Shown here: positions 1 to 64,000 of the stretch, in pieces
How positions within the stretch are numbered: the first letter of the stretch is position 1
Layout: the number at the start of each line of letters is the position of its first letter
Made by a program: the position numbers and the translations under genes
Source of the DNA: Streptomyces composti
GTDB lineage: Bacteria; Actinomycetota; Actinomycetes; Streptomycetales; Streptomycetaceae
Length of the DNA stretch: 64,000 bases
Direction of reading: 5' to 3'
Assembly: GCF_012034205.1 (NCBI RefSeq)
Contig: NZ_JAATEM010000020.1
Location: 62,001 to 126,000 of the forward strand
Notes under the pieces: model-generated
Databases searched by the model: none
Seen by the model: the letters and a program-made list of their open reading frames with translations, nothing else
What the model was told of the DNA's origin: nothing

Positions 1-1589
1 GTGGTGTCGGTGACGCCGAGGGCCGGGGACTCGCGCAGCCGGCGGGCGAAGCCCTCGGGGCCGAGTTCGGTGAGCCGCTGCCGGGAGCCGGCGGGCGGCT
101 GCCCGGTGGGGCGCGGCGGCAGCTTGACCAGCGGGTCGGGCAGGTCGGGCCGCTCGCCGTGCGGCTTGTTCACCGTGACGTCGGCGAGATAGGTGAGCAG
201 CTTGGTGCCGCGGTCGGCGGAGTGACGGGCGGTCAGCAGGTGCGGGCGCTGCTCGATGAAGGAGGTGGTGACGTGTCCCGCCTGGAACTCGGGGTCGTCG
301 AGGACCGCCTGCAGGAACGGGATGTTGGTGGCCACGCCGCGGATGCGGAACTCGGCCACGGCGCGGCGGGCGCGGCCCACGGCGGTGGCGAAGTCGCGCC
401 CGCGGCAGGTGAGCTTGACCAGCATGGAGTCGAAGTGGGCGCTGATCTCGGTGCCGGCGTGGGTGGTGCCGCCGTCCAGGCGGATGCCGGAGCCGCCCGG
501 CGAGCGGTAGGCGCTGATCCGTCCGGTGTCCGGGCGGAAGCCGTTGGCCGGGTCCTCGGTGGTGATGCGGCACTGCAGGGCGGCGCCGCGCAGGGTGATC
601 GACTCCTGGGAGAGCCCGAGGTCGGTGAGGGTCTCACCGGCGGCGATGCGCAGCTGCGACTGGACGAGGTCGACGTCGGTGACCTCCTCGGTGACCGTGT
701 GCTCGACCTGGATACGCGGGTTCATCTCGATGAAGACGTGGTTGCCGTCGCGGTCGAGGAGGAACTCCACGGTGCCGGCGTTGCGGTAGCCGATCTGCCG
801 GGCGAACCGCACGGCGTCGGCGCAGATCCGCTCGCGCAGCTCCGGGTCGAGATCGGGGGCCGGGGCCAGCTCGATGACCTTCTGGTGGCGGCGCTGCACG
901 GAGCAGTCCCGCTCGAAGAGGTGGATGACGTCGCCCTCGCCGTCGGCGAGGATCTGCACCTCGATGTGGCGGGGGTCGACGACGGCCTTCTCCAGGAAGA
1001 CGGTGGGGTCGCCGAAGGCGGAGGCCGCCTCCCGGGACGCCGCCTCGACGGCCTCCCTCAGCTGGGCGGGGTCCTCGACGCGCCGCATGCCGCGCCCGCC
1101 GCCGCCCGCGACCGCCTTGACGAACACCGGGAAACCGATGTCCTCGGCGGCCCGCAGCAGCTCGTCCACGTCCGTGGAGGGCTGGGAGGAGCCGAGGACG
1201 GGGACGCCGGCCTCGCGGGCGGCGGCCACCGCGCGGGCCTTGTTCCCGGTCAGCTCGAGGATGTCGGCGCTGGGCCCGACGAAGGTGATGCCGGCCCGTT
1301 CGCAGGCGCGGGCCAGCTCGGGGTTCTCGGAGAGGAAGCCGTACCCCGGGTAGACGGCGTCGGCTCCGGCGCGGCGCGCGGCGCGGATGATCTCGTCCAC
1401 GGAGAGATACGCGCGCACCGGGTGACCGGGCTCACCGATCTCGTAGGCCTCGTCGGCCTTGAGCCGGTGCAGCGAGTTGCGGTCCTCGTACGGGAAGACA
1501 GCGACGGTACGGGCGCCCAGCTCGTACCCCGCGCGGAACGCCCGGATCGCGATCTCACCGCGGTTGGCGACGAGCACCTTGCGGAACAT
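1..1589 (-). CDS. pyc: Pyruvate carboxylase, N-terminal part (runs off the left edge)
   Basis: Biotin-dependent carboxylation of pyruvate to oxaloacetate (anaplerosis). The visible 529 codons start MFRKVLVANRGEIAIR, the classic opening of a biotin carboxylase domain. They continue through the ATP-grasp glycine-rich loop (KAVAGGGGRGMR), the catalytic ERDCSVQRRHQK segment and EMNPRIQVEHTVTE. After the biotin carboxylase domain the protein reads PPAGSRQRLTELGPEGFA and ends at the window edge in ALGVTDTT. That is the linker and the start of the pyruvate carboxylase carboxyltransferase domain, which rules out acetyl- or propionyl-CoA carboxylase alpha subunits. The carboxyltransferase and biotinyl domains lie outside the window. 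The ATG at 1589 is the natural start because the conserved MFRKV begins there. Confidence 0.95.
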   Translation of the reverse strand, partial: MFRKVLVANRGEIAIRAFRAGYELGARTVAVFPYEDRNSLHRLKADEAYEIGEPGHPVRAYLSVDEIIRAARRAGADAVYPGYGFLSENPELARACERAGITFVGPSADILELTGNKARAVAAAREAGVPVLGSSQPSTDVDELLRAAEDIGFPVFVKAVAGGGGRGMRRVEDPAQLREAVEAASREAASAFGDPTVFLEKAVVDPRHIEVQILADGEGDVIHLFERDCSVQRRHQKVIELAPAPDLDPELRERICADAVRFARQIGYRNAGTVEFLLDRDGNHVFIEMNPRIQVEHTVTEEVTDVDLVQSQLRIAAGETLTDLGLSQESITLRGAALQCRITTEDPANGFRPDTGRISAYRSPGGSGIRLDGGTTHAGTEISAHFDSMLVKLTCRGRDFATAVGRARRAVAEFRIRGVATNIPFLQAVLDDPEFQAGHVTTSFIEQRPHLLTARHSADRGTKLLTYLADVTVNKPHGERPDLPDPLVKLPPRPTGQPPAGSRQRLTELGPEGFARRLRESPALGVTDT

Positions 1590-1679
1590 TGGTGATCCCT
1601 TCAGCCTGCCGGTGACGAAGACCATCGTGTCGGTGGCCGGCCGGATACGCCATGTGAGCCGGGCCACTCCACGAACCGA

Positions 1680-1710
1680 GGGCCGCGGAGGACGTCCTCC
1701 TCCGCGGCCC
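1680..1710 (-). terminator. Hairpin terminator after the subtilisin gene
   Basis: Perfect inverted repeat with 13-bp arms (GGGCCGCGGAGGA) and a 5-nt loop, 22 nt past the protease stop codon and before the pyc start. GC-rich stem-loops without a long U tract are usual terminators in streptomycetes. Confidence 0.7.
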
Positions 1711-1731
1711 CCGGCGGGTGCGTGGCGTGGT

Positions 1732-2937
1732 CTACTCGGTGACCCGCAGCAGCTTGTTGGGGGTTCCGGTGCCCGGGTTGCTGATCTTGTCGGGGGTGGC
1801 CCTCTCGGTCAGCGCCTCGGCCACGGCGTCGGGCGTGGCGCCGGGGTCGGCGGACAGGTACACCGCGGCGGCGCCCGCGACGTGCGGGGAGGCCATGGAG
1901 GTGCCGGAGATGGTCCTGGTGCCGTCGTCGCTGTCGTTCCAGGCGGAGGTGATCTCGGAACCGGGGGCGTAGAGGTCCACGACGGAGCCGTAGTTGGAGA
2001 AGTCGGACTGGGCGTCGTCCTCGGTGCTGGAGGCGACGGTGAGCGCCTCGGGCACGCGGGCGGGCGAGCCCTGGCCGGCGTCGGTGGACTCGTTGCCGGC
2101 GGCGACGGCGAAGGTGATGCCGGAGGCGATGGCCTTGCTGACCGCCGCGTCGAGGGCGGGGTCGGCGGCGCCGCCGAGGCTCATGTTGGCCACGGACGGT
2201 CCCTGGTGGTGCTCGGTGACCCAGTCGATGCCGGCGACGACCTGCTCGGTGGTGCCGGAGCCGTTGTCGTCGAGGACTCTGACGGCCACGATGCGGGCCT
2301 TCTTGGCGACGCCGTGCTGGGCGCCGGCGATGGTGGCGGCGACGTGGGTGCCGTGGCCGTTGCCGTCGTCGGCGGTGTCGTCGTTGTCGACGGCGTCGTA
2401 GCCGTGCTCGGCGCGGCCCTCGAAGTCCTTGTGGGTGACGCGCACCCCGGTGTCGATGACGTAGGCGGTGACGCCCTCACCGGCCTTGTCCGGGTAGGTG
2501 TACTTGTGGTCGCCCGCGGTGTCGGTCTGGTCGACCCGGTCCAGGCCCCAGGACGGGGGGTTGTCCTGGGTGGCGGTGGTGTGCAGGGTGCGGTTGGCGA
2601 CGACGGCGCCGACGGCGGGGTCGGCGGCGAGTCGCTTGGCCTCGGTCTCGGTCAGCCCGGTGGCGGAGAAGCCGTTGACGGCCGAGCCGTAGGTCCGCCG
2701 GAGCTTGCCGCCGTACTCACGGGCCAGCTCCTTCTTCTCGCCGGCGGAGGCCTTCTCGTCGAGGAGCACGATGAAGCTGCCGTCGACGGCGTTCTCTGCG
2801 CCGAGCCCGAGGACGGTGCCCTGGGGAGGTTCGGCGTGGGCCGTCGGCGCGGTGAGGAGCGCCGCGGAGGTCGCGGCGGCCACGGCTATCGCCGCGGTGG
2901 TGAGCTTGCGTGCACCGGTGTGCGTGTGATGCGTCAT
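1732..2937 (-). CDS. Secreted subtilisin-like serine protease (S8) with I9 propeptide
   Basis: Extracellular endopeptidase of 401 aa. Residues 1-35 form a signal peptide (basic start, alanine-rich core, AHA cleavage site). About residues 50-120 are an inhibitor_I9-type propeptide (GSFIVLLDEKAS...). The catalytic domain has the full triad: Asp162 in VIDTG, His195 in GHGTHVA and Ser347 in GTSMASPH. The oxyanion-hole Asn282 lies in AAGN. The domain order and length match the proteinase K/aqualysin group of actinobacterial secreted subtilases, without extra C-terminal domains. It stands alone, between pyc and a degraded region, with its own downstream hairpin. The substrate is probably bulk protein, as for the family; nothing here narrows it. 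Confidence 0.95.
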   Translation of the reverse strand: MTHHTHTGARKLTTAAIAVAAATSAALLTAPTAHAEPPQGTVLGLGAENAVDGSFIVLLDEKASAGEKKELAREYGGKLRRTYGSAVNGFSATGLTETEAKRLAADPAVGAVVANRTLHTTATQDNPPSWGLDRVDQTDTAGDHKYTYPDKAGEGVTAYVIDTGVRVTHKDFEGRAEHGYDAVDNDDTADDGNGHGTHVAATIAGAQHGVAKKARIVAVRVLDDNGSGTTEQVVAGIDWVTEHHQGPSVANMSLGGAADPALDAAVSKAIASGITFAVAAGNESTDAGQGSPARVPEALTVASSTEDDAQSDFSNYGSVVDLYAPGSEITSAWNDSDDGTRTISGTSMASPHVAGAAAVYLSADPGATPDAVAEALTERATPDKISNPGTGTPNKLLRVTE

Positions 2938-3269
2938 GAAGAGGGGTCTCCTCGTCAGTGGGGGGATTCACCTCCGGCGCGGCGAGGCGTCGGAGGATGA
3001 CGAGAAGCGTGGCCACTTGTCGCGACCAGATCAATGCCTCCGCCGGCGGACTGACGCCACATCAGATGCCATCTCCACAAGGTCCGCCCAAAGCCGAGCC
3101 AACCTGTCGGCAAAACCCCTGCTGGCAGGGCTGGTTGAAGATCAAACGAGCGGCTGGGCGAGATTCGTGACCATCCCCTCACCCAACCCTCACGAGCCGG
3201 ACGTTCTCCGTGCCGGAGCCGCTCACGGACGGACGCCGTCCGGCGCGGCCCGCCACGTCCTTCGAGGCG
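2938..3269. other. Intergenic stretch upstream of the protease
   Basis: About 330 bases between the protease start and the end of the amidohydrolase remnant. No convincing coding frame was found. It is slightly less GC-rich than its surroundings and should contain the protease promoter, but I could not pick a clear -35/-10 pair. Confidence 0.4.
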
Positions 3270-3720
3270 TCAGGCGACCACCCGGCCGCGCAGGACGACA
3301 CGGCTCGGGTGGGCGGGCGCCGACGGGTCGGCGGCGGGATCGGTGTCGTGGGCGACGAGGTCCGCCGGTGCCCCGTCCACCAGCCCCGGCAGGCCGAGCC
3401 GGGCGCGTGCGGCCCAGGAGGCCGCGCCGAGCCGCCGCCTCGGCGGGCAGCCCCGCCCTCACGAGCCACTCCGCCTCGGAGGAGACCGTGCCGCAGGGAA
3501 GACTGTCCGTCCCCGCGAGGACCCTGACTCCGGCCTCGTGGGCGGCCCGGACGTCGGGCGGCAGGCCACGCCGGCCGTCCAGCCACGTCGCGACGGGCAC
3601 TCGGCCGCTCCGCGCGCCTGCGGCCGGCGCCCGCGAAGGCAGTGAGGGCCGGCACGAAGGCGGTGCCCTGGGCGGCCATCCGGTCGATCAGTCGGAGAGC
3701 CCTTCCAGCTTCCACAGCAG
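3270..3720 (-). pseudogene. Amidohydrolase (imidazolonepropionase-like) C-terminal remnant, frameshifted
   Basis: The C-terminal part of an amidohydrolase can be followed across three frames. It starts with LIDRMAAQGTAFVPALTAF (about 3690-3640). A second frame continues VPVATWLDGRRGLPPDVRAA and AGVRVLAGTDSLPCGTVSSE, where GTD is the family's metal-ligand Asp motif. A third frame gives ASWAARARLGLPGLVDGAPA and ADLVAHDTDPA and stops at 3270-3272. The breaks are near 3610-3640 and 3420-3432. The N-terminal half, with the first metal-binding HxH, is missing. The upstream end abuts a DUF664 fragment, so a deletion probably joined two genes. No product is expected. Confidence 0.75.
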
Positions 3721-3780
3721 TGCGTCGCGGGCGTCCTGGAGACAGCGGAGAAGGCCGGCCTGAACGCTGGCTTCGGTCAT
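3688..3780 (-). pseudogene. DUF664/DinB-family N-terminal fragment
   Basis: A 30-codon ORF beginning MTEASVQAGLLRCLQDARDA and continuing LLWKLEGLSD, then TGA. This matches the start of DUF664 (mycothiol-dependent DinB-like) proteins, whose first helix reads RDALLWKLEGLSEYDVRRP. It breaks off exactly where amidohydrolase-like sequence begins, so it is the 5' stump of a deleted gene rather than a real small protein. Family assignment rests on this single helix. Confidence 0.6.
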
Positions 3781-3852
3781 GCCGCGCACTCTGCCGTGCG
3801 GCACTGACATCCCGGCAGGCTGCCGGCGAGCGCAGGCCCGGGGTGCCGGGCC

Positions 3853-3869
3853 TAGACTCGGGAAGGGTG
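3853..3869 (+). promoter_or_regulatory. -10 element for a leaderless DUF488 transcript
   Basis: TAGACT (3853-3858, fits TAnnnT) lies 8 nt before the GTG at 3867, and there is no usable ribosome binding site between them. This is the spacing of leaderless actinobacterial mRNAs whose first base is the start codon. No consensus -35 was found. Confidence 0.5.
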
Positions 3870-4391
3870 AACCGGATCTGCACCGTGGGGCACTCGACCC
3901 GGGAGGTCGAGGAGGTGGTGCGGATGCTGCGCCGCAACGACGTCACCTGCCTGGTGGACGTCCGCTCCTACCCGTCCTCGCGGAAGTTCCCGCAGTGGAA
4001 TCGGCAGGCGCTCACCGAGGCGCTGCCCCCGGGCATCGATTACCGCTGGATCCGGGCGCTGGGCGGCCGGCGGCACACTCCGGCGGGTGTGCCCAGTCCC
4101 AACGGGGCCTGGCGGGTCAAGGCGTTCCGGGACTACGCCGACCACATGGCGACCGACGAGTTCCGGGAGGGCCTCGACGAGCTGCTGGAGCTGGCGGTGC
4201 AGGAACGCCCGGCGATCGTGTGCAGCGAGGCGGTGCCCTGGCGGTGCCACCGCCGGCTGATCACCGACGCGCTGATCGTCGCCGGTGCGGAGGTCGTGCA
4301 CATCATGTCCCCGACGGTGACGAAGCCCGCCGTCCTCAGCGAGCACGCGCGGCTGCGGGACGGGCACCTGGTCTACCCGCCGCCTTCCTGA
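3867..4391 (+). CDS. DUF488 family protein
   Basis: A 174-aa cytosolic protein of the DUF488 family. It shows the family signature: an N-terminal TVGHSTREVEEVVRMLRRND, then LVDVRSYPSSRKFPQWN, YRWIRALGGRR, and a C-terminal PAIVCSEAVPWRCHRRLI containing the conserved Cys and the CHR motif. The biochemical role of the family is not firmly established. The start at 3867 is chosen because the conserved region begins at residue 4 and a -10 box lies directly upstream. An in-frame extension further upstream has no similarity and runs through the pseudogene area on the other strand. Confidence 0.85.
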   Translation: MNRICTVGHSTREVEEVVRMLRRNDVTCLVDVRSYPSSRKFPQWNRQALTEALPPGIDYRWIRALGGRRHTPAGVPSPNGAWRVKAFRDYADHMATDEFREGLDELLELAVQERPAIVCSEAVPWRCHRRLITDALIVAGAEVVHIMSPTVTKPAVLSEHARLRDGHLVYPPPS

Positions 4392-4531
4392 CCGGGTACG
4401 GGAGTGCTCCGTGGCCGTGGTCGCGGAGGACGGCGCCGGAGTCGCGGACACGCGGAAACGGTGGTTGCCTGGGGCTGGTCGGATGCCGCCGGGCACGGCG
4501 GTGCACGTTCACCTCAGCGCAGGAGGCCGGT

Positions 4532-4609
4532 ATGTCCTCGAAGCGACGCCGCAAGAAGAAGGCACGCCGCAAGCACGCCGCCAACCACGGCAAGCGGCCC
4601 CAGTCCTGA
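4532..4609 (+). CDS. Tiny basic protein, 50S ribosomal protein bL37-like
   Basis: A 25-aa, extremely basic peptide: MSSKRRRKKKARRKHAANHG followed by KRPQS. A perfect AGGAGG Shine-Dalgarno sits at 4521-4526, 5 nt before the ATG. The C-terminal ANHGKRP matches the mycobacterial ribosomal protein bL37, a 20-odd residue component of the 50S subunit, as I recall it. Its size, charge and strong RBS support a genuine ribosomal micro-protein. It lies alone between the DUF488 gene and a TetR remnant, so context adds nothing. The assignment rests on a short motif only. Confidence 0.75.
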   Translation: MSSKRRRKKKARRKHAANHGKRPQS

Positions 4610-4649
4610 GGGCGGGGGCCGCGTCGCCGCGGTCCCGCCGCCCCTCCTC

Positions 4650-5180
4650 TGCCGGAGCAGCCGGCCGCGGGTCGTCTCCATGACCTCGGACCGGCTGCGC
4701 GAGCCGTGTTCGGCCGCGATGCAGTGCCGGCCGACGCGCAGCGAGAAGGCCAGCGGACAGTGGACCTCCACGTCGTCGGGGTCGGCGCAGAACTCGGAAG
4801 AGGCCGCGCGGGTAGGCCATGCGCCGGGTTGTCCACCCGCCGGAGGCGTCCGGCTACGGACGCATCGCGGCGGGCCCCGTCACGGACGGCGGGTTCCACC
4901 GGCACGCCGGTGACCGTCTCCTCGGTGGAGGAGGCGATGGTGAACAGCCTCTCCGGCTTGCCCCGTGCGTCCCCGCCCCCGCTCTCGGTCTGCTCGATCA
5001 CGTCGTCGGTGACCGCACGCTCCCAGGTGTCGAGCATCTCGGTGAGCAGCGCCTCCCGGGCGCGGAAGCACCCGGGGAAGCCGCCCTCGGTGACGCCGAG
5101 CGGCCGGGCCGGCGCCTCGATGCGCACGGCGTCCGGGCCGCCGGCGGTCAGCGCCCGCAGTCCCGCCTCGATCCCCACTG
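4650..5180 (-). pseudogene. TetR-family regulator remnant with two frameshifts
   Basis: Read from 5180 leftward: IEAGLRALTAGGPDAVRIEA and LGVTEGGFPGCFRAREALLT are a degraded TetR helix-turn-helix (the usual text is LGVTKGGFYGYFRDREALL). Then come EMLDTWERAVTDDVIEQTES and LFTIASSTEETVTGVPVEPA. The frame breaks near 4820 (VDN/RMAYPRGLF) and again near 4797. The C-terminal part EVHCPLAFSLRVGRHCIAAE then reads in a third frame. The DNA-binding helix carries unusual Pro and Cys replacements and the N-terminus is replaced by unrelated sequence. I judge it non-functional. Confidence 0.7.
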
Positions 5181-5332
5181 CTCCGGGCCATGGGCAGGCA
5201 GCGGCAGGCCACGGCAGGCCGGCGCAGGAGCGGTGGTGTGAGCCCGTCGGTGTGAACACCGGATCCTGAGCCCGGCGGCGTCACCCCGGGGGACGAGGTG
5301 CCGGCGCGGACGGGCGCCTCCGCTCCGGCCGG

Positions 5333-5905
5333 TCAGCGCAGATCGCGCCGCATCAGGATCCTCGGGTGACCGGCGAGTACCGAGGTGGTGTCGGCGGCGT
5401 GCACGAAGCCGGCCCGCTCGAAGTTCTTGCGGAGCCCCGCGTACGCCATCGTCAGGTCGACCTTCGCGTCGCCGTTGTCGAGCGGATACGCCTCGACCAC
5501 CGGGGCGCCGTGGCTGCGGGCGAACTCGACCGCACCGGCGATCAGCGCATGCGAGATGCCCTGCTTGCGGTGGCCGGGGCGGACGCGGATGCACCACAGG
5601 GACCACACCGGCAGGTCGTCCAGGTGCGGGATCTTGCGATTGCGGGCGAAGGAGGTCTCGGACCGGGGGGCCACCGCCGCCCAGCCGACCGGCTCGTCGC
5701 CGTCGTAGGCGAGGACCCCGGGCGCAGGCTCCGTGGCGCACAGCTTGCGCACGTACTCGCCGCGGGCGGGCCCGCGCAGCTCGTTGTTGAGCTTGGACGG
5801 GATGCGGTAGCTCAGGCACCAGCAGACGTTGGCCGTCGGCGACTTCGGGCCGAGCACGGCACGTACGTCCTCGAAGACCGTGGCCGGGCGGACATCGATG
5901 CTCAT
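5333..5905 (-). CDS. GNAT family N-acetyltransferase
   Basis: A 190-aa putative acetyl-CoA-dependent N-acetyltransferase. The GNAT core is visible: WSLWCIRVRPGHRKQGISHA contains beta-4 and the acetyl-CoA pyrophosphate loop (RxGHRKQG, matching R/Q-x-x-G-x-G/A). VVEAYPLDNG and the C-terminal RKNFERAGFVHAADTTSVLA form the beta-5 to alpha-4 region. The N-terminal half has NVCWCLSYRI, typical of a streptomycete GNAT subgroup of unknown substrate. It is monocistronic, between the TetR remnant and the flavin monooxygenase on the same strand, with 91 nt to the latter. Confidence 0.85.
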   Translation of the reverse strand: MSIDVRPATVFEDVRAVLGPKSPTANVCWCLSYRIPSKLNNELRGPARGEYVRKLCATEPAPGVLAYDGDEPVGWAAVAPRSETSFARNRKIPHLDDLPVWSLWCIRVRPGHRKQGISHALIAGAVEFARSHGAPVVEAYPLDNGDAKVDLTMAYAGLRKNFERAGFVHAADTTSVLAGHPRILMRRDLR

Positions 5906-5996
5906 GGCACCACGATGGCACGACGTCGGGCCCGATGCCGTCCCGAACGGCGGACTGCCTCCTGCCGTCCACCCAACGTCCGCGGGCCGGGCTCCC

Positions 5997-7316
5997 TCAC
6001 CCCGCGTCCACCTCGGTCCCGGCGCTCAGCACCTCGCGCAACTCCCCCAGGTACGGGCCCACATCGACCTGGATGGAAGCGCCCTGGGTGAGGCCGTAGC
6101 GCTCGGCGATGGAGGCGTGGTACGCGGCGATCTCCTCGCGCATCTCCTCCGGCGAGGGCAGCACGGCCTCGCCCCGCACGATCCGCGTCACCCACTGGGC
6201 CTGCGCCTCCACCAGCCGCGTGATCGCGCCCACCGGGCGGACCAGGCCGACGAAGTACAGGCCGGGCCGGTCCGGCGCGACGACCCGCCGGTACAGCTCG
6301 ACCGGGCCGTCCGGGGCGGCCGGGCAGCCGGCCGGCAGGAACGGGTACGCCATCCGGTAGCCGGTGCAGTACACCACGGCGTCCGCCTCCGCGGACGTGC
6401 CGTCGGTGAAGACCACCCGGCCGCCGTCGAAGGATCCGATGGCCGGTTTCGGCGTCACCCGGCCGTGCCGGATGCGGCTGAGGATCTCGTCGGAGATCGT
6501 CACGGCGGAGGAGAAGATCGGGTGGTCCGGCTCGGGCAGCCCGTAGTCCGAGAGCCGGCCGCGGGCCACCAGCAGCGCCTGCTCCACGAAGCGGCGCTTC
6601 TGGGCCAGCGTCATCTCGTTCCACCACGGGGTGTCGGCGATCTCGTCCAGGGACATGCCGAACAGCTGCTTGGGCACGACGTGCAGCCCGCGGCGCACGG
6701 ACAGATACGTCTGCTCCGCGTGGCGGGAGAGATCGGCGGCGATGTCCACCGCGGAGGCGCCCAGGCCCACCACGATCACGCGCCGGCCGGTGAAGTCGCT
6801 GCCGTCGCGGTAGTCGAGGGAGTGCAGGACACGGCCGGTGAACCCGTCCGCGCCGGCGGGGAGCGGATCGGGCAGCGACGGTTCCGTGTGGTGCCCGGAG
6901 GCGACGATCACGTGCTCGAAGCGCCGGGCCGCCACGGCGCCCTCGGCGTCCCGGCTCACCACCGTCCAGGTGCCGTCGGCCTCCTGGTCGGCGGAGACCA
7001 CCTCGGTGCGCAGCTCCACACGGTCCAGCACGCCCGCCCACTCGGCGAACGACCGCAGATAGGCGGCCATGTCGCGGTGGCTGGGATAGAGCGGATACGA
7101 GTCCGGCATCGGGAAGTCGCGGTACCCCGTGAGCTGCTTGGCCGTGTTGAGGTGGAGGGAGAGATAGCCGGGGCCCCGCTCCCCCGCCTGCGGCCTGCGC
7201 CAGATGCCGCCGACGCCGGGCGACTTCTCCAGGCAGACGAAATCGGTACCGGCCTCCTTCAGGGCATGTGCCACCGCAAGCCCCGACAGCCCCGCCCCGA
7301 TCACGCAGACCCGCAC
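5997..7316 (-). CDS. Flavin-containing monooxygenase
   Basis: A 439-aa FAD/NADPH-dependent monooxygenase of the FMO/Baeyer-Villiger class. The N-terminal FAD Rossmann motif is [17 protein letters not shown] at about residues 7-23. A second Rossmann motif, [17 protein letters not shown], binds NADPH at about residues 180-196. The FMO-type lead-in [14 protein letters not shown] and the C-terminal [16 protein letters not shown] (ATGY-like motif) are present. The start is the GTG at 7316 because the FAD motif follows immediately; longer in-frame extensions are GC-rich noise. The substrate could be an amine, sulfide or ketone; it is not predictable here, and no biosynthetic neighbours are present. 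Confidence 0.9.
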
Positions 7317-7437
7317 GTCCCACTCCCCACAGCCACGACTTGCCTCCCGGTCGGCCACTCGCTCCCGGGTCAGCCTTTGCCTGCCCAGCGGAAACACGCC
7401 GCACACCAGTACCCGTGCCGAACAGGCGTGGCGCTCG

Positions 7438-8439
7438 TCACGGTCCGGCCTGCGGGCGGGTCGCGGCGTCCGGGCCGTCGCCCCGGCCCTCGTCGTCCGG
7501 GTCCGCCGGGGCACGGTCGGGCCACACGCCCACATGGTCCGGCTCCGGGGTGAGGCGCACCCTGCCGCGCAGGCCGTACCGCTCCACGTAGTCGCGGGGC
7601 AGCTGGAGGCGTCCGGCCCGGTCCAGGACGGTGAACTCCTCGGACGCGGCGGCGCCGGGGCCACGCAGCGTCTCGGTGGAGGTGCGGCCGTCACGGATCC
7701 GCACGGTGCGGCGGACCTGGCCGGAGACGAGCGGGTCATGAGTGACGATCAGGACCGTCGCACCGAGCTGCTCGTTGGCGCGGCGCAGCGCCTCGAGGAC
7801 CAGCTCGCCGCCGGCGGTGTCGAGTTCGCCGGTGGGCTCGTCGGCGAGCAGGACGCGCGGGCTGTTGGCGGCGGCCACCGCCACGGCCACCCGCTGCTGT
7901 TCCCCGCCGGAGAGCTGCGCGGGCAGCCGGTGCCGGCAGTGTGCGACGCCGAGCATGTCCAGGAGTTCCGCGGCCCGGTCGCGGCGCTTGCGGCGCGGTG
8001 TGCGGGTGTACTTCATCGGCAGGGCGACGTTCTCCTCGGCCGTGAGGTACGGCACCAGGTTGCGTCCGGTCTGCTGCCGGACGAAGCCGACGGTGCGCCG
8101 CCGGTAGTCGAGGCGTTCGCGGCGGCCCAGCGCCAGCAGGTCGTGTCCGGCGACACGGACGCGGCCTGCCGTGGGCAGGTCGAGGCCGGAGAGGATGGAC
8201 AGCAGGGTCGACTTGCCGGAGCCGGAGGCGCCGACGAGCGCCGTGCACTCGCCCTCCTCGACGACGAGGTCGAGCCCTTGGAGGGCCTGCACCTCCACTC
8301 CTTCGGTGCGGTAGACGCGGACCAGGTTGTCGCAGACGATCAGGCCCGCGTCGGGCAGGGGCCGGCGGGCCGCACGGGCCCGCTCCTCCAGCCGGCGCAG
8401 GCCGGTCGCGCCGGTCGCCTCGGGTTCGCTCACGCTCAC
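7438..8439 (-). CDS. ABC transporter ATP-binding protein (MacB/LolD type)
   Basis: A 333-aa nucleotide-binding subunit that would power the two FtsX-like permeases encoded just upstream. It has Walker [11 protein letters not shown]-loop [17 protein letters not shown], signature LSGGEQQR, Walker [13 protein letters not shown] and H-loop VTHD. The C-terminus (about residues 255-333) adds a [20 protein letters not shown] segment, an AbrB-like [12 protein letters not shown] text found in actinobacterial members of this group. The GTG at 8439 overlaps the permease stop as GTGA and a GGAGG lies just upstream, so the two are translationally coupled. Confidence 0.9.
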
Positions 8440-11303
8440 CGTTCCTCCGTAAGCCTCAGGACCGCGCCGAGCCGTCGGCGCCCTCCCCACCAGGTCTCCA
8501 TGCCCACCGCCGTGAGCACCAGCAGCCCGAGACCGGCGCCGGCCGCGGCGGCGAGCAGCGGGTCGGGGGCGGTGCCGGGGGTGCCGGGTCCGCCGGTGAA
8601 CTCGTCGAGGCGCAGGGCGGGTTCGAGCAGCACCGGCAGCATCAGGCCCAGCGCGCCGCCGCCGACGAGGGCGGCCAGCACCATCGGGAGCAGTTGCAGC
8701 AGATGCAGCGCCGAGGTGGCGCCGCAGTTCAGTCCGAGGGTGCGCAGATGGGCGGCGGTGCGGACGCGGGCCGGGGCGGACAGCAGAAGATCGAGGAGGA
8801 GTGCCGGCAGGGCGAGGGCGACGGCGAGAGCGGTACAGCCGGTGTGGGCGGTCACGAGCACACGGATCAGACCGTCGGACGACGCCTCGGCCTCCTCCTC
8901 GGCGCGGATCCGCAGTTCACCGAGGGCGGCGGCGGACGCCGCCTCGGGCACGACCGCGCGCAGCTCCCGCACGTCCAGCCGGGGGCCGTAGAGCAGCAAT
9001 GCGGTCTGCTCGTAGTCGCCCGGGTCGATGGCGGTGAGCGCCCGGTTGTCGGTGAGCAGCATGCGGTCCCGGGCCGTGGTGGAGCTGCGCACCGGGCCGA
9101 GGGCCGGGTCGCGCAGTACCTCGGCGGGGAGCCGTCCGACGACCCGCAGCCGCAGCTTTCTGCCGTGCGAGACGATGGTGAGCGCCTCGCCGGTGCGGGC
9201 GTCGGAGGCCAGGACGGGGATGTCCCCGCCTGACGGCGCGGTGGATCCGATGCGGGCCGCCGCCAGGGCCCGCCCCGCCTCCGAGTCGGGGGACGCGGCG
9301 CGGAGCCGGTCGCCGTCCACGGCGAGGAGGCTGCCGACGCCGTGGCGTTCGCCGCTCGTCGCGCTTGTCGGGTCGACCCGCAGCTGCCGCACCCGCACGG
9401 TGCTCTCCACCCCGCGGGCCCGGGCGAGCCGTTCGGCGACGCCGGGATGGTGGGCCGCACCCAGGTACGCGGCGTCGGCGCCGGCCTGCCAGGCCGCGGC
9501 CGTGCGGCGGGCGTCGGCGAGCGTGCCGACGACGATCCCGCCGGAGACCGCGCCGGCCAGGGTCACCACGAGGACCAGCAGGGCCAGGGCGCGGGCCGGG
9601 GCCTCCTTGGCGGCGCGGGACAGCGCGATCAGCGCCACCGCGCCACGCCCGCGCGCCGCCCAGCGGGCCGCGAGCCGCACCGGCAGCGGGTAGCAGCGCA
9701 GCAGGACGGCGACGACGGCCAGGCCCAGCAGGGCCGGCACCGCGGCGAGCAGCGGATCGGGCCCGGCGCCGGCGGTGCCCCGGGTGCGCAGCGCCGCCAC
9801 CCCGGCCGCGGCGAGGAGGAGGACGAGCAGTTCGGCGACGATTCTGCGTCCGCCACGGCGCGGGCCGGGGGCGTCCTGCCGGGTGCGCGCGGTCCGGTCG
9901 CGCAGCGCGTACCAGGTGAGGGCGGGCAGCAGCAGCCAGACGAGCACGGCGACACCGGCGCCGTAGTGGTCGGCGGGTGCGGCAGGCGGAAGGGAGCGGG
10001 CCGCGGTGAGGCCGGCGGCGAGCCCGGCGAGGGCGGCGGGCGCGGTGTGCGCGGCCCGGGTGAGCGCCAACCGGTGGGCACTGGCGCCGCGGGCGCGCTG
10101 CAGTCGGTGGACGTCGAGACGGCGGCGGAGGGCGAGCAGGGCTGTGGCCACGACGGTGAGCACCCCGACGGCGAGCAGCGAGGCGAGCGCGAAGGAGATC
10201 ACCACGCGGCCGTGCCGCCACTGCCGGCCGAAGGTGTCGAGGGAGTCGAGCAGCGGTGTGCGGTCGTCCAGGCTCGAGGCCGCGTGGTCGCCGATCCTGC
10301 AGTACATGCCGCCGAAGCTGCCGATGTCGCCGCAGTAGGCGGTGCGCGCGTCGTCCGGATACCGGGTGAGCAGCCGGCGCAGTTCCTTCCGGCCCTCCTC
10401 GCCGGCGAAGCGCGCGGCGGCGGCCACGTCGAGATCGAGGCGCAGGCTCCAGTCGGCGGTGAGGGTGACTCCGGTCCGGTCCTGGAGCGTGGTGAGGGTG
10501 CGCGGTGCGACCAGGGCCCGGGCCTCCCACCGCGGCCCGGAGCCGTCGCGCGGGGGTTGCTGCGACGGGCGGGCCAGCAGCGGCTGTTCGCGCCAGAGCC
10601 GGGCGCCGGGTCCCGAGCCCCGCTCGTCGGCGGTGAAGAAGCCGACGACCACGGCCGTCGCCCCGGCGGGTTCCAACGAGCCGGGCCGCAGCGGCAGTCG
10701 CTGTCCCAGGCGCAGCTTCAGCGTGTCGCGGGTGCGGGTGGAGAAGGCGACCTCGATCGTCCGGCTCCGCGGGTCGGGCGGCCGTCCCTCGGCGTAGACG
10801 GCGCGGCCGGGCGCGTCGGAGGCGTGGATCAGGCCGAGGGCGGTCTCCCGGCCGGCGGTGCGGATGCCGACGGAGGCCAGCTCGACGCGGGTGGCGTAGG
10901 GGGCGAGCCGGCCTTTCAGCGGGCCGGGTACCGCGTTGCCGATGACGGTGGTGGCCGCGTGCAGGCCCTCGCCGAGACCGGTGGCGAGGTCGCGGGGGCC
11001 CCGCCGGGTCGCCGGCTCGAACCGGGCGCTGAGACGCAGGCCGGGCGCCGACCGCTGTGCCTGGTCCAGGCGTGCGGTGAGCGCCTCTCCGGCGAACCGG
11101 TCGAGCAGGGCGGGGGCGCCGGCGGCGACGGCGCTGAGCAGGGCGATCAGCAGGGTCGTGCAGACCAGCAGCGGCAGCTCGGCCCGCATCTCGCGCAGGG
11201 CTGCGGGGGCGCGGGGCGGGCGCCTCTCCGGGGTGGCGGGGGCATGGGTCCGGCGCCTCCCCGGGATGGCGGGGGCGCGGGGCGGGCGCTGTGTCCGTCT
11301 CAT
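8436..11303 (-). CDS. FtsX-like ABC transporter permease (second permease)
   Basis: A 955-aa integral membrane permease of the FtsX/MacB superfamily. A hydrophobic helix follows a basic, proline-rich N-terminus (LPLLVCTTLLIALLSAVAAG). A large extracytoplasmic domain and two clusters of transmembrane helices follow, near residues 320-560 (VVISFALASLLAVGVLTVVA, LALLVLVVTLAGAVSGGIVV) and 830-940. The ATG at 11303 overlaps the preceding permease stop as ATGA, so start choice is firm. Two oversized permeases plus one ATPase with stop/start overlaps form one operon. The family extrudes lipids, lipoproteins or peptides; the substrate here is unknown. Confidence 0.85.
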   Translation of the reverse strand: MRRTQRPPRAPAIPGRRRTHAPATPERRPPRAPAALREMRAELPLLVCTTLLIALLSAVAAGAPALLDRFAGEALTARLDQAQRSAPGLRLSARFEPATRRGPRDLATGLGEGLHAATTVIGNAVPGPLKGRLAPYATRVELASVGIRTAGRETALGLIHASDAPGRAVYAEGRPPDPRSRTIEVAFSTRTRDTLKLRLGQRLPLRPGSLEPAGATAVVVGFFTADERGSGPGARLWREQPLLARPSQQPPRDGSGPRWEARALVAPRTLTTLQDRTGVTLTADWSLRLDLDVAAAARFAGEEGRKELRRLLTRYPDDARTAYCGDIGSFGGMYCRIGDHAASSLDDRTPLLDSLDTFGRQWRHGRVVISFALASLLAVGVLTVVATALLALRRRLDVHRLQRARGASAHRLALTRAAHTAPAALAGLAAGLTAARSLPPAAPADHYGAGVAVLVWLLLPALTWYALRDRTARTRQDAPGPRRGGRRIVAELLVLLLAAAGVAALRTRGTAGAGPDPLLAAVPALLGLAVVAVLLRCYPLPVRLAARWAARGRGAVALIALSRAAKEAPARALALLVLVVTLAGAVSGGIVVGTLADARRTAAAWQAGADAAYLGAAHHPGVAERLARARGVESTVRVRQLRVDPTSATSGERHGVGSLLAVDGDRLRAASPDSEAGRALAAARIGSTAPSGGDIPVLASDARTGEALTIVSHGRKLRLRVVGRLPAEVLRDPALGPVRSSTTARDRMLLTDNRALTAIDPGDYEQTALLLYGPRLDVRELRAVVPEAASAAALGELRIRAEEEAEASSDGLIRVLVTAHTGCTALAVALALPALLLDLLLSAPARVRTAAHLRTLGLNCGATSALHLLQLLPMVLAALVGGGALGLMLPVLLEPALRLDEFTGGPGTPGTAPDPLLAAAAGAGLGLLVLTAVGMETWWGGRRRLGAVLRLTEER

Positions 11304-14300
11304 CGGTCCTCCCCCGCGCGCAGCACCCGGGCCGGGTCGATGCGGCCCAGGAAGCGGGCGGCGACGGTGACGACCGCGCAGATCAGCAGGGTCGTCGCGG
11401 TCGCGGTGCAGGTGACGCGCAGCCAGGGGACGTCGGTGAGCAGGGCGGGGTGGACGGGCGCACCGGTGTCGTCGACGGTGACCAGCGGGGTGATCGTCGC
11501 GGCCAGCCCGGTGCCCAGCAGGGTGCCGAGCAGGGCGGCGACGGCGGCCAGGGCGAGCTGCTCGGTCCACAGGCAGGCGGCGAGCTGGCGGCGGCGCAGG
11601 CCGAGGGCGCGCAGCAGGGCGAATTCGCCCGCCCGGGCGCGCGCGGAGAGGGCGGTGTGCAGGGTGAAGCCCACCACGGCGAACGCCGGGGCGAGCAGCA
11701 GGCACAGGGTCAGCGCGCCGCGGGCGCCCTGGCGCAGCGGGTCGGCGGCCAGCAGCGCACGGGTGTGCGGGACGTCGGTGGCGGTGCCGAGGCGGGGGTC
11801 GGCGCGCACCGCGCGCAGTGCCGCCGAGGCGTCGTGCCCCTCGGCGGCCACCCACCATGCGGACTCCGCGCGGGGCAGCGCTCCGGAGAGGACCAGCTGG
11901 GCGGCGATCGCCCGGGAGTCGGCGAGCAGCCGGGGCCGGTCCCGGTCGGCCCCGGGCACCGCGTCGATCTCCCCGACGATCTTCAGGCGTGCGGTGCCGC
12001 CCTGGGCGGCCTGCAGGGTCACGGTGTCGCCGACGCGGACCACACCGGAGCCGAGCAGGGTGCGGTCGGCGAGCACGGGTGCGGCGGGGCGTCCCCTGGT
12101 GGTGTCGGTGCCCAGGCGGACGCTCCAGGTCGGGTACTTCAGGGCGGTGTCGGGTCCGCGCAGTACGGCGTCGAGGAGGGTGCCGGGCGCGCGCCGGTCG
12201 GAGCAGAGCACCGGGCCCGGGGCGGTGCCGGGGCGCCTCGGGGGCTTCGCGCCGGGGCATCCGGCGGCGTGCAGGTCGGGGCGGTCGGCGCGCAGGTCGT
12301 GCCAGCGGGCGGGCCGGGTCAGACCCGGCACGCGGTCGATGGTGAGCCGGTAGGTGCGCCGGGCCTTCTCACCGGTCATGCTCAGGCCGAGCTGCACGAT
12401 GCGCACGCCCTCGCCGGCCGGGGCGGGCACGTGCACGGTGCGGGGGGCGCCGCCGGTGTCCCGGAGACCGACCGTGCCCGAGTGGGTCAGGCCGTCGGCG
12501 TCGAGGAAGTGGACGGTCAGCCGGACGGGCCGGGGTTCGCCGGGGCCGTCCGCGGCGAGCCGGACGCGCAGCGGCAGGCGGCGCGGTGCCTCGGTGAGGG
12601 GCAGGCCGTGGGCGGGAACGGCACGGCCGAGCGGGGCCACGAGGTCGGCCACCGGCCGGTCGGCGAGGTCGCGCCGCAGGGCGGGTGCGGGACCGGTGGT
12701 GGTGTTGACGGCGGTGACGGCGACCCAGCTCTGGCCGAGGTAGCCGTCGGTCTCGGTCACGGGGGTGGTGGCTCGCGCGCCGGGCAGTGCGGCGTAGGCG
12801 CTGCGCCGGTCTGCGGGCGCCGGGCGTTCGCCGGGTGTGATGCGCAGGTCGGCGCCGAGCCGGAAGACGGCCTGGTCGTGGTCTCCGCGGTCGAGGACGG
12901 CGAGGGCGGTGCTGCTGAGGGCGGCCACGGCGAGGGCGAGCGTCACCAGTAGGGCCGGCCCGGCGTGCCGGCGGGCGCGGCGGGCGATCTGCCAGCCGCC
13001 CAGGGGCAGCACCAGGCCGGTGCCGGAGCGGGCCGCGGGGTCGGTGAGCCGGGCGATCAGCGGCAGGGCGCGCAGCACGAGGAGCGCGGCGGCGGTGGTC
13101 ATGGCCACCGGGGCGAGCACCAGCACCGGGTCGACGCCGCCGCGGGTCACCGGGGTGCGGTACCGGGCGAGCTGGAGCCAGCCCAGTACGGCGACGGCGG
13201 CGAGGCCCAGGTCGGCGCCGAACCGCTGGGCGGCGGCGAACCGCCCGAGACGCTGCCGCAGTGCGCGCAGGGCATGGCGGTCCCGGGCGGTCCGCAGCGT
13301 CGGCGGCAGCAGCGCGGCCGCGAACACGGCGACGGCGAGCAGCGCGGCCAGTCGTCCTGCGGGAACGTCGGCGGTCGCCGGAACGTCGCCCGGCAGCAGC
13401 CCTGCGCCGTCGAGCAGCCGCAGCAGCGGGCCGGCCAGGAAGGGCGCGGCCAGGCCCGCCGGCAGGGCGACGAGCGCCCCGAGGGCGCCGGTCGACCCGG
13501 CCAGCCGCCAGGTTCCGGCGCCCCGGGCGGCCAGCAGGGCGAGTTCGGTCCGCCGGTGCTCGGCGAGGCGGCGGGCGGTGAGGACGAGGGCGGCCGCGGC
13601 GAGGGCGGCGAGCAGGGTCGCGGGCATGTAGAGGCCGGCCCGGGTGACGGCGATGGGGGTGGTCAGGTCGTCGAGCGCGTCGTCCAGCGTGGACGACACC
13701 CGCAGCGGGGTCGTGGGGCGGGTGCCGCGGTAGACGGAGAGCGTGACGTCGCTGCCGCCGAACCGGTCGGCGCGCTCCGCCAGCGGCCCGATGTCGGCCA
13801 GGTGCAGCCGCCCGGCGTCGGGGACGCCCAGCCAGAGCGCACCGGTGTCCCGGGCGAGGGCGGGGGTGGCGGTGAGCGCCTGACGGGACATCAGGGCCAC
13901 GGAGTCGGAGGCGCCGAAGGTGACGCTGCCGAGGGCGGCCCAGACGGCGGGGCTGCGCTCGGCGGGCCGGTACAGGCCGACGACGCGCAGCCGGAGCCGG
14001 GGCCCCCCGGACGGCTGGATGCGCAGGTCGTCGCCGGGGCGGACGCCGAGTCCGGCCGCGAAGGCTTCGTGCAGCGCCGTCTCGGGCGTGCCGCCGGGGG
14101 CGGTCCTGGGCAGGCGTCCCGCCACCAGGGTGGTGTGCCGGGCCGCGTGCTGCAGGGCGGCGAGCGATACGCGGGTGTCGTCGCGGCGCCGGCCGGCCGC
14201 CTCGGTGAGGCTCAGCTGGGCGGAGCGGGCGGCGGGGACCCGGAGCGCGGACCAGGTGTGGTGCGGTACGCCGCCGAAGGCGCGGTCCACGGCGTCGCGC

Positions 14301-14524
14301 ACCAGCCCGTCCACCCGCCCGGCGTCCTGCTGCCGGTACGGGCCGCTGACGCCGATCACGGCGTCGGGGTCACGGGCGAGCCGGCGCTGGGCCCCTCCCT
14401 CGACGGCCTGCTCGGTGAGGGCGGCGAGTGCGGCGAGCACGGTGGCGGCGAGCAGCACGGCGAGATGCGCGGCGACCAGCACCAGGGCGTGCTGCCGTAC
14501 CGCCCGCACCGCCGCCGGCGGCAT
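11300..14524 (-). CDS. FtsX-like ABC transporter permease (first permease)
   Basis: A 1074-aa FtsX/MacB-superfamily permease and first gene of the three-gene ABC operon. An N-terminal transmembrane helix (LVLVAAHLAVLLAATVLAAL) precedes a long periplasm-side domain with YRQQDAGRVDGLVRDAVDRA. A middle group of helices follows (MPATLLAALAAAALVLTARR onward), then a second extracellular domain and a C-terminal block (ALTLCLLLAPAFAVVGFTLH; LALAAVAALLGTLLGTGLAA). This is the duplicated FtsX layout. The ATG at 14524 is taken as start, although an in-frame GTG 48 nt upstream cannot be excluded. Its stop overlaps the next permease start. Confidence 0.8.
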   Translation of the reverse strand: MPPAAVRAVRQHALVLVAAHLAVLLAATVLAALAALTEQAVEGGAQRRLARDPDAVIGVSGPYRQQDAGRVDGLVRDAVDRAFGGVPHHTWSALRVPAARSAQLSLTEAAGRRRDDTRVSLAALQHAARHTTLVAGRLPRTAPGGTPETALHEAFAAGLGVRPGDDLRIQPSGGPRLRLRVVGLYRPAERSPAVWAALGSVTFGASDSVALMSRQALTATPALARDTGALWLGVPDAGRLHLADIGPLAERADRFGGSDVTLSVYRGTRPTTPLRVSSTLDDALDDLTTPIAVTRAGLYMPATLLAALAAAALVLTARRLAEHRRTELALLAARGAGTWRLAGSTGALGALVALPAGLAAPFLAGPLLRLLDGAGLLPGDVPATADVPAGRLAALLAVAVFAAALLPPTLRTARDRHALRALRQRLGRFAAAQRFGADLGLAAVAVLGWLQLARYRTPVTRGGVDPVLVLAPVAMTTAAALLVLRALPLIARLTDPAARSGTGLVLPLGGWQIARRARRHAGPALLVTLALAVAALSSTALAVLDRGDHDQAVFRLGADLRITPGERPAPADRRSAYAALPGARATTPVTETDGYLGQSWVAVTAVNTTTGPAPALRRDLADRPVADLVAPLGRAVPAHGLPLTEAPRRLPLRVRLAADGPGEPRPVRLTVHFLDADGLTHSGTVGLRDTGGAPRTVHVPAPAGEGVRIVQLGLSMTGEKARRTYRLTIDRVPGLTRPARWHDLRADRPDLHAAGCPGAKPPRRPGTAPGPVLCSDRRAPGTLLDAVLRGPDTALKYPTWSVRLGTDTTRGRPAAPVLADRTLLGSGVVRVGDTVTLQAAQGGTARLKIVGEIDAVPGADRDRPRLLADSRAIAAQLVLSGALPRAESAWWVAAEGHDASAALRAVRADPRLGTATDVPHTRALLAADPLRQGARGALTLCLLLAPAFAVVGFTLHTALSARARAGEFALLRALGLRRRQLAACLWTEQLALAAVAALLGTLLGTGLAATITPLVTVDDTGAPVHPALLTDVPWLRVTCTATATTLLICAVVTVAARFLGRIDPARVLRAGEDR

Positions 14525-14759
14525 ACGTCGCCCGCTCAACTCCCCCGTCTCCCCCCGTCCGTGGACCGCCACAGTATGGTCCGGCCGCCCGGGCCGGGCA
14601 ATCGTCCCGACGGACTCCCGGGGGACGCGCCGGGAGCGGGCGCCGGGACCCGGCGGGGCGGGGAGGAAGGCAGCCGGGGCCGGGCGGCGGGGGTGGCGCG
14701 GCCGGTCAGGACGGGTACCCGGGTGGCAGGCGACCGACTGCCCGAGGGAGTGACACGGC

Positions 14760-15527
14760 ATGCTCTCCGAAACCGTGACGGTCCCCGCGCAGGGGCCGGA
14801 CCGGGCGGCCCTGCCCGGCGATCTGGTCCTTCCCGAGGAGCCCCGGGGGGTGGTGCTGTTCGCGCACGGCAGCGGCAGCTCGCGGTTCAGCCCCCGCAAC
14901 CGGGCGGTCGCCGAGGAGCTGCAGCGGGCCGGGCACGGGGCGCTGCTGCTGGATCTGCTCACCGAGGACGAGGAGCGCGACGACCTGCTGACCGCGCGGC
15001 ACCGCTTCGACATCGGCCTGCTCGCCGGCCGGCTGGCCGGCACGATCGACTGGCTTCGGCGGCGACCGGACACCGCGGGGCTCCCGGTGGGCCTGTTCGG
15101 GGCGAGCACGGGTGCGGCGGCGGCGCTGGTGGCGGCGGCCGAGCGTCCGGAACGGGTGTCGGCCGTGGTGTCCCGGGGCGGGCGTCCGGATCTGGCGGGC
15201 GGGGCGCTGGAGCGGGTGGCGGCGCCGGTGCTGCTCATCGTGGGCGGCGACGACCGGACGGTGCTCGGTCTGAACCGTGCGGCGGCGGCCGGGCTGCGGG
15301 TGACGCACGAGATCCACGTGGTGCCGGGAGCGACCCATCTGTTCCCGGAGCCGGGTGCGCTGGAGGAGGTGGCGCGGGCCGCCGCCGGATGGTTCGGGCC
15401 GCTGGCTCGCGGCGTCCTAGCGACACGTTCTGGAGACACGGCGCCCTGGAGACATATGGTTACCGAATGCCCCGGACTCGGCACAGGCCTCCCGGTCGAT
15501 CCCGTTGGGGGGCGGGCCCGTGTATGA
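14760..15527 (+). CDS. Dienelactone-hydrolase-family / alpha-beta hydrolase
   Basis: A 255-aa alpha/beta hydrolase. It shows VVLFAHGSGSSR (oxyanion region), the nucleophile elbow GLFGASTGAAAA (G-A-S-T-G), LLIVGGDDRTV (acid) and VVPGATHLF (catalytic His). This subgroup is often annotated as a phosphoribosyltransferase-associated or dienelactone hydrolase; the substrate is unknown. The fold ends near WFGPLAR, about residue 217. A further 38 residues of low similarity run into the start of terC. They may be a recent read-through extension, since a TAG lies in another frame at 15419. The neighbouring terC overlaps its 3' end. Confidence 0.8.
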   Translation: MLSETVTVPAQGPDRAALPGDLVLPEEPRGVVLFAHGSGSSRFSPRNRAVAEELQRAGHGALLLDLLTEDEERDDLLTARHRFDIGLLAGRLAGTIDWLRRRPDTAGLPVGLFGASTGAAAALVAAAERPERVSAVVSRGGRPDLAGGALERVAAPVLLIVGGDDRTVLGLNRAAAAGLRVTHEIHVVPGATHLFPEPGALEEVARAAAGWFGPLARGVLATRSGDTAPWRHMVTECPGLGTGLPVDPVGGRARV

Positions 15528-16530
15528 CGTGCCGCTGTGGCTGTGGCTGGTGTTCGCCGTCATCGTGCTGGCGTCGCTGGCGGTGGATCTGCTGGCGCAC
15601 CGGCAGACGCATGTCATCGGATTCCGTGAGGCCGCGGTGTGGAGTGCCTGGTGGGTGGGCCTGGCGGTCCTCTTCGGCGGGGTGGTGTTCCTCGTGGTGG
15701 GGACGCGGCCCGGGGTGGAATACACCACCGCCTGGCTGCTGGAGAAGAGCCTGTCGGTCGACAACCTCTTCGTCTTCGCGCTGATTTTCAGCTATTTCAA
15801 GGTGCCGCGCGAGCACCAGCACCGGGTGCTGTTCCTCGGCGTGCTCGGCGCGCTGGTCTTCCGCGGGCTGTTTCTCGCGGCCGGTGTGGCGGTGGTCAGC
15901 CGCTTCACCGCGGTGCTTTTCGTCTTCGCCGCCGTCCTCTTCTACAGCACCTACAAGATCCTCCACGGGGAGGACGAGAGTTTCGACCCGGGCCGGAGCT
16001 TCGCGGTGCGGCTGCTGCGCAAGGTCGTTCCGGTGCGGGACGAATACGCGGGGGCGCGGTTCTTCGTGAAGGAGGCCGGGAGGCGCGTGGCCACGCCGCT
16101 GCTCGCGGTGGTCGCCGCGATCGAGGCCGCGGACCTGGTGTTCGCGGTGGACAGCGTGCCGGCCGTGCTGGCCGTGAGCAGCGACGCCTTCATCGTCTAC
16201 ACCAGCAACGCTTTCGCGATCCTCGGGCTGCGCGCCCTGTATTTCCTGCTGGCCGGACTGCTCGACCGCTTCCGCCATCTGAGTCAGGGCCTGGCGCTGA
16301 TCCTTTCCTTCATCGCCGTCAAGCTCATCATGCAGGCCTCCCACAAACTGATCACCCCGGCCGTTCCCGAGGTGCCCTCATGGCTCAGTCTCTGCGTGAT
16401 CGTGGTCGTGCTGAGCGTCTCCGTGGCGGTCAGCCTGACGCGGCCGGTGACCGCGGAGGATTCCGGGAAAACGCGACCCGCCGATGTTTCCGCGCCGGAG
16501 GACCCTCCCGGCCCTCCCGAAAAGCATTAA
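15520..16530 (+). CDS. TerC family integral membrane protein
   Basis: A 336-aa polytopic membrane protein of the TerC/Alx family, linked to tellurite resistance and to metal (manganese) export at translocons. It has nine or so helices, with acidic residues inside membrane segments: VDLLAHR, the signature SLSVDNLFVFALIFSYF, and AIEAADLVFAVDSVPAVLAV. These Asp-rich helices are the family's metal path. The GTG at 15520 is preferred because GGGGGG lies about 8 nt upstream; a TTG at 15505 is the alternative. It overlaps the preceding hydrolase by 8 nt, so it may be co-translated. The C-terminal tail is short and charged. Confidence 0.92.
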   Translation: MYDVPLWLWLVFAVIVLASLAVDLLAHRQTHVIGFREAAVWSAWWVGLAVLFGGVVFLVVGTRPGVEYTTAWLLEKSLSVDNLFVFALIFSYFKVPREHQHRVLFLGVLGALVFRGLFLAAGVAVVSRFTAVLFVFAAVLFYSTYKILHGEDESFDPGRSFAVRLLRKVVPVRDEYAGARFFVKEAGRRVATPLLAVVAAIEAADLVFAVDSVPAVLAVSSDAFIVYTSNAFAILGLRALYFLLAGLLDRFRHLSQGLALILSFIAVKLIMQASHKLITPAVPEVPSWLSLCVIVVVLSVSVAVSLTRPVTAEDSGKTRPADVSAPEDPPGPPEKH

Positions 16531-16538
16531 AAACTGGG

Positions 16539-16553
16539 TAAAATCGGGGTATG
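16539..16553 (+). promoter_or_regulatory. -10 element for a leaderless zinc-ribbon gene
   Basis: TAAAAT (16539-16544) lies in an unusually A-rich patch and is followed by 6 nt and then the ATG at 16551, with no ribosome binding site. This indicates a leaderless transcript starting at the ATG. Confidence 0.55.
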
Positions 16554-16786
16554 AACCGTGAGCGGAGACACCGGGTGACGCTGCCCGCCGGTCAGGTCTG
16601 CCCGTCCTGCAAGCACCCTGTCGAGACGGTGGTCGAGCGTCACAAGACCATGGGCGTGTACGTGCCGCTGTGGGTGGCCGGGCCCTGCCGGAACCCGCAC
16701 TGCCCGCAGTACGAGCCGGAGGAGGCCCCCTCCGCCGAGGAGGAGGCCTCGCCCCGTGCAACGGAGACCGGGCAGGCCTCCCCGGG

Positions 16787-16802
<16 letters not shown>
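16551..16802 (+). CDS. Small zinc-ribbon-like protein
   Basis: An 83-aa protein with four cysteines in a C-x2-C ... C-x4-C pattern: [12 protein letters not shown], then [15 protein letters not shown]. This suggests one zinc site. The last 30 residues are acidic and disordered ([20 protein letters not shown]). The function is unknown and no named family was recognised. The gene has its own leaderless promoter and ends 16 nt inside the 3' end of the convergent UvrA-like gene, so the two transcripts are antisense at their ends. Confidence 0.7.
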
Positions 16803-19171
<2,369 letters not shown>

Positions 19172-19226
19172 CTTCTGACTCCTCGGACGGTTCTCGAACG
19201 GCTCGGCGGTGTCCATGACCGTCACG

Positions 19227-19673
<447 letters not shown>

Positions 19674-19743
19674 GCTTGCATCGTGCCACGACGGGGTGCG
19701 CCGCGCGTTCGAATGGCAGGGTCGCCCGGAGCGGGGCAGCGTG

Positions 19744-19760
19744 GTCGTAGGACCTACGAC
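19744..19760. promoter_or_regulatory. 17-bp palindrome upstream of the universal stress gene
   Basis: Perfect 8-bp arms (GTCGTAGG) around one central base, 17 nt before the universal stress gene start and between two divergent genes. The TAGGACCTA core vaguely recalls DosR/DevR-type boxes, which often control Usp genes, but it does not match that consensus well. Confidence 0.5.
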
Positions 19761-19777
19761 TTCCGTGTGAGGTGGCC

Positions 19778-20224
19778 ATGCAAGCCGATGAGCCGGTTCG
19801 TCTGGTGGTGGTCGGCGTGGACGGTTCCCCGTCGTCGTACGCCGCGCTGCGCTGGGCCGTGCGGTACGCGGACATGGTCGACGGTGAGGTGGAGGCGGTG
19901 CACGCCTGGGACACGCCGTCGGCGGTGGGCTGGACCGGGCCCGCCATCGACCCCGAGTTCGATCTGGAGCAGGCCAGGGAGCGGTTCACGGAGGAGCTCA
20001 ACGCCGTCTTCCCGGACGGGCGGCCGCCCCGGCTGCGGGAGCGGCTGGTGGAGGGGGACCCGTCGGAGGCGCTGATCCGGGCCTCCGAGCGGGCCGAACT
20101 GCTGGTGGTGGGTCACCGCGGCCGGGGCGGGTTCGCGCGGGCCATGCTGGGCTCGGTCAGCCAGCGCTGTGCCCAGCACGCCGCCTGCCCCGTGGTCGTG
20201 GTGCGTGAGGGCCACCGGGTCTGA
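19778..20224 (+). CDS. Universal stress protein, UspA family
   Basis: A 148-aa single-domain Usp. It has the N-terminal VVVGVDGSPSSYAALRWAV and the C-terminal nucleotide-binding signature VVGHRGRGGFARAMLGSVSQ with CPVVVVR. The GxxGxG-9xG-[S/T] ATP-binding pattern is present, so it is likely an ATP-binding Usp. Such proteins accumulate under oxygen or nutrient stress. The ATG at 19778 is preferred over a GTG six bases upstream because AGG (19770-19772) is then correctly spaced. Its 3' end is 14 nt from the convergent hypX stop. Confidence 0.92.
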   Translation: MQADEPVRLVVVGVDGSPSSYAALRWAVRYADMVDGEVEAVHAWDTPSAVGWTGPAIDPEFDLEQARERFTEELNAVFPDGRPPRLRERLVEGDPSEALIRASERAELLVVGHRGRGGFARAMLGSVSQRCAQHAACPVVVVREGHRV

Positions 20225-20238
20225 CGCCGGCGCCCCGG

Positions 20239-21945
20239 TCAGCAGGGGTCCGGCGCGGGGTCGAGCGGCCGGGCGCCGGCCGGGGGTGCCTTGCGGACGA
20301 AGGCCGAACGCAGGGCGTGGTGCGGCGAGCCGGGGTCGAAGAGGATCGCGTGCATGCGGGCCAGCTCGGCCTCGCGGTACTCGGCCAGCGGCCGGGCGGC
20401 CTCGTCGCGGGCCCGCAGGTCCCGCTTGGCGGCGATGCGCCCTTGCAGGCCGTCCTGGGCGGCGAGCCGGGCCGCCGCCTGCTCGACCTCGCCGGTGAAG
20501 TCCTGGGGTGCGGCCGGCAGGAGGCGGTCCACCAGGCCGAGGGCGGCGGCGGAGGCGGCACTGACCGGCAGTGCCTCGCCGGTGAGCCGCTGTGCGGTCT
20601 CGGGGCCGACGCGGCGCGGCAGGCTGTAGGTCCAGTACTCGGAGCCGTACAGGCCCATGCGCCGGTAGTGCGGGTTGAGGACGGTGCCGGTGCGGCACCA
20701 GACCTCGTCGGCGGCGAGGGCGAGCATCACGCCGCCCGCCGCCGCGTTGCCGCCGAGCGCGGCGACGACCAGCCGGTCGGTGGTGCGCAGCACGGCCTCC
20801 ACCAGATCGTCGATGGCGTTGAGGTTGGCCCAGGCCTCGGCGGCGGGGTCGGGGGCGGCCTCGATGACGTTGAGGTGGATGCCGTTGGAGAAGAAGTCGC
20901 GCCGGCCGCCGAGCACCAGCACCGAGGTGGGGCGGGTGAGCGCGTACCGGTAGGCGGCCAGGAGTCTGCGGCAGTGGCCGGTGCTCATGGCGCCGCCGGG
21001 GAACGAGAAGTCCAGGAAGCCGACGTCGCCGCGCTGCCGGTAGCGGATGTCGCGGTAGGTGCGCCGCTCCGGCGGGAGTTCGAGCGGGGCGGGCACCTCG
21101 GGCAGGCCGGGGGCCTGCCCGAGGGCGGCGAGGACGCCGGCGGCGGGCCGCCGGAAGGGCGCCGGGTCGCCACTGGCGCGGCGGGGGCGCAGCTCCGGTA
21201 TCCACACCGCGCCGTCCCGGGTGGCCCGGCAGACTGCGCCGTCGCGGGTGGCGAGCAGCTCGCCGGGGCGGCCGCGCAGCCGGTCCTCGGGGTGGCCGCC
21301 GTGCAGGAACATCTCCCGGCCGAGGACTTCGTCGAGGACACCGGGCTGCGAGTCGGCGGCCCGCAGGGTGTGCAGCACCGTGTCGGTGCTGTCGGCCTGC
21401 CAGTCGATGCGCCGCCGCTCCTGGCGGAAGGCGTCCCGCCAGACCACGCGGATCGCCGGGTCGGACTGCGGCCGCGGTTTGAACGCGCCGCCGGCGTAGC
21501 GCTGCACCGCCAGCAGGACGGCGGCGACGGCGGCGTCGGAGACCTCGCCCCGGTAGAGGTCGCTCTTGCCGACCGGCGGTACGTCGAACGGCTCCGACGC
21601 CCAGATGGCGCCCGCGTCCATCGCGGCCTCCGCCTGCAGAACCGTTACTCCCCAGCGGGGGGCGCGCTCGGCGAGAGCCCAGTCGAGAGCGGACGGCCCG
21701 CGGTCGCCGGGCGGGCCCGGGTGCACGATCAGGCAGGTGTGCTGCTGCCAGACGTCGTCGGGCAGCGCCGACTTCAGCATGGGCGCGATGATCAGGTCGG
21801 GCCGTGCCCGGTGTATCGCGGCGCGTATCGCGTCGGCTCCGTGTGTGGCGAGCACGACGTCCACCCGGTGTCCATGGTCGGAGAGTTCGGCGTACACGCG
21901 CTGGGAGAGGCTGTTGAACGCGCTGGCGACGAGGAGAATGTCCAT
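20239..21945 (-). CDS. hypX: HypX-like hydrogenase maturation protein (formyltransferase + enoyl-CoA hydratase fusion)
   Basis: A 568-aa two-domain protein. Residues 1 to about 250 resemble formyl-transferase/Fmt N-terminal domains (MDILLVASAFNSLSQRVYAE, CLIVHPGPPGDRGPSALDWA, AMDAGAIWASEPF). Residues about 280-520 are a crotonase fold (GDVGFLDFSFPGGAMSTGHC, LGGRRDFFSNGIHLNVIEAA, AALGGNAAAGGVMLALAADE, NPHYRRMGLYGSEYWTYSLP). This order is diagnostic of HypX/HoxX. HypX makes the carbon monoxide ligand of [NiFe]-hydrogenases from formyl-tetrahydrofolate via formyl-CoA when oxygen is present. No hydrogenase or other hyp gene is in the window. It is convergent with the universal stress gene. Confidence 0.9.
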   Translation of the reverse strand: MDILLVASAFNSLSQRVYAELSDHGHRVDVVLATHGADAIRAAIHRARPDLIIAPMLKSALPDDVWQQHTCLIVHPGPPGDRGPSALDWALAERAPRWGVTVLQAEAAMDAGAIWASEPFDVPPVGKSDLYRGEVSDAAVAAVLLAVQRYAGGAFKPRPQSDPAIRVVWRDAFRQERRRIDWQADSTDTVLHTLRAADSQPGVLDEVLGREMFLHGGHPEDRLRGRPGELLATRDGAVCRATRDGAVWIPELRPRRASGDPAPFRRPAAGVLAALGQAPGLPEVPAPLELPPERRTYRDIRYRQRGDVGFLDFSFPGGAMSTGHCRRLLAAYRYALTRPTSVLVLGGRRDFFSNGIHLNVIEAAPDPAAEAWANLNAIDDLVEAVLRTTDRLVVAALGGNAAAGGVMLALAADEVWCRTGTVLNPHYRRMGLYGSEYWTYSLPRRVGPETAQRLTGEALPVSAASAAALGLVDRLLPAAPQDFTGEVEQAAARLAAQDGLQGRIAAKRDLRARDEAARPLAEYREAELARMHAILFDPGSPHHALRSAFVRKAPPAGARPLDPAPDPC

Positions 21946-22302
21946 GCCGCGGCATGGTTGCCGCTCCGGGCGGGGGCCGACAGAGGACCCGGCGGTAATT
22001 CAGCCGTTCGGGCGGTTGTTCGCCATCGCGGCTGCATGATCCGAACTCCCCTGCTCCAGCGAGGTGATCGCCGCTGCGGGCAGCGGGTGCGAGGGGCCGG
22101 CCGGGACGGAGGATCTGGCCGGATCCGGCGCGGGCGGTACGGGGGGTGCGGGTGAGGCGGGTGCGGGCGCCGTGCGCCGTGACGGGCGGTTCGGCGGCCT
22201 CATGCGACCGGGCCCCGCCCGGGCCGCGGCGGTTCCGCGGCCCGGGCGGGGCCCGGTGGCGGGTTCCGGGTCACCGGCCGGAGGAACCGGTGCGCGGGCC
22301 GG
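21946..22302. other. Intergenic region between hypX and the DUF2267 gene
   Basis: About 360 bases with no credible coding frame. The part next to hypX should hold its promoter. The part next to the DUF2267 gene holds a very long hairpin, described separately. Confidence 0.45.
22207..22257 (-). terminator. Very long perfect hairpin downstream of the DUF2267 gene
   Basis: A perfect 23-bp inverted repeat (arm ACCGGGCCCCGCCCGGGCCG then CGG) with a 5-nt loop, 46 nt after the DUF2267 stop codon. It is one of the strongest stems in the window. It is symmetrical enough to stop transcription from either side. Confidence 0.7.
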
Positions 22303-22809
22303 TCACTCGGCAGGGGTGAGCTCGGCCCGGCCGAACAGGAGGGCGTAGCCCTGAGGCAGTTGACCGATGATGCGGGTGATCAGGTCCTCGCCCACCAGGG
22401 ACGGCAGGACGCCGAGGACCGAGCTGACGTCCCAGCGCGCGGTCGCCGGGGTCGAGCCCTCGATGCGGGCGGCCACCGACTCCACGAACTCCGCCGCGGT
22501 GAGCGGGCGGGTGGCCGGGATCTGGGAGGCGATCACCCGTGCCGCCTCCTCGGGCAGCGCTCGTGCCAGTTCGACACGTTCGTCGCCGACGACATGACCG
22601 CCGAGCGCGGAGAGGACGATGCGGGTGACGCTCTCCGCCTCTGCCCGCGTCGGGTACTGACCGGACTCCCGCACCGCGTCGACCAGTTCCTGCCAGCCGA
22701 CCTCCGGGGAGCGGGGGACGGGGGCCTGGCGGTCCCGGTCCCGGGCGGGGGCCGGTATCACCGTCCTGCGGCTCGGCGTCGTGGTCTCGTGCGGCGTCAC
22801 CGTGGTCAT
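22303..22809 (-). CDS. DUF2267 domain protein
   Basis: A 168-aa cytosolic protein. After a low-complexity N-terminus (residues 1-35), a helical DUF2267 domain follows: WQELVDAVRESGQYPTRAEA, TRIVLSALGGHVVGDERVEL, ARALPEEAARVIASQIP, FVESVAARIEG, and LPSLVGEDLITRIIGQLPQG. The motif of repeated helix pairs is characteristic, but the function is unknown. The C-terminal YALLFGRAELTPAE is also typical. It lies upstream of a strong hairpin and near hsp20 (111 nt away, same strand), a pairing consistent with a stress role. This is inference only. Confidence 0.85.
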   Translation of the reverse strand: MTTVTPHETTTPSRRTVIPAPARDRDRQAPVPRSPEVGWQELVDAVRESGQYPTRAEAESVTRIVLSALGGHVVGDERVELARALPEEAARVIASQIPATRPLTAAEFVESVAARIEGSTPATARWDVSSVLGVLPSLVGEDLITRIIGQLPQGYALLFGRAELTPAE

Positions 22810-22920
22810 GTGGAGCTCCTCTCCTCCTTCGGGGCCTCCGGTCGCTCCCCCGCGCCGCGGCGGGCACGGGAGTGCGTCCCGCGGGCGGCCGTGCTCCGCG
22901 GGACGCGTGCGTGAGTGGTG

Positions 22921-23346
22921 TCAGCTGCTGATCTGCTTGCGGCTGTCGCCGCCCGCGATCTGGATGCGGCGTGCCTTGGCCTCCTCGGCCACCGGGATGC
23001 GCAGCGTCAGGACACCGGCGTCGTAGGCGGCCTCGATGCGCTCGGTGTCGAGCGTGTCGGCGAGGAACAGCTGCCGGCTGAAGGTGCCGGTGGGCCGCTC
23101 CTCGACGATCATTTCGGCGTCCTCGGGGGCCTCAGAGCGTCGCTCGGCGCGCACATTGAGGACGTTGCGCTCGACATCGAGCTCGATCGACTCGGGGTCG
23201 AGGCCGGGGAGATCGAAGTGGACGACGAACTCGTCCCCCGCCCGGTACGCATCCATCGGCATCCCCGACGAGCGGGCGACCGAACCGAAGACCTGCTGTG
23301 CGAGCCGGTCCATCTCGCGGAACGGGTCGGTGCGCATGAGCATCAC
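22921..23346 (-). CDS. Hsp20/alpha-crystallin small heat-shock protein
   Basis: A 141-aa ATP-independent holdase. It has the alpha-crystallin domain from about residue 35 to 130: [53 protein letters not shown], and the conserved [11 protein letters not shown] (A-x-x-x-G-V-L). The N-terminus [20 protein letters not shown] is the usual short arm of actinobacterial Hsp18-type proteins, and the C-terminal tail has no clear I-x-I. A good vegetative promoter lies upstream (23402-23430). I see neither a HAIR (HspR) nor a RheA operator, so regulation differs from well-studied streptomycete hsp18. Confidence 0.93.
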
Positions 23347-23401
23347 AGTCCACTCCTCCCTTCACTGTGACGTCCGATGCGATGCTCTTCGATCACCTTC
23401 T

Positions 23402-23461
23402 TATATAGCTCCGGAGAGGAAACTTGACAAGCCCCGGCTCAGGTTCGGTGAGCTCCGAACC
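23402..23461 (-). promoter_or_regulatory. hsp20 promoter and upstream palindrome
   Basis: On the minus strand, -35 TTGTCA (23425-23430) and -10 TATATA (23402-23407) are separated by 17 nt, close to the housekeeping consensus. Twelve bases upstream of the -35 is an inverted repeat with 7-bp arms (GGTTCGG) and a 6-nt spacer (23442-23461), a candidate regulator site. Confidence 0.7.
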
Positions 23462-23705
23462 GGCGTCGTAGCCGGGAGCCCTCTTCGCGCCCGGCCCCTC
23501 ACCCCATCCCACCTCGGGAAACGGCACGCTCACGGAGCGTTCTGGTCCGCGGTCCGCCCATCGGCGCGGACGGAACCGCCGCCGTGACGGCCCTCACCCC
23601 GCCCACCGGTCACCCGCCGGTCCGTCCGTCGATCGATCGGCACATCGACAAGGGGACAACCCTGCGGTCGCACAAGGGTCTTGACGTCAGTTCATGTGTT
23701 CGGAC

Positions 23706-23720
23706 GGTGATACGATCACC
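23706..23720. promoter_or_regulatory. 15-bp palindrome in the conservon promoter region
   Basis: GGTGATACGATCACC is a perfect 6-3-6 inverted repeat, 86 nt upstream of cvnA. It contains TACGAT (23711-23716), which fits a -10 box. A TTGACG lies further upstream but at non-optimal spacing. This is a candidate operator for the cvn operon. Confidence 0.5.
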
Positions 23721-23805
23721 GCGTTTTTGTTGCGGGCGGACCGCCTACCATGGACGCCGACACCTCGCCGGCCCCGCCGGCCGCCAGTCGCCTGAAGAGA
23801 GTCCT

Positions 23806-24999
23806 ATGACGTCATTCGCAGCGAGCCCCCTGTTCTGGGCTCTGGTCGCCGCCCTCGCTGCCGCCCTCGTCGTGATCCAACGCCAGCGCCGGGCGGCGCG
23901 TACCGTGCGGCAGGAGGTACGAGCGCTCGAGGAGCACTGCGCGCAGCTGGAGAACGATCACACGAAGTCGGTGCGGGCGGCGCAGGAGCAGGCCGAGGAG
24001 GAGACCAAGACGGTTCTGAAGTCCGCCATGCGGACCCTTCAGGGCCTCGCCGCCGAGCAGCAGCTGGTGCTCTCCCGGCTGCAGACCAAGTACGGCGACT
24101 CGGCGATCCTGCAGGACCTGCTGGAGATCGACCACACCAACTCGCAGTTCGGCCGGCGCGCCCAGTCCATCGCGGTGCTGTGCGACGGCTGGCTGGGCGG
24201 CCGCCGCGACACCGCCTCCGTCTACGACGTGGTGCGCAGCGCCCAGGGCCGGATCCGGCACTTCCGCCGGGTGGAGATCCTCTCCCAGGTCGACTTCGGG
24301 ATCACCAGCCGGGCCGTCGAGCCGGTCGCCCTGGCCCTCGCCGAGCTGCTCGACAACGCCACCAGCTACTCCAGCCCGGACACCGTCGTCGAGATCAACA
24401 TCCGGACCGTGCCGAAGGGCATCTGCATCGTCGTCGACGACGCCGGTGTCGGCATGAGCGAGGAGGAGCGCGCCCGCGCGATGAAGCTGCTGAGCAGCGA
24501 GCGCGCCACCGGTGTGGCGAGCCTGGGCAACCCCCCGCAGTTCGGGTTCGCGGTGATCGGCGTGCTGTGCGAGCGGTTCGGCTTCGAGGTGTCGGTGGAC
24601 TCCTCCTCCCCCTACGGCGGTGTGCGTGCCGTGGTGCTGCTGCCCCACGATCTGCTCACCGCCATGCCGGAGAAGAAGGCTCCCGCTCCGGCCGCCGTCC
24701 ACACCACCGGCGCGCCTCCGGCCGCACGGGCCACCTCGGAGGGCGGGCCCGAGCCGGCGCTCGCCCCGGCGACCACCGCGGACGGTCTGCCCCGGCGCCG
24801 CCGCAAGCGGCCGATGGCGATCGTGCCGCAGACCGGCGGCGAGCCGGCCCCCCGCCCGGGCCGCTCGGACGCCGAACAGGCGCGGATCATGGGCGCCTTC
24901 CAGCGGGGCACGCGGTCCGGCCGGGCAGCGTCGCCCGGCCAGACAGACCCGACGAGCAGCACACCCGGTGCAAGCAGCGAAGGACATGAGGTCTCGTGA
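23806..24999 (+). CDS. cvnA: Conservon protein CvnA, histidine-kinase-like membrane sensor
   Basis: A 397-aa first component of a conservon. An N-terminal membrane helix (SPLFWALVAALAAALVVIQR) is followed by a coiled coil (about residues 30-75). A kinase-like region comes next, with a HATPase_c domain having N-box LALAELLDNATSYSS, G1 VDDAGVGMSEEE and a late G-box near NPPQFGFAVIGVL. The C-terminal 100 residues are proline/alanine-rich. CvnA proteins resemble sensor kinases and are proposed to assemble with CvnB, C and D at the membrane. The stop overlaps the GTG of cvnB (GTGA). The ATG at 23806 is chosen because the membrane helix starts there. Confidence 0.93.
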   Translation: MTSFAASPLFWALVAALAAALVVIQRQRRAARTVRQEVRALEEHCAQLENDHTKSVRAAQEQAEEETKTVLKSAMRTLQGLAAEQQLVLSRLQTKYGDSAILQDLLEIDHTNSQFGRRAQSIAVLCDGWLGGRRDTASVYDVVRSAQGRIRHFRRVEILSQVDFGITSRAVEPVALALAELLDNATSYSSPDTVVEINIRTVPKGICIVVDDAGVGMSEEERARAMKLLSSERATGVASLGNPPQFGFAVIGVLCERFGFEVSVDSSSPYGGVRAVVLLPHDLLTAMPEKKAPAPAAVHTTGAPPAARATSEGGPEPALAPATTADGLPRRRRKRPMAIVPQTGGEPAPRPGRSDAEQARIMGAFQRGTRSGRAASPGQTDPTSSTPGASSEGHEVS

Positions 25000-25394
25000 A
25001 CGATCTGTCATGGATGCTCGACAGCGCTCTGGAGATTCCGGGGGCCCTGCACGCCGTCCTGATATCCGCCGACGGTCTGCTGATGGCCCGGACGAAGGAC
25101 TTCGCCAGGGACGACGCGGACCGGGTCGCCGCGGCGATGAGCGGGGTGCAGTCGCTCAGCCGCACGCTGGGCTTCTTCTGTGAGGACCCGGGCCAGCGGT
25201 GGCGTCAGACGCTGGTGGAGTTCGACGGCGGCTGGGTGTTCGTGATCTCCGCCGGGGAGGGCGCCTATCTGGGTGTGTCCGCCACCGCGGACGTGGACAT
25301 GGCCGACATCACCTTCCGCATGCAGCAGCTGGTGACGCGGCTCGGCAAGGAGCTGACGACTCCGCCGCGCGAGAACCTCGGCGCCCGCTCATGA
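24996..25394 (+). CDS. cvnB: Conservon protein CvnB, roadblock/LC7 domain
   Basis: A 132-aa roadblock/LC7 protein: LSWMLDSALEIPGALHAVLI, SADGLLMARTKDFARDDADR, AAAMSGVQSLSRTLG, and FVISAGEGAYLGVSATADVD. It is homologous to MglB-type proteins, which act on small GTPases, here presumably CvnD. The GTG start at 24996 overlaps the cvnA stop by four bases, and its own stop overlaps the cvnC ATG (ATGA), so the operon is tightly translationally coupled. Confidence 0.94.
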   Translation: MNDLSWMLDSALEIPGALHAVLISADGLLMARTKDFARDDADRVAAAMSGVQSLSRTLGFFCEDPGQRWRQTLVEFDGGWVFVISAGEGAYLGVSATADVDMADITFRMQQLVTRLGKELTTPPRENLGARS

Positions 25395-25768
25395 CTGGCC
25401 ACGACGGCTGGGACCCGGAGGACACCGCCTTAGTACGGGCGTACGTCATCACCAAGGGACGCGAACTGCCCGACGAGGAGCAGCTGTCGCTGATCACCCT
25501 GGTGACGGCGTCCCCCGGCCATGCGCAGCGGCCGCTGCGGCTGTCCCCCGAGGAACAGATGCTGCTCGACATCTGCTCCGCCGGCTATCTCTCGGTCGCC
25601 GAGATCGCCGGCCACACCAGGCTGCCGCTGGGAGTCGTGCGGATCCTGCTGGCCTCGCTGGTCGAGGGCGGCTATCTGATCACCCGCCCGCCGGTGGCGC
25701 CGGCCCAGCTCGCGGACCGGGAGATCCTGGAGGAGGTGCTCAATGGTCTCCGCGCCAAGTTTGGGTGA
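25391..25768 (+). CDS. cvnC: Conservon protein CvnC, DUF742, with a TTA codon
   Basis: A 125-aa DUF742 protein with a winged-helix-like core: LSPEEQMLLDICSAGYLSVA, EIAGHTRLPLGVVRILLASL, VEGGYLITRPP. DUF742 members sit between CvnB and the GTPase and probably bridge them. Codon 14 is TTA (25430-25432), the rare leucine codon read by the bldA tRNA in streptomycetes. It is the only TTA I noticed in this operon, which makes full translation likely dependent on development. The start overlaps the cvnB stop (ATGA). The 3' end overlaps cvnD by 26 nt. Confidence 0.94.
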   Translation: MTGHDGWDPEDTALVRAYVITKGRELPDEEQLSLITLVTASPGHAQRPLRLSPEEQMLLDICSAGYLSVAEIAGHTRLPLGVVRILLASLVEGGYLITRPPVAPAQLADREILEEVLNGLRAKFG

Positions 25769-26372
25769 GCGGGCCTATGTCCGCAGCGGAGGGACGCAGA
25801 CCGCGGTCAAGATCCTGGTGGTCGGCCACTTCGCGGTGGGAAAGACCACGTTCATCGGCTCGATCTCCGAGATCGAGCCGCTGTCCACCGAGGAGACGAT
25901 GACCCAGGCCGCCGAGTCGGTGGACGACCTCAAGGGGGTCCACGGCAAGACGACCACCACGGTCGCCATGGACTTCGGCCGGCTGACCATCAGCGACCGG
26001 GTCGTGCTCTACCTGTTCGGCACGCCCGGTCAGCAGCGGTTCGTGCAGATGTGGGAGGACATGGCCCGCGGCGCCCTCGGCGCACTGGTGCTGGTCGATC
26101 CCGAGCGCCTGGCCGACTCCTTCCCGGTGATCGACCTCATCGAGAGCTACGGCCTGGACTACGCCATCGCCGTCAACCACTTCGACGGCACCCCGCTGCG
26201 CGACGAACGGGCCCTGCGGGAGGCGCTGGACCTGCTCGACGACACCCCGGTCGTCACCTGCGACGCCCGCGACGAGAAGTCCTCGGCCGCCGCCCTGACC
26301 ACCCTGGTCCGCTACCTCCTCGACCGCTCCCAGCAGACCACCCATCCGGCACCGCACCAGACCTCTCATTAG
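25743..26372 (+). CDS. cvnD: Conservon protein CvnD, small GTPase
   Basis: A 209-aa Ras-like GTPase. It has P-loop GHFAVGKTT (residues 28-36), a switch/G2 threonine stretch KTTTTVAMDFGRL, G3 FGTPGQQR (Gly-Thr-Pro replaces the usual Asp-x-x-Gly start, as in CvnD) and G4-like AVNHFDG (N-x-x-D in place of NKxD). The position after cvnABC is standard for a conservon, in which the GTPase is believed to relay a membrane signal to downstream effectors, often P450s. The gene lies within the overlapping operon and is followed 30 nt later by the P450. Confidence 0.94.
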   Translation: MVSAPSLGERAYVRSGGTQTAVKILVVGHFAVGKTTFIGSISEIEPLSTEETMTQAAESVDDLKGVHGKTTTTVAMDFGRLTISDRVVLYLFGTPGQQRFVQMWEDMARGALGALVLVDPERLADSFPVIDLIESYGLDYAIAVNHFDGTPLRDERALREALDLLDDTPVVTCDARDEKSSAAALTTLVRYLLDRSQQTTHPAPHQTSH

Positions 26373-26402
26373 ACCGCGCTCGACAGTGAACTGAGAGCCC
26401 AT

Positions 26403-27749
26403 ATGAACGCTCACGACAACACCCCGGTCCCGCCCCCGGGTTGCCCGGCCCACGGCTCAGGCGGCCGGGTCCCGCTGTACGGGCCGGACTTCGCCGCCGA
26501 CCCGCAGGCGTACTACTCCTTCCTGCGTCACTACGGGCCCGCGGCGCCCGTGGAACTCGCCCCCGGCGTGGAGGCCACGCTGGTGACCGACTACGCGGCG
26601 GCGCTGCAGCTCCTGCACGACTCCGGCTCCTTCCGCAAGGACGCACGCCGCTGGCGTGCCTTCAACGAGGGCAAGGTGAGTCCGGACAGCCCGGTCACGC
26701 CGCTGCTGGCGTACCGGCCGAACTGCATGTTCGCCGACGGCGCCGAGCACTTGAGGCTGCGTCAGGCCGTCACGGACTCGATGGCGCGGATCGACATGCG
26801 CCGGCTGAGCCGCAGCACGGAGCAGGTCTCGCGGTACCTCATCTCCCAGTTCGCGGCGCGCGGTTCGGTGGACCTGCTCGGTGACTACGCCAAACAGCTG
26901 CCGCTGTTCATCTTCAGTGAGCTCTTCGGCTGTCCGGCCGACATCGGCGACCGGGTGCTGTTCGGCATCTCCGGGATGTTCGACGGCATCAACGCCGACA
27001 AGGCCACGGAGGTGCTGTACCAGGCCGTCGGCGAGCTGGTCACGCTCAAGCGGAGCCGGCCGGGAGAGGATGTCACCTCCTGGCTGATGCAGCATCAGGC
27101 TCGGCTCACCGACGAGGAAATGGTGCATCAGCTCGCGCTGCTTCTCGGATCGGGCGTCGAACCGCTGCGCAATCTGATCGGCAACACCCTGCACCGGCTG
27201 CTCACCAACGACCGGTACGCCCGCGAGGGCGGCCTGATCGACGAGGCCCTCGACGACACGCTGTGGGAGAACCCGCCCGTGTCCAACTTCGCCCCGCACT
27301 ACCCGGCGGCGGACATGGAGTTCGCGGGGCAGCAGCTCCAGGCCGGTGATCTGGTACTGATCAGCTTCGCCGCGGCCAACACCAGTCCGGCGCAGACGGA
27401 GGCGCGGCGGTCCGGCAGCAACCGGGCCCATCTGGCGTGGAGCGCGGGGCCGCACGTCTGCCCGTCGAAGGAACCTGCACGGCACATCACGGTCACCGCC
27501 ATCGAGGAGCTGTTCAACCGGCTGCCCGACGTACATCTGGCGGTTCCCGAGGAGAGCCTCACCTGGCGGCCGGGCCCGTTCCACCGGGCGCTCACCGCCC
27601 TGCCCGCCCGGTTCACACCGGTGGGTGTGCCGCGAGGAACCGCTCCCCAGGCGGCCACAGCACCCCAGCGGCACGAGGAGCCGGGCCCCGCCCCCAAGCC
27701 CGAACGCACCGGCATGTGGAGCCAGTTCCTGAGGTGGCTCACGAGGTGA
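26403..27749 (+). CDS. CYP157-type cytochrome P450 lacking the ExxR motif
   Basis: A 448-aa P450-fold protein, the usual fifth member of a conservon. The heme-ligand loop is WSAGPHVCPSKEPAR with Cys353. The K-helix position that should read ExxR instead has DDTLW (residues 284-288), followed by the normal ENPPVSNFAPHYPA stretch. The I-helix acid-alcohol pair is altered to LLLGSGVEPLRNL. Loss of ExxR is known in the CYP157 family, where EQSLW-like motifs occur, so this copy belongs there but with its own variant. Whether it is a catalyst or a regulatory heme protein is open. It starts 30 nt after cvnD. Confidence 0.92.
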   Translation: MNAHDNTPVPPPGCPAHGSGGRVPLYGPDFAADPQAYYSFLRHYGPAAPVELAPGVEATLVTDYAAALQLLHDSGSFRKDARRWRAFNEGKVSPDSPVTPLLAYRPNCMFADGAEHLRLRQAVTDSMARIDMRRLSRSTEQVSRYLISQFAARGSVDLLGDYAKQLPLFIFSELFGCPADIGDRVLFGISGMFDGINADKATEVLYQAVGELVTLKRSRPGEDVTSWLMQHQARLTDEEMVHQLALLLGSGVEPLRNLIGNTLHRLLTNDRYAREGGLIDEALDDTLWENPPVSNFAPHYPAADMEFAGQQLQAGDLVLISFAAANTSPAQTEARRSGSNRAHLAWSAGPHVCPSKEPARHITVTAIEELFNRLPDVHLAVPEESLTWRPGPFHRALTALPARFTPVGVPRGTAPQAATAPQRHEEPGPAPKPERTGMWSQFLRWLTR

Positions 27750-27853
27750 TATGTACAACATCGGTCCAAAGCGACTGATCCGCATGATGGTTGAACGGCA
27801 GGGGTAGTGAGGAACCCGGCACGAGGACCTGCTTTTCTGCATGAGGAGATGCC

Positions 27854-27952
27854 GTGGACCACATATCCATGGACGCCGGACAGTCGCCGAGACCTTCGAT
27901 ACCCGCCTCTCGAGGCGGGTATCTTCCTGTGCGGCGCGGGAGCGGCCGGTGA
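27854..27952 (+). CDS. Short ORF (32 aa) translationally coupled to the prenyltransferase
   Basis: GTG start at 27854 with a strong GAGGAG (27843-27848) 5 nt upstream. The peptide starts MDHISMDAGQSPRPSIPASR and ends GGYLPVRRGSGR. Its TGA overlaps the GTG of the prenyltransferase gene (GTGA). No family was recognised. It is hydrophilic, rich in Ser/Gly/Pro/Arg, with one Tyr and no Cys or Trp. It could be a leader peptide controlling the downstream gene, a peptide substrate, or a chance ORF. The strong RBS and exact coupling argue against pure chance. A perfect hairpin is embedded in codons 15-24. Confidence 0.45.
   Translation: MDHISMDAGQSPRPSIPASRGGYLPVRRGSGR
27898..27923 (+). promoter_or_regulatory. 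Perfect 26-nt hairpin/palindrome upstream of the prenyltransferase
   Basis: Inverted repeat with 12-bp arms (GATACCCGCCTC) and a 2-nt loop, lying inside the 32-codon ORF and ending 25 nt before the prenyltransferase start. There is no U tract after it. It may act as an attenuator, an RNA structure masking the downstream RBS, or a protein operator. Confidence 0.65.
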
Positions 27953-29073
27953 ACGCGGGGCTCGCCGGTGGTCCCGCGAGCGGGGGTGCAACCACCTTGG
28001 GAGGCTTCACCGGCGGTCAGCTGCGCAGGCTCTGTGCGGTGGCCGGGCTGTCCGAGGATGATGCGGACGGGTACGCGGAGGTGGTGGCCGGGTCGCTGGG
28101 CACGGTGGCCGGGCGGTCGCTGGATCTGCCGCCGCCGTCGCAGAGCTTCCTGTCCGACGACCACACACCGGTCGAGTTCTCGCTGTCCTGCCGGCCGGGG
28201 TCTGCTCCGGCCGTGCGGGTGCTCGTGGAACCGGGGTGCGGGGCGGGGAGCCTCGCCCGGAACGGGCGGGCGGGCCTGGCGGCGGTGCGGGCCATGACGC
28301 AGCGGTGGGGCTTCGCGACCGATTCGCTGGACGCGCTCGTGGAGCTGTTCCTGCCCGCGCGGCCGCGGGGTGTTTTCGCCCTGTGGTACGCCCTGGAGCT
28401 GCGTCCGGGCGGTGTGCCGGGCCTGAAGGTGTACCTGAATCCGGCCGCCAACGGGGAGGAACGTTCCGCCGCGACGGTGCGCGAGGCGTTGCGGCGCCTC
28501 GGGCACGAGCGGGCCCCCGACGTCCTGCCGGAGGCGGACGGCTACCCGTTCCTCGCCCTGGATCTGGGCGACTGGGACGCGCCCCGGGTGAAGGTCTATC
28601 TGCGGCACGACGCCCTCTCGGCACAGGCGGCGGGAGGCCTGTCGCGGATGCCGGCCGGCCCCGACCCCGGATCGGTCGAGGGGTTCTTCCGGGCGGCGGC
28701 GGGCGCCGACGTGCCGCTGCTGACCCGGCGGCCGGGGCTGACCTGCCACTCCTTCACCGAGACCGGCGCCGCCCGGCCGAGCGGGTTCACGCTGCACGTC
28801 CCCGTCCGTGACTACGCCGAGCACGACGGGGAGGCCCTGCGACGGGCGGCGAAGATCATGAGGGACCTCGGCATCGGGACCGCGGTCCTGAACGAGGCCC
28901 TGCGAGCCCTCACCTCGCGCCGCCTGGACGAGGGGGTGGGTCTGATCGCCTATCTGGCCCTGGCCCACCAGGAGGGCAGCCCGCCCCGGGTGACCGCGTA
29001 TCTCTCCTCGGAGGCGTATGCGGTCAGGCCGCCCAACAGGGCCCCGGCCCGCTCCGCGCAGCCGGTGTACTGA
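27949..29073 (+). CDS. DMATS-type aromatic prenyltransferase (ABBA fold)
   Basis: A 374-aa soluble enzyme that would transfer a dimethylallyl or similar group to an aromatic acceptor, classically tryptophan or an indole. The ten-strand barrel texts of the DMATS family are present: HTPVEFSLSCR and VRVLVEPGCGAGS, FALWYALELRPGGVPGLKVY with LNP, APRVKVYLRHD, GLTCHSFTE, FTLHVPVRDYAEHDGEALRR, and PPRVTAYLSSEAY. These carry the Lys/Arg/Tyr diphosphate-binding positions. It resembles streptomycete 5-/6-DMATS enzymes of the SCO7467/IptA type. The GTG at 27949 has GGGAG 6 nt upstream and overlaps the stop of the 32-codon ORF. It lies downstream of the conservon and P450 on the same strand. Confidence 0.92.
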   Translation: MNAGLAGGPASGGATTLGGFTGGQLRRLCAVAGLSEDDADGYAEVVAGSLGTVAGRSLDLPPPSQSFLSDDHTPVEFSLSCRPGSAPAVRVLVEPGCGAGSLARNGRAGLAAVRAMTQRWGFATDSLDALVELFLPARPRGVFALWYALELRPGGVPGLKVYLNPAANGEERSAATVREALRRLGHERAPDVLPEADGYPFLALDLGDWDAPRVKVYLRHDALSAQAAGGLSRMPAGPDPGSVEGFFRAAAGADVPLLTRRPGLTCHSFTETGAARPSGFTLHVPVRDYAEHDGEALRRAAKIMRDLGIGTAVLNEALRALTSRRLDEGVGLIAYLALAHQEGSPPRVTAYLSSEAYAVRPPNRAPARSAQPVY

Positions 29074-29128
29074 GCGCGGGAACAACGCCCTGGCCCGGAC
29101 GCCCGCTCGCGTCCCGGGCCGATACCGA

Positions 29129-29164
29129 ACGATGAGCGCCCCCGGTGGCGCTCATCGTCGTTTC
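29129..29164 (+). terminator. Terminator after the prenyltransferase
   Basis: Perfect 12-bp arms (ACGATGAGCGCC) and a 6-nt loop, followed by CGTTTCT. It lies 56 nt after the prenyltransferase stop and separates the module from fadD. Confidence 0.8.
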
Positions 29165-29180
29165 TGCAGGGTCCGGCCCA

Positions 29181-29208
29181 TTGACGCATCCTTACGCATG
29201 AGTAAGTT
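29181..29208 (+). promoter_or_regulatory. Promoter and small dyad upstream of the acyl-CoA synthetase
   Basis: TTGACG (29181-29186), a 16-nt spacer, and TAAGTT (29203-29208). The spacer and -10 contain CTTAC-N6-GTAAG (29191-29206). A repressor bound there would block the promoter; the fatty-acid genes of actinobacteria are often under TetR-type FadR control. Confidence 0.55.
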
Positions 29209-29280
29209 GACTCTGGAGTAAGAACGAGGGACCGCAAGCACCGTCCGAGCACATCAGCAACAGCGCGACCGGGAGCCGCC

Positions 29281-31197
29281 ATGGGCGTACGCAAGGATCT
29301 GAAGCGGGCGAAACGACGCACCGACCTGGCCACCCGCACCAGGGTCGAGACCGTGCGGGACGAGCAAGGCGTCGTCCGCGAGGTGCGTGCCCAGCCGCTC
29401 GTCCCGCGGCCGGCCGCCGGCAGCACCGCCGACATCCCGTTCACCAACGCCGCCGAGGCGCCGGACGAAGTGGTGCTGCGCCGGGAGCGGGACGGCGCCT
29501 GGCAGCTGGTGACGGCGGCGGCCTTCGCCCGGGAGGTCACCGAGGTGGCCAAGGGCCTGATCGCGGCCGGACTCGAGCCCGGTGACCGGGTCGCGGTGAT
29601 GTCCCGCACCCGTTACGAGTGGACGGTGCTGGACTTCGCGATCTGGTCGGCCGGCGGTCAGTCGGTCCCCGTGTACGCCACCTCGTCAGCGGCCCAGGTG
29701 GAGTGGATCGTCCGGGACTCCGGCGCCCGGTACGTCGTCACGGAGACCGGGGAGAACACGGCCACGGTCACCGCGGGCACCGCCTCGCACGCCTCTCCCC
29801 CGCGCATCTGGGAGCTGGACTCGGGCGCCCTCGCCGAGCTGGCCGCCCTCGGCCGGGACGTGTCCGACGAGGAGGTGACCAAGCGGCGCGCGGCCCTGAC
29901 CCCCGAGACCACGGCGACCATCTGCTACACCTCCGGCACCACCGGCCGCCCCAAGGGCTGCGTCCTCACCCACGGCAATCTGCACGCCGAGGCGGCCAAC
30001 ACGGTCGAGCTGCTGCACCCGATCTTCAAGGAGGTCACCGACCAGGTCGCCTCCACGCTGCTGTTCCTGCCGCTGGCCCACATCCTCGGGCGCACCCTGC
30101 AGATCGCGTGCCTGATGGGCCGCATCGAGATCGGCCACTGCCCGAGCATCAAGCCCGACGACCTGCGGCCGGCCCTCAAGGCGTTCCGGCCCACCTTCCT
30201 GGTCGGCGTCCCCTACCTCTTCGAGAAGATCCACGACACCGGCCGTGCCACCGCCGAGAAGATCGGCCGGGGCGCCTCCTTCGAACGCGCCCACCGCATC
30301 GCGGTCCGCTTCGGCGAGGCCCATCTGAACAAGTTCCTGGGCCGGGGCAAGGGTCCTGGCCCCGGCCTGTACGCCGCCTGGGCGCTGTACGACCTGCTCG
30401 TCTACCGCCGGGTCCGCAAGGAGCTGGGCGGCCGGCTGCGCTACGCCATCAGCGGCGGCTCCCCGCTGGAACGCGACCTCAACCTGTTCTTCTACGCGGC
30501 CGGGATCATGGTCTACGAGGGCTACGGGCTGACCGAGACCACCGCCGCGGCGACCATCGTGCCGCCGCTCAGTCCCCGCCCCGGCACGGTGGGCCTGCCG
30601 GTGCCGGGCACGGCGGTCCGGATCGCCGACGACGGCGAGGTGCTGGTCAAGGGCGGCATCGTCTTCGGCTCCTACTGGAACAACCCGAGCGCCACCGAGG
30701 AGGTCCTCGACGACGGCTGGTTCGCCACCGGGGACCTGGGCTCCCTCGACGAGGACGGCTTCCTCACCATCACAGGACGCAAGAAGGACCTCCTGGTCAC
30801 CACCGGCGGCAAGAACGTCTCCCCGGCCGTGCTCGAGGACCGGCTGCGCAGCCGGCCGCCGATCGGGCAGTGCCTGGTCGTCGGCGACAACCGGCCGTTC
30901 GTCGCCGCGCTGATCACCCTCGACCCGGAGACGGTCGCGCACTGGCTCGCGGTGCGGAAGATGCCCGCCGACACCCCGATGTCCGAGGTGGTGCGGGACC
31001 CGAGGATGCTCGCCGATGTGCAGAGGGCCGTGGACTACGCCAACGAGGCCGTCTCCCGCGCCGAGTCGATCCGCGCCTTCCGGGTGGTGGAGGGCGAGTT
31101 CAGCGAGGAGAACGGACTGCTGACGCCCTCGCTGAAGGTGAAGCGGAAGGCAGTGCAGGAGGCGTACGCCAAGGAGATCGAGGCGCTGTACTCCTGA
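29281..31197 (+). CDS. Long-chain fatty-acid-CoA ligase (AMP-forming)
   Basis: A 638-aa adenylate-forming enzyme that activates fatty acids to acyl-CoA. The P-loop is YTSGTTGRPKGC. The A5 motif is GYGLTETTAAAT, the A7/A8 region WFATGDLGSLDEDGFLTITG then RKKDLLVTTGGKNVSP, and the A10 lysine is near SLKVKRK. Length and the VSGGSPLERDLNLFF-like text (here YAISGGSPLERDLNLFFYAA) fit the FACL15/FadD15 group, which acts on long-chain acids. It is monocistronic, with its own promoter and a GGGAG RBS. Convergent with the VWA lipoprotein gene. Confidence 0.93.
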   Translation: MGVRKDLKRAKRRTDLATRTRVETVRDEQGVVREVRAQPLVPRPAAGSTADIPFTNAAEAPDEVVLRRERDGAWQLVTAAAFAREVTEVAKGLIAAGLEPGDRVAVMSRTRYEWTVLDFAIWSAGGQSVPVYATSSAAQVEWIVRDSGARYVVTETGENTATVTAGTASHASPPRIWELDSGALAELAALGRDVSDEEVTKRRAALTPETTATICYTSGTTGRPKGCVLTHGNLHAEAANTVELLHPIFKEVTDQVASTLLFLPLAHILGRTLQIACLMGRIEIGHCPSIKPDDLRPALKAFRPTFLVGVPYLFEKIHDTGRATAEKIGRGASFERAHRIAVRFGEAHLNKFLGRGKGPGPGLYAAWALYDLLVYRRVRKELGGRLRYAISGGSPLERDLNLFFYAAGIMVYEGYGLTETTAAATIVPPLSPRPGTVGLPVPGTAVRIADDGEVLVKGGIVFGSYWNNPSATEEVLDDGWFATGDLGSLDEDGFLTITGRKKDLLVTTGGKNVSPAVLEDRLRSRPPIGQCLVVGDNRPFVAALITLDPETVAHWLAVRKMPADTPMSEVVRDPRMLADVQRAVDYANEAVSRAESIRAFRVVEGEFSEENGLLTPSLKVKRKAVQEAYAKEIEALYS

Positions 31198-31276
31198 CCG
31201 GCGCCCCGCGGACCGGACTGCCGGCCGGCGCCCCGCGGCCCGGGCGCCGGTCGGGACGGCTGGGGGCGCCGCCCGC

Positions 31277-32824
31277 TCAGTCCAGGCGGTCGGCGGTGCG
31301 GATCGCCCGGGCGAGTCCGCGCACCTCCTCGTCCTCGGTGCGCGCCGCCAAGTCGTCCGCGCGCTGGGCGAGTTCGCCGAGTGACGGGGCGCCGGGCAAG
31401 CCGCTGCCGCGGTGGCCCGCGGAACGGAGGGCGTCGGCGAAGTAGGCGGCGGTGGCGGTGACGGCGAGGCCCCGGTCCGCGGACCACACGGACTCCTCGA
31501 GGGCGCCGGTCTCCAGGTCGCCGGACTCCTCGTGCGGGCTGCGCGTGCCCGGGTCGAGCCAGCGCACGGTGGCGGTGGCGAGGTGCCCGTCGGCCCCGGG
31601 CCGGGTGCGCACCGCGTACAGGGCGGTGACGGTGTGCCCGGGTCCGACCTCGCCGCCGTCCACCCGGTCGTCGCGGAAGTCGTCGTCGGCGACGCGGCGG
31701 TTGTCGTAGCCGACCAGGGCGAACTCGGCGACCGTCTCCGGGTCGAAGGCCACCTGGGCCTTGGCGTCTCGGGCGGTCAGCTCGATGTTGCGGGGCAGCT
31801 CCTCGCAGAAGACCCTGCGGCCCTCCTCCTCGTCGGAGACGTACACCGTGTGGCCGTCGCCCCGGTCGGCGAGGCGTTCCATCAGGGCGTCGCCGTAGTC
31901 GCTGCCGACGCCGACGCCGAAGAGGGTGATGCCGTGTTCGCGGCGGTGCTCCGCGATGCGTTCCAGGATCGCCTCGGCGTCGGTCTCCCCCGTGTTGGCG
32001 AGCGCGTCGGAGACCAGGACGACCCGGTTGACGGCGCCCCTGCGCAATCCCTCGACGGCGGTCTCGTAGCCGGTCCCGACCCCCGCGGCGAGGTTGGTGG
32101 AGTGGGTGGGCGACAGGCCCTCGACGGCGTCGTGGATCCTGCCCCGGTTGCCGCCGAGCCGGGTCATCGGCAGGACCGTCTCGGCCTCGTCGCTGAAGGT
32201 GACCACGGCCACCGAGTCGTCGTCGCGCAGCCGGTCGGTCATCACGCCGAGGGACTTCTTGGCCAGGTCCAGACGGCCCGGTTCGGCCATCGAGCCGGAG
32301 ATGTCGATGACGAACGTCAGGGCGGCGGGGGCGCGGCGGGCGGAGTCCTCGGCGGCCCGGGTGGCGAGGCCCACGCGGACCAGGGACCAGTCCTTCTCCC
32401 CGGTGCGGGCCCCGTCGACCGTGACGGTGAAGCCGTCGCCGCCGGGGCGTTCGTAGTCCTGGCGGAAGCTGTTGACGAACTCCTCCGGCCGGACGGTGGA
32501 CGGGTCGGGCAGCCGGCCGTCGGCGAGGGTGCGGCGGGCGTAGCCGTAGGAGGCGGTGTCCACGTCGAGCGCGAACGTGGACAGGTAGTCGGGCTCGGGC
32601 GCGATGCCGCGGGAGTCCTGCTCGCCCTCGCTCGCGCCGTTCCTCGGCCCCTCGGGTGCGGGCAGCGGCGCCGAGCCGTCGCCGCGCGAGCCGTCGTAGC
32701 GGCTGTCGGTGGCGCTCTTGCCGCCTCCGTCGCTGCTCCCGCTGCATCCGGTGAGCAGCAGACCGCTCGCCGCCGTGAGCGCGAGCAGCGCCCCGCCGAG
32801 CCGTCGTGTCCGGTGCCACTTCAT
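31277..32824 (-). CDS. Lipoprotein with von Willebrand factor A domain
   Basis: A 515-aa predicted lipoprotein of the outer cytoplasmic-membrane face. The signal is MKWHRTRRLGGALLALTAAS with lipobox LLTGC (Cys about residue 27). A Gly/Ser/Asp linker is followed by the DUF3520/VWA layout of YfbK-type proteins: STFALDVDTASYGYARRTLA, RPEEFVNSFRQDYERP, MIDAS motif FVIDISGSMAEPGRL, LVSDALANTGETD, then a C-terminal DUF3520-like region with ELARDAKAQVAFDPE-type text. VWA domains bind partners through a metal ion; the partner is unknown. The ATG at 32824 gives a standard signal peptide; a longer in-frame start does not. Confidence 0.9.
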   Translation of the reverse strand: MKWHRTRRLGGALLALTAASGLLLTGCSGSSDGGGKSATDSRYDGSRGDGSAPLPAPEGPRNGASEGEQDSRGIAPEPDYLSTFALDVDTASYGYARRTLADGRLPDPSTVRPEEFVNSFRQDYERPGGDGFTVTVDGARTGEKDWSLVRVGLATRAAEDSARRAPAALTFVIDISGSMAEPGRLDLAKKSLGVMTDRLRDDDSVAVVTFSDEAETVLPMTRLGGNRGRIHDAVEGLSPTHSTNLAAGVGTGYETAVEGLRRGAVNRVVLVSDALANTGETDAEAILERIAEHRREHGITLFGVGVGSDYGDALMERLADRGDGHTVYVSDEEEGRRVFCEELPRNIELTARDAKAQVAFDPETVAEFALVGYDNRRVADDDFRDDRVDGGEVGPGHTVTALYAVRTRPGADGHLATATVRWLDPGTRSPHEESGDLETGALEESVWSADRGLAVTATAAYFADALRSAGHRGSGLPGAPSLGELAQRADDLAARTEDEEVRGLARAIRTADRLD

Positions 32825-33169
32825 CTTCGGTGCCCCCTGGGTGCGTTGGCCGACTTCTGTGACTGTGACGGCGGAGCACACCGGAACGTGCGCTGCGGAG
32901 CGTCACAGCTGTGTCTCGAAGCGGCCACGGTGACCGGTCGCCGAGACCGGTGGGGGATCTTCCGTTGACCTGGCCAGGCGCGCCGCCACCGGCCGGAAGA
33001 GGCACGGGCCAGTGCGCACGCCCCCCGCGGCGGGCGTTACCCGCCGTGCGCGGGGCGGGCGCCGTGTGTGACACGACCGTCACACGGCCGGCTGCGGGGG
33101 GCCGCGGCGCCCGTCCGGCGATGATGGAGAGGAGGAGCACTGACCGGACCACGGAAGGACAGCATCCCG
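32825..33169. promoter_or_regulatory. Divergent intergenic region with two palindromes
   Basis: 345 bases between divergent genes, no coding frame. They contain CACAGCTGTG (32904-32913) and an inverted repeat with 7-bp GTGTGAC arms and a 6-nt spacer (33066-33085), 84 nt before the CBS gene. The second resembles a CRP-type box but with the wrong spacing. Confidence 0.45.
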
Positions 33170-33814
33170 ATGAGCCACCAGAAGGTGCGCGACGTGATGA
33201 GCGACGCGGTCGTCCGCATTCCGCCCGGGATGCCGTTCAAGGAGATCGCGTACCTGCTGCTGGAGTACGACATCACGGCGGTTCCCGTGGTGGACGCCGA
33301 GGACCGGCCGCTGGGCGTGGTGTCGGAGGCGGATCTGCTGCACAAGATGTGGGGGTGGTCGCAGGACGGCGGCGACGGCACGCCGGAGGCGGCGCGGCGC
33401 CTCGCCAAGGCCTGGGCCACCGATGCGGGAGGTCTGATGACCTCGCCGCCGGTGTGCGCCCTCGAGGACTGGGACGTGGTGCAGGCCGCCCGGGTGATGG
33501 CCGAGCGGGGCATCAAGCGGCTGCTGGTCGTCGACGGGGACGGCCGGCTGATCGGCGTGGTGAGCCGGAGCGATCTGCTGCGGGTCTTCGTGCGCAAGGA
33601 CCAGGCCATCCGCACCGAGATCGTGGAGGAGGTCCTGGTCAGGCAGCTCGGTGAGGCTCCGTCGGCGGTGCACGTGGATGTGTCGCACGGCCATGTGGTG
33701 CTCACCGGGCGGCTCACCACCGGGGCGACGGTGCAGGAGCTGGAGAAGCTGTGCCGGGACGTGGACGGCGTGGTGGACGTGGAGTTCCGGCCGCTTCCGG
33801 AGGCCGGTGACTGA
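33170..33814 (+). CDS. CBS-pair and BON domain protein
   Basis: A 214-aa cytosolic protein. Residues 1-65 and 87-147 are a CBS pair (VRDVMSDAVVRIPPGMPFKE and AVPVVDAEDRPLGVVSEADL; then GLMTSPPVCALEDWDVVQAA and RLLVVDGDGRLIGVVSRSDL). These bind adenosine nucleotides and sense energy state. Residues 150-210 form a BON domain (IVEEVLVRQLGEAPSAVHVD, GHVVLTGRLTTGATVQELEK). This CBS-CBS-BON combination is a frequent actinobacterial stress protein. The ATG has an upstream GGA-type RBS. Its exact target is unknown. Confidence 0.92.
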   Translation: MSHQKVRDVMSDAVVRIPPGMPFKEIAYLLLEYDITAVPVVDAEDRPLGVVSEADLLHKMWGWSQDGGDGTPEAARRLAKAWATDAGGLMTSPPVCALEDWDVVQAARVMAERGIKRLLVVDGDGRLIGVVSRSDLLRVFVRKDQAIRTEIVEEVLVRQLGEAPSAVHVDVSHGHVVLTGRLTTGATVQELEKLCRDVDGVVDVEFRPLPEAGD

Positions 33815-33928
33815 GCTCCGCCGGCGGGTGCGTTCGCCCGTCGGGGAGCGGATGCCCCCGGACGGGTGAACGCCGGGTGACCGTCAGGAGACGCGACCGG
33901 GGCCGGGGAGGGAGCCGGCCGGAGGCCG

Positions 33929-34981
33929 TCAGGCGGCGGGGAACTGGTCGGGGGTACGGATGCGGTCGCGGATCCAGACCCCCGCCGGCTTCAGCGAGGC
34001 GGTGCCCGCCCAGGGGCCCTGGGCGTCGCAGGTGCCGGTGTCGAAGACGGCGCCGCTGCGGCGGTCGTCGGAGAAGTTCCAGTTGACCCAGCTGATCTTC
34101 TTGTCGGCCATCAGGTCCAGGTACCGCTGGGACATCGCGAAGTCGTCGGCGCCCTCTCCCGCGTGGTTCTGGGTACCGAACTCGGTGACGAGGACCGGGA
34201 TGCGGTCGGCGGCGCGGGACAGGGTCGCCAGGTACTCCTCGCGGTGCGAGCCGGCGTAGAAGTGAAACGTGTACATGATGTTGGCGGCCCGCACGGGGTC
34301 GTTCACGATCTCGGTCTCGTCGGCCCCCTCGGAGACGCCGAGCGAGGACCAGGCCCGGGTGCCGACGAGGACGGGCGCGTCCGGGGCGACGCCGCGGATG
34401 ACCGGCACGAGCTGCTCGGCGTAGCTCCTGATGCGCGACCAGCCGACTCCGCTGGGCTCGTTGGCGATCTCGTAGAGGATGTTGTTCCGGCCGGCGTGGC
34501 GCCGGGCGATCTCGGTGAAGAACGTGCGGGCGGCGGCGAGGCTGGTGTGGGGGTCGCCGGGGTGGAGCACGTGCCAGTCGACGATGACGTACATGCCGCG
34601 TTCGCTCGCCTGCCGGATCAGCCGGTCGGCGAGGTCGGTGAAGTGCCGGGGGTCGGTCTCGTAGCCGCCCTCCTGCACATAGGTGGAGACGCGCAGGACG
34701 TCGGCGTTCCAGTCGTGAGCGAGGGCGTCGAGCGAGCCGTCGGTGAGGCAGTGCGGGTACCACTGGGTGCCGTGGGTGCTCATGCCGCGCAGCTGGATCG
34801 CGTTGCCGCGTTCGTTGCAGAGCTTGACGCCGCAGACCCGGAGCCGTCCGTTGGCCTCGACGGGTGTGGCGGCGGCCGGTGAGCCGGCGGTGGCCGCGGG
34901 TGCGGAGGCGAGGGCGAGGAGGAGGCCGCCGAGGGCCGCGGTCAGTGCGGCCGGGCGCCGGGAAGTACGTGCCGGTCTCAT
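33929..34981 (-). CDS. Secreted glycoside hydrolase family 5 (endoglucanase-like)
   Basis: A 350-aa secreted beta-glycanase. The signal is MRPARTSRRPAALTAALGGL and continues to ATA. The catalytic (beta/alpha)8 barrel shows GVKLCNERGNAIQLRGMSTH, DWHVLHPGDPH, the acid/base YEIANEPSG and the nucleophile VLVTEFGTQ, then ISWVNWNFSD. This is the classic GH5 cellulase set, subfamily 2-like. There is no cellulose-binding domain, which many streptomycete endoglucanases carry, so it is a catalytic-domain-only enzyme. A sugar-repressor-like palindrome lies 28 nt upstream of the start. Confidence 0.92.
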   Translation of the reverse strand: MRPARTSRRPAALTAALGGLLLALASAPAATAGSPAAATPVEANGRLRVCGVKLCNERGNAIQLRGMSTHGTQWYPHCLTDGSLDALAHDWNADVLRVSTYVQEGGYETDPRHFTDLADRLIRQASERGMYVIVDWHVLHPGDPHTSLAAARTFFTEIARRHAGRNNILYEIANEPSGVGWSRIRSYAEQLVPVIRGVAPDAPVLVGTRAWSSLGVSEGADETEIVNDPVRAANIMYTFHFYAGSHREEYLATLSRAADRIPVLVTEFGTQNHAGEGADDFAMSQRYLDLMADKKISWVNWNFSDDRRSGAVFDTGTCDAQGPWAGTASLKPAGVWIRDRIRTPDQFPAA

Positions 34982-35008
34982 GTGGGGGGCTCCGATCACG
35001 CGGAAGTT

Positions 35009-35021
35009 AGGAAACTTTCCT
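35009..35021. promoter_or_regulatory. AGGAAA-C-TTTCCT palindrome upstream of the GH5 gene
   Basis: A 13-bp perfect palindrome (near-perfect over 17 bp: TTAGGAAACTTTCCTGA), 28 nt before the ATG. Such TTAGGAAA/TTTCCTAA dyads are common upstream of streptomycete glycosidase genes and are attributed to ROK-family repressors such as CsnR. Confidence 0.6.
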
Positions 35022-35197
35022 GACGATGCATGGAACAAGAGCCGGCACGGGTTGGCAAGGTCCATGACGCCCGTGCGGAAACGACCGCGGCCTGCCCGGC
35101 CCGGGCCATGGGCGGGACCGAAAGCCCGTCGGCGGGGCGAGCAGGACGATCGGCGGGCGTACCGGCGCGGGGCCGGCGGGCGGGGAACGGCGGGCGG

Positions 35198-36811
35198 TCA
35201 GCCGTCGGGGACGCCGGGGCGGGTCTCCTCCGTCACCGGTGCGGTCTCCACCCGGCCGCCCGGATGGCGCAGGGCGCACAGGAAGGCGAGCCCCAGGGCG
35301 ATCGCCATGCCGTAGAACACCCACTGGTTGGCCTCGGCGAAATCCATCCGCACCGCCGCCATGACCTCCCGCATCGTCTCGGCGGCCGTCCCGCTGCCCT
35401 CCGGCACGCGGGTGTCGGCGCTTCCGCTCACCGTCTCGGTGACCTGGCGGGCCACGTCCTCGGCCTCCTGCTGCGGCATGCCCCGCGAGGTCAGGGTGCC
35501 GACCACCCTGTCCGTGGTGACGTGCGTGAGGACCGTGCCGTACACGGCGAGACCCACGCTCGCCGCGTAGTTGCGCACGGTCTGGGTCACGCCGGTGACC
35601 TCGCCGTAGGAGGCGTCGATGGCGCGGTTGACGGCGTCCGTGGACGCCGGGGCGAGGATGAACCCGATGCCCGCTCCGGCGAGCGCGGCGTACGGCCACT
35701 GGTCGTGCATCGACAGGTTGGTCATCTCCCCCGCCCAGAGCGCGAAGCCGACGGTGCCGAGCACGGCGCCGAGCTTCAGCGCGGGGCGCGCCCCGCTCTT
35801 GTCGAGGATCCGCCCGCCCCACTGGGAGGCGATGGCGAAGCCCGCGAAGAAGTACAGCAGGAACAGGGCCGCCTGGTTCGGGGAGGCGCTCAGCGACACC
35901 TGGGCGTAGACGGAGGCGAAGAAGAACAGCGGCACGAAGGCGAGCATCGCGAAGAAGAGCACCGCGATGTCGGCTGCGAAGGCCCGATCGCGGAAGACCC
36001 GCAGGTTGATCAGCGGATGCCGGACCCGCCACTCGTAGCGGACGAACACCACGAGCACGGCGAGGCCGCCCACGATGCAGGCCCAGGTCGCCGGGCTGTC
36101 CCAGCCCCAGGACCAGGCCTGCTGGAAGCCGAGCACGCTCAGCCCCATGCCGACGGCGACCAGGGCGGCACCGGGCAGGTCCAGCGACTCGCGGCGCGGC
36201 CGGTCGGCGATCCGGGCCAGGAAGGTCAGCACCAGCGCCACGACCGCCACCGGGACGTTGACCCAGAAGACGGCGCGCCAGGTCCAGGCCGTGAGCCAGC
36301 CGCCGAGCAGCGGCCCGACGGCGGTCAGCGCTCCGGACAGACCGAAGAACAGCGCGAGTGCACGCCCCCGCCGCTCCACCGGGAACACCGCGACGACGAC
36401 GGCCAGGGCGGCCGGGAACATGAGCGCGGCGCCGAAGCCCTGGGTGGCCCGGAAGACGATCAGCCAGGGCTGTGCGACGTCGCCCTCGGGCACGCAGCCG
36501 CACAGCACCGACGAGACGGTGAAGATCAGCGTTCCGGCGATCACCACGCGTCTCGGTCCGAGCAGGTCCGCGAGCCGGCCGCCCAGGGCGAAGAAGGCGG
36601 CGAGGGACAGCAGATAGGCGTTGACGACCCACTGCATGCCCGAGGTGGACAGATCGAGCTCGTGGACGATGTCCGGGGCGGCGATGGCGACGATGGTCTG
36701 GTCGATGAAGGTCATCGAGACGGCGAACAGCATCGCGGCCAGTGCCAGATACTGGCGCGGCGTCTCACGCGGTCCGGGAGCGGTCTGGCCGCGCCCTTCG
36801 TACGTGCTCAT
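35198..36811 (-). CDS. MFS drug exporter, DHA2 family (14 TM)
   Basis: A 537-aa proton-driven multidrug efflux protein. About fourteen membrane helices start with LALAAMLFAVSMTFIDQTIV, with DHA motif-C-like GPLLGGWLTAWTWRAVFWVN and motif A (GRLADLLGPRRVVIAG). The pattern LDLSTSGMQWVVNAYLLSLA is typical of EmrB/QacA transporters. The C-terminal tail is hydrophilic. The start at 36811 precedes the first helix directly, and longer extensions contain no helix. No adjacent regulator is present, since the next gene upstream is a pseudogene. Confidence 0.93.
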   Translation of the reverse strand: MSTYEGRGQTAPGPRETPRQYLALAAMLFAVSMTFIDQTIVAIAAPDIVHELDLSTSGMQWVVNAYLLSLAAFFALGGRLADLLGPRRVVIAGTLIFTVSSVLCGCVPEGDVAQPWLIVFRATQGFGAALMFPAALAVVVAVFPVERRGRALALFFGLSGALTAVGPLLGGWLTAWTWRAVFWVNVPVAVVALVLTFLARIADRPRRESLDLPGAALVAVGMGLSVLGFQQAWSWGWDSPATWACIVGGLAVLVVFVRYEWRVRHPLINLRVFRDRAFAADIAVLFFAMLAFVPLFFFASVYAQVSLSASPNQAALFLLYFFAGFAIASQWGGRILDKSGARPALKLGAVLGTVGFALWAGEMTNLSMHDQWPYAALAGAGIGFILAPASTDAVNRAIDASYGEVTGVTQTVRNYAASVGLAVYGTVLTHVTTDRVVGTLTSRGMPQQEAEDVARQVTETVSGSADTRVPEGSGTAAETMREVMAAVRMDFAEANQWVFYGMAIALGLAFLCALRHPGGRVETAPVTEETRPGVPDG

Positions 36812-36885
36812 TCGTTCAGTCTGCAACCGCCTCCCGGCCGCCGCATCCGGCGAGCGGACGCCGCCCCCGGCGGGCGGGCCGCGGG

Positions 36886-38379
36886 TCAGCCGATGGTGAC
36901 CACGCGGGCCCAGTCCGGCGGCGCGTCGGGCATGTGGTCGGGGGCGTCCTCGTCCACGGAAGGGAACGACCGCGGTCGCGCGAACAGGCCGACCACGGTG
37001 CGGCAGGGCGGCCGGGACCCGGGCCAGGGCGTATGCCCGTCGGTGAGGGCCACCGGCACACCGGGACAGGCGCGCAGCGCGCGGGCGAAGCCCGCCCGCA
37101 GGTCCGTTCCGCCGCCGCCCACCAGCGGGATCCCCTCGGTCCGGCACAGCCGGTGCAGGTCGTGGGCCGCGGCGTCACAAGGCACCACGAACACCGTGTC
37201 GCGGCGTCCGCCGACGGCCCGGGAGATGGCGGCGACCTCCAGCAGCGCACTGCCCGGTTCCCGGTCGCTGACCGAGCCGGAGGTGCCGATCACGACGGCC
37301 ACGCGTGGCGGGGTGCGGCGCAGACCCGGCAGCACCGCACGGGGCACGCCCGCCGAACGCCGGGACGGCCGGCCGTAGCTGTGGTCCTCGCCCGCGCCGG
37401 AGCCCGCGACGGCGGCGCGCAGTGCAGCGCCGAGCAACTGCCGCCAGGGCTGCGGCGGGTGAGAGGCCTCCTCCGCCCTGCGCCGCCAGCTCTCGGGTGC
37501 GCTGCCGCGGCGGGCCCGGATGCTTGCCGCCGCGCGGAAGCGCACCGCGTCGCGCAGCAACTGCCGCCAGGGCTGCGGCGGGTGAGAGGCCTCCTCCGCC
37601 CTGCGCCGCCAGCTCTCGGGCGCGCTGCCGCGGCGGGCCCGGATGCTCTCCGCCGCGCGGAAGCGCACCGCGTCGCGCGGCTGCTCGCTGAGACCGTGCG
37701 CTGCCTGGGCACCGAGGTCCCACTCCCGGCGCTGCCCGTCGGCGCCACTGCCTCAGTCCAGCAAGGCCCAGTCCTGGGTGCGGGGACCCAGGCGGAACTG
37801 GCGCAGATACTCCTCCATCGGCTCGCCGGACGGCAGGTGCAGCGTGGCCGGGCCGACGGCGCCCTCCGGGCGGGCCGGTCCGTCGCCGTGGATGTCGTCG
37901 TTGATCTCGCAGTCCGCGGCGATGTTCATGCGCAGCCGCTCCCCCGGTCCGTTCAGCCCGTGCTGCGCGGCGAACCGGTCGCTGCGCCCGTGGTGGTCGC
38001 GCAGCAGGTGCGACACCTCGTGCACCCACACCCCGGCCGGCTGCTCCACAGGTGTGCGGGCGGCGAAGGCGGGCGAGACACAACACCGCCGGTGCCGGTC
38101 GACGGCCGTGGTCGGCACACAGGTCGGGGACCAGGTGCCGCAGATCGGCGCGGACCCGAGAGACAAGGGCGTGGCCGTGGGTGCGGGCCAGGGACCGCAG
38201 ATCGGTCTCGTGGTCGATGTGCGCGGCGGAGCAGGCGCCCGCCCAGTCGCCGGCACGTCGATCACGGAGGCCGGAACGGCGTATCTGCGCACGCGCCGCC
38301 ACAGGGAGATGCGGAAGGCGTCACCGGAGGAGTCCTCGGCGCGGGGTTCCTCGTTCGCGGTGTGAGCGGCCATCAGCAC
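36886..38379 (-). pseudogene. VWA-like/DUF2201 metallopeptidase, broken by an in-frame TGA
   Basis: One frame runs the whole length except for a TGA at 37753-37755, between LRQFRLGPRTQDWALLD and GSGADGQRREWDLGA. Family members have a Cys there, so TGC to TGA is likely. The N-terminal part keeps HEVSHLLRDHH (HExxH zinc motif) and LRMNIAADCEINDD. The C-terminal VWA-like part reads VAVVIGTSGSVSD, with Gly in place of the first MIDAS Asp. Codons in the middle are duplicated in tandem (123 bp), and the first 90 residues are scrambled. The MoxR-type ATPase gene that usually accompanies this family is not adjacent. Confidence 0.85.
37433..37678 (-). repeat. 123-bp tandem duplication inside the metallopeptidase pseudogene
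   Basis: Two adjacent copies (37433-37555 and 37556-37678) differ at only a few bases. Each encodes about 41 codons (RDAVRFRAA-SIRARRGSAPE). The period is a multiple of three, so the duplication itself keeps frame. Confidence 0.9.
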
Positions 38380-38601
38380 TCACCCTGCGCGGACGGCCCC
38401 CCAGTCTGTCAACGGAGTGAGTCGTCATCGCGGTGAGCAGATGCGTTCGCCTGCTTCACTCGCCACGGTGAATTGTGCTCGTCCATGGGTGAGTTGACGG
38501 CTCATCGGCCCCTATGTGGTTGAAAGGCTCAATAGTCCGGGCATTCATTTGTCATGAACCTGCGGTCCGGTGGGCGGGCCGCAGTCTCACGGAGGTGTGG
38601 G

Positions 38602-39054
38602 ATGCACCGTAGATTCGCCACCGCACTCACTGCCCCGGCCCTGGCCTTCGCCGCCGTCCTCGCCACGGCCGGAACCGCCGACGCCGTACCCGCCGACAAG
38701 CCGGCCGTGCTGGCGAGCTGGACCCAGACCAGCGCGTCCAGCTACAACCAGTGGGCCGCAGCCCGGGCCAACCAGTCCGCCTGGGCCGCCTACCAGTTCG
38801 ACTGGAGCACCGACTACTGCTCGTCCTCGCCGGACAATCCGTTCGGCTTCCCCTTCCAGATGTCCTGCGCCCGCCACGACTTCGGCTACCGCAACTACAA
38901 GGCCGCGGGCACCTTCAGCGCCAACAAGGCACGACTCGACAGCGCCTTCTACGAAGATCTCAAGCGGGTCTGCGCCAACTACAGCGGCGGGACCCGGACC
39001 GCCTGCAACAGCACCGCATGGACGTACTACCAGGCCGTCAAGGCCTTCGGCTGA
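38602..39054 (+). CDS. Secreted prokaryotic phospholipase A2
   Basis: A 150-aa secreted enzyme that hydrolyses the sn-2 ester of glycerophospholipids with calcium. The signal peptide is MHRRFATALTAPALAFAAVL continuing to ADA. The mature domain of about 120 residues holds the catalytic CARHDFGYRNYK (His-Asp dyad) and calcium-binding DYCSSSPDNPFGFPFQMSC, with four Cys for two disulfides, as in Streptomyces violaceoruber PLA2. The ATG at 38602 has GGAGG 6 nt upstream; longer in-frame starts lack an RBS. A strong hairpin follows. Alone in its transcription unit. Confidence 0.93.
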   Translation: MHRRFATALTAPALAFAAVLATAGTADAVPADKPAVLASWTQTSASSYNQWAAARANQSAWAAYQFDWSTDYCSSSPDNPFGFPFQMSCARHDFGYRNYKAAGTFSANKARLDSAFYEDLKRVCANYSGGTRTACNSTAWTYYQAVKAFG

Positions 39055-39083
39055 CGCCGTCCCAGCCGACGGCAGACGTCAAA

Positions 39084-39118
39084 GGGAAGGGCCCGGCCGT
39101 CCAGGCCGGGCCCTTCCC
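39084..39118 (+). terminator. Terminator after phospholipase A2
   Basis: Perfect 15-bp arms (GGGAAGGGCCCGGCC) and a 5-nt loop, 29 nt after the stop codon and ahead of the convergent catalase gene. Confidence 0.85.
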
Positions 39119-39200
39119 CGTTCGTCTCGCCGTTCGTCCCCCGTTCGTCCCCGTTCGCCTCGCCGTACGTCGGATGCGACCGGTGCGCGGCCGGCGCGGA

Positions 39201-41477
39201 TCAGTTCCGGGTGTCGAAGCGCTCCCAGACGCGGTGCCCGGCGAGGAGTGCGCGCAGCTGCTCCAGGGCGGCCGGGCCGGAGCCGGCGACGACCACGCCG
39301 GGCGCGTCGGCGGGAACGCCGGCCGCGGCCAGGGCGGCCTCGCCGCCCGCCCAGGCGCCGATCGCCTTGCCGTGCCGGAAGGCCTCCGACAGCAGCAGGG
39401 CGACCCGCGGGTCCGCGGCCGGGCGCAGCGCGGCGGACGGCACTCCCTTGGCGTCCCGCGCTCCGTAGGCGTCGTCGCCGACGGCGGGCGGCCCGGCCAG
39501 CAGTACGGCGTCGAACTCGACGGACCGGGCGGTGACGTAACTGCGCTGGGTCATCACCGCGTTGCCGCCCGAGCCGAGCACACCGCCGGTGGGGCCGACG
39601 ACCAGGGGCACCATCCCGGCCTCCAGCACCGCGTCACGCACCGCGTGGACCGCCTCGAGGTCGCTGTCGGGTCCCGCCACGATGCCGATGATCCGGCCGT
39701 CCACCGGCCAGGTCCCCCCGATCTGGGACAGTGCCGGGCTGGGCTCGACGTCGGCGAGCGGCACGGTCGGCTCGGGGGCGGGCAGTCCGAGGCCCTTGGC
39801 GACCTGTTCGCAGAGTTCGGGGTCGATGTTGGCGAGGGTCCGCAGGGCGCGCTCCTTGACGGCCTGCTCGTAGCACTTGCCGAGCTCGAAGGTGTAGGCG
39901 CCGATGATGTGCTCGCGCTCCACGGGGCTCATGCTCAGCCAGAAGCGGCGGGGCTGGCTGAAGTGGTCGGCGAACGACTCGGGGGCCTCGCGCACCTTGG
40001 TCGCCTCGGGGACGCGGACCGGGGTCTCCACATAGGCGCCCTCGGCGGCGCCGGCGGTGAACGGGCAGCCGCCGTCCAGGGAGTTGGGCCGGTAGGGGGC
40101 GACACCCCGGTGCACGGCCGTCTGGTGCATGCCGTCGCGCAGCATGTCGTTGACCGGTGCGTGCGGCCGGTTGATGGGCAGCTGGGGGAAGTTGGGGCCG
40201 CCGAGCCGGGTGATCTGGGTGTCCAGGTAGGAGAAGAGCCGCCCGGCGAGCAGCGGGTCGTCGGTGATGTCGATGCCGGGCACCAGGTGCCCGACGTGGA
40301 AGGCGACCTGCTCGGTCTCGGCGAAGAAGTCGGCCGGGTTGCGGTTGAGGGTGAGCAGCCCGATGGGCTGCACCGGCGCCAGCTCCTCGGGCACGATGTT
40401 GGTCGGGTCGAGCAGGTCGATGCCCTCGAAGGTCTGCTCGGGGGTGTCGGGGAAGGTCTGGATGCCCAGCTCCCACTGCGGGTAGGCGCCGGCCTCGATG
40501 GCGTCGGCGAGGTCCCGGCGGTGGAAGTCGGGGTCGACGCCGTTGATGATCTGCGCCTCCTCCCACACCAGGGAGTGCACGCCCAGCTTCGGCTTCCAGT
40601 GGAACTTCACCAGGGTGGTGGAGCCGTCGGCGGCGACCAGGCGGAAGGTGTGGACGCCGAAGCCCTCCATCATGCGGTAGGAGCGCGGGATGCCCCGGTC
40701 GGACATGTTCCACAGGGTGTGGTGGGTGGCCTCGGTATGCAGGGAGACGAAGTCCCAGAACGTGTCGTGGGCGCTCTGGGCCTGCGGGATCTCCCGGTCG
40801 GGGTGCGGCTTGCCGGCGTGGATGACGTCGGGGAACTTGATGGCGTCCTGGATGAAGAAGACCGGGATGTTGTTGCCGACCAGGTCGAAGACACCCTCCT
40901 GGGTGTAGAACTTGGTGGCGAAGCCGCGGGTGTCGCGCACCGTGTCCGCGGAGCCGCGCGACCCCAGCACGGTGGAGAAGCGCACGAACACCGGCGTCTC
41001 CACGTCCTTGGCGAGGAAGGCCGCCTTGGTGACGGAGGCGGCGGTGCCGTAGCTCTGGAAGACTCCGTGCGCGGCGGCGCCCCGGGCGTGGACCACGCGC
41101 TCCGGGATGCGCTCGTGGTCGAAGTGCATGACCTTCTCGCGCAGATGGTGGTCCTGGAGCAGAACGGGGCCCCGCGGTCCTGCCTTGAGCGAGTGGTCGG
41201 TGTCGTGCAGACGGGCGCCCTGCGCGGTGGTCAGGTAGCTGCCCGCCTGGGCGACGTCGGCCTGGTCCGCCCCCGTGGCCCGGCCGGTCGGCGACATGGT
41301 GGCGGGGCCGGTCTGGTCGGGCTTGGGCGGCAGCGGTTCGCGGGGGGCGACCGGCTCCTCGAGGGACGGCTCCTCGAGGGCCGGGCGCCCGGGGATGCCG
41401 TCGGAGGGGGCGGCGTCCCCCGGGAGGGCGTCGGCGATCTTCCGGGAAGCCCGCTTCAAGGGGTTGGCCTCGCTCAT
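39201..41477 (-). CDS. katE: Large-subunit catalase (HPII/KatE type)
   Basis: A 758-aa heme catalase that disproportionates hydrogen peroxide. The core carries [15 protein letters not shown] (catalytic His), [40 protein letters not shown] (catalytic Asn), and [20 protein letters not shown] (proximal heme Tyr). A C-terminal flavodoxin/DJ-1-like domain of about 150 residues ([20 protein letters not shown]) marks the large clade-2 catalases. Residues 1-60 are a charged N-terminal extension, also typical. Stationary-phase or osmotic induction is common in the family. A MarR gene lies upstream on the same strand, 147 nt away. Confidence 0.95.
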
Positions 41478-41624
41478 GGGATGACACTCCTACGGTCCGC
41501 TGAGGGCAGTGGCCACGGCTGAGTACCCGGAAAGGGGGCACGATGCCGTCAAGTTCTCACGCCCCCGGACCCCTCGCACCGGGCGTGCCGCGATGGGGTG
41601 AACCTGCCGCCCGGCCGCGTCCGG

Positions 41625-42080
41625 TCAGTGGTGCCAGGCCCGGCCGCCCGTGTTGTGGATGAACCGCTGGAGCACCTTCATGGTGGTCAGATACTCCTCG
41701 TCGGAGATGCCCGCGTGGCGCTCGGCCCAGAGCTCGTCCTGCAACGCGGCAGCCTTCTCGTACCGGGCCCGTCCCTGGTCCGTAGGGGTCAGCCGCCCCT
41801 CGCCGTCCTCGTCGAGCAGGGTGTGGGCGACGCAGGCGTCGATCTCCGCGGTGATGCCCTCGCGTCCGGTGTCGAGGTAGCCGGAGAGCATGTCGAGGAG
41901 CTCGTCGCGGGTGCGTCCGCCGGTGCGGGCGGTCTGCGCCAGGATCCACCACTGGGGCTGGGTGAGATCCAGTTCCGCGAGGGCGGTGCGGGTGCGGGTG
42001 ACGACCGCCTTGTGGGCCGCCCAGGCCCAGTAGCCGATCGGCTGCTTGATCAGTTCCGCGTCGCTGTGCGAGTACTGCAT
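41625..42080 (-). CDS. MarR-family regulator
   Basis: A 151-aa winged-helix regulator: IGYWAWAAHKAVVTRTRTAL, LDLTQPQWWILAQTARTGGR, TRDELLDMLSGYLDTGREGI (recognition region), and GRLTPTDQGRARYEKAAALQ (wing and dimer helix). The MQYSHSDAELIKQPIGYW N-terminus is that of a streptomycete MarR subgroup. The start at 42080 has GAGGGG upstream. Neighbouring redox genes (catalase, AhpD-like) suggest oxidative or electrophile stress, but its site was not identified. Confidence 0.88.
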   Translation of the reverse strand: MQYSHSDAELIKQPIGYWAWAAHKAVVTRTRTALAELDLTQPQWWILAQTARTGGRTRDELLDMLSGYLDTGREGITAEIDACVAHTLLDEDGEGRLTPTDQGRARYEKAAALQDELWAERHAGISDEEYLTTMKVLQRFIHNTGGRAWHH

Positions 42081-42202
42081 GGCTGCGATCCCCTCGATAG
42101 CCGCCCTTTCGGGCCGGACGGGATCGAACGTAGAAACTCGAGCGCACTTGAGGTCAAGCGGCGTCCGCACGGGGGCCCGCGGCCCCGCTCACAGGAGCCC
42201 GC

Positions 42203-42427
42203 TCAGAACAACTGCTCCTGGACGGCCGGCGCGGAGGGGCCCTGAGGGCGGCGGGGGCGCGCGGGGCGGTCCGGGCGCTGCTGCCCGAAGAGAGCGGGGG
42301 TGCCGTACGCGTCGGGCTCGGCCGGGACGACGACAGGGCCGCTGCCGACGTTCAGGCGCAGCGGCGCCTCGCGGTCGAAGTCGCCCGGTGTCATGTCCGT
42401 CCAGTCGCGTTCCTGACGCTCGCTCAC
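42203..42427 (-). CDS. Conserved small hypothetical protein
   Basis: A 74-aa protein with no recognised domain: SERQERDWTDMTPGDFDREA, LRLNVGSGPVVVPAEPDAYG, and a Pro/Arg-rich tail ending EQLF. The GTG at 42427 has GGAG just upstream. The text TPGDFDREAPLRL looks like a conserved streptomycete small protein, but I cannot name it. The Pro-rich tail suggests disorder. Confidence 0.6.
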   Translation of the reverse strand: MSERQERDWTDMTPGDFDREAPLRLNVGSGPVVVPAEPDAYGTPALFGQQRPDRPARPRRPQGPSAPAVQEQLF

Positions 42428-42589
42428 CGGCGCTCCGCTCCCCGTCCCTGCTCCGGCCACACATTGTCCCCCGTCTCCGGCCACCCGACCCGCCAGGGGT
42501 GAGACGCACCTCACATCCGCAGCCGGTCACACCGCCCGGCGCCGCTCCGTCAGTAGGGCGTAACCGACCAGCTGACCAAGGAGATCATC

Positions 42590-43063
42590 ATGGATGCTCG
42601 AGTCGATCTCTTCTCCAACGCCCTCGGCGCGAAGGTACTGAAGCACATCAACTCCGCGGGCAAGGCGGTCTCGGAGTCGACGCTGCCGGCCGCCACCCAG
42701 GAGCTGGTGAAGATCCGCGCCAGCCAGATCAACGGCTGCGGCTTCTGCCTCGACATGCACACCAAGGAGGCCGCCGCTGCCGGGGAGAGCGCCCTGCGCC
42801 TGAACATGGTCGCCGCCTGGCGGGAGTCCACGGTCTTCACGGAGGCCGAGCGCGCCGCATTGGAGCTGACCGAACAGGGCACCCGGCTGGCGGACGCCTC
42901 CGGAGGCGTGAGCGACGAGGCGTGGGAGAACGCGGCCAAGCACTACGACGAGGACCAGCTCGTCGCCCTGATGTCGCTGATCGCGATCATCAACACCTAC
43001 AACCGGCTGAATGTGATCAACCGGCTGCCGGGCGGCAACTACCGGGTCGGCCAGTTCGACTGA
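42590..43063 (+). CDS. Carboxymuconolactone decarboxylase / AhpD-like protein
   Basis: A 157-aa all-alpha protein of the CMD/AhpD superfamily with the redox signature QINGCGFCLDMHTKEA (C-x-x-C followed by His). This motif in AhpD-type proteins acts in peroxide reduction. The C-terminal half (VALMSLIAIINTYNRLNVIN) is typical of the family. It stands in a cluster of redox genes (katE, MarR, msrA). An ATG with AAGGAG-like RBS (AAGGAGATC) precedes it. A hairpin follows. Confidence 0.9.
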   Translation: MDARVDLFSNALGAKVLKHINSAGKAVSESTLPAATQELVKIRASQINGCGFCLDMHTKEAAAAGESALRLNMVAAWRESTVFTEAERAALELTEQGTRLADASGGVSDEAWENAAKHYDEDQLVALMSLIAIINTYNRLNVINRLPGGNYRVGQFD

Positions 43064-43081
43064 CCCCCGGCACGCACCACG

Positions 43082-43111
43082 ACGCCCCGCGTCCGCATGG
43101 GCGCGGGGCGT
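43082..43111 (+). terminator. Terminator after the AhpD-like gene
   Basis: 10-bp arms (ACGCCCCGCG) around a 10-nt loop, 19 nt after the stop and before the convergent msrA. Confidence 0.7.
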
Positions 43112-43139
43112 TCCGTGCTGCCGGCGGCTGCGGCCGCGG

Positions 43140-43652
43140 TCAGGACGCGTTGCGCTTGGGCAGCTTCCAGTTGGGCCGCACGAAGTGGCAGGTGTAGCCG
43201 TCCGGGTAGCGCTGGAGGTAGTCCTGGTGCTCGGGCTCGGCCTCCCAGAAGGGGCCGGCGGGCGACACCTCGGTGACGACCTCGCCGGGCCACAGCCCCG
43301 AGGCGTTGACGTCGGCGATGGTCTCCTCGGCGATGCGCTTCTGCTCGTCGTTGTAGTAGAAGATCGCCGAGCGGTAGCTCAGGCCGATGTCGTTGCCCTG
43401 CCGGTTCTTCGTGGTCGGGTCGTGGATCTGGAAGAAGTACTCCAGGATCGTGCGGTAGTCGGTGACGGACGGATCGTAGGTGATCTCGATCGACTCCGCG
43501 TGGGTGCCGTGGTTGCGGTAGGTGGCGTTGGGAACGTCACCACCGCTGTACCCCACTCGTGTGGAGATCACGCCCGGGAACGAGCGGATCAGCTCCTGCA
43601 TGCCCCAGAAGCAGCCGCCTGCCAGCAGCGCCTTCTCCTCGGTCCTCGTCAT
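43140..43652 (-). CDS. msrA: Peptide-methionine (S)-S-oxide reductase
   Basis: A 170-aa repair enzyme reducing methionine-S-sulfoxide in proteins. It carries the catalytic GGCFWGMQE, the substrate-pocket texts [20 protein letters not shown] and [20 protein letters not shown], and [20 protein letters not shown] with [13 protein letters not shown]. No MsrB domain is fused. The ATG at 43652 is chosen because the catalytic motif begins 12 residues in; a GAGAGGACG RBS precedes it. A MarR gene ends 101 nt upstream on the same strand. Confidence 0.95.
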
Positions 43653-43753
43653 CTCGTCCTCTCCCAGCGTGCGCGTCGGCGACCGTTCAACGGGGTCAAC
43701 CCCACCGGAGGCATGATTGTTCCAGCCATGATCATCGGCGCCGTCCCCCGGGG

Positions 43754-44227
43754 TCAGCGGGCGGAGGAGTCCAGGTGGCGGGTGAGCGCGGCGAGCGCCC
43801 CCACCGCGGATGCGAGGGCCCCGATCTCGCCGTCGCTGAGGGATGAAAGGGCCTGTCTGATCCGGGCGGTCTCCTGGTCGCGCACCTCGGCCAGCCGGCG
43901 CCGGGCCGCGGCGGTCGGATACAGATGGGCGACGCGCCGGTCGGAGCGGTCCTGCCGCCGCTCCAGCAGCCCCGACTCGGTCATCCGGGAGACCAGCGCG
44001 CTCACATTGCTGGGCTTCATCAGCAGTGCCTCGGCCGCCTCGCGCACGGTGGCGCCCTCGCGCCCCGCCACGAAGCGCAGCAGGGCGAGCTGGCCGTCCG
44101 GCGGCCGGGGGTGCGGGTGGCCGGCGGGCCGGCGGTCCAGGGCCCGGGACAGCGCGGGCAGGCAGGCCGCGAGGCCGGAGGCCGTGCGGTCGAGCTCCCG
44201 GCCCGTGGCACTGGTCGAGTCGGTCAC
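43754..44227 (-). CDS. MarR-family regulator, leaderless and probably autorepressed
   Basis: A 157-aa winged-helix repressor: [40 protein letters not shown] (recognition helix), [20 protein letters not shown] (wing). The GTG at 44227 lies 6 nt after a -10 box, so the mRNA is leaderless. An operator-like dyad with 9-bp arms overlaps its promoter and lies 48 nt upstream of htpG, so it may control both htpG and itself. msrA, 101 nt downstream, may be co-transcribed. Confidence 0.9.
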
Positions 44228-44233
44228 TCCGGC

Positions 44234-44263
44234 ACAATAGGTATGGTTTCATACCTATGTCAA
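44234..44263 (-). promoter_or_regulatory. Promoter and 9-bp-arm operator of the MarR gene
   Basis: Minus strand: -35 TTGACA (44258-44263), 18-nt spacer, -10 TATTGT (44234-44239). Between and over them is a perfect inverted repeat with arms ATAGGTATG and a 4-nt spacer (44237-44258). The GTG at 44227 follows the -10 by 6 nt, implying a leaderless transcript. This is the clearest operator in the window. Confidence 0.8.
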
Positions 44264-44306
44264 AGGACGCACGTCACCCCATGGACCTGTGAGGTAAGGG
44301 CGCACC

Positions 44307-46205
44307 ATGCCGACCGAAACGTTTGAGTTCCAGGTAGAGGCCCGTCAGCTGCTCCAGCTGATGATCCACTCGGTCTACTCGAACAAGGACGTCTTCCTCC
44401 GCGAGCTCGTCTCCAACGCCTCCGACGCGCTCGACAAGCTGCGGCTGGCCAAACTGCGGGACGACTCGCTCGACGCCGATGTGTCCGACCTGCACATCGA
44501 GCTCGAGGTCGACAAGGACGCCCGCACCCTCACCGTGCGGGACAACGGCATCGGCATGTCCTACGACGAGGTCGGCGACCTCATCGGCACCATCGCCAAC
44601 TCGGGCACCGCCGAGTTCCTGCGGGAGCTGAAGGAGGCGAAGGACTCCGCGAACGCCGAGGGGCTGATCGGCCAGTTCGGTGTGGGCTTCTACTCCGCCT
44701 TCATGGTGGCGGACGAGGTCACGCTGGTGACCCGGCGGGCCGGCGAGCAGCAGGGCACCCGCTGGCAGTCGCGCGGCGAGGGCACCTACACCCTGGAGAA
44801 GGTGGACGACGTCCCGCAGGGCACCTCGGTCGTCCTGCACCTGAAGCCGGCCGACCCGGACAACCAGCTGCACGACTACACGTCGGTGTGGAAGCTGAAG
44901 GAGATCGTCAAGCACTACTCCGACTTCATCACCTGGCCGATCCGGCTGGTGGGCGAGAAGCGCGAGGGAGACAAGGACGCGGAACCCGAGACGCTCAACT
45001 CGATGAAGGCCCTGTGGGCCCGCTCCCGCGACGAGGTGTCCGACGAGGAGTACCACGAGCTCTACAAGCACATCAGCCACGACTGGCGCGACCCGCTGGA
45101 CATCATCCAGCTGCAGGCCGAGGGCACCTTCGAGTACCAGGCCCTGCTGTTCCTCCCCGCGCACGCCCCGCACGACCTGTTCACGCAGAATTTCAAGCGC
45201 GGCGTCCAGCTGTATGTGAAGCGCGTCTTCATCATGGACGACTGCGAGGAGCTGCTGCCGCCGTACCTGCGCTTCGTCAAGGGCGTGGTGGACGCGCAGG
45301 ACCTCTCGCTGAACGTCTCCCGCGAGATCCTGCAGCAGGACCGGCACATCCGGATGATGCAGCGCCGGCTGACCAAGAAGGTGCTCTCCTCGGTCAAGAG
45401 CATGATGGCGAACGACGCCGAGAAGTACGCCGCCTTCTGGCGGGAGTTCGGCGCGGTCCTCAAGGAGGGCCTGGTCGTCGACCCGGACAACCGCGACGCG
45501 CTGCTCGCCGTCTGCTCGTTCGCCACCACCAGGTCCGAGGACCGCACGGTCACGCTCAAGCAGTACGTGGAGCGGATGCCGGACGGCCAGAAGGACATCT
45601 ACTACGTCACCGGTGAGTCCCGGCAGACCATCGACAACTCCCCGCACATGGAGGCCTTCCGCGAGCGCGGCGTCGAGGTGCTGCTGCTCACCGACCCGGT
45701 GGACGAGGTCTGGGTCGACGCGGTGGGCGAGTTCGAGGGCAAGCGGCTGCGCTCCGTCGCCAAGGGCGAGATCGACCTCGGCTCCGAGGACGACGAGAAG
45801 AAGGACAGCGAGCGGGAGAAGCGGGCCGAGGAGTACGAGGGCCTGCTCGGCTGGATGCGGGAGCAGCTGGAGGAGGACATCAAGGAGGTGCGCCTCTCGT
45901 CGCGTCTGACGGTGTCCCCGGCCTGCCTGGTCGCCGACGCCGACGACCTCACCCCGGCGCTGGAGAGCATGTACCGGGCCATGGGCCAGGAGGTACCGCA
46001 CACCAAGCGCATCCTGGAGCTCAACCCGGACCACGAGCTGGTGAAGGGCCTCAACCGCGCCTTCAAGGAGCGCGAGGACAAGGCGGAACTGGCCGAGACC
46101 ACCGAGCTGCTGCACGCCCTGGCCGTGGTGGCCGAGGGCGGCCGGCCCAAGGACCCGGGCCGCTTCGTGAAGCTGGCGGCGGAGCGTCTGCAGCGGACGC
46201 TGTGA
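44307..46205 (+). CDS. htpG: Molecular chaperone HtpG (Hsp90)
   Basis: A 632-aa ATP-dependent chaperone. The N-terminal ATPase has [47 protein letters not shown] and [13 protein letters not shown]. The middle domain has [20 protein letters not shown] with the catalytic Arg. A C-terminal dimerisation domain of about 100 residues ends in RLQRTL. It assists protein folding and regulator stability under stress. GAGGTAAGG precedes the ATG by about 10 nt. It is divergent from a MarR gene whose operator lies in the shared intergenic region. Confidence 0.96.
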
Positions 46206-46211
46206 CAACTC

Positions 46212-46233
46212 CCGTACTCCCCGGGGAGTACGG
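46212..46233 (+). terminator. Terminator after htpG
   Basis: Perfect 11-bp arms (CCGTACTCCCC) without a spacer, 6 nt after the htpG stop. Confidence 0.75.
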
Positions 46234-46243
46234 TCGCCGGCCA

Positions 46244-46319
46244 GGGGCGGGGTCGTGGCCGGGAGGCAGTGCGCCGTGACTGCAGCCCGGAGGACGCCGG
46301 TTCGCATCCGGCCGCCCCG
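46244..46319 (+). other. tRNA-like element, possibly an unusual or decayed tRNA
   Basis: 76 nt resembling a tRNA. The ends GGGGCGG (46244-46250) and CCGCCCC (46312-46318) pair. A T-arm-like CCGG-TTCGCAT-CCGG precedes the 3' end with only 4 stem pairs. A GTGGCCGGGAGGCA stretch looks like the D-arm of Cys/Leu/Ser-type tRNAs. AGGAC could be the variable loop. The anticodon arm does not fold well: loop ACTGCAG lacks U33, with a mismatch in the stem. No encoded CCA. It may be a degenerate tRNA, an atypical tRNA or a coincidental fold. Confidence 0.35.
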
Positions 46320-46352
46320 CCCCCTCTCCGGCGTCCTCGAAGTTCCGCAGGC

Positions 46353-46940
46353 TCAGGCGGCCGGGACCGTCCTCCGAGGCCGGCGGGCCGTGGCGGCGGC
46401 GCGCAGCCGGCGGCCGCGGCGGGTCGGGCCCCAGGGCTTCAGGACGGAGATCACCGTCATGAACACGTACGCCGACAGCGATACGGCAGGCCCGAACAGG
46501 ACGTCGCCGGCGTCCGGCAGCGGCTGCCCGGCGGCGACCGCCGCCACCGCGGAGTTCACCCCCGGCCGCAGTGCGAAGACCGTCGCGGTGGTGGTGCCCA
46601 GCGTCAGCCAGAACTTGGTGCAGACCCAGCGGTACCGGGCCAGGCCCCACGACGTGCCGAGTGCGAGCACCAGGCCGCTGGCCAGGGTCAGCAGGGCCAG
46701 CGGCAGCAGCAGCCAGTCGGCGAACAGCTTCATCGCCCGCAGCGCCGCCTCGGTCATGGCCGGACCGCGGGTGGTGGCCGCGGTGATGCCGAGGGCCAGC
46801 AGGCCGAGCGTGAGCCCGAGCCAGGCCGCCGCGGCCACGACGTGCACCACGAGGAAGGTGCGGCGCGCCCGGCGGCCGAGCCTCGGCCCGGCGGACGTCC
46901 GCGCCTGCGGAGACTGCTTCGGTTCGGTCAGTGGCTTCAT
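46353..46940 (-). CDS. Integral membrane protein, DUF2269-like
   Basis: A 195-aa protein with four predicted helices: TFLVVHVVAAAAWLGLTLGL, LPLALLTLASGLVLALGTSW, FWLTLGTTTATVFALRP and VSLSAYVFMTVISVLKPWG. The H-V-V-A-A-A-A-W-L-G pattern in helix 1 is that of DUF2269/CopD-like proteins, where His residues may bind copper or heme. The function is unknown. The ATG at 46940 gives a normal basic N-terminus; a GTG three codons upstream is possible. Confidence 0.8.
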   Translation of the reverse strand: MKPLTEPKQSPQARTSAGPRLGRRARRTFLVVHVVAAAAWLGLTLGLLALGITAATTRGPAMTEAALRAMKLFADWLLLPLALLTLASGLVLALGTSWGLARYRWVCTKFWLTLGTTTATVFALRPGVNSAVAAVAAGQPLPDAGDVLFGPAVSLSAYVFMTVISVLKPWGPTRRGRRLRAAATARRPRRTVPAA

Positions 46941-47045
46941 GTGCACCACCGTGCCGGGCGGGCGCGCCGCAGGCGTCCGGCGGCGGGAGTAACCCCGCGT
47001 ACCGGGCTGGGCGTACGCGCCGCCCGCCCGGCTGCTCCGCGGTGA

Positions 47046-48131
47046 TCAGCCCGTTCGCAGCCGGCCGGCCTGCTCCAGCGTCCGCCGGGCCAGGCGGGCG
47101 AGCCGGGGGTGGCTGCGCACCACGCGGCGGGCCGCCCGCGCCGGTTCCCTGCCCAGCCAGCAGACGGCGCCGGCCGGCCCCGGCCGGATCACCGCGCCCT
47201 CGTACACGCGCAGCTCACGGGTCTTGAGGGTGTCCTTGTAGCGGGCGGGACCGCTGCCCAGGTCGACCATCCGGACGCCGTCCGCGGCGGCCGCCCTGAG
47301 CAGGTGCAGCAGCAGGATCGAGCCGGGCGAGTGCCTGCCGTGGTCGCGGTCGTAGGCGGGGAACCACCAGGAGAGCACCGTCGGCGAGCGCAGTCCGAAG
47401 TGGGCGGCCACCGGCCGGTCCCCCGCGTACAGGACGGAGAGCAGCCCGCGGCAGTCGGGGGCGTCGCCGTGCGCCAGCAGGTCCACCAGCCCGTTGATCC
47501 ACGGCTGGGCGAACCGGTCCCGGCGGCCGGTGCGCCGGTACTGGGCGGACTTCCACCGTTTGAGCGCGCGCAGCGCGTCCGGGTCACGGCAGTCGTACTC
47601 GAACCGCACCTCGCCGGTCTGCCGGGCGAGCCGGCGTTCCTTGGCCCGGGTCTGGCGGAGGAAGCCGGAGGACGTGCGGCGCAGCCGGGCCGCGTACTGC
47701 TCGTAGCCCTCGTCGAGGTCGATCACCGGGTCGGCGAGCGCCTCGGCGGCGTGCGGGAGGAAGGGACGCTGCCCCGCCTCCAGGTTGTCGAACTCCCAGG
47801 ACGCCAGGCCGCAGGCGGCGAGCAGCCGGCGCGGGTCGAGACGGATGCCGGGGCGCAGTACGGCGCCCTGGCTGTCCGACACCCCAAGGCCGATGGCCCT
47901 GCCGTGGCCCAACGGGCCCTTCTCGTAGGGGAAGAAGCCCACCGGTGTGCCGTCCTGCTGCAGCACGGCCACGCGGGCCTGGGGCCGGACCCGGCCGACC
48001 GCGGTGGCGAACACCGGGTCGAGGAACGGGTTCTCGGGAGCGTCGCCCTCGGCCCGCAGAAGTCTCCACGTCTTGTGTTCGGCGGGGCCCAGTTCGTCGG
48101 GACGCACGATGACGACACCCTTGTCAGGCAT
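47046..48131 (-). CDS. GNAT-family acetyltransferase, CelD/BcsL-like
   Basis: A 361-aa cytosolic protein with tandem GNAT/FemABX-like folds. It shows AVLQQDGTPVGFFPYEKGPL, RRTSSGFLRQTRAKERRLAR, ALRALKRWKSAQYRRTGRRD and LLSVLYAGDRPVAAHFGLRS, typical of the Acetyltransf_6 (CelD) domain linked to exopolysaccharide or cellulose biosynthesis. PGSILLLHLLRAAAADGVRM with DLGSGPARYKDTL is the C-terminal core. AGGAG lies 6-10 nt upstream of the ATG. No polysaccharide genes are adjacent; the acceptor is unknown. Confidence 0.85.
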   Translation of the reverse strand: MPDKGVVIVRPDELGPAEHKTWRLLRAEGDAPENPFLDPVFATAVGRVRPQARVAVLQQDGTPVGFFPYEKGPLGHGRAIGLGVSDSQGAVLRPGIRLDPRRLLAACGLASWEFDNLEAGQRPFLPHAAEALADPVIDLDEGYEQYAARLRRTSSGFLRQTRAKERRLARQTGEVRFEYDCRDPDALRALKRWKSAQYRRTGRRDRFAQPWINGLVDLLAHGDAPDCRGLLSVLYAGDRPVAAHFGLRSPTVLSWWFPAYDRDHGRHSPGSILLLHLLRAAAADGVRMVDLGSGPARYKDTLKTRELRVYEGAVIRPGPAGAVCWLGREPARAARRVVRSHPRLARLARRTLEQAGRLRTG

Positions 48132-48209
48132 GCGGGTCTCCTGGGTGGTGTGGGAGGTGGCCGGGGTACGGAGGCAGGCGCCGGGGGCGCGCCGCCAGGA
48201 CCTGTCCGC

Positions 48210-48590
48210 TCAGCAGCGGAAGGTCTGCAGCACGACGGCGGCGCGGGCCGTCCCGCCCGGTGCGGGGCGTGGTGGGTCTCCGGCGGACGGTACGGCGGCG
48301 GACCGGCCGGCGGGAGTGCCGCCGGTGAAGTGGCGGGAGCCCTCGGCCGGGCGGGGGACCGCGGTGACGGCGGCGGTCCGCGCGGACCGGGCGACGGGGC
48401 GGTGAGCGGCGGCGTCCGGCTCGCCGGGGGCGGGCGTACCGGCGCCCTCGGGCAGCGCCTCCCGTGGAGCCGTCCGGGTCTGGGCGGCGGACGCGGGGCC
48501 GGCGTCGGCCGTGGCGGGCGCCGGGAGTCGGAGGAACAGGAGCACCACCGAGGCCAGCAGCACCACCGCCGCTGCCCGTCGTCGCCGCAC
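48210..48590 (-). CDS. Hypothetical secreted or membrane-anchored protein
   Basis: A 126-aa protein, GTG at 48590 with GGAGG 5 nt upstream. A basic start (RRRRAAAVV) is followed by one hydrophobic segment (AVVLLASVVLLFLRLPA), then an Ala/Pro/Thr-rich low-complexity region. No family was recognised. The high-GC composition means it could be spurious, but codon position bias and the RBS favour a gene. Confidence 0.5.
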   Translation of the reverse strand: MRRRRAAAVVLLASVVLLFLRLPAPATADAGPASAAQTRTAPREALPEGAGTPAPGEPDAAAHRPVARSARTAAVTAVPRPAEGSRHFTGGTPAGRSAAVPSAGDPPRPAPGGTARAAVVLQTFRC

Positions 48591-48852
48591 GGTCACCTCC
48601 AGAGGGGGGTGACGAGGCCGTCCTCGCGCCGGGCGAGCCCCCCGACGAACCCGGCGCGCCTTCCAGTACCGCCGAGCGTGTCCCGCCCCGTCAAGGCCCG
48701 GACCCCGCAACGCGGCCCACTCCCCCCGCCCTGGGCTCGATGGTCCTCCGGGACCTCATGTCTCACACCGGATCCCCTGCTTCCGCACGGCACGTCCGGG
48801 TGCCGCGAGGATTCCCGTCGCACCCTCGCGTGCCGGCGGCGGGCCAGGGCAC

Positions 48853-50172
48853 ATGGGAACCGTGACCATGCCTGACTTTCTCTTCGCCCTGATCGGTCTC
48901 GGTGCCCTCGCGGCGGCCGTGGTGCCCCGGCTGGTGGCGGGACGCCCGCTGTCCCTGCCCCTGGTGTTCCTGCTCTGCGGTGTCGGCATCCAGCTGCTGC
49001 CGGGGGTGCCCCTGCCGGAGATCGACCCGGTGGCCGACCGGGTGTGGGTGGAGCACCTCACCGAGGTGTGCGTGATCGTGTCGCTGATGGGTGCCGGACT
49101 CGCCCTGAACCGGCCCTTCGGCCGGCTGCGCTGGCGGGCCACCTGGCGGCAGCTGGGGATCACCATGCCGCTGACGGTCGCGGCCGTGGCCGCGCTCGCC
49201 CGGGGACTGCTGGACTGGCCGGTGGCCGCAGCGCTGCTGCTGGCCGCGGTGCTCGCGCCCACGGACCCGGTCCTCGCCTCCGAGGTGCGTGTGGGCGCCC
49301 CGACCGACTCCGAGCACGACGAGGACGAGGTGCGCTTCGCGCTGACCAGCGAGGCGGGGCTGAACGACGGGCTCGCCTTCCCCTTCGTGCTCGGCGCCGC
49401 CGCGCTGGCCGCAGCGGGCGGCACCGTGACCGGGGGCGAGCTCACCCACTGGGTCCTGACGGACGTGCTCTACAAGACCGCGGCCGGCATCGCCGCGGGT
49501 CTCGCCCTGGGCGCTCTGCTCGGCTGGCTGTTCTTCCGGGCCGGCAAGCAGGCTCTGCGGCTGTCCGAGCACAGCGAGGGCTTCGTCGCGGTGGGCGCGA
49601 CCTTCCTGGCCTACGGGGTCACCGAACTGGTGCACGGCTACGGCTTCCTGGCCGTCTTCGTCACCGCCTACCGCATCCGCGCGGCCGAGCACGCCCACGG
49701 CTACCACATGGTGCTCCACGACTTCGTGGAGCAGGTGGAACGGCTGCTGACGGCCGGGCTGCTGTTCCTGCTGGGGGTGTTCGTCGCACAGGGCGGTCTG
49801 ATGCCGCTGACCTGGCAGGGTGCGGCCGTCGGAGTGCTGCTGCTGTGCGTGGTACGGCCCCTGGCGGGCTGGTGCGCCCAGTGGGGCACGGCGGCCGGTT
49901 TCCGCGAGCGGGCGGTCATCGCCCTCTTCGGCATCCGGGGCATCGGCTCGCTGTTCTACCTCGCCCACGCCCTCGGCACCCATGGCTTCGGGGTGGCGGC
50001 CGAGGAGCTGTGGGCCGTGGTGGCCTTCGTGGTGCTGACCTCCGTGGCCCTGCACGGTGTCTCCGCCTCCCCCGTCATCGCCCGCCTCGACCGGCTGCGC
50101 CTCCACCGCGCCCGGGCGGGCCGGGAGGGAACGGAGCCGGACGAGGACGAGGTGGCGGGAGAGCGGCTGTAG
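48853..50172 (+). CDS. Cation:proton antiporter (NhaP/CPA1-type)
   Basis: A 439-aa polytopic antiporter with about 12 helices: FLFALIGLGALAAAVVPRLV, SLPLVFLLCGVGIQLLPGVP, VCVIVSLMGAGLALNRP, then the transport core LLAAVLAPTDPVLASEVRVG (TDP motif) and FALTSEAGLNDGLAFPFVLG (two adjacent acidic residues in EAGLNDG). These are the CPA1 sodium-proton antiporter hallmarks. The C-terminus is a short charged tail. The exact start is uncertain between 48853 and an in-frame ATG at 48868. Confidence 0.92.
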   Translation: MGTVTMPDFLFALIGLGALAAAVVPRLVAGRPLSLPLVFLLCGVGIQLLPGVPLPEIDPVADRVWVEHLTEVCVIVSLMGAGLALNRPFGRLRWRATWRQLGITMPLTVAAVAALARGLLDWPVAAALLLAAVLAPTDPVLASEVRVGAPTDSEHDEDEVRFALTSEAGLNDGLAFPFVLGAAALAAAGGTVTGGELTHWVLTDVLYKTAAGIAAGLALGALLGWLFFRAGKQALRLSEHSEGFVAVGATFLAYGVTELVHGYGFLAVFVTAYRIRAAEHAHGYHMVLHDFVEQVERLLTAGLLFLLGVFVAQGGLMPLTWQGAAVGVLLLCVVRPLAGWCAQWGTAAGFRERAVIALFGIRGIGSLFYLAHALGTHGFGVAAEELWAVVAFVVLTSVALHGVSASPVIARLDRLRLHRARAGREGTEPDEDEVAGERL

Positions 50173-50404
50173 GGCCGGCGCCGGAGCTGTCCTTCGCGGG
50201 CGTCCGCATCTCACGGTCCTGACCCCTCTTTCCGGATCTCGTGGCTTCCGGCGGCGCCCGTTCAGCGGGCCCGGCGGAGTCCGGCGCGCGGGCATCTGCC
50301 AGACGGAAGGGGCCGGCCACGACGGGAGTACCACCGGCACGAGCGCAGCCCGGCGTGGGCTGCCCGGCGTGCGGCGGGGCCCCGCTCGGTGGAGTCTGGG
50401 GATC

Positions 50405-51373
50405 ATGGGGCGCAGAGGCGGTCGGCAGGGCGCGAAGGGCGCGGCGGAGGACGACGTCGAGGCAGTGCTCGACGAGCTGTACGCGCTGCCGCCGTCCGGC
50501 TTCGTGCCCCGGCGGGAGCAGCGGGCCGCCGAGGCCCGGTCGGCCGGGCGGGCCGACGACGCCCGGCGCATCCGGGCGGCCCGCCGGCCCACCCTCGCCG
50601 CCTGGGCGGCGAACCTGCTGCGCCGCTCGCGGCCCGAGGAGGCGGAGCAGTTCCTGGAGCTGGGGCGGGCCCTGCGCGAGGCCTTCAGCACCCTGGATCC
50701 GGCCGGGCTGAGGGAGCTGTCGGCGCAGCGGCGGCGTATCGTCGCCGAGCTGTCCCGGCAGGCGGCGGGGCTGGCCAGGGACGCGGGGCACCCGCTGTCG
50801 GACTCGGTGCAGCGGGACCTGGAGGAGACGCTGCGGGCCGTGCTGGCCGATCCGCAGGCCGCCGACCGCTGGGCGCAGGGCCGTCTGGAGACCGCGCTCA
50901 CCCCGCCCGCGGAGTTCGCCGTCACCGGGGGCGGCACGGGCAGGGCCGCCACCTCGAAGCGCTCGGAACGGCGCCCGTCCGGGCCGTCCCAGTCCCCGTC
51001 GGAGAGCACCGCTTCCCCGGCAGCGAAGCGGGACGAGCTGGCCGAGCGGCGCAGACGGCGCCAGGAGCAGGCCCGCGCGGCGGCCGAGACGGCCGAGGCC
51101 GCCGAGGAGCGCGCGCGGGAACGGCGCGACGAGCATGCGGCGGCCGAGACGGCCGCGGAGCAGGCGCGGGAGCGGTGCGGTGAGGCAGAGCGGCGCGTGG
51201 CCGACCTGGAGGAGCACCTCGGTGCGGCGCGTGCGGAGCTGGAGCGGGCCGAGCACGAGCGGCGTGAGGCGGAGCGGCAGGCGCGTGCGGCCGCAGACGC
51301 CCTGGACCGCGCCGTGCGGGAGGCGAAGGAGGCCGCCCGGGAGGCGAAACGGCTCGCCGCGCGGGCGAGATGA
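50405..51373 (+). CDS. Coiled-coil hypothetical protein
   Basis: A 322-aa soluble protein. Residues 1-180 are helical (DDVEAVLDELYALPPSGFVP, RRPTLAAWAANLLRRSRPEE, LGRALREAFSTLDPAGLREL). After a Ser/Pro linker the last 120 residues are a long charged coiled coil (ERRRRRQEQARAAAETAEAA and onward) rich in Arg, Glu and Ala. No enzymatic motif is seen. It resembles streptomycete proteins annotated only as hypothetical. The ATG at 50405 follows CTGGGG. Confidence 0.75.
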   Translation: MGRRGGRQGAKGAAEDDVEAVLDELYALPPSGFVPRREQRAAEARSAGRADDARRIRAARRPTLAAWAANLLRRSRPEEAEQFLELGRALREAFSTLDPAGLRELSAQRRRIVAELSRQAAGLARDAGHPLSDSVQRDLEETLRAVLADPQAADRWAQGRLETALTPPAEFAVTGGGTGRAATSKRSERRPSGPSQSPSESTASPAAKRDELAERRRRRQEQARAAAETAEAAEERARERRDEHAAAETAAEQARERCGEAERRVADLEEHLGAARAELERAEHERREAERQARAAADALDRAVREAKEAAREAKRLAARAR

Positions 51374-51462
51374 GCGGGCAGCGGACGTGAGCGGACACAA
51401 CCGCCCCGTCCCTCCGGAACATTCAGCCCTTCATTGGCATGGACCTGACGACGCAGAGCCGC

Positions 51463-51496
51463 TACGCTCTGCCCCACTCGAGTGAGAGCGCTCTCA
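51463..51496 (+). promoter_or_regulatory. Promoter -10 and LacI-type operator upstream of the streptogrisin gene
   Basis: TACGCT (51463-51468) is a candidate -10. Fourteen bases further is TGAGAGCGCTCTCA (51483-51496), a perfect 14-bp palindrome with the central GAGCGCTC of CebR/BglR-type LacI operators. It lies where the transcript would start, so repressor binding would block it. Confidence 0.6.
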
Positions 51497-51546
51497 GACC
51501 TCGGTTGTTCCACCCCACCTCGCTGGAACGACGAAGGGCTTCTTCC

Positions 51547-52710
51547 ATGAGACGCACCAGACTCACGCATGCCTGCGTGGCGGCCCTCCTGCTGCTCGGC
51601 AGCTGGACCGCGGCGGGCACCCTGCCCGCCTCCGCGCAGGACGCGGCCGACTCCCCCACCTCCTCCCCCGTCGCCTCCGCCGGCCTCGTCGAGGCGATGC
51701 AGCGCGACCTCGGCCTGACCCGCACCGAGGCCGAGGAGCGCCTGGCCGACGAGCGCCGCGCCACCGAACTCGCCCCGAAGGCCCGCAGGACCGCCGGTTC
51801 CGCCTACGGCGGCGACTGGTTCGACGCCCGGACCGGGAGACTGACCGTCGCCGTCACCGAGGACGCCGGCGAGGCGACGGTACGCAGACTCCGCTCCTCC
51901 GGCGTCACCGTGCGCACCGTGGAGCACAGCGCGCGCACCCTGGACGCCACTCGCGCTCGCATCGACCGCCTCGACGCCCCCGCGGGCGTGAGCAGCTGGT
52001 CCGTCGACCCGGCCGCCAACGCGGTGGTCGTCAACGTCGTGAAGAACAAGCGCTCCGACAACGATGTCCGCAGATTCCTCGCCGCGGCGCGCGAGGCCGG
52101 ACCGGTCACCGTGCGCACCGTGCCGGCCGCCGCCCGCACCCTCGCGGCGGGCACCGTGGGCGGCGACCCGTACTACACCGGCAACGTCCGCTGCTCCATC
52201 GGCTTCTCGGTGCACGGCGGCTTCGTGACCGCAGGGCACTGCGGAGGCGCGGGCGCCGCCGTGCGCGGCTGGGACGGCTCGTACATCGGCGACTTCCAGG
52301 GCTCGTCCTTCCCGGACAACGACTACGCCTGGGTCAACGTGGGCAGCGGCTGGTGGACGGTCCCGGTGGTGCTCGGCTGGGGCACCGTCCCGGACCAGCT
52401 GGTGCGCGGCTCGGCCGAGGCACCGGTCGGCGCCTCGATCTGCCGCTCGGGTTCGACCACCCACTGGCACTGCGGCACCGTGCTGGCCAAGAACGAGACG
52501 GTGAACTACGCCCAGGGGGCGGTGCACCAGATGACCAAGACGAGCGTGTGCGCCGAACCGGGCGACTCGGGCGGCTCGTTCATCAGTGGTGACCAGGCCC
52601 AGGGCGTCACCTCGGGCGGCTGGGGCAACTGCTCCGGCGGCGGCGAGACCTGGTTCCAGCCGGTCAACGAGATCCTCGGACGCTACGGGCTGACCCTGCA
52701 CACCGCCTGA
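51547..52710 (+). CDS. Streptogrisin-like secreted serine protease (S1/S2A, chymotrypsin-like)
   Basis: A 387-aa prepro-protease. Signal peptide about residues 1-30 (LTHACVAALLLLGSW ... ASAQ). Residues about 40-200 are the alpha-lytic-protease-type foldase propeptide (ASAGLVEAMQRDLGLTRTEA; RIDRLDAPAGVSSWSVDPAA). The mature domain starts near residue 201-205. The triad is His231 (VTAGHC), Asp259 (PDNDYAWV) and Ser341 (GDSGGS), with disulfides suggested by paired Cys. The length and propeptide fit SGPD/E-type enzymes. It has its own promoter with a LacI-type operator and a strong terminator. Confidence 0.95.
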   Translation: MRRTRLTHACVAALLLLGSWTAAGTLPASAQDAADSPTSSPVASAGLVEAMQRDLGLTRTEAEERLADERRATELAPKARRTAGSAYGGDWFDARTGRLTVAVTEDAGEATVRRLRSSGVTVRTVEHSARTLDATRARIDRLDAPAGVSSWSVDPAANAVVVNVVKNKRSDNDVRRFLAAAREAGPVTVRTVPAAARTLAAGTVGGDPYYTGNVRCSIGFSVHGGFVTAGHCGGAGAAVRGWDGSYIGDFQGSSFPDNDYAWVNVGSGWWTVPVVLGWGTVPDQLVRGSAEAPVGASICRSGSTTHWHCGTVLAKNETVNYAQGAVHQMTKTSVCAEPGDSGGSFISGDQAQGVTSGGWGNCSGGGETWFQPVNEILGRYGLTLHTA

Positions 52711-52740
52711 TCGCACCGCACCGGACACCTCCGGCCCTCG

Positions 52741-52774
52741 AGCGGGCCCCGCCGACGCGACGGCGGGGCCCGCT
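52741..52774 (+). terminator. Terminator after the streptogrisin gene
   Basis: Perfect 14-bp arms (AGCGGGCCCCGCCG) and a 6-nt loop, 30 nt past the stop codon. Confidence 0.85.
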
Positions 52775-52820
52775 TCCGCCTCCGTGTGCGCGGGACGCCG
52801 GGGACCGTTCACCCCGCAAA

Positions 52821-52879
52821 GAGTTACCGCGCCGTAACTCACACGGGTGTTACCGGCGGTAAGTGAGCAGTGCTAGTTT
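52821..52879 (+). promoter_or_regulatory. Lipase promoter with two related palindromes
   Basis: First palindrome: GAGTTAC arms with a 6-nt spacer (52821-52840). Second: TTACCG-G-CGGTAA (52850-52862). Both share GTTACCG. The -10 candidate TAGTTT lies at 52874-52879. Two half-site-related dyads close to the -35 region suggest cooperative repressor binding, TetR-like in size. Confidence 0.6.
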
Positions 52880-52915
52880 CCGGTTCACCTTCCTGAGCAG
52901 AGCGAGGAGTGAGCC

Positions 52916-54238
52916 GTGAGCCGCATCAGCACCGTGCTGACCACCGTCGTCGCCACGACCGCCTGTGTCTGCGCCACCGCCCCGGCCGCCGCCGCGAGCG
53001 ATCCGGTGGTCTCCCGGGGCGTGACCATCCCCGCCTTCTACACCCCGCCCGCCGGCCTCCCCTCCGGCAACGGCGTCCTGGTCCGGCACGAGCCGCTGCC
53101 GCTGGGCCTGAGCCTGCCGGGCCTCGACGGCCGCCCGCTGCCGGGGACGGCGACCCGCCTGATGTACACCTCCACCGCCTCGACCGGTGAACGGGTCGCG
53201 GTGACCGGCGCCTACATCGAGCCGACGGCGCGCTGGAAGGGCGGCGGCCCCCGCCCGCTGGTGGTGGTCGGCTCGGGCACCATGGGCCAGGGTGACCAGT
53301 GCGCACCCTCGCTCGCGCTGCAGCACCCGCTCACGCTCAACGGGCAGACCGTGTCCGTCGCCTACGAGAACCTGGCGATCTACCGCATCCTGGCCACCGG
53401 GGCGGCCGTCGTCGTCACGGACTACGTGGGCCTCGGCGCCACCGACCGGGTGCACACCTACGTCAACCGCGTCGACCAGGGCCGCGCCATGCTCGACGCC
53501 GCCCGGGCCGCACGCTCGGTGCCCGGCGCCTCCGTTACGGCCGCCTCGCGGGTGGGCCTGTACGGCTACAGCCAGGGCGGCGGCGCCAGCGCCTCCGCCG
53601 CCGAGCTGCACCGCACCTACGCCCCCGAGATCGAGCTGGCCGGCACCTACAGCGGTGCGCCGCCCGCCGATCTGACCGAGGTGATGAAGGGCATCGACGG
53701 CAGCGCGCTGGCGGCCGCGCTCGGCTGGTCGATCAACGGCTTCGTGCAGGCCTATCCCGACATGCGCGAGGTCGCCGAACGGCATGTCAACGCCACCGGC
53801 CGGGCCGCGCTGAAGGACATCGCCACCACCTGCGTCGGGGACGCCGTTTTCGGCTACGGCTTCACCAAGAGCACCAAGTGGACCACGAGCGGCAAGTCGG
53901 TCGCCGAAGTCATCGCCGGCGAGCCGCGCGCCCAGGCGGTCCTCGATGAGCAGCGCCTCGGCACCCTGCGGCCCACGGGCCCCGTCCGGCTGGTCACGGG
54001 CGTCCAGGACGACATCGTTCCGCACGCCCAGGCGCGCCGGCTCGCGGTGGACTGGTGCAAGCGGGGCGCGGACGTCACCTACAAGGCGGTCCGGCTGCCG
54101 AACCTCGGCGACAAGATCCTCACCAATCACCTGGCCCCGCTGCTCACCGACCAGGGCGACGCCATCTCGTGGCTCACGGCCCGGCTCAGGGGCGAACCGG
54201 CCACCTCCAACTGCCGCACGATGCCGTATCAGCCCTGA
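52916..54238 (+). CDS. Secreted lipase/alpha-beta hydrolase (secretory lipase family)
   Basis: A 440-aa secreted esterase-lipase. The signal peptide is about residues 1-27 (TTVVATTACVCATAPAAAA). The hydrolase fold has the nucleophile elbow GLYGYSQGGGASA (G-Y-S-Q-G), an upstream VVTDYVGLG and LVVVGSGTMGQGDQC (oxyanion side), and a C-terminal VTGVQDDIVPHAQARRLAVD (acid). It resembles the PF03583 secretory lipases of actinomycetes. The start GTG at 52916 has GAGGAG 7 nt upstream. Two palindromes lie upstream. Confidence 0.88.
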   Translation: MSRISTVLTTVVATTACVCATAPAAAASDPVVSRGVTIPAFYTPPAGLPSGNGVLVRHEPLPLGLSLPGLDGRPLPGTATRLMYTSTASTGERVAVTGAYIEPTARWKGGGPRPLVVVGSGTMGQGDQCAPSLALQHPLTLNGQTVSVAYENLAIYRILATGAAVVVTDYVGLGATDRVHTYVNRVDQGRAMLDAARAARSVPGASVTAASRVGLYGYSQGGGASASAAELHRTYAPEIELAGTYSGAPPADLTEVMKGIDGSALAAALGWSINGFVQAYPDMREVAERHVNATGRAALKDIATTCVGDAVFGYGFTKSTKWTTSGKSVAEVIAGEPRAQAVLDEQRLGTLRPTGPVRLVTGVQDDIVPHAQARRLAVDWCKRGADVTYKAVRLPNLGDKILTNHLAPLLTDQGDAISWLTARLRGEPATSNCRTMPYQP

Positions 54239-54280
54239 CCCCGCACGGCCCCTGCCCTCACCGGGCCGCCGGCAGGCGCG

Positions 54281-54317
54281 GGAGGCGCGCCCCACGCGAC
54301 ACGCGGGGCGGGCCTCC
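54281..54317. terminator. Probable bidirectional terminator between lipase and snapalysin genes
   Basis: Arms GGAGGCGCGCCCC and GGGGCGGGCCTCC pair with one mismatch around an 11-nt loop. It lies 42 nt past the lipase stop, in the 145-nt gap between two convergent genes. Confidence 0.5.
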
Positions 54318-54383
54318 TCGTCCGGCCGGGCGGCCTCCCGTGCGCGGGCGGCCCGGCCGGTCCGGGCCGCGGTGGGGCGGCCG

Positions 54384-54953
54384 TCAGTCCAGGGCCGCGC
54401 CGGCGAGCGCGCCGGCCGCCGGGGCGGTGCGGGCGGCACCGCTGAAGTTGTCCTCGACCTCGGCACGCTCCGAGGCGTCCGGATGCACGTTGGTGCAGCC
54501 GGGGCCCGGGCTGGCACCGGACATCAGGCTGGAGCAGGGGCCGGGCTTGCGGTCGGGCAGGCCCAGGATGTGACCCAGCTCGTGGGCCGAGATGCGGACC
54601 GTGTGGTAGCCCTGCTCCACGGCCTGGCGGCCGATGTAGACGGTGCCGGTGCCCAGGGAGCCGGGGACGGCGCGCGGCCAGCCGTTGTCGGCGAGGACGC
54701 GTATGTCCGCGCGCTGCCCGGAGGCAGCCGGGCGCAGTTCGACCGAGTCGACGCTCTCGTTCCAGGCGGCGGCGCCCCGGTCCACCGCGGAGCGGAACTC
54801 CGCGGCACCGCTCGCGTCGTAGGTGAGCACCCGGGCGGCGGGGGCGGCCTGGGGCGCCGCGCCGGGTCCAACGGCCACGGCGGGGCCGCCCGCCAGTGGC
54901 AGCGACACCATCGCCGCCGCGGCAAGACCGCAGGTCAGGGAACGGATCCGCAT
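54384..54953 (-). CDS. snpA: Snapalysin-type small neutral metalloprotease (M7)
   Basis: A 189-aa secreted zinc endopeptidase. Signal about residues 1-28 (LTCGLAAAAMVSLPLAG). A very short propeptide follows. The mature domain begins near RVLTYDASGAAEFRSAVDRG and contains the zinc motif SAHELGHILGLPD (H-E-x-x-H-x-x-G-x-x-D, the third ligand being Asp, diagnostic of snapalysin), then GPCSSLMSGASPGPGC. The ATG at 54953 has AGGAGG. In other streptomycetes a divergent LysR gene (snpR) activates it. Here no such gene is adjacent, although a LysR-like dyad remains. Confidence 0.92.
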   Translation of the reverse strand: MRIRSLTCGLAAAAMVSLPLAGGPAVAVGPGAAPQAAPAARVLTYDASGAAEFRSAVDRGAAAWNESVDSVELRPAASGQRADIRVLADNGWPRAVPGSLGTGTVYIGRQAVEQGYHTVRISAHELGHILGLPDRKPGPCSSLMSGASPGPGCTNVHPDASERAEVEDNFSGAARTAPAAGALAGAALD

Positions 54954-55066
54954 GATCGACCTCCTGTGGGGAAGGGCAGTCGTGCTCATGCCACTCGCTG
55001 CGTCCGTGCCCGTGCGGAGGGACCGGCAATCCGTCATTCCGGTCCGCAGCGATGGGAGGCGGCACT

Positions 55067-55091
55067 GATTCAGAAGCGGCGCTGCTGAATC
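55067..55091. promoter_or_regulatory. LysR-type dyad (T-N11-A like) upstream of the snapalysin gene
   Basis: GATTCAG and CTGAATC, 7-bp arms separated by exactly 11 nt, 114 nt upstream of the snapalysin start. The geometry is that of LysR-family operators, yet no LysR gene is adjacent. Confidence 0.6.
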
Positions 55092-55199
55092 TCATGGGAA
55101 GGATCGGTTGGACTTCCTGATCATGTGGGGGCACTGTGGGGCCAGGGTCACACACGATCCCACGGGACACCCCGAACCGCACCACGGAGACCGAACACG

Positions 55200-56243
55200 A
55201 TGAACCACGTCGCCCGCCCCGAGCGCTACGACGGCCCCATGCGCTACCGCCGGACCGGCCGCTCGGGACTCGACCTGCCCCTGCTGTCCCTCGGCTACTG
55301 GCACAACTTCGGCGACGACCGGCCGTTCGAGACGCAGCGCGAGATCGCCCTGCGCGCGTTCGACCTCGGCATCACCCACCACGACCTGGCCAACAACTAC
55401 GGCCCGCCCTACGGCGCCGCGGAGATCAACTTCGGCCGTCTGATGAAGCAGGACCTGGCCCCCTACCGCGACGAGCTGGTGATCTCCACCAAGGCGGGCT
55501 GGGACATGTGGCCCGGCCCCTACGGCCAGGGCGGCGGCTCCCGCAAGTACCTGCTGGCCTCGCTGGACCAGTCCCTGAAGCGGATGGGACTGGAGTACGT
55601 CGACATCTTCTACTCGCACCGCCTGGACGCCACCACGCCCCTGGAGGAGACCATGGGCGCGCTGGACACGGCCGTCCGCCAGGGCAAGGCGCTGTACGTG
55701 GGCATCTCCTCCTACGACGCCGAGCGCACCCGTGAGGCCGCGGCGATCCTGCGCGACCTGGGCACACCGCTGCTGATCCACCAGCCGTCGTACAACATGC
55801 TGAACCGCTGGATCGAGACCGAGGGCCTGCTCGACGTCGCCCAGGAGGAGGGCTTCGGCGTCATCGGCTTCACCGCGCTCGCCCAGGGCCTGCTGACCGA
55901 CCGCTACCTGGAGGGCATCCCGCAGGACTCGCGGGCGGCGCAGGGCAAGTCGCTCGACCCGGGGTGGCTCACCGAGGACATGCGGCAGCGGCTGCGCGCC
56001 CTGAACGACATCGCGGCCCGGCGCGGGCAGAGCCTGGCGCAGATGGCGCTGGCCTGGGCGCTCCGCGACCCGCGGGTCACCTCGCTGGTGATCGGCGCCT
56101 CGCGCACCGAGCAGCTGGAGCAGAACGTGGCCGCGCTGGAGAACCTCGACTTCACCGCCGAGGAGCTGGCCGAGATCGACAAGTACGCCACCGACGGCGG
56201 CGTCGACCTGTGGCGCGAGGCCCGCCTGGGCACCCTGGGCTGA
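55200..56243 (+). CDS. Aldo/keto reductase (YghZ/L-glyceraldehyde-3-phosphate reductase type)
   Basis: A 347-aa NADPH-dependent oxidoreductase with a TIM-barrel AKR fold. It shows RRTGRSGLDLPLLSLGYWHN, HHDLANNYGPPYGAAEINFG (catalytic Asp/Tyr region), VISTKAGWDMWPGPYGQGGG (Lys), YVDIFYSHRLDATTPLEETM (His), and a C-terminal LAWALRDPRVTSLVIGASRT (cofactor phosphate). The YGPPYG and WDMWPGPYG texts fit the YghZ group. The ATG at 55200 has GGAGA upstream. Monocistronic, divergent from snapalysin. Confidence 0.92.
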   Translation: MNHVARPERYDGPMRYRRTGRSGLDLPLLSLGYWHNFGDDRPFETQREIALRAFDLGITHHDLANNYGPPYGAAEINFGRLMKQDLAPYRDELVISTKAGWDMWPGPYGQGGGSRKYLLASLDQSLKRMGLEYVDIFYSHRLDATTPLEETMGALDTAVRQGKALYVGISSYDAERTREAAAILRDLGTPLLIHQPSYNMLNRWIETEGLLDVAQEEGFGVIGFTALAQGLLTDRYLEGIPQDSRAAQGKSLDPGWLTEDMRQRLRALNDIAARRGQSLAQMALAWALRDPRVTSLVIGASRTEQLEQNVAALENLDFTAEELAEIDKYATDGGVDLWREARLGTLG

Positions 56244-56341
56244 CGCGTGCGGGACGTGCCGCGGCCCGGCCCGCACGGTGTGTGCGGCGCGCCGGCCCGG
56301 GCGGGTGTGCGCCCGGGCGGACGGGGAACACGGATCGTCCC

Positions 56342-56821
56342 ATGCAGACATTCCTGCCGTATCCCGGTTTCGCCGAGTCGGCGCTGGTCCTCGACCGGCG
56401 CCGGCTCGGCAAGCAGCGCGTCGAGGCGATCCAGGTGCTGCGCGGCCTGATCGTGCCCGGCTACGGCTGGCGCCGCCATCCGGCGGTGCGCATGTGGACC
56501 GGATACGAGGAGGCCCTGGTGCGCTACGGGCTCGAGGTCTGCCGCATCTGGCGCGAGCAGGGACACCAGGACAGCTGCGCGGCCACGCTGGTCGCCGACC
56601 TCGCCGCGGCCCGGCCCGGCATCCGGGTGCGTGACCAGCGGGAGCTGGCGCGGGCCGGTGAGCTGCCGCCGTGGCTGGGGGACGAGTCCTTCCACCGCAG
56701 TCACCGCTCGGCCCTGCTCCGCAAGGACCCGGACACCTACGCCGGGCACTTTCCGGACGTGCCGGACGACCTGCCCTACGTCTGGCCGGCCTCCGACCGC
56801 GATCCCGAAGTCGTGCCCTGA
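56342..56821 (+). CDS. Pyrimidine dimer DNA glycosylase-like (MSMEG_6728 family)
   Basis: A 159-aa protein starting MQTFLPYPGFAESALVLDRR and RLGKQRVEAIQVLRGLIVPG. Then come YGWRRHPAVRMWTGYEEALV, YGLEVCRIWREQGHQDSC, LPPWLGDESFHRSHRSALLR and KDPDTYAGHFPDVPDDLPYV. This matches the Pyr_excise/MSMEG_6728 family, related to T4 endonuclease V-type glycosylases. Whether it truly cuts pyrimidine dimers has not been shown widely for the family. Start ATG at 56342, since the conserved segment begins there. Confidence 0.88.
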   Translation: MQTFLPYPGFAESALVLDRRRLGKQRVEAIQVLRGLIVPGYGWRRHPAVRMWTGYEEALVRYGLEVCRIWREQGHQDSCAATLVADLAAARPGIRVRDQRELARAGELPPWLGDESFHRSHRSALLRKDPDTYAGHFPDVPDDLPYVWPASDRDPEVVP

Positions 56822-56886
56822 CCCCGCACGCCCGGTGACGGGCCGCGCACGGGGTGCCGCGCAGGGCGACACCCCGGCCACGGGTC

Positions 56887-56927
56887 GGCGGGTCAGCGGG
56901 TCAGCGGGTCAGCGGGTCAGCGGGCGG
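56887..56927 (-). repeat. Four-copy octamer repeat across the stop codon of the ABC substrate-binding gene
   Basis: Four tandem copies of CCCGCTGA (minus strand). Because the period is 8, the TGA triplets fall in all three frames, so they terminate every frame at the end of the gene. Confidence 0.85.
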
Positions 56928-58203
56928 ACAGATACTCCTGCACGCCCGGTGCGGCGTGCGCGTCCTCCGCGTTCACCACGGCGCCCACCGCCTTGGCGTC
57001 CGGCTTGAGGACGTACGTCTCGACGCTCGCCGGGCGGTCGACGTCCGAGAAGTCCTGCGGGGTGCCGAGCCCGGTGTCCGCGTTCTTCTGCGAGCGGTGC
57101 GCCTTCACCACGTCCTCGCGGCTCAGTCCGCCCTGCTTGCAGGCCTTCTCCAGGTCGGCGCCCATCAGCTGCGCCGCGTTGTAGCCGGAGAGCACGCCGG
57201 AGTCGACGGGCGAGTCCGGGTACCTCTTCCGGTACTCCTTCACCATCCGCTGCACCCCGGGCAGGTCGGAGCTGACCGCGGGTGCGGCGCTCACGATGTG
57301 CAGCAGCTTCGCCAGCGCGGGCGCGGCGGGCGTCTTCATCAGCTGGGGCGCGAAGCCGGGGGCGCTGCTGACGACGGGGACCCGCAGGCCGCGGGAGGCG
57401 GCGACACCGACCAGGGAGGCGGTCTGGGCGGGTCCGGCGCTGATCAGGACGGCCTTGACTCCCTCCTTGCGCAGCGCGGAGACCTGCGCGGACAGGTCGG
57501 TGTCGGTGGCCTGGATCTTCTGGCCCACCACCGTCAGGCCGGCCTTCTTCGCCGCCCAGGTGGAGCCCTCCAAGGCGTTGGCGCCGTAGTCGCCCTCGAA
57601 GTAGACGTGCCCGATCCTGTCGCCCTTCTTCAGCCCCTTGGTGCGGGTGAGGAAGTCGACGGCGGCGATCATGTCGATGTCGTAGGTGGTGCCGATCACC
57701 TGCACGGAGTCCTTGCCGAGCAGGGAGGCGGCCCAGGCCTGCGGGAAGGTGAGCACCTTGTCGCGCTCGATGTCGTCGAGCAGCGCGGACACCACGGGGG
57801 AACCGATGACCTGCGGCATGGCGACGATGTCCGCGGAGATGTCGGCGTAGGCGGTGACCGCCTTCTGCACGTCGTAGCCGTGGTCCTTGACGACGATCTC
57901 GATCTTCCGGTCGCAGATGCCGCCCTTGGCGTTGACCTCGTCGGCCCACATCTGCTGGGCCTGCACGATGGACTTGCCGAGGGTGGCGTAGGGGCCGGTG
58001 AGGTCGGTGAGGGCGCCCAGCCTGATGGTGTCGGCGCTGACGCCGGGCCCGGTGCGGACGCCGTCGGCGGCGTCGCCGCCCTGGTCACCGCCGTCGGCCT
58101 TGGAGCTGCATCCGCAGACCGCGAGCAGCAGGGCGAGGGCGCCGGCGAGGACGGTTCCCGAGGTGCGGCGCCGGGTGCGGGGCCTGGGGGTCGTGGTGTT
58201 CAC
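56917..58203 (-). CDS. livK: ABC transporter substrate-binding lipoprotein (branched-chain amino acid type)
   Basis: A 428-aa periplasmic-type binding lipoprotein, last gene of the liv-like operon. Lipobox AVCGC (Cys about residue 32). Peripla_BP_6 domain: IRLGALTDLTGPYATLGKSI, WADEVNAKGGICDRKIEIVV, TTYDIDMIAAVDFL, IGHVYFEGDYGANALEGSTW, VVSSAPGFAPQLMK. These recall LivK and urea/amide-binding homologues; the ligand is not predictable. GTG start overlaps the livM stop (GTGA). Having the binding-protein gene at the end of the operon is less usual. Confidence 0.9.
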   Translation of the reverse strand: MNTTTPRPRTRRRTSGTVLAGALALLLAVCGCSSKADGGDQGGDAADGVRTGPGVSADTIRLGALTDLTGPYATLGKSIVQAQQMWADEVNAKGGICDRKIEIVVKDHGYDVQKAVTAYADISADIVAMPQVIGSPVVSALLDDIERDKVLTFPQAWAASLLGKDSVQVIGTTYDIDMIAAVDFLTRTKGLKKGDRIGHVYFEGDYGANALEGSTWAAKKAGLTVVGQKIQATDTDLSAQVSALRKEGVKAVLISAGPAQTASLVGVAASRGLRVPVVSSAPGFAPQLMKTPAAPALAKLLHIVSAAPAVSSDLPGVQRMVKEYRKRYPDSPVDSGVLSGYNAAQLMGADLEKACKQGGLSREDVVKAHRSQKNADTGLGTPQDFSDVDRPASVETYVLKPDAKAVGAVVNAEDAHAAPGVQEYLSAR

Positions 58204-59387
58204 GGGGTGTGCTCCTTGGATCGTGGGGCAGCTGCGGCCGGCTCGGCCGGGGAGAACGGGGAGGCGGACGAGGGGGCAGAGGTGGCGGATGCGGAGGCCG
58301 CGGGGTTCCGACCGCCGGACGGGGTCCTGCGGCGTGCCAGGCGGGCGCGGGCCCGGCGGGCCAGTCCGTGCAGACCGTCGGGGGCGTACAGCAGGACGAG
58401 GACGATCGCGGCGCCGTAGAGGTAGCGGGCGGCCTCGGTGGGGCCGAGGGAGCCCTCGGCCGAGCCGGGGGCGGTCACCAGGGGCAGCTGGTCGGCGTAC
58501 CGGGTCATCAGCAGCGGAAGCGCGGTGACGAACACGGCGCCCGCGGTGGCTCCGGCGACCGAGCCGAGCCCGCCGATGACGATCATGGCGAGGTAGTCGA
58601 TGGACAGGGCGAGCGAGAAGTAGTCGGGCACCACCCGGCGGAAGGCGAGCGCCAGGAGCACGCCCGCGAGACCGGCGTACATGGAGGACACCACGAAGGC
58701 CGCCGCGCGGTGGCGGGCGACGTCCACGCCCATCACCGCGGCCGCGGTCTCACTGTCCCGCAGGGCGGCGAGCGCGCGTCCCGGACGCCCGCGCAGCAGG
58801 CCCCCGGCGGTGAACCAGGTGAACGCGAACAGCGCCAGGCCCAGGTACCACAGGCGTTCCTCGGCGCCGAACGGCACGCCCAGCACGACGAGTTCCGGAT
58901 CCGAGGCGGCGAAGGTGAACCCGCCGAGGGTGAGCGGCGGCACCGAACGGCCGTTGAAGCCGCCGGTGACCGAGTCCCAGGTGAGCAGCACATGGTGGCC
59001 GAGGAACACCAGGGCGAGCGTGGCGATGCCCAGGTAGATGCCCTTGACCCGGCCGGCGACGGGACTGAACAGCCCTCCCGCCGCCCCGGCGAGCAGTACC
59101 GCGCAGCAGGCGGCGAGGGCCGGCGGCAGTCCGGGTCCGGGGTCGGACGCCAGGTAGGAGTAGCCGTAGGCGCCGATGGCGAGGAAGAAGGCATGGCCGA
59201 GGGAGAGCTGGCCGGCGGTGCCGCTGAGCAGGGAGAGCCCGACGGCGCCGATCGCCGCGGCCATGGAGAACAGGCCGATGCGCAGCCAGAAGGCGTCCAG
59301 GTAGAAGGGCGGCAGGCACAGCAGGACGGCGAGCAGCAGCGTCCGCGCGGGGCGGCCCCGGAGCAGGCCGAGGAGACGTTCAGACAC
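58200..59387 (-). CDS. livM: ABC transporter permease LivM-like
   Basis: A 395-aa membrane permease of the branched-chain amino acid type. Helices include LLLAVLLCLPPFYLDAFWLR, GAVGLSLLSGTAGQLSLGHA with FFLAIGAYGYSY (the LivM signature GQLSLGHAFF), ALVFLGHHVLLTWD, and IVIGGLGSVAGATAGAVFVT. The C-terminal tail is Ala/Arg-rich. The GTG at 59387 lies inside the livH 3' end (8-nt overlap), so it is co-translated. Confidence 0.93.
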   Translation of the reverse strand: MSERLLGLLRGRPARTLLLAVLLCLPPFYLDAFWLRIGLFSMAAAIGAVGLSLLSGTAGQLSLGHAFFLAIGAYGYSYLASDPGPGLPPALAACCAVLLAGAAGGLFSPVAGRVKGIYLGIATLALVFLGHHVLLTWDSVTGGFNGRSVPPLTLGGFTFAASDPELVVLGVPFGAEERLWYLGLALFAFTWFTAGGLLRGRPGRALAALRDSETAAAVMGVDVARHRAAAFVVSSMYAGLAGVLLALAFRRVVPDYFSLALSIDYLAMIVIGGLGSVAGATAGAVFVTALPLLMTRYADQLPLVTAPGSAEGSLGPTEAARYLYGAAIVLVLLYAPDGLHGLARRARARLARRRTPSGGRNPAASASATSAPSSASPFSPAEPAAAAPRSKEHTP

Positions 59388-60276
59388 GGGCCGCTCCCTT
59401 CGCGCCGAACAGCCCGGTGGGCCGCACCAGGAGCACGAGCAGCATCACCGCGTAGGGGGCGACCTCGCCGAAGCCGTCGCCGAGGACGTGCAGGTCGGAC
59501 TCGTAGCCGACGACCAGCGCCTCGGTCAGCCCGATGAGCAGGCTGCCGGCCAGGGCGCCGACCGGGGAGGCGAGTCCGCCGAGGATCGCGGCGGGGAAGG
59601 CGTGCAGGGCGATCTGGCCGGTGGTGCGTTCCAGGCCGGGCGCCGGGAACGCGGCGAGGAACACCGCGGCGAGCGCGGCGAGCCCGCCGGCCAGGCACCA
59701 GGCCAGGGCGCGCACCCGGCGCAGCCTGACCCCCATCAGCGCCGCGGCCTCCAGGTCCTCGGCCGCCGCGCGCAGGGACAGTCCCCACGGCGTGAACCGG
59801 AACAGGGCGAACACGGCGGCGATGACCACGGTGGACACCGCGATCGCGGCGAGCCGGCTGTCGGCGACGGTGACCGGGCCGAGTTCGGTGACCGCGTCGC
59901 CCCACGGGTCGCCCAGGCTCAGCAGGTCGCCGCCGATCCGGCGGGCCAGGTCGGTGAAGATCAGGATGTCGATGCCGATGGTGGCGATGGTCTGGATGTG
60001 GGCGGCCTGCTCGTCCTGTCCGGCGCGCTGCAGCAGGAACCGGTCGAGGGCGCCGGCGAGCGCGGCCGTGGACAGGACGGCCAGGGCGAGCGCGCCGGCG
60101 AAGCCCAGGTCGTCGTGGAGCACGGCGATGAGGTAGCCGCCGAGCAGCAGGACGGACCCGTGGGCGAAGTTGAGGACGCCGGAGGCCTTGAACATGACCA
60201 CGAAGCCGAGGGCGACCAGTGCGTAGACCGCGCCCAGGGCGAGGCCGTTGAGGACGTTGTCCAGGAAGCCGGTCAT
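59380..60276 (-). CDS. livH: ABC transporter permease LivH-like
   Basis: A 298-aa permease with about 8 helices. Signature LNGLALGAVYALVALGFVVM, FKASGVLNFAHGSVLLLGGY, FPAAILGGLASPVGALAGSL and LLIGLTEALV are LivH-type. Pairs with LivM. The ATG overlaps the livG stop (ATGA). The operon order F-G-H-M-K has overlaps of 4-8 nt at every junction. Confidence 0.94.
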   Translation of the reverse strand: MTGFLDNVLNGLALGAVYALVALGFVVMFKASGVLNFAHGSVLLLGGYLIAVLHDDLGFAGALALAVLSTAALAGALDRFLLQRAGQDEQAAHIQTIATIGIDILIFTDLARRIGGDLLSLGDPWGDAVTELGPVTVADSRLAAIAVSTVVIAAVFALFRFTPWGLSLRAAAEDLEAAALMGVRLRRVRALAWCLAGGLAALAAVFLAAFPAPGLERTTGQIALHAFPAAILGGLASPVGALAGSLLIGLTEALVVGYESDLHVLGDGFGEVAPYAVMLLVLLVRPTGLFGAKGAARV

Positions 60277-61076
60277 GCCGCGCCCTCCTCTTCGGTTCCG
60301 GTGCCGAGGTAGGCGCGCAGCACCTGCGGGTCGCGGCGCACCTCGTCGGGTGTGCCGTGGGCGATGGTGCGGCCGAAGTCCAGGACGGTGACCTCGTCGG
60401 CGAGCCGCATCACCAGACCCATGTCGTGCTCCACCAGGACGATGCTCAGGCCGAGTTCGGCGCGCAGGGTGCCGATGACGGCGGCGGTGCGGGCGCGTTC
60501 GGCGGCGTTCATCCCGGCGACGGGTTCGTCGAGCAGCAGCACACGGGGCTCCAGGCAGAGCGCGCGGGCCAGTTCCACGCGTTTGCGGTCGCCGTACGAC
60601 AGCAGGTGGACGGGGCTGTCGAAGTGCGGCCCGAGGCCCGTGAGTTCGGCGATCTCGCGGGCCCTCGCCAGGTGTGCGCGCTGTTCTCGCACGGCGCCCG
60701 GCAGCCGCAGGGCGCTGGCGGCGAAGCCGGCCCGGGACCTGGCGTGGCGGCCGAGCATCAGGTTGTCGGCGACCGTGCCGTGGGTGGTGACGATGTTCTG
60801 GAAGGTCCGGGCCACGCCGAGCGCGGCGATGCGGTGCGGGGCGAGCCGGGTCAGGTCCCGCTCGCCGAGCGTCACCGTGCCGGAGGCGGGGCGCGTGAGG
60901 CCGGAGAGCACGTTGAAGCAGGTCGACTTCCCGGCTCCATTGGGTCCGATGACGGCGTGCAGCGAGCCGGGTGCGACGGTGAAGGAGACGGCGTCGAGGG
61001 CGGTGAGCCCGGCGAACCGCACGGTGACGTCCCGGACCTGCAGCACCGGCGGGGCTTTGCGGGTGCGGTCGTTCAC
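60273..61076 (-). CDS. livG: ABC transporter ATP-binding protein LivG-like
   Basis: A 267-aa ATPase: Walker A GPNGAGKST, Q-loop TFQNIVTTHGTVADN, signature LSYGDRKRVELARAL (LSYG, characteristic of LivG in place of LSGG), Walker B VLLLDEPVAGMN, H-loop VEHDM. GTG at 61076 overlaps the livF stop (GTGA). The VLSGLTRPASGTVTLGERDL text is also LivG-like. Confidence 0.95.
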   Translation of the reverse strand: MNDRTRKAPPVLQVRDVTVRFAGLTALDAVSFTVAPGSLHAVIGPNGAGKSTCFNVLSGLTRPASGTVTLGERDLTRLAPHRIAALGVARTFQNIVTTHGTVADNLMLGRHARSRAGFAASALRLPGAVREQRAHLARAREIAELTGLGPHFDSPVHLLSYGDRKRVELARALCLEPRVLLLDEPVAGMNAAERARTAAVIGTLRAELGLSIVLVEHDMGLVMRLADEVTVLDFGRTIAHGTPDEVRRDPQVLRAYLGTGTEEEGAA

Positions 61077-61858
61077 GCGGCCCCCTGGTCGTCCTCGGCC
61101 GTCTCCCCCAGGTAGAGGCGGCGTACGGCGTCGGTGCGGGCGAGTTCGGCCGCGGGTCCGGACAGGCGCACCTCGCCGACCTCGAGGACGTGTGCCTGGT
61201 CGGCGAGGGAGAGCGCCATGCCGGCGTTCTGCTCGACCAGCAGGACGCCGGTGCCCTGGGCGTTGATCTCCCGGATCACCTCGGCGATCCGGTGCACCAT
61301 CTGCGGTGCCAGGCCGAGTGACGGCTCGTCCAGGAGCAGCAGCCGGGGTGCGGCCATCAGGGCGCGGCCGATGGCAAGCATCTGCTGCTCTCCGCCGGAG
61401 AGCAGACCGGCCGCCTGGTGGGTGCGTTCGGCGAGCCGGGGGAACAGGCTGAAGACCCGCTCCCGCGCCTGCCGTGCCTCGGCGCGTCCTCGCCTGGCCA
61501 GGCCGAGCCCGCCGCTGCGGAGGTTCTCCTCGACGCTGAGCCCGGGGAACACCCGCCGCCCTTCCGGGACCTGGACGACTCCGGCGCGCACCGCGGCGAC
61601 GGGGTCCTTGCCGTCCAGCACGGTGTCTCCGTAGCGGATGCGGCCCGCGGTGACCGCGCCGCGGTGCAGGCGCAGTGTCCCGGAGACGGCGCGCAGCAGG
61701 GTGGTCTTGCCGGCCCCGTTGGCGCCGAGCAGGGCCACCACGGATCCGGGTGGCACGGTCAGGGACACGGACCGCAGGGCGGACACGGCGCGCCCGTAGG
61801 TCACATCGACGTCCTCGATGTGCAGGGCGGACGGCTCGTCCGGTGGTGCTTCGGGCAT
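61073..61858 (-). CDS. livF: ABC transporter ATP-binding protein LivF-like
   Basis: A 261-aa ATPase, first gene of the operon. Walker A GANGAGKTT, Q-loop QVPEGRRVFPGLSVEENL (the LivF PEGRRVFP text), signature LSGGEQQMLAIGRAL, Walker B LLLLDEPSLGLAP, H-loop LVEQN. The ATG at 61858 has GAGGAG 5 nt upstream; a GTG directly before it is the alternative. Preceded by 412 nt of intergenic sequence with repeats and then pucR. Confidence 0.95.
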   Translation of the reverse strand: MPEAPPDEPSALHIEDVDVTYGRAVSALRSVSLTVPPGSVVALLGANGAGKTTLLRAVSGTLRLHRGAVTAGRIRYGDTVLDGKDPVAAVRAGVVQVPEGRRVFPGLSVEENLRSGGLGLARRGRAEARQARERVFSLFPRLAERTHQAAGLLSGGEQQMLAIGRALMAAPRLLLLDEPSLGLAPQMVHRIAEVIREINAQGTGVLLVEQNAGMALSLADQAHVLEVGEVRLSGPAAELARTDAVRRLYLGETAEDDQGAA

Positions 61859-62270
61859 CACGGCTCCTCGGGGCCGTGCCGCACGACGGCACGACTTCGG
61901 GGGTGAGTTCGGTGGGAGGGCAGCTCACGACAGCACGCGGCCACCGGTCCGGTACACCCGGCGGTCCCGGCTCGCTGCGCCCGACCAACGCCGGGGTGCG
62001 GGGGTTGTGCGGCTGCCCAGGCGGGCGGAGCGGCGCATTCCGCGAACGGGGCGTCCCGGGCGGCCGCGCAGGGGGCTGTTGACGGTCCGGTTCAGCGGCG
62101 GGCCGGGAACGACACGCAGGAACCGGGGACGGGCCGGGGAACGACACGCAGGAGCCGGAGACGGGCCGGGGAACCAGTCGCAGGGGCCGGGTTCGGGGCG
62201 CAGGAACCGGGGACGGGCCGGGGTCCGAGGCGCACGGCCGGAGTCCGGCCGGGTCGCGTGGCGCCCGGGG
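61859..62270. other. Intergenic region upstream of the liv-type operon
   Basis: 412 bases without a credible gene. The distal part holds the 32-bp repeats listed separately. The proximal 200 bases should contain the operon promoter, but I cannot pick it with confidence. Confidence 0.45.
62098..62245. repeat. Imperfect 32-bp tandem repeats between pucR and livF
   Basis: The motif GGGCCGGGGAACGACACGCA recurs with a 32-nt period (CGCAGG at 62115, 62147, 62179), then with a 20-nt step at 62199 and another 32-nt step at 62231 (degenerate). No unique spacers separate the copies, so it is not a CRISPR array. Possible regulator sites or simple slippage. Confidence 0.75.
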
Positions 62271-63521
62271 TCAGGGGCGCAGAAGGCCCCGGGCCGTCAG
62301 GGCGAGGCTCACCTCGACGAGGTCGGACGGGCGGGACAGGGAGCGGCCCGTCAGCTGTTCGTAGCGGCGCAGCCGGTTGAGCACGGTGTTGCGGTGGCAG
62401 TACAGGCGGCGGCTCGCCCGCTGGGCCGAACCGTCGCAGGCGAGCCAGGTGGCCAGGGTGTCCAGCAGCACCTCCGCGTCGGACGGTTCCAGTCCGGCGA
62501 GCGGGCCGAGAAGGCGGTCGGCGAGGGCGGTGCCCAGTTCCGGGGCGGTGACCACCAGCGCGGCGGGCAGATGCTCGGTCAGCCGGATCACCCCTCCCTG
62601 CTCCGGGCACAGCGCCAGCGCGGTGTCCGCCAGCCGGCGCGCCTCACCGACCGCGGCCAGTCCCTCGACGGCGCTGCTGACCCCCACCCGCGCACCGGGC
62701 CCCCGCTCCTGCTCCGGGGCGAGCCGCGGCTCCCGGCCCTCCTCGACGAGCACGATGCCGTAGTCCGCGTCCACGCCCGGGTGCCAGTGCGCGCGCACAT
62801 CCGGTTCGGCCAGCAGTTGTGCGCCGGCACCACCGGCGACGGCCACGACCACGTAGCGGCCCTGCTCGGGCAGCCCCAGCGCCTGCGCCGCCTCCGGCAG
62901 GTCGGCGATCCGGCTGGTGCCGTCCAGCAGTGCCCCGGCCAGCAGCCGCACTCTGTTCTCCCGTTTCCAGGCCAGTTGTCTCTCCGTCTGCCGGTAGGCG
63001 TCCGCCAGGAGGGTGCAGTGGTCGTCGACGAAGTCCCACACGTCGGAGGCGACATGCACCAGCAGCCGCACGTCCTCCGGTGCGGTCCGTGAGGTCTCCT
63101 CGACCAGGCCCTGCCACACCAGCGAGCCGCCGAGCCGGAAGGCGTGCAGCAGCGCGTCCAGCGGCATGCCCTGTTCGGCGCGGGTGGCTCCGATGCGCCA
63201 GGTGCAGCGGCGTGCGGCGTCCCGGGCGCCGCGCGGGTCGAGCAGCGAGGAGACGCTGTGCCGCAGGGAGCGGTGCGCCTCCTGCCAGACGCCGGTGGCG
63301 TCGCACTCCACCGCCGCCCGGTAGGCGGGCTCCTGCTCCTGCAGTGCGGCCACCAGCCGGTCGGTGAGCTGGGGCAGGTCGTTCAGCAGGGCGCGGGCGG
63401 CGCTGTGCAGGACGCGCAGCGCCTCGGCGTCGATGAGCGACCGCATGCGCGAGGTGCGGCGCGCGGGCGCGGGCGTGGCTCCGGGGCGAAGCAGGGTCCG
63501 TGGCCGTACGGCGTGTTGCAT
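62271..63521 (-). CDS. PucR-family (CdaR-type) transcriptional regulator
   Basis: A 416-aa regulator. N-terminal region about residues 25-180 is helical (IDAEALRVLHSAARALLNDL, LLDPRGARDAARRCTWRIGA) and corresponds to an RsbRD-N-like sensor. GGDEF-like CdaR middle part follows (RYVVVAVAGGAGAQLLAEPD). The C-terminal PucR HTH_30 motif is DTLATWLACDGSAQRASRRL with YCHRNTVLNRLRRYEQLTGR. Family members sense purine, amino acid or diacid metabolites. Adjacent to a liv-type transporter, so it is a likely regulator of it; this is inference. GGGGGAG precedes the ATG. Confidence 0.9.
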   Translation of the reverse strand: MQHAVRPRTLLRPGATPAPARRTSRMRSLIDAEALRVLHSAARALLNDLPQLTDRLVAALQEQEPAYRAAVECDATGVWQEAHRSLRHSVSSLLDPRGARDAARRCTWRIGATRAEQGMPLDALLHAFRLGGSLVWQGLVEETSRTAPEDVRLLVHVASDVWDFVDDHCTLLADAYRQTERQLAWKRENRVRLLAGALLDGTSRIADLPEAAQALGLPEQGRYVVVAVAGGAGAQLLAEPDVRAHWHPGVDADYGIVLVEEGREPRLAPEQERGPGARVGVSSAVEGLAAVGEARRLADTALALCPEQGGVIRLTEHLPAALVVTAPELGTALADRLLGPLAGLEPSDAEVLLDTLATWLACDGSAQRASRRLYCHRNTVLNRLRRYEQLTGRSLSRPSDLVEVSLALTARGLLRP

Positions 63522-63661
63522 CGCGCATCTCCCCCAGGGTCGGCTTCCCGGGCGGCGCCCCCGGCGGTCCGCGCTCCGGCTCCTGCCGGTCACGGAGCCC
63601 GTGGGCCGGTCGCCACCTGACTCGTCCTGCCCCGAAGGATGGCATACCGTCCGGTCGGTCC

Positions 63662-64000
63662 CTAGAGCCGTGCACCAGTCTTTTCCGCCCGCTCGAGCCG
63701 TGCACCAGTCTTTTCCGCCTGGTCGACCAGCCGGGCCAGCTCGACCCGGGAGCGGACCCCCAGGGCGGCGAACACCTTGCGCAGGTGGTAGTCGACCGTG
63801 CGGGTGCTCACGGACAGACTCAGGGCCACCTCCCGGTTGGTCGCGCCCTGGGCCACGTACCGGGCGATGCGCAGCTGCTGCGGGGTGAGCGCTCCCAGAT
63901 CCGCCGTCCCCGCGCCCGGTGTCTCCCCCGTCCCGGCGGCCGGGGCCGCACCGCCCGCCCGCAGCTCCGCGCCCGCCTGCCTCGCCCACAGGTGGGCACC
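63662..64000 (-). CDS. LuxR-family response regulator-like protein, C-terminal end
   Basis: The gene runs off the right edge; 113 codons are visible. The C-terminal LuxR helix-turn-helix is LTPQQLRIARYVAQGATNRE, VALSLSVSTRTVDYHLRKVF, ALGVRSRVELARLV. The C-terminus is duplicated: EKTGARLERA followed by EKTGARL. A Gly/Ala-rich linker precedes the HTH. This layout fits large LuxR (LAL) regulators, with N-terminal ATPase domains outside the window, but that is a guess. Confidence 0.85.
   Translation of the reverse strand, partial: GAHLWARQAGAELRAGGAAPAAGTGETPGAGTADLGALTPQQLRIARYVAQGATNREVALSLSVSTRTVDYHLRKVFAALGVRSRVELARLVDQAEKTGARLERAEKTGARL
63665..63719 (-). repeat. 30-bp tandem duplication at the LuxR gene 3' end
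   Basis: A 25-base segment (63665-63689) recurs exactly at 63695-63719 (period 30, in frame), next to the TAG stop at 63662-63664. It adds ten codons to the C-terminus. Confidence 0.9.

Follow-up and report, generated by a model that had tools for sequence, protein, structure and literature searches.

Organization of the locus

Between a P450-like gene and a DMATS-type prenyltransferase gene of Streptomyces composti sits an open reading frame (ORF) of 32 codons that starts with GTG, and the locus raises the question of whether this ORF is translated for the sake of its peptide or for its effect on the gene that follows. As argued below, it is probably a control switch for the enzyme. The features on which the argument draws are given here in the coordinates of the window, that is, the whole stretch of 64,000 nucleotides that was analysed.

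From 23584: conservon, with a HATPase-type kinase gene followed by a roadblock gene, a DUF742 gene and a small-GTPase-like gene
26403–27749, + strand: P450-like gene of the conservon, directly upstream of the leader (NCBIfam P450 families, scores below the cut-offs)
27782–27807, + strand: putative SigB-family promoter GCATGA-N14-GGGTAG, a conserved upstream block assigned by sequence match only
27843–27848, + strand: Shine-Dalgarno (SD) sequence of the leader, duplex energy -8.6 kcal/mol
27852–27872, + strand: possible hairpin over the leader start, CCGTGGA / TCCATGG, from the predicted fold
27854–27952, + strand: leader ORF, 32 codons, putatively cis-acting, with its TGA overlapping the DMATS GTG (GTGA)
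27898–27923, + strand: conserved hairpin within the leader ORF (inverted repeat; pattern present in relatives)
27924–27930, + strand: T-rich tail 3' of the hairpin, TTCCTGT here and TTYTTGT in relatives
27949–29073, + strand: DMATS-type aromatic prenyltransferase, which the leader is taken to serve (PF11991, E 7.1e-12)

The initial annotation had described the ORF by a GAGGAG five nucleotides before the GTG, a stop codon overlapping the downstream start, a peptide with one Tyr and no Cys or Trp, and a perfect 12-bp stem, and each element was found in place. GAGGAG (27843–27848) is separated by five bases from the GTG at 27854, the TGA at 27950–27952 overlaps the DMATS GTG at 27949, the peptide VDHISMDAGQSPRPSIPASRGGYLPVRRGSGR has the composition described, and the arms of the stem (27898–27909 and 27912–27923, with 2 nt between them) are 100% complementary. 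Two further start codons, ATG 27841 (in the DMATS frame) and ATG 27849, share this SD region. An 18-codon ORF at 27751–27807 was discarded as a candidate for its overlap with the promoter block and for its lack of counterparts in the upstream alignment, inspected by eye.

The prenyltransferase resembles tryptophan-prenylating enzymes, its score against TIGR03429 being 140.9 bits, under the cut-off of 163.85. Among related loci, the enzyme gene is followed by a tryptophanase-like gene in L034 and L035 and by a flavin monooxygenase gene in L032 and L042. The window also encodes a flavin monooxygenase (PF00743) at 6024–7316 on the minus strand (G000:C14:68024-69316), 79% identical to its counterpart in L032; there the two genes adjoin, whereas in the window they lie about 20 kb apart, and the usual monooxygenase/prenyltransferase pair therefore appears to be split. 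The P450-like gene (26403–27749) matched no Pfam family at E 0.001. P450s carry an ExxR motif; at least 98 of the 100 homologues read keep the G-x-H-x-C motif, and at the site expected to carry ExxR the P450-like protein shows DEALDDTLWENP. Whether one should call it an ordinary P450 is therefore doubtful.

Sampling of related loci

A protein search across 392 genomes of the genus gave matches in 86 of them, and a contig scan for related loci gave 14 loci, partly at the same places. The resulting 84 loci were reduced to a first set of 65 distinct ones with the P450–prenyltransferase arrangement, leaving out 15 homologues (30–48% identity, no P450 match), the duplicates L033, L036 and L047, and L060; three loci without a P450 match (L009, L011 and L030) were nevertheless kept. 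The leader start of L060 had been missed by the template, and a TTG start with an ATGA overlap was found later; this locus stands outside the 99 analysed here. The second draw covered 391 genomes of the order, partly the same as in the first, with strong matches in 57. Its 37 loci yielded 33 further distinct loci with a P450, the others being L157 (a duplicate), L138, and L173 and L174 (44–46% homologues); one further 44% match, G522, was left out. L138, which has no P450 in the stretch examined, was added to reach the total of 99 distinct loci, 98 from Streptomyces and one (L159) from another genus of the family. Leader starts were assigned as the best template match, which is weak for L026, L030, L150 and L168, and in scoring the second draw both the start templates and the hairpin pattern were those derived from the first set. 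Nine homologues at 46–48% identity lacked the hairpin pattern (0/9), and no conservon or P450 match was detected within the 5 kb examined around them.

Coupling of the leader to the prenyltransferase gene

None of the 99 loci was uncoupled: the leader and the enzyme gene share a 4-nt stop–start overlap (NTGA) in 85 and are fused in frame in the remaining 14, and a recount gave identical figures. The overlap was found in all 61 non-fused loci of the first set, in which four loci are fused, and the 33 loci of the second draw comprised 23 overlaps, 10 fusions and no uncoupled case. Placed on the enzyme tree, fusion of the two requires about five changes. This constancy of the junction goes along with a leader of variable size, from 31 to 83 codons across the 99 loci, and with a distance from start to hairpin that takes 16 values between 44 and 137 nt, 14 of which keep the frame. 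The hairpin is read in a common frame in 52 of 57 first-set loci. The leader frame is open in all 61 non-fused first-set loci, as against 22 and 42 for the other two frames; since short leaders nearly always leave the +2 frame open, the argument from frame draws mainly on the long leaders and on the indels. From this comparison of loci, which supports leader–enzyme coupling, evolution seems to preserve unbroken translation that runs from the start of the leader into the enzyme.

The start codon of the enzyme gene itself is predicted to be fully paired in the window (P(unpaired) 0.00), and the median SD energy is -9.2 kcal/mol for DMATS versus -12.6 for the leader (61 loci) and -3.2 for the background. 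The DMATS SD is fair in several loci; it beats that of the leader in 16 of 61, and the leader SD is the stronger in the other 45. Many loci have an open DMATS frame upstream of the DMATS start; general ribosomal frameshifting into this frame was rejected, because L019 and most loci related to it carry a stop codon in the DMATS frame after the hairpin.

An apparently unconstrained leader peptide

The initial annotation had proposed frame preservation and dN/dS in related genomes as tests of the ORF, and the two gave different answers: the leader frame has been kept through many indels, and the peptide sequence appears nearly unconstrained. When leaders of equal length were grouped, pN/pS in the 12 groups ranged from 0.58 to 1.49 and was near 1 in most groups, as against 0.21–0.49 for DMATS and 0.08–0.44 for the P450-like gene in the same strains. 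Slight constraint on the peptide is possible in four groups, with values of 0.58–0.74; overall, the leader peptide looks unconstrained. The recurring motif IPAxxGGY is what the hairpin sequence encodes in one of its frames. Eleven of the 84 loci with a hairpin read it in another frame, so that the DNA is kept and the peptide motif changed, and in 9 of these 11 the tail of the hairpin still starts with TTC. Attenuation through Trp codons, the only regulatory codon that was counted, was discarded: among 61 leaders, 47 have none, 13 have one and one has two.

A conserved hairpin with a one-sided tail

Within the window, 8 perfect stems (at least 10 bp, loops of 3–8) were found versus 0–3 in five Markov-shuffled windows; a perfect stem at this site is, taken alone, only mildly unusual. 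The longest one found lies elsewhere, at 22207–22257, where 23 bp pair perfectly around a 5-nt loop. The repeat of the leader folds as RNA into 11 bp with a 4-nt loop, and the 181-nt region is not strikingly stable (z -1.80, with 8 of 200 shuffles folding equally well).

Conservation of the palindrome, by contrast with the stem alone, is far beyond chance. The sequence RATACCCGCC-N6-GGCGGGTATY occurs in 39 of 392 genomes of the genus, at one site each and with no match to the reversed-pattern control, and all 39 sites lie directly upstream of the prenyltransferase gene, as judged by eye against the coordinates of the protein search. When the hairpin pattern was searched in 61 genomes with up to 3 mismatches, scattered extra matches were seen, and inspection by eye gave no common second site. 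Counted with one tolerant pattern around GATACCCGCC-N6-GGCGGGTATC, the hairpin is present in 84 of the 99 loci. Two of the 15 loci missed (L150 and L159) fall short of the outermost pair only; the other 13 seem, from their sequences, truly to lack the hairpin and are still coupled. The 6-nt centre is fixed in 56 of 57 first-set loci, and the stem shows G-T pairs and compensatory changes in both arms. Three of its 10 pairs have changed on both sides (0.1 expected, 0 of 500 shuffles), a count that excludes L065, with its 5-nt loop, and rests on three sequences; one of these changes is seen again in L161, from the second draw.

Conservation beyond the stem is one-sided, amounting to 10.96 bits over 12 nt on the 3' side versus 5.4 bits on the 5' side, an asymmetry that fits an RNA element better than a symmetric operator. 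The tail on the 3' side is short and often interrupted across loci, and the G at its position 6 is almost fixed (83/84). That the conserved tail is one-sided and T-rich suggests that the hairpin may act on transcription. A strict terminator scan of 27600–28100 gave no terminator; the tail TTCCTGT of the window is therefore weak, and a terminator function of the hairpin is putative. A hairpin 3' of the prenyltransferase gene (29129–29158) has a tail, CGTTTCTG, that is imperfect like that of the leader hairpin. The leader hairpin ends 25–100 nt upstream of the prenyltransferase start, which is therefore not simply covered by it.

The region upstream of the leader

The block GCATGA-N14-GGGTAG is nearly fixed in the upstream alignment, with GGGTA[GT] in 63 of 65 loci. 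At the sequence level, it shows the features of the SigB class, a GNNT-like -35 element and a GGGTA -10 element about 14 nt apart, and it has the same layout as the SigB-class promoter SCO0566p, given as GCATAA-N14-GGGTAT (PMC8346170). The promoter pattern is not enriched genome-wide (16 and 10 matches versus 25 and 29 in the reversed control). In L042 and L043, the first bases after GGGTAG form a long perfect RNA hairpin (TGAGCAACGCGG / CCGTGTTGCTCA) that would open the transcript, whereas the window has a degenerate version of it. What seems to be left of the P450 gene in L009 and L011, as judged by eye, is a short piece from each end, yet both loci have an intact leader and an intact prenyltransferase gene; the leader thus goes with the prenyltransferase.

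The start codon of the leader is predicted to be largely paired, with P(unpaired) 0.01 in the window and a mean of 0.17 over 65 loci versus 0.36 with shuffled downstream bases, and it is more paired than the shuffled controls in 53 of the 65. Covariation in this start-codon hairpin was not significant (observed values reached by 64 and 76 of 500 shuffles) in an alignment of 38 of the 65 loci, made up of those with at least 70% P450 identity together with L009 and L011; RNAalifold predicted no structure on this alignment or on the 5' leader.

A proposed translated leader as attenuator, and alternative explanations

With a probability of roughly 0.55, we favour a reading in which the ORF lies behind a SigB-like promoter and works in cis as a translated leader, with a hairpin that attenuates expression and ribosomes that pass into the prenyltransferase gene. 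Transcription would start at the putative SigB-family promoter just 3' of the P450 gene. A ribosome would enter at the strong SD and GTG, read through the hairpin and be handed to the prenyltransferase, presumably by reinitiation at the stop–start overlap or, in the 14 fused loci, by fusion. With a ribosome following closely, the hairpin would stay open; otherwise, hairpin and T-rich tail would fold and RNA polymerase would halt before the enzyme gene, much as in pyrBI. The start-codon hairpin may, as a weakly supported addition, set how often the leader is entered, and the peptide would be a by-product. Translation, promoter class, reinitiation and transcription attenuation are what we infer from these sequences. 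Points that weigh against this reading are the negative strict terminator scan, the 13 loci that are coupled and seem to lack the hairpin, and the fair DMATS SD of several loci. The initial annotation had envisaged a leader that, on being translated, unfolds the hairpin and gives ribosomes access to the prenyltransferase; the coupling in 99/99 loci, the kept frame and the nearly unconstrained peptide fit this well, with one modification, in that the hairpin lies ahead of the enzyme start instead of simply covering it and may act on transcription. In an extended form, which we consider tentative and on balance unlikely, the leader would serve the indole prenyltransferases linked to conservons as a dedicated RNA sensor: the start-codon hairpin would gate the first ribosome in response to a signal (the translation state, or a metabolite derived from tryptophan or prenyl units), the internal hairpin would convert this gate into a transcription choice, and ribosomes would be handed over directly.

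The alternative that deserves most attention is plain translational coupling, in which the ORF feeds ribosomes to the structured start of the enzyme gene and the hairpin serves RNA processing, stability or pausing rather than termination. Coupling in 99 loci with the hairpin pattern in 84, and the negative terminator scan, speak for it, and it is a real possibility, if clearly below an even chance; nevertheless, a one-sided T-rich tail that is kept in other frames, with its G in 83/84, is hard to explain in this way. The same one-sidedness bears on the idea that the 26-bp palindrome is a DNA operator at which a regulator blocks RNA polymerase downstream of the promoter. Its fixed centre and its single specific site per genome are what an operator would have, but compensatory changes in both arms, G-T pairs and a distance to the leader start that varies from 44 to 137 nt make this quite improbable.

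Two further explanations concern what the ORF encodes. It could be part of the prenyltransferase, an N-terminal stretch that is decaying or variable and has no regulatory role, in keeping with the 14 fusions and with the open DMATS frame upstream of the start in many loci; however, the out-of-frame NTGA form is the majority, and hairpin, tail and SD are better conserved than their surroundings, which leaves this a slim chance. That the peptide is itself a product or substrate, for instance a precursor modified by the P450 or the prenyltransferase, had been the second proposal of the initial annotation, and the position of the ORF next to both genes and the recurrence of IPAxxGGY in many loci could be read in its favour. 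It is now extremely improbable, given pN/pS near 1, the loss of IPAxxGGY on frame change (11/84) while the DNA stays, and the fusion of the ORF to the enzyme in 14/99 loci.

Comparison with known leader systems

A search of openly accessible papers found no earlier description of this leader among those listed. Rfam gave only six chance-level matches on the window stretch, far below gathering scores, and none at gathering in six loci. Reinitiation has been proposed at bacterial leader genes generally by Korolev et al. (PMC4833913). In Streptomyces, the leader peptides of amino-acid genes such as trpL and leuL, which are described as carrying regulatory codons (PMC8079986), likewise consist of a short translated leader with a hairpin upstream of the gene; unlike them, the leader described here has no run of regulatory codons, as far as Trp was counted, its hairpin lies inside the ORF and the ORF overlaps the next gene. 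Among the nearest described systems is the uPPE2-PPE2 relay of Mycobacterium tuberculosis, in which a downstream gene depends on the translation of another actinobacterial short upstream ORF with a 4-nt stop–start overlap (AUGA) (PMC11260477). The uPPE2 ORF is reported to be under the control of a B12 riboswitch, whereas no Rfam match at gathering scores was obtained here, and a conserved hairpin inside the ORF is not among the uPPE2-PPE2 features given in the accessible part of that source.

The neighbourhood is of the same kind as that of the conservon/indole prenyltransferase clusters of Ozaki et al., for which the available portion of the report mentions no leader ORF, hairpin or native promoter (PMC3617294). 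In the same report, S. lividans forms the product of its conservon/prenyltransferase cluster in negligible amounts unless a plasmid supplies the two genes. If this cluster carries the leader, a terminator-like hairpin would offer a testable reason for its silence and a point at which to release it.

The nearest parallel in mechanism is pyrBI of Escherichia coli, in which a terminator lies inside the 135-bp leader gene pyrL and a closely following ribosome prevents termination (PMC4824070, PMC5021804). In both cases the hairpin lies within a short leader, translated in pyrBI and predicted to be translated here (84/99 loci by pattern), and in both the sequence of the leader peptide seems unimportant, here with a pN/pS of 0.58–1.49 and with SD, frame and coupling kept. 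Unlike pyrL, the present leader is joined to the next gene through a 4-nt overlap or a fusion, belongs to another phylum and pathway, and has a terminator function that is putative; pyrimidine-sensitive pausing is a hallmark of pyrBI. If the proposed reading is true, a pyrBI-like attenuator would serve specialised metabolism in a high-GC actinomycete, and the natural series of loci in which leader and enzyme are coupled or fused, or the hairpin is lost, would provide material for studying the translational control of transcription.
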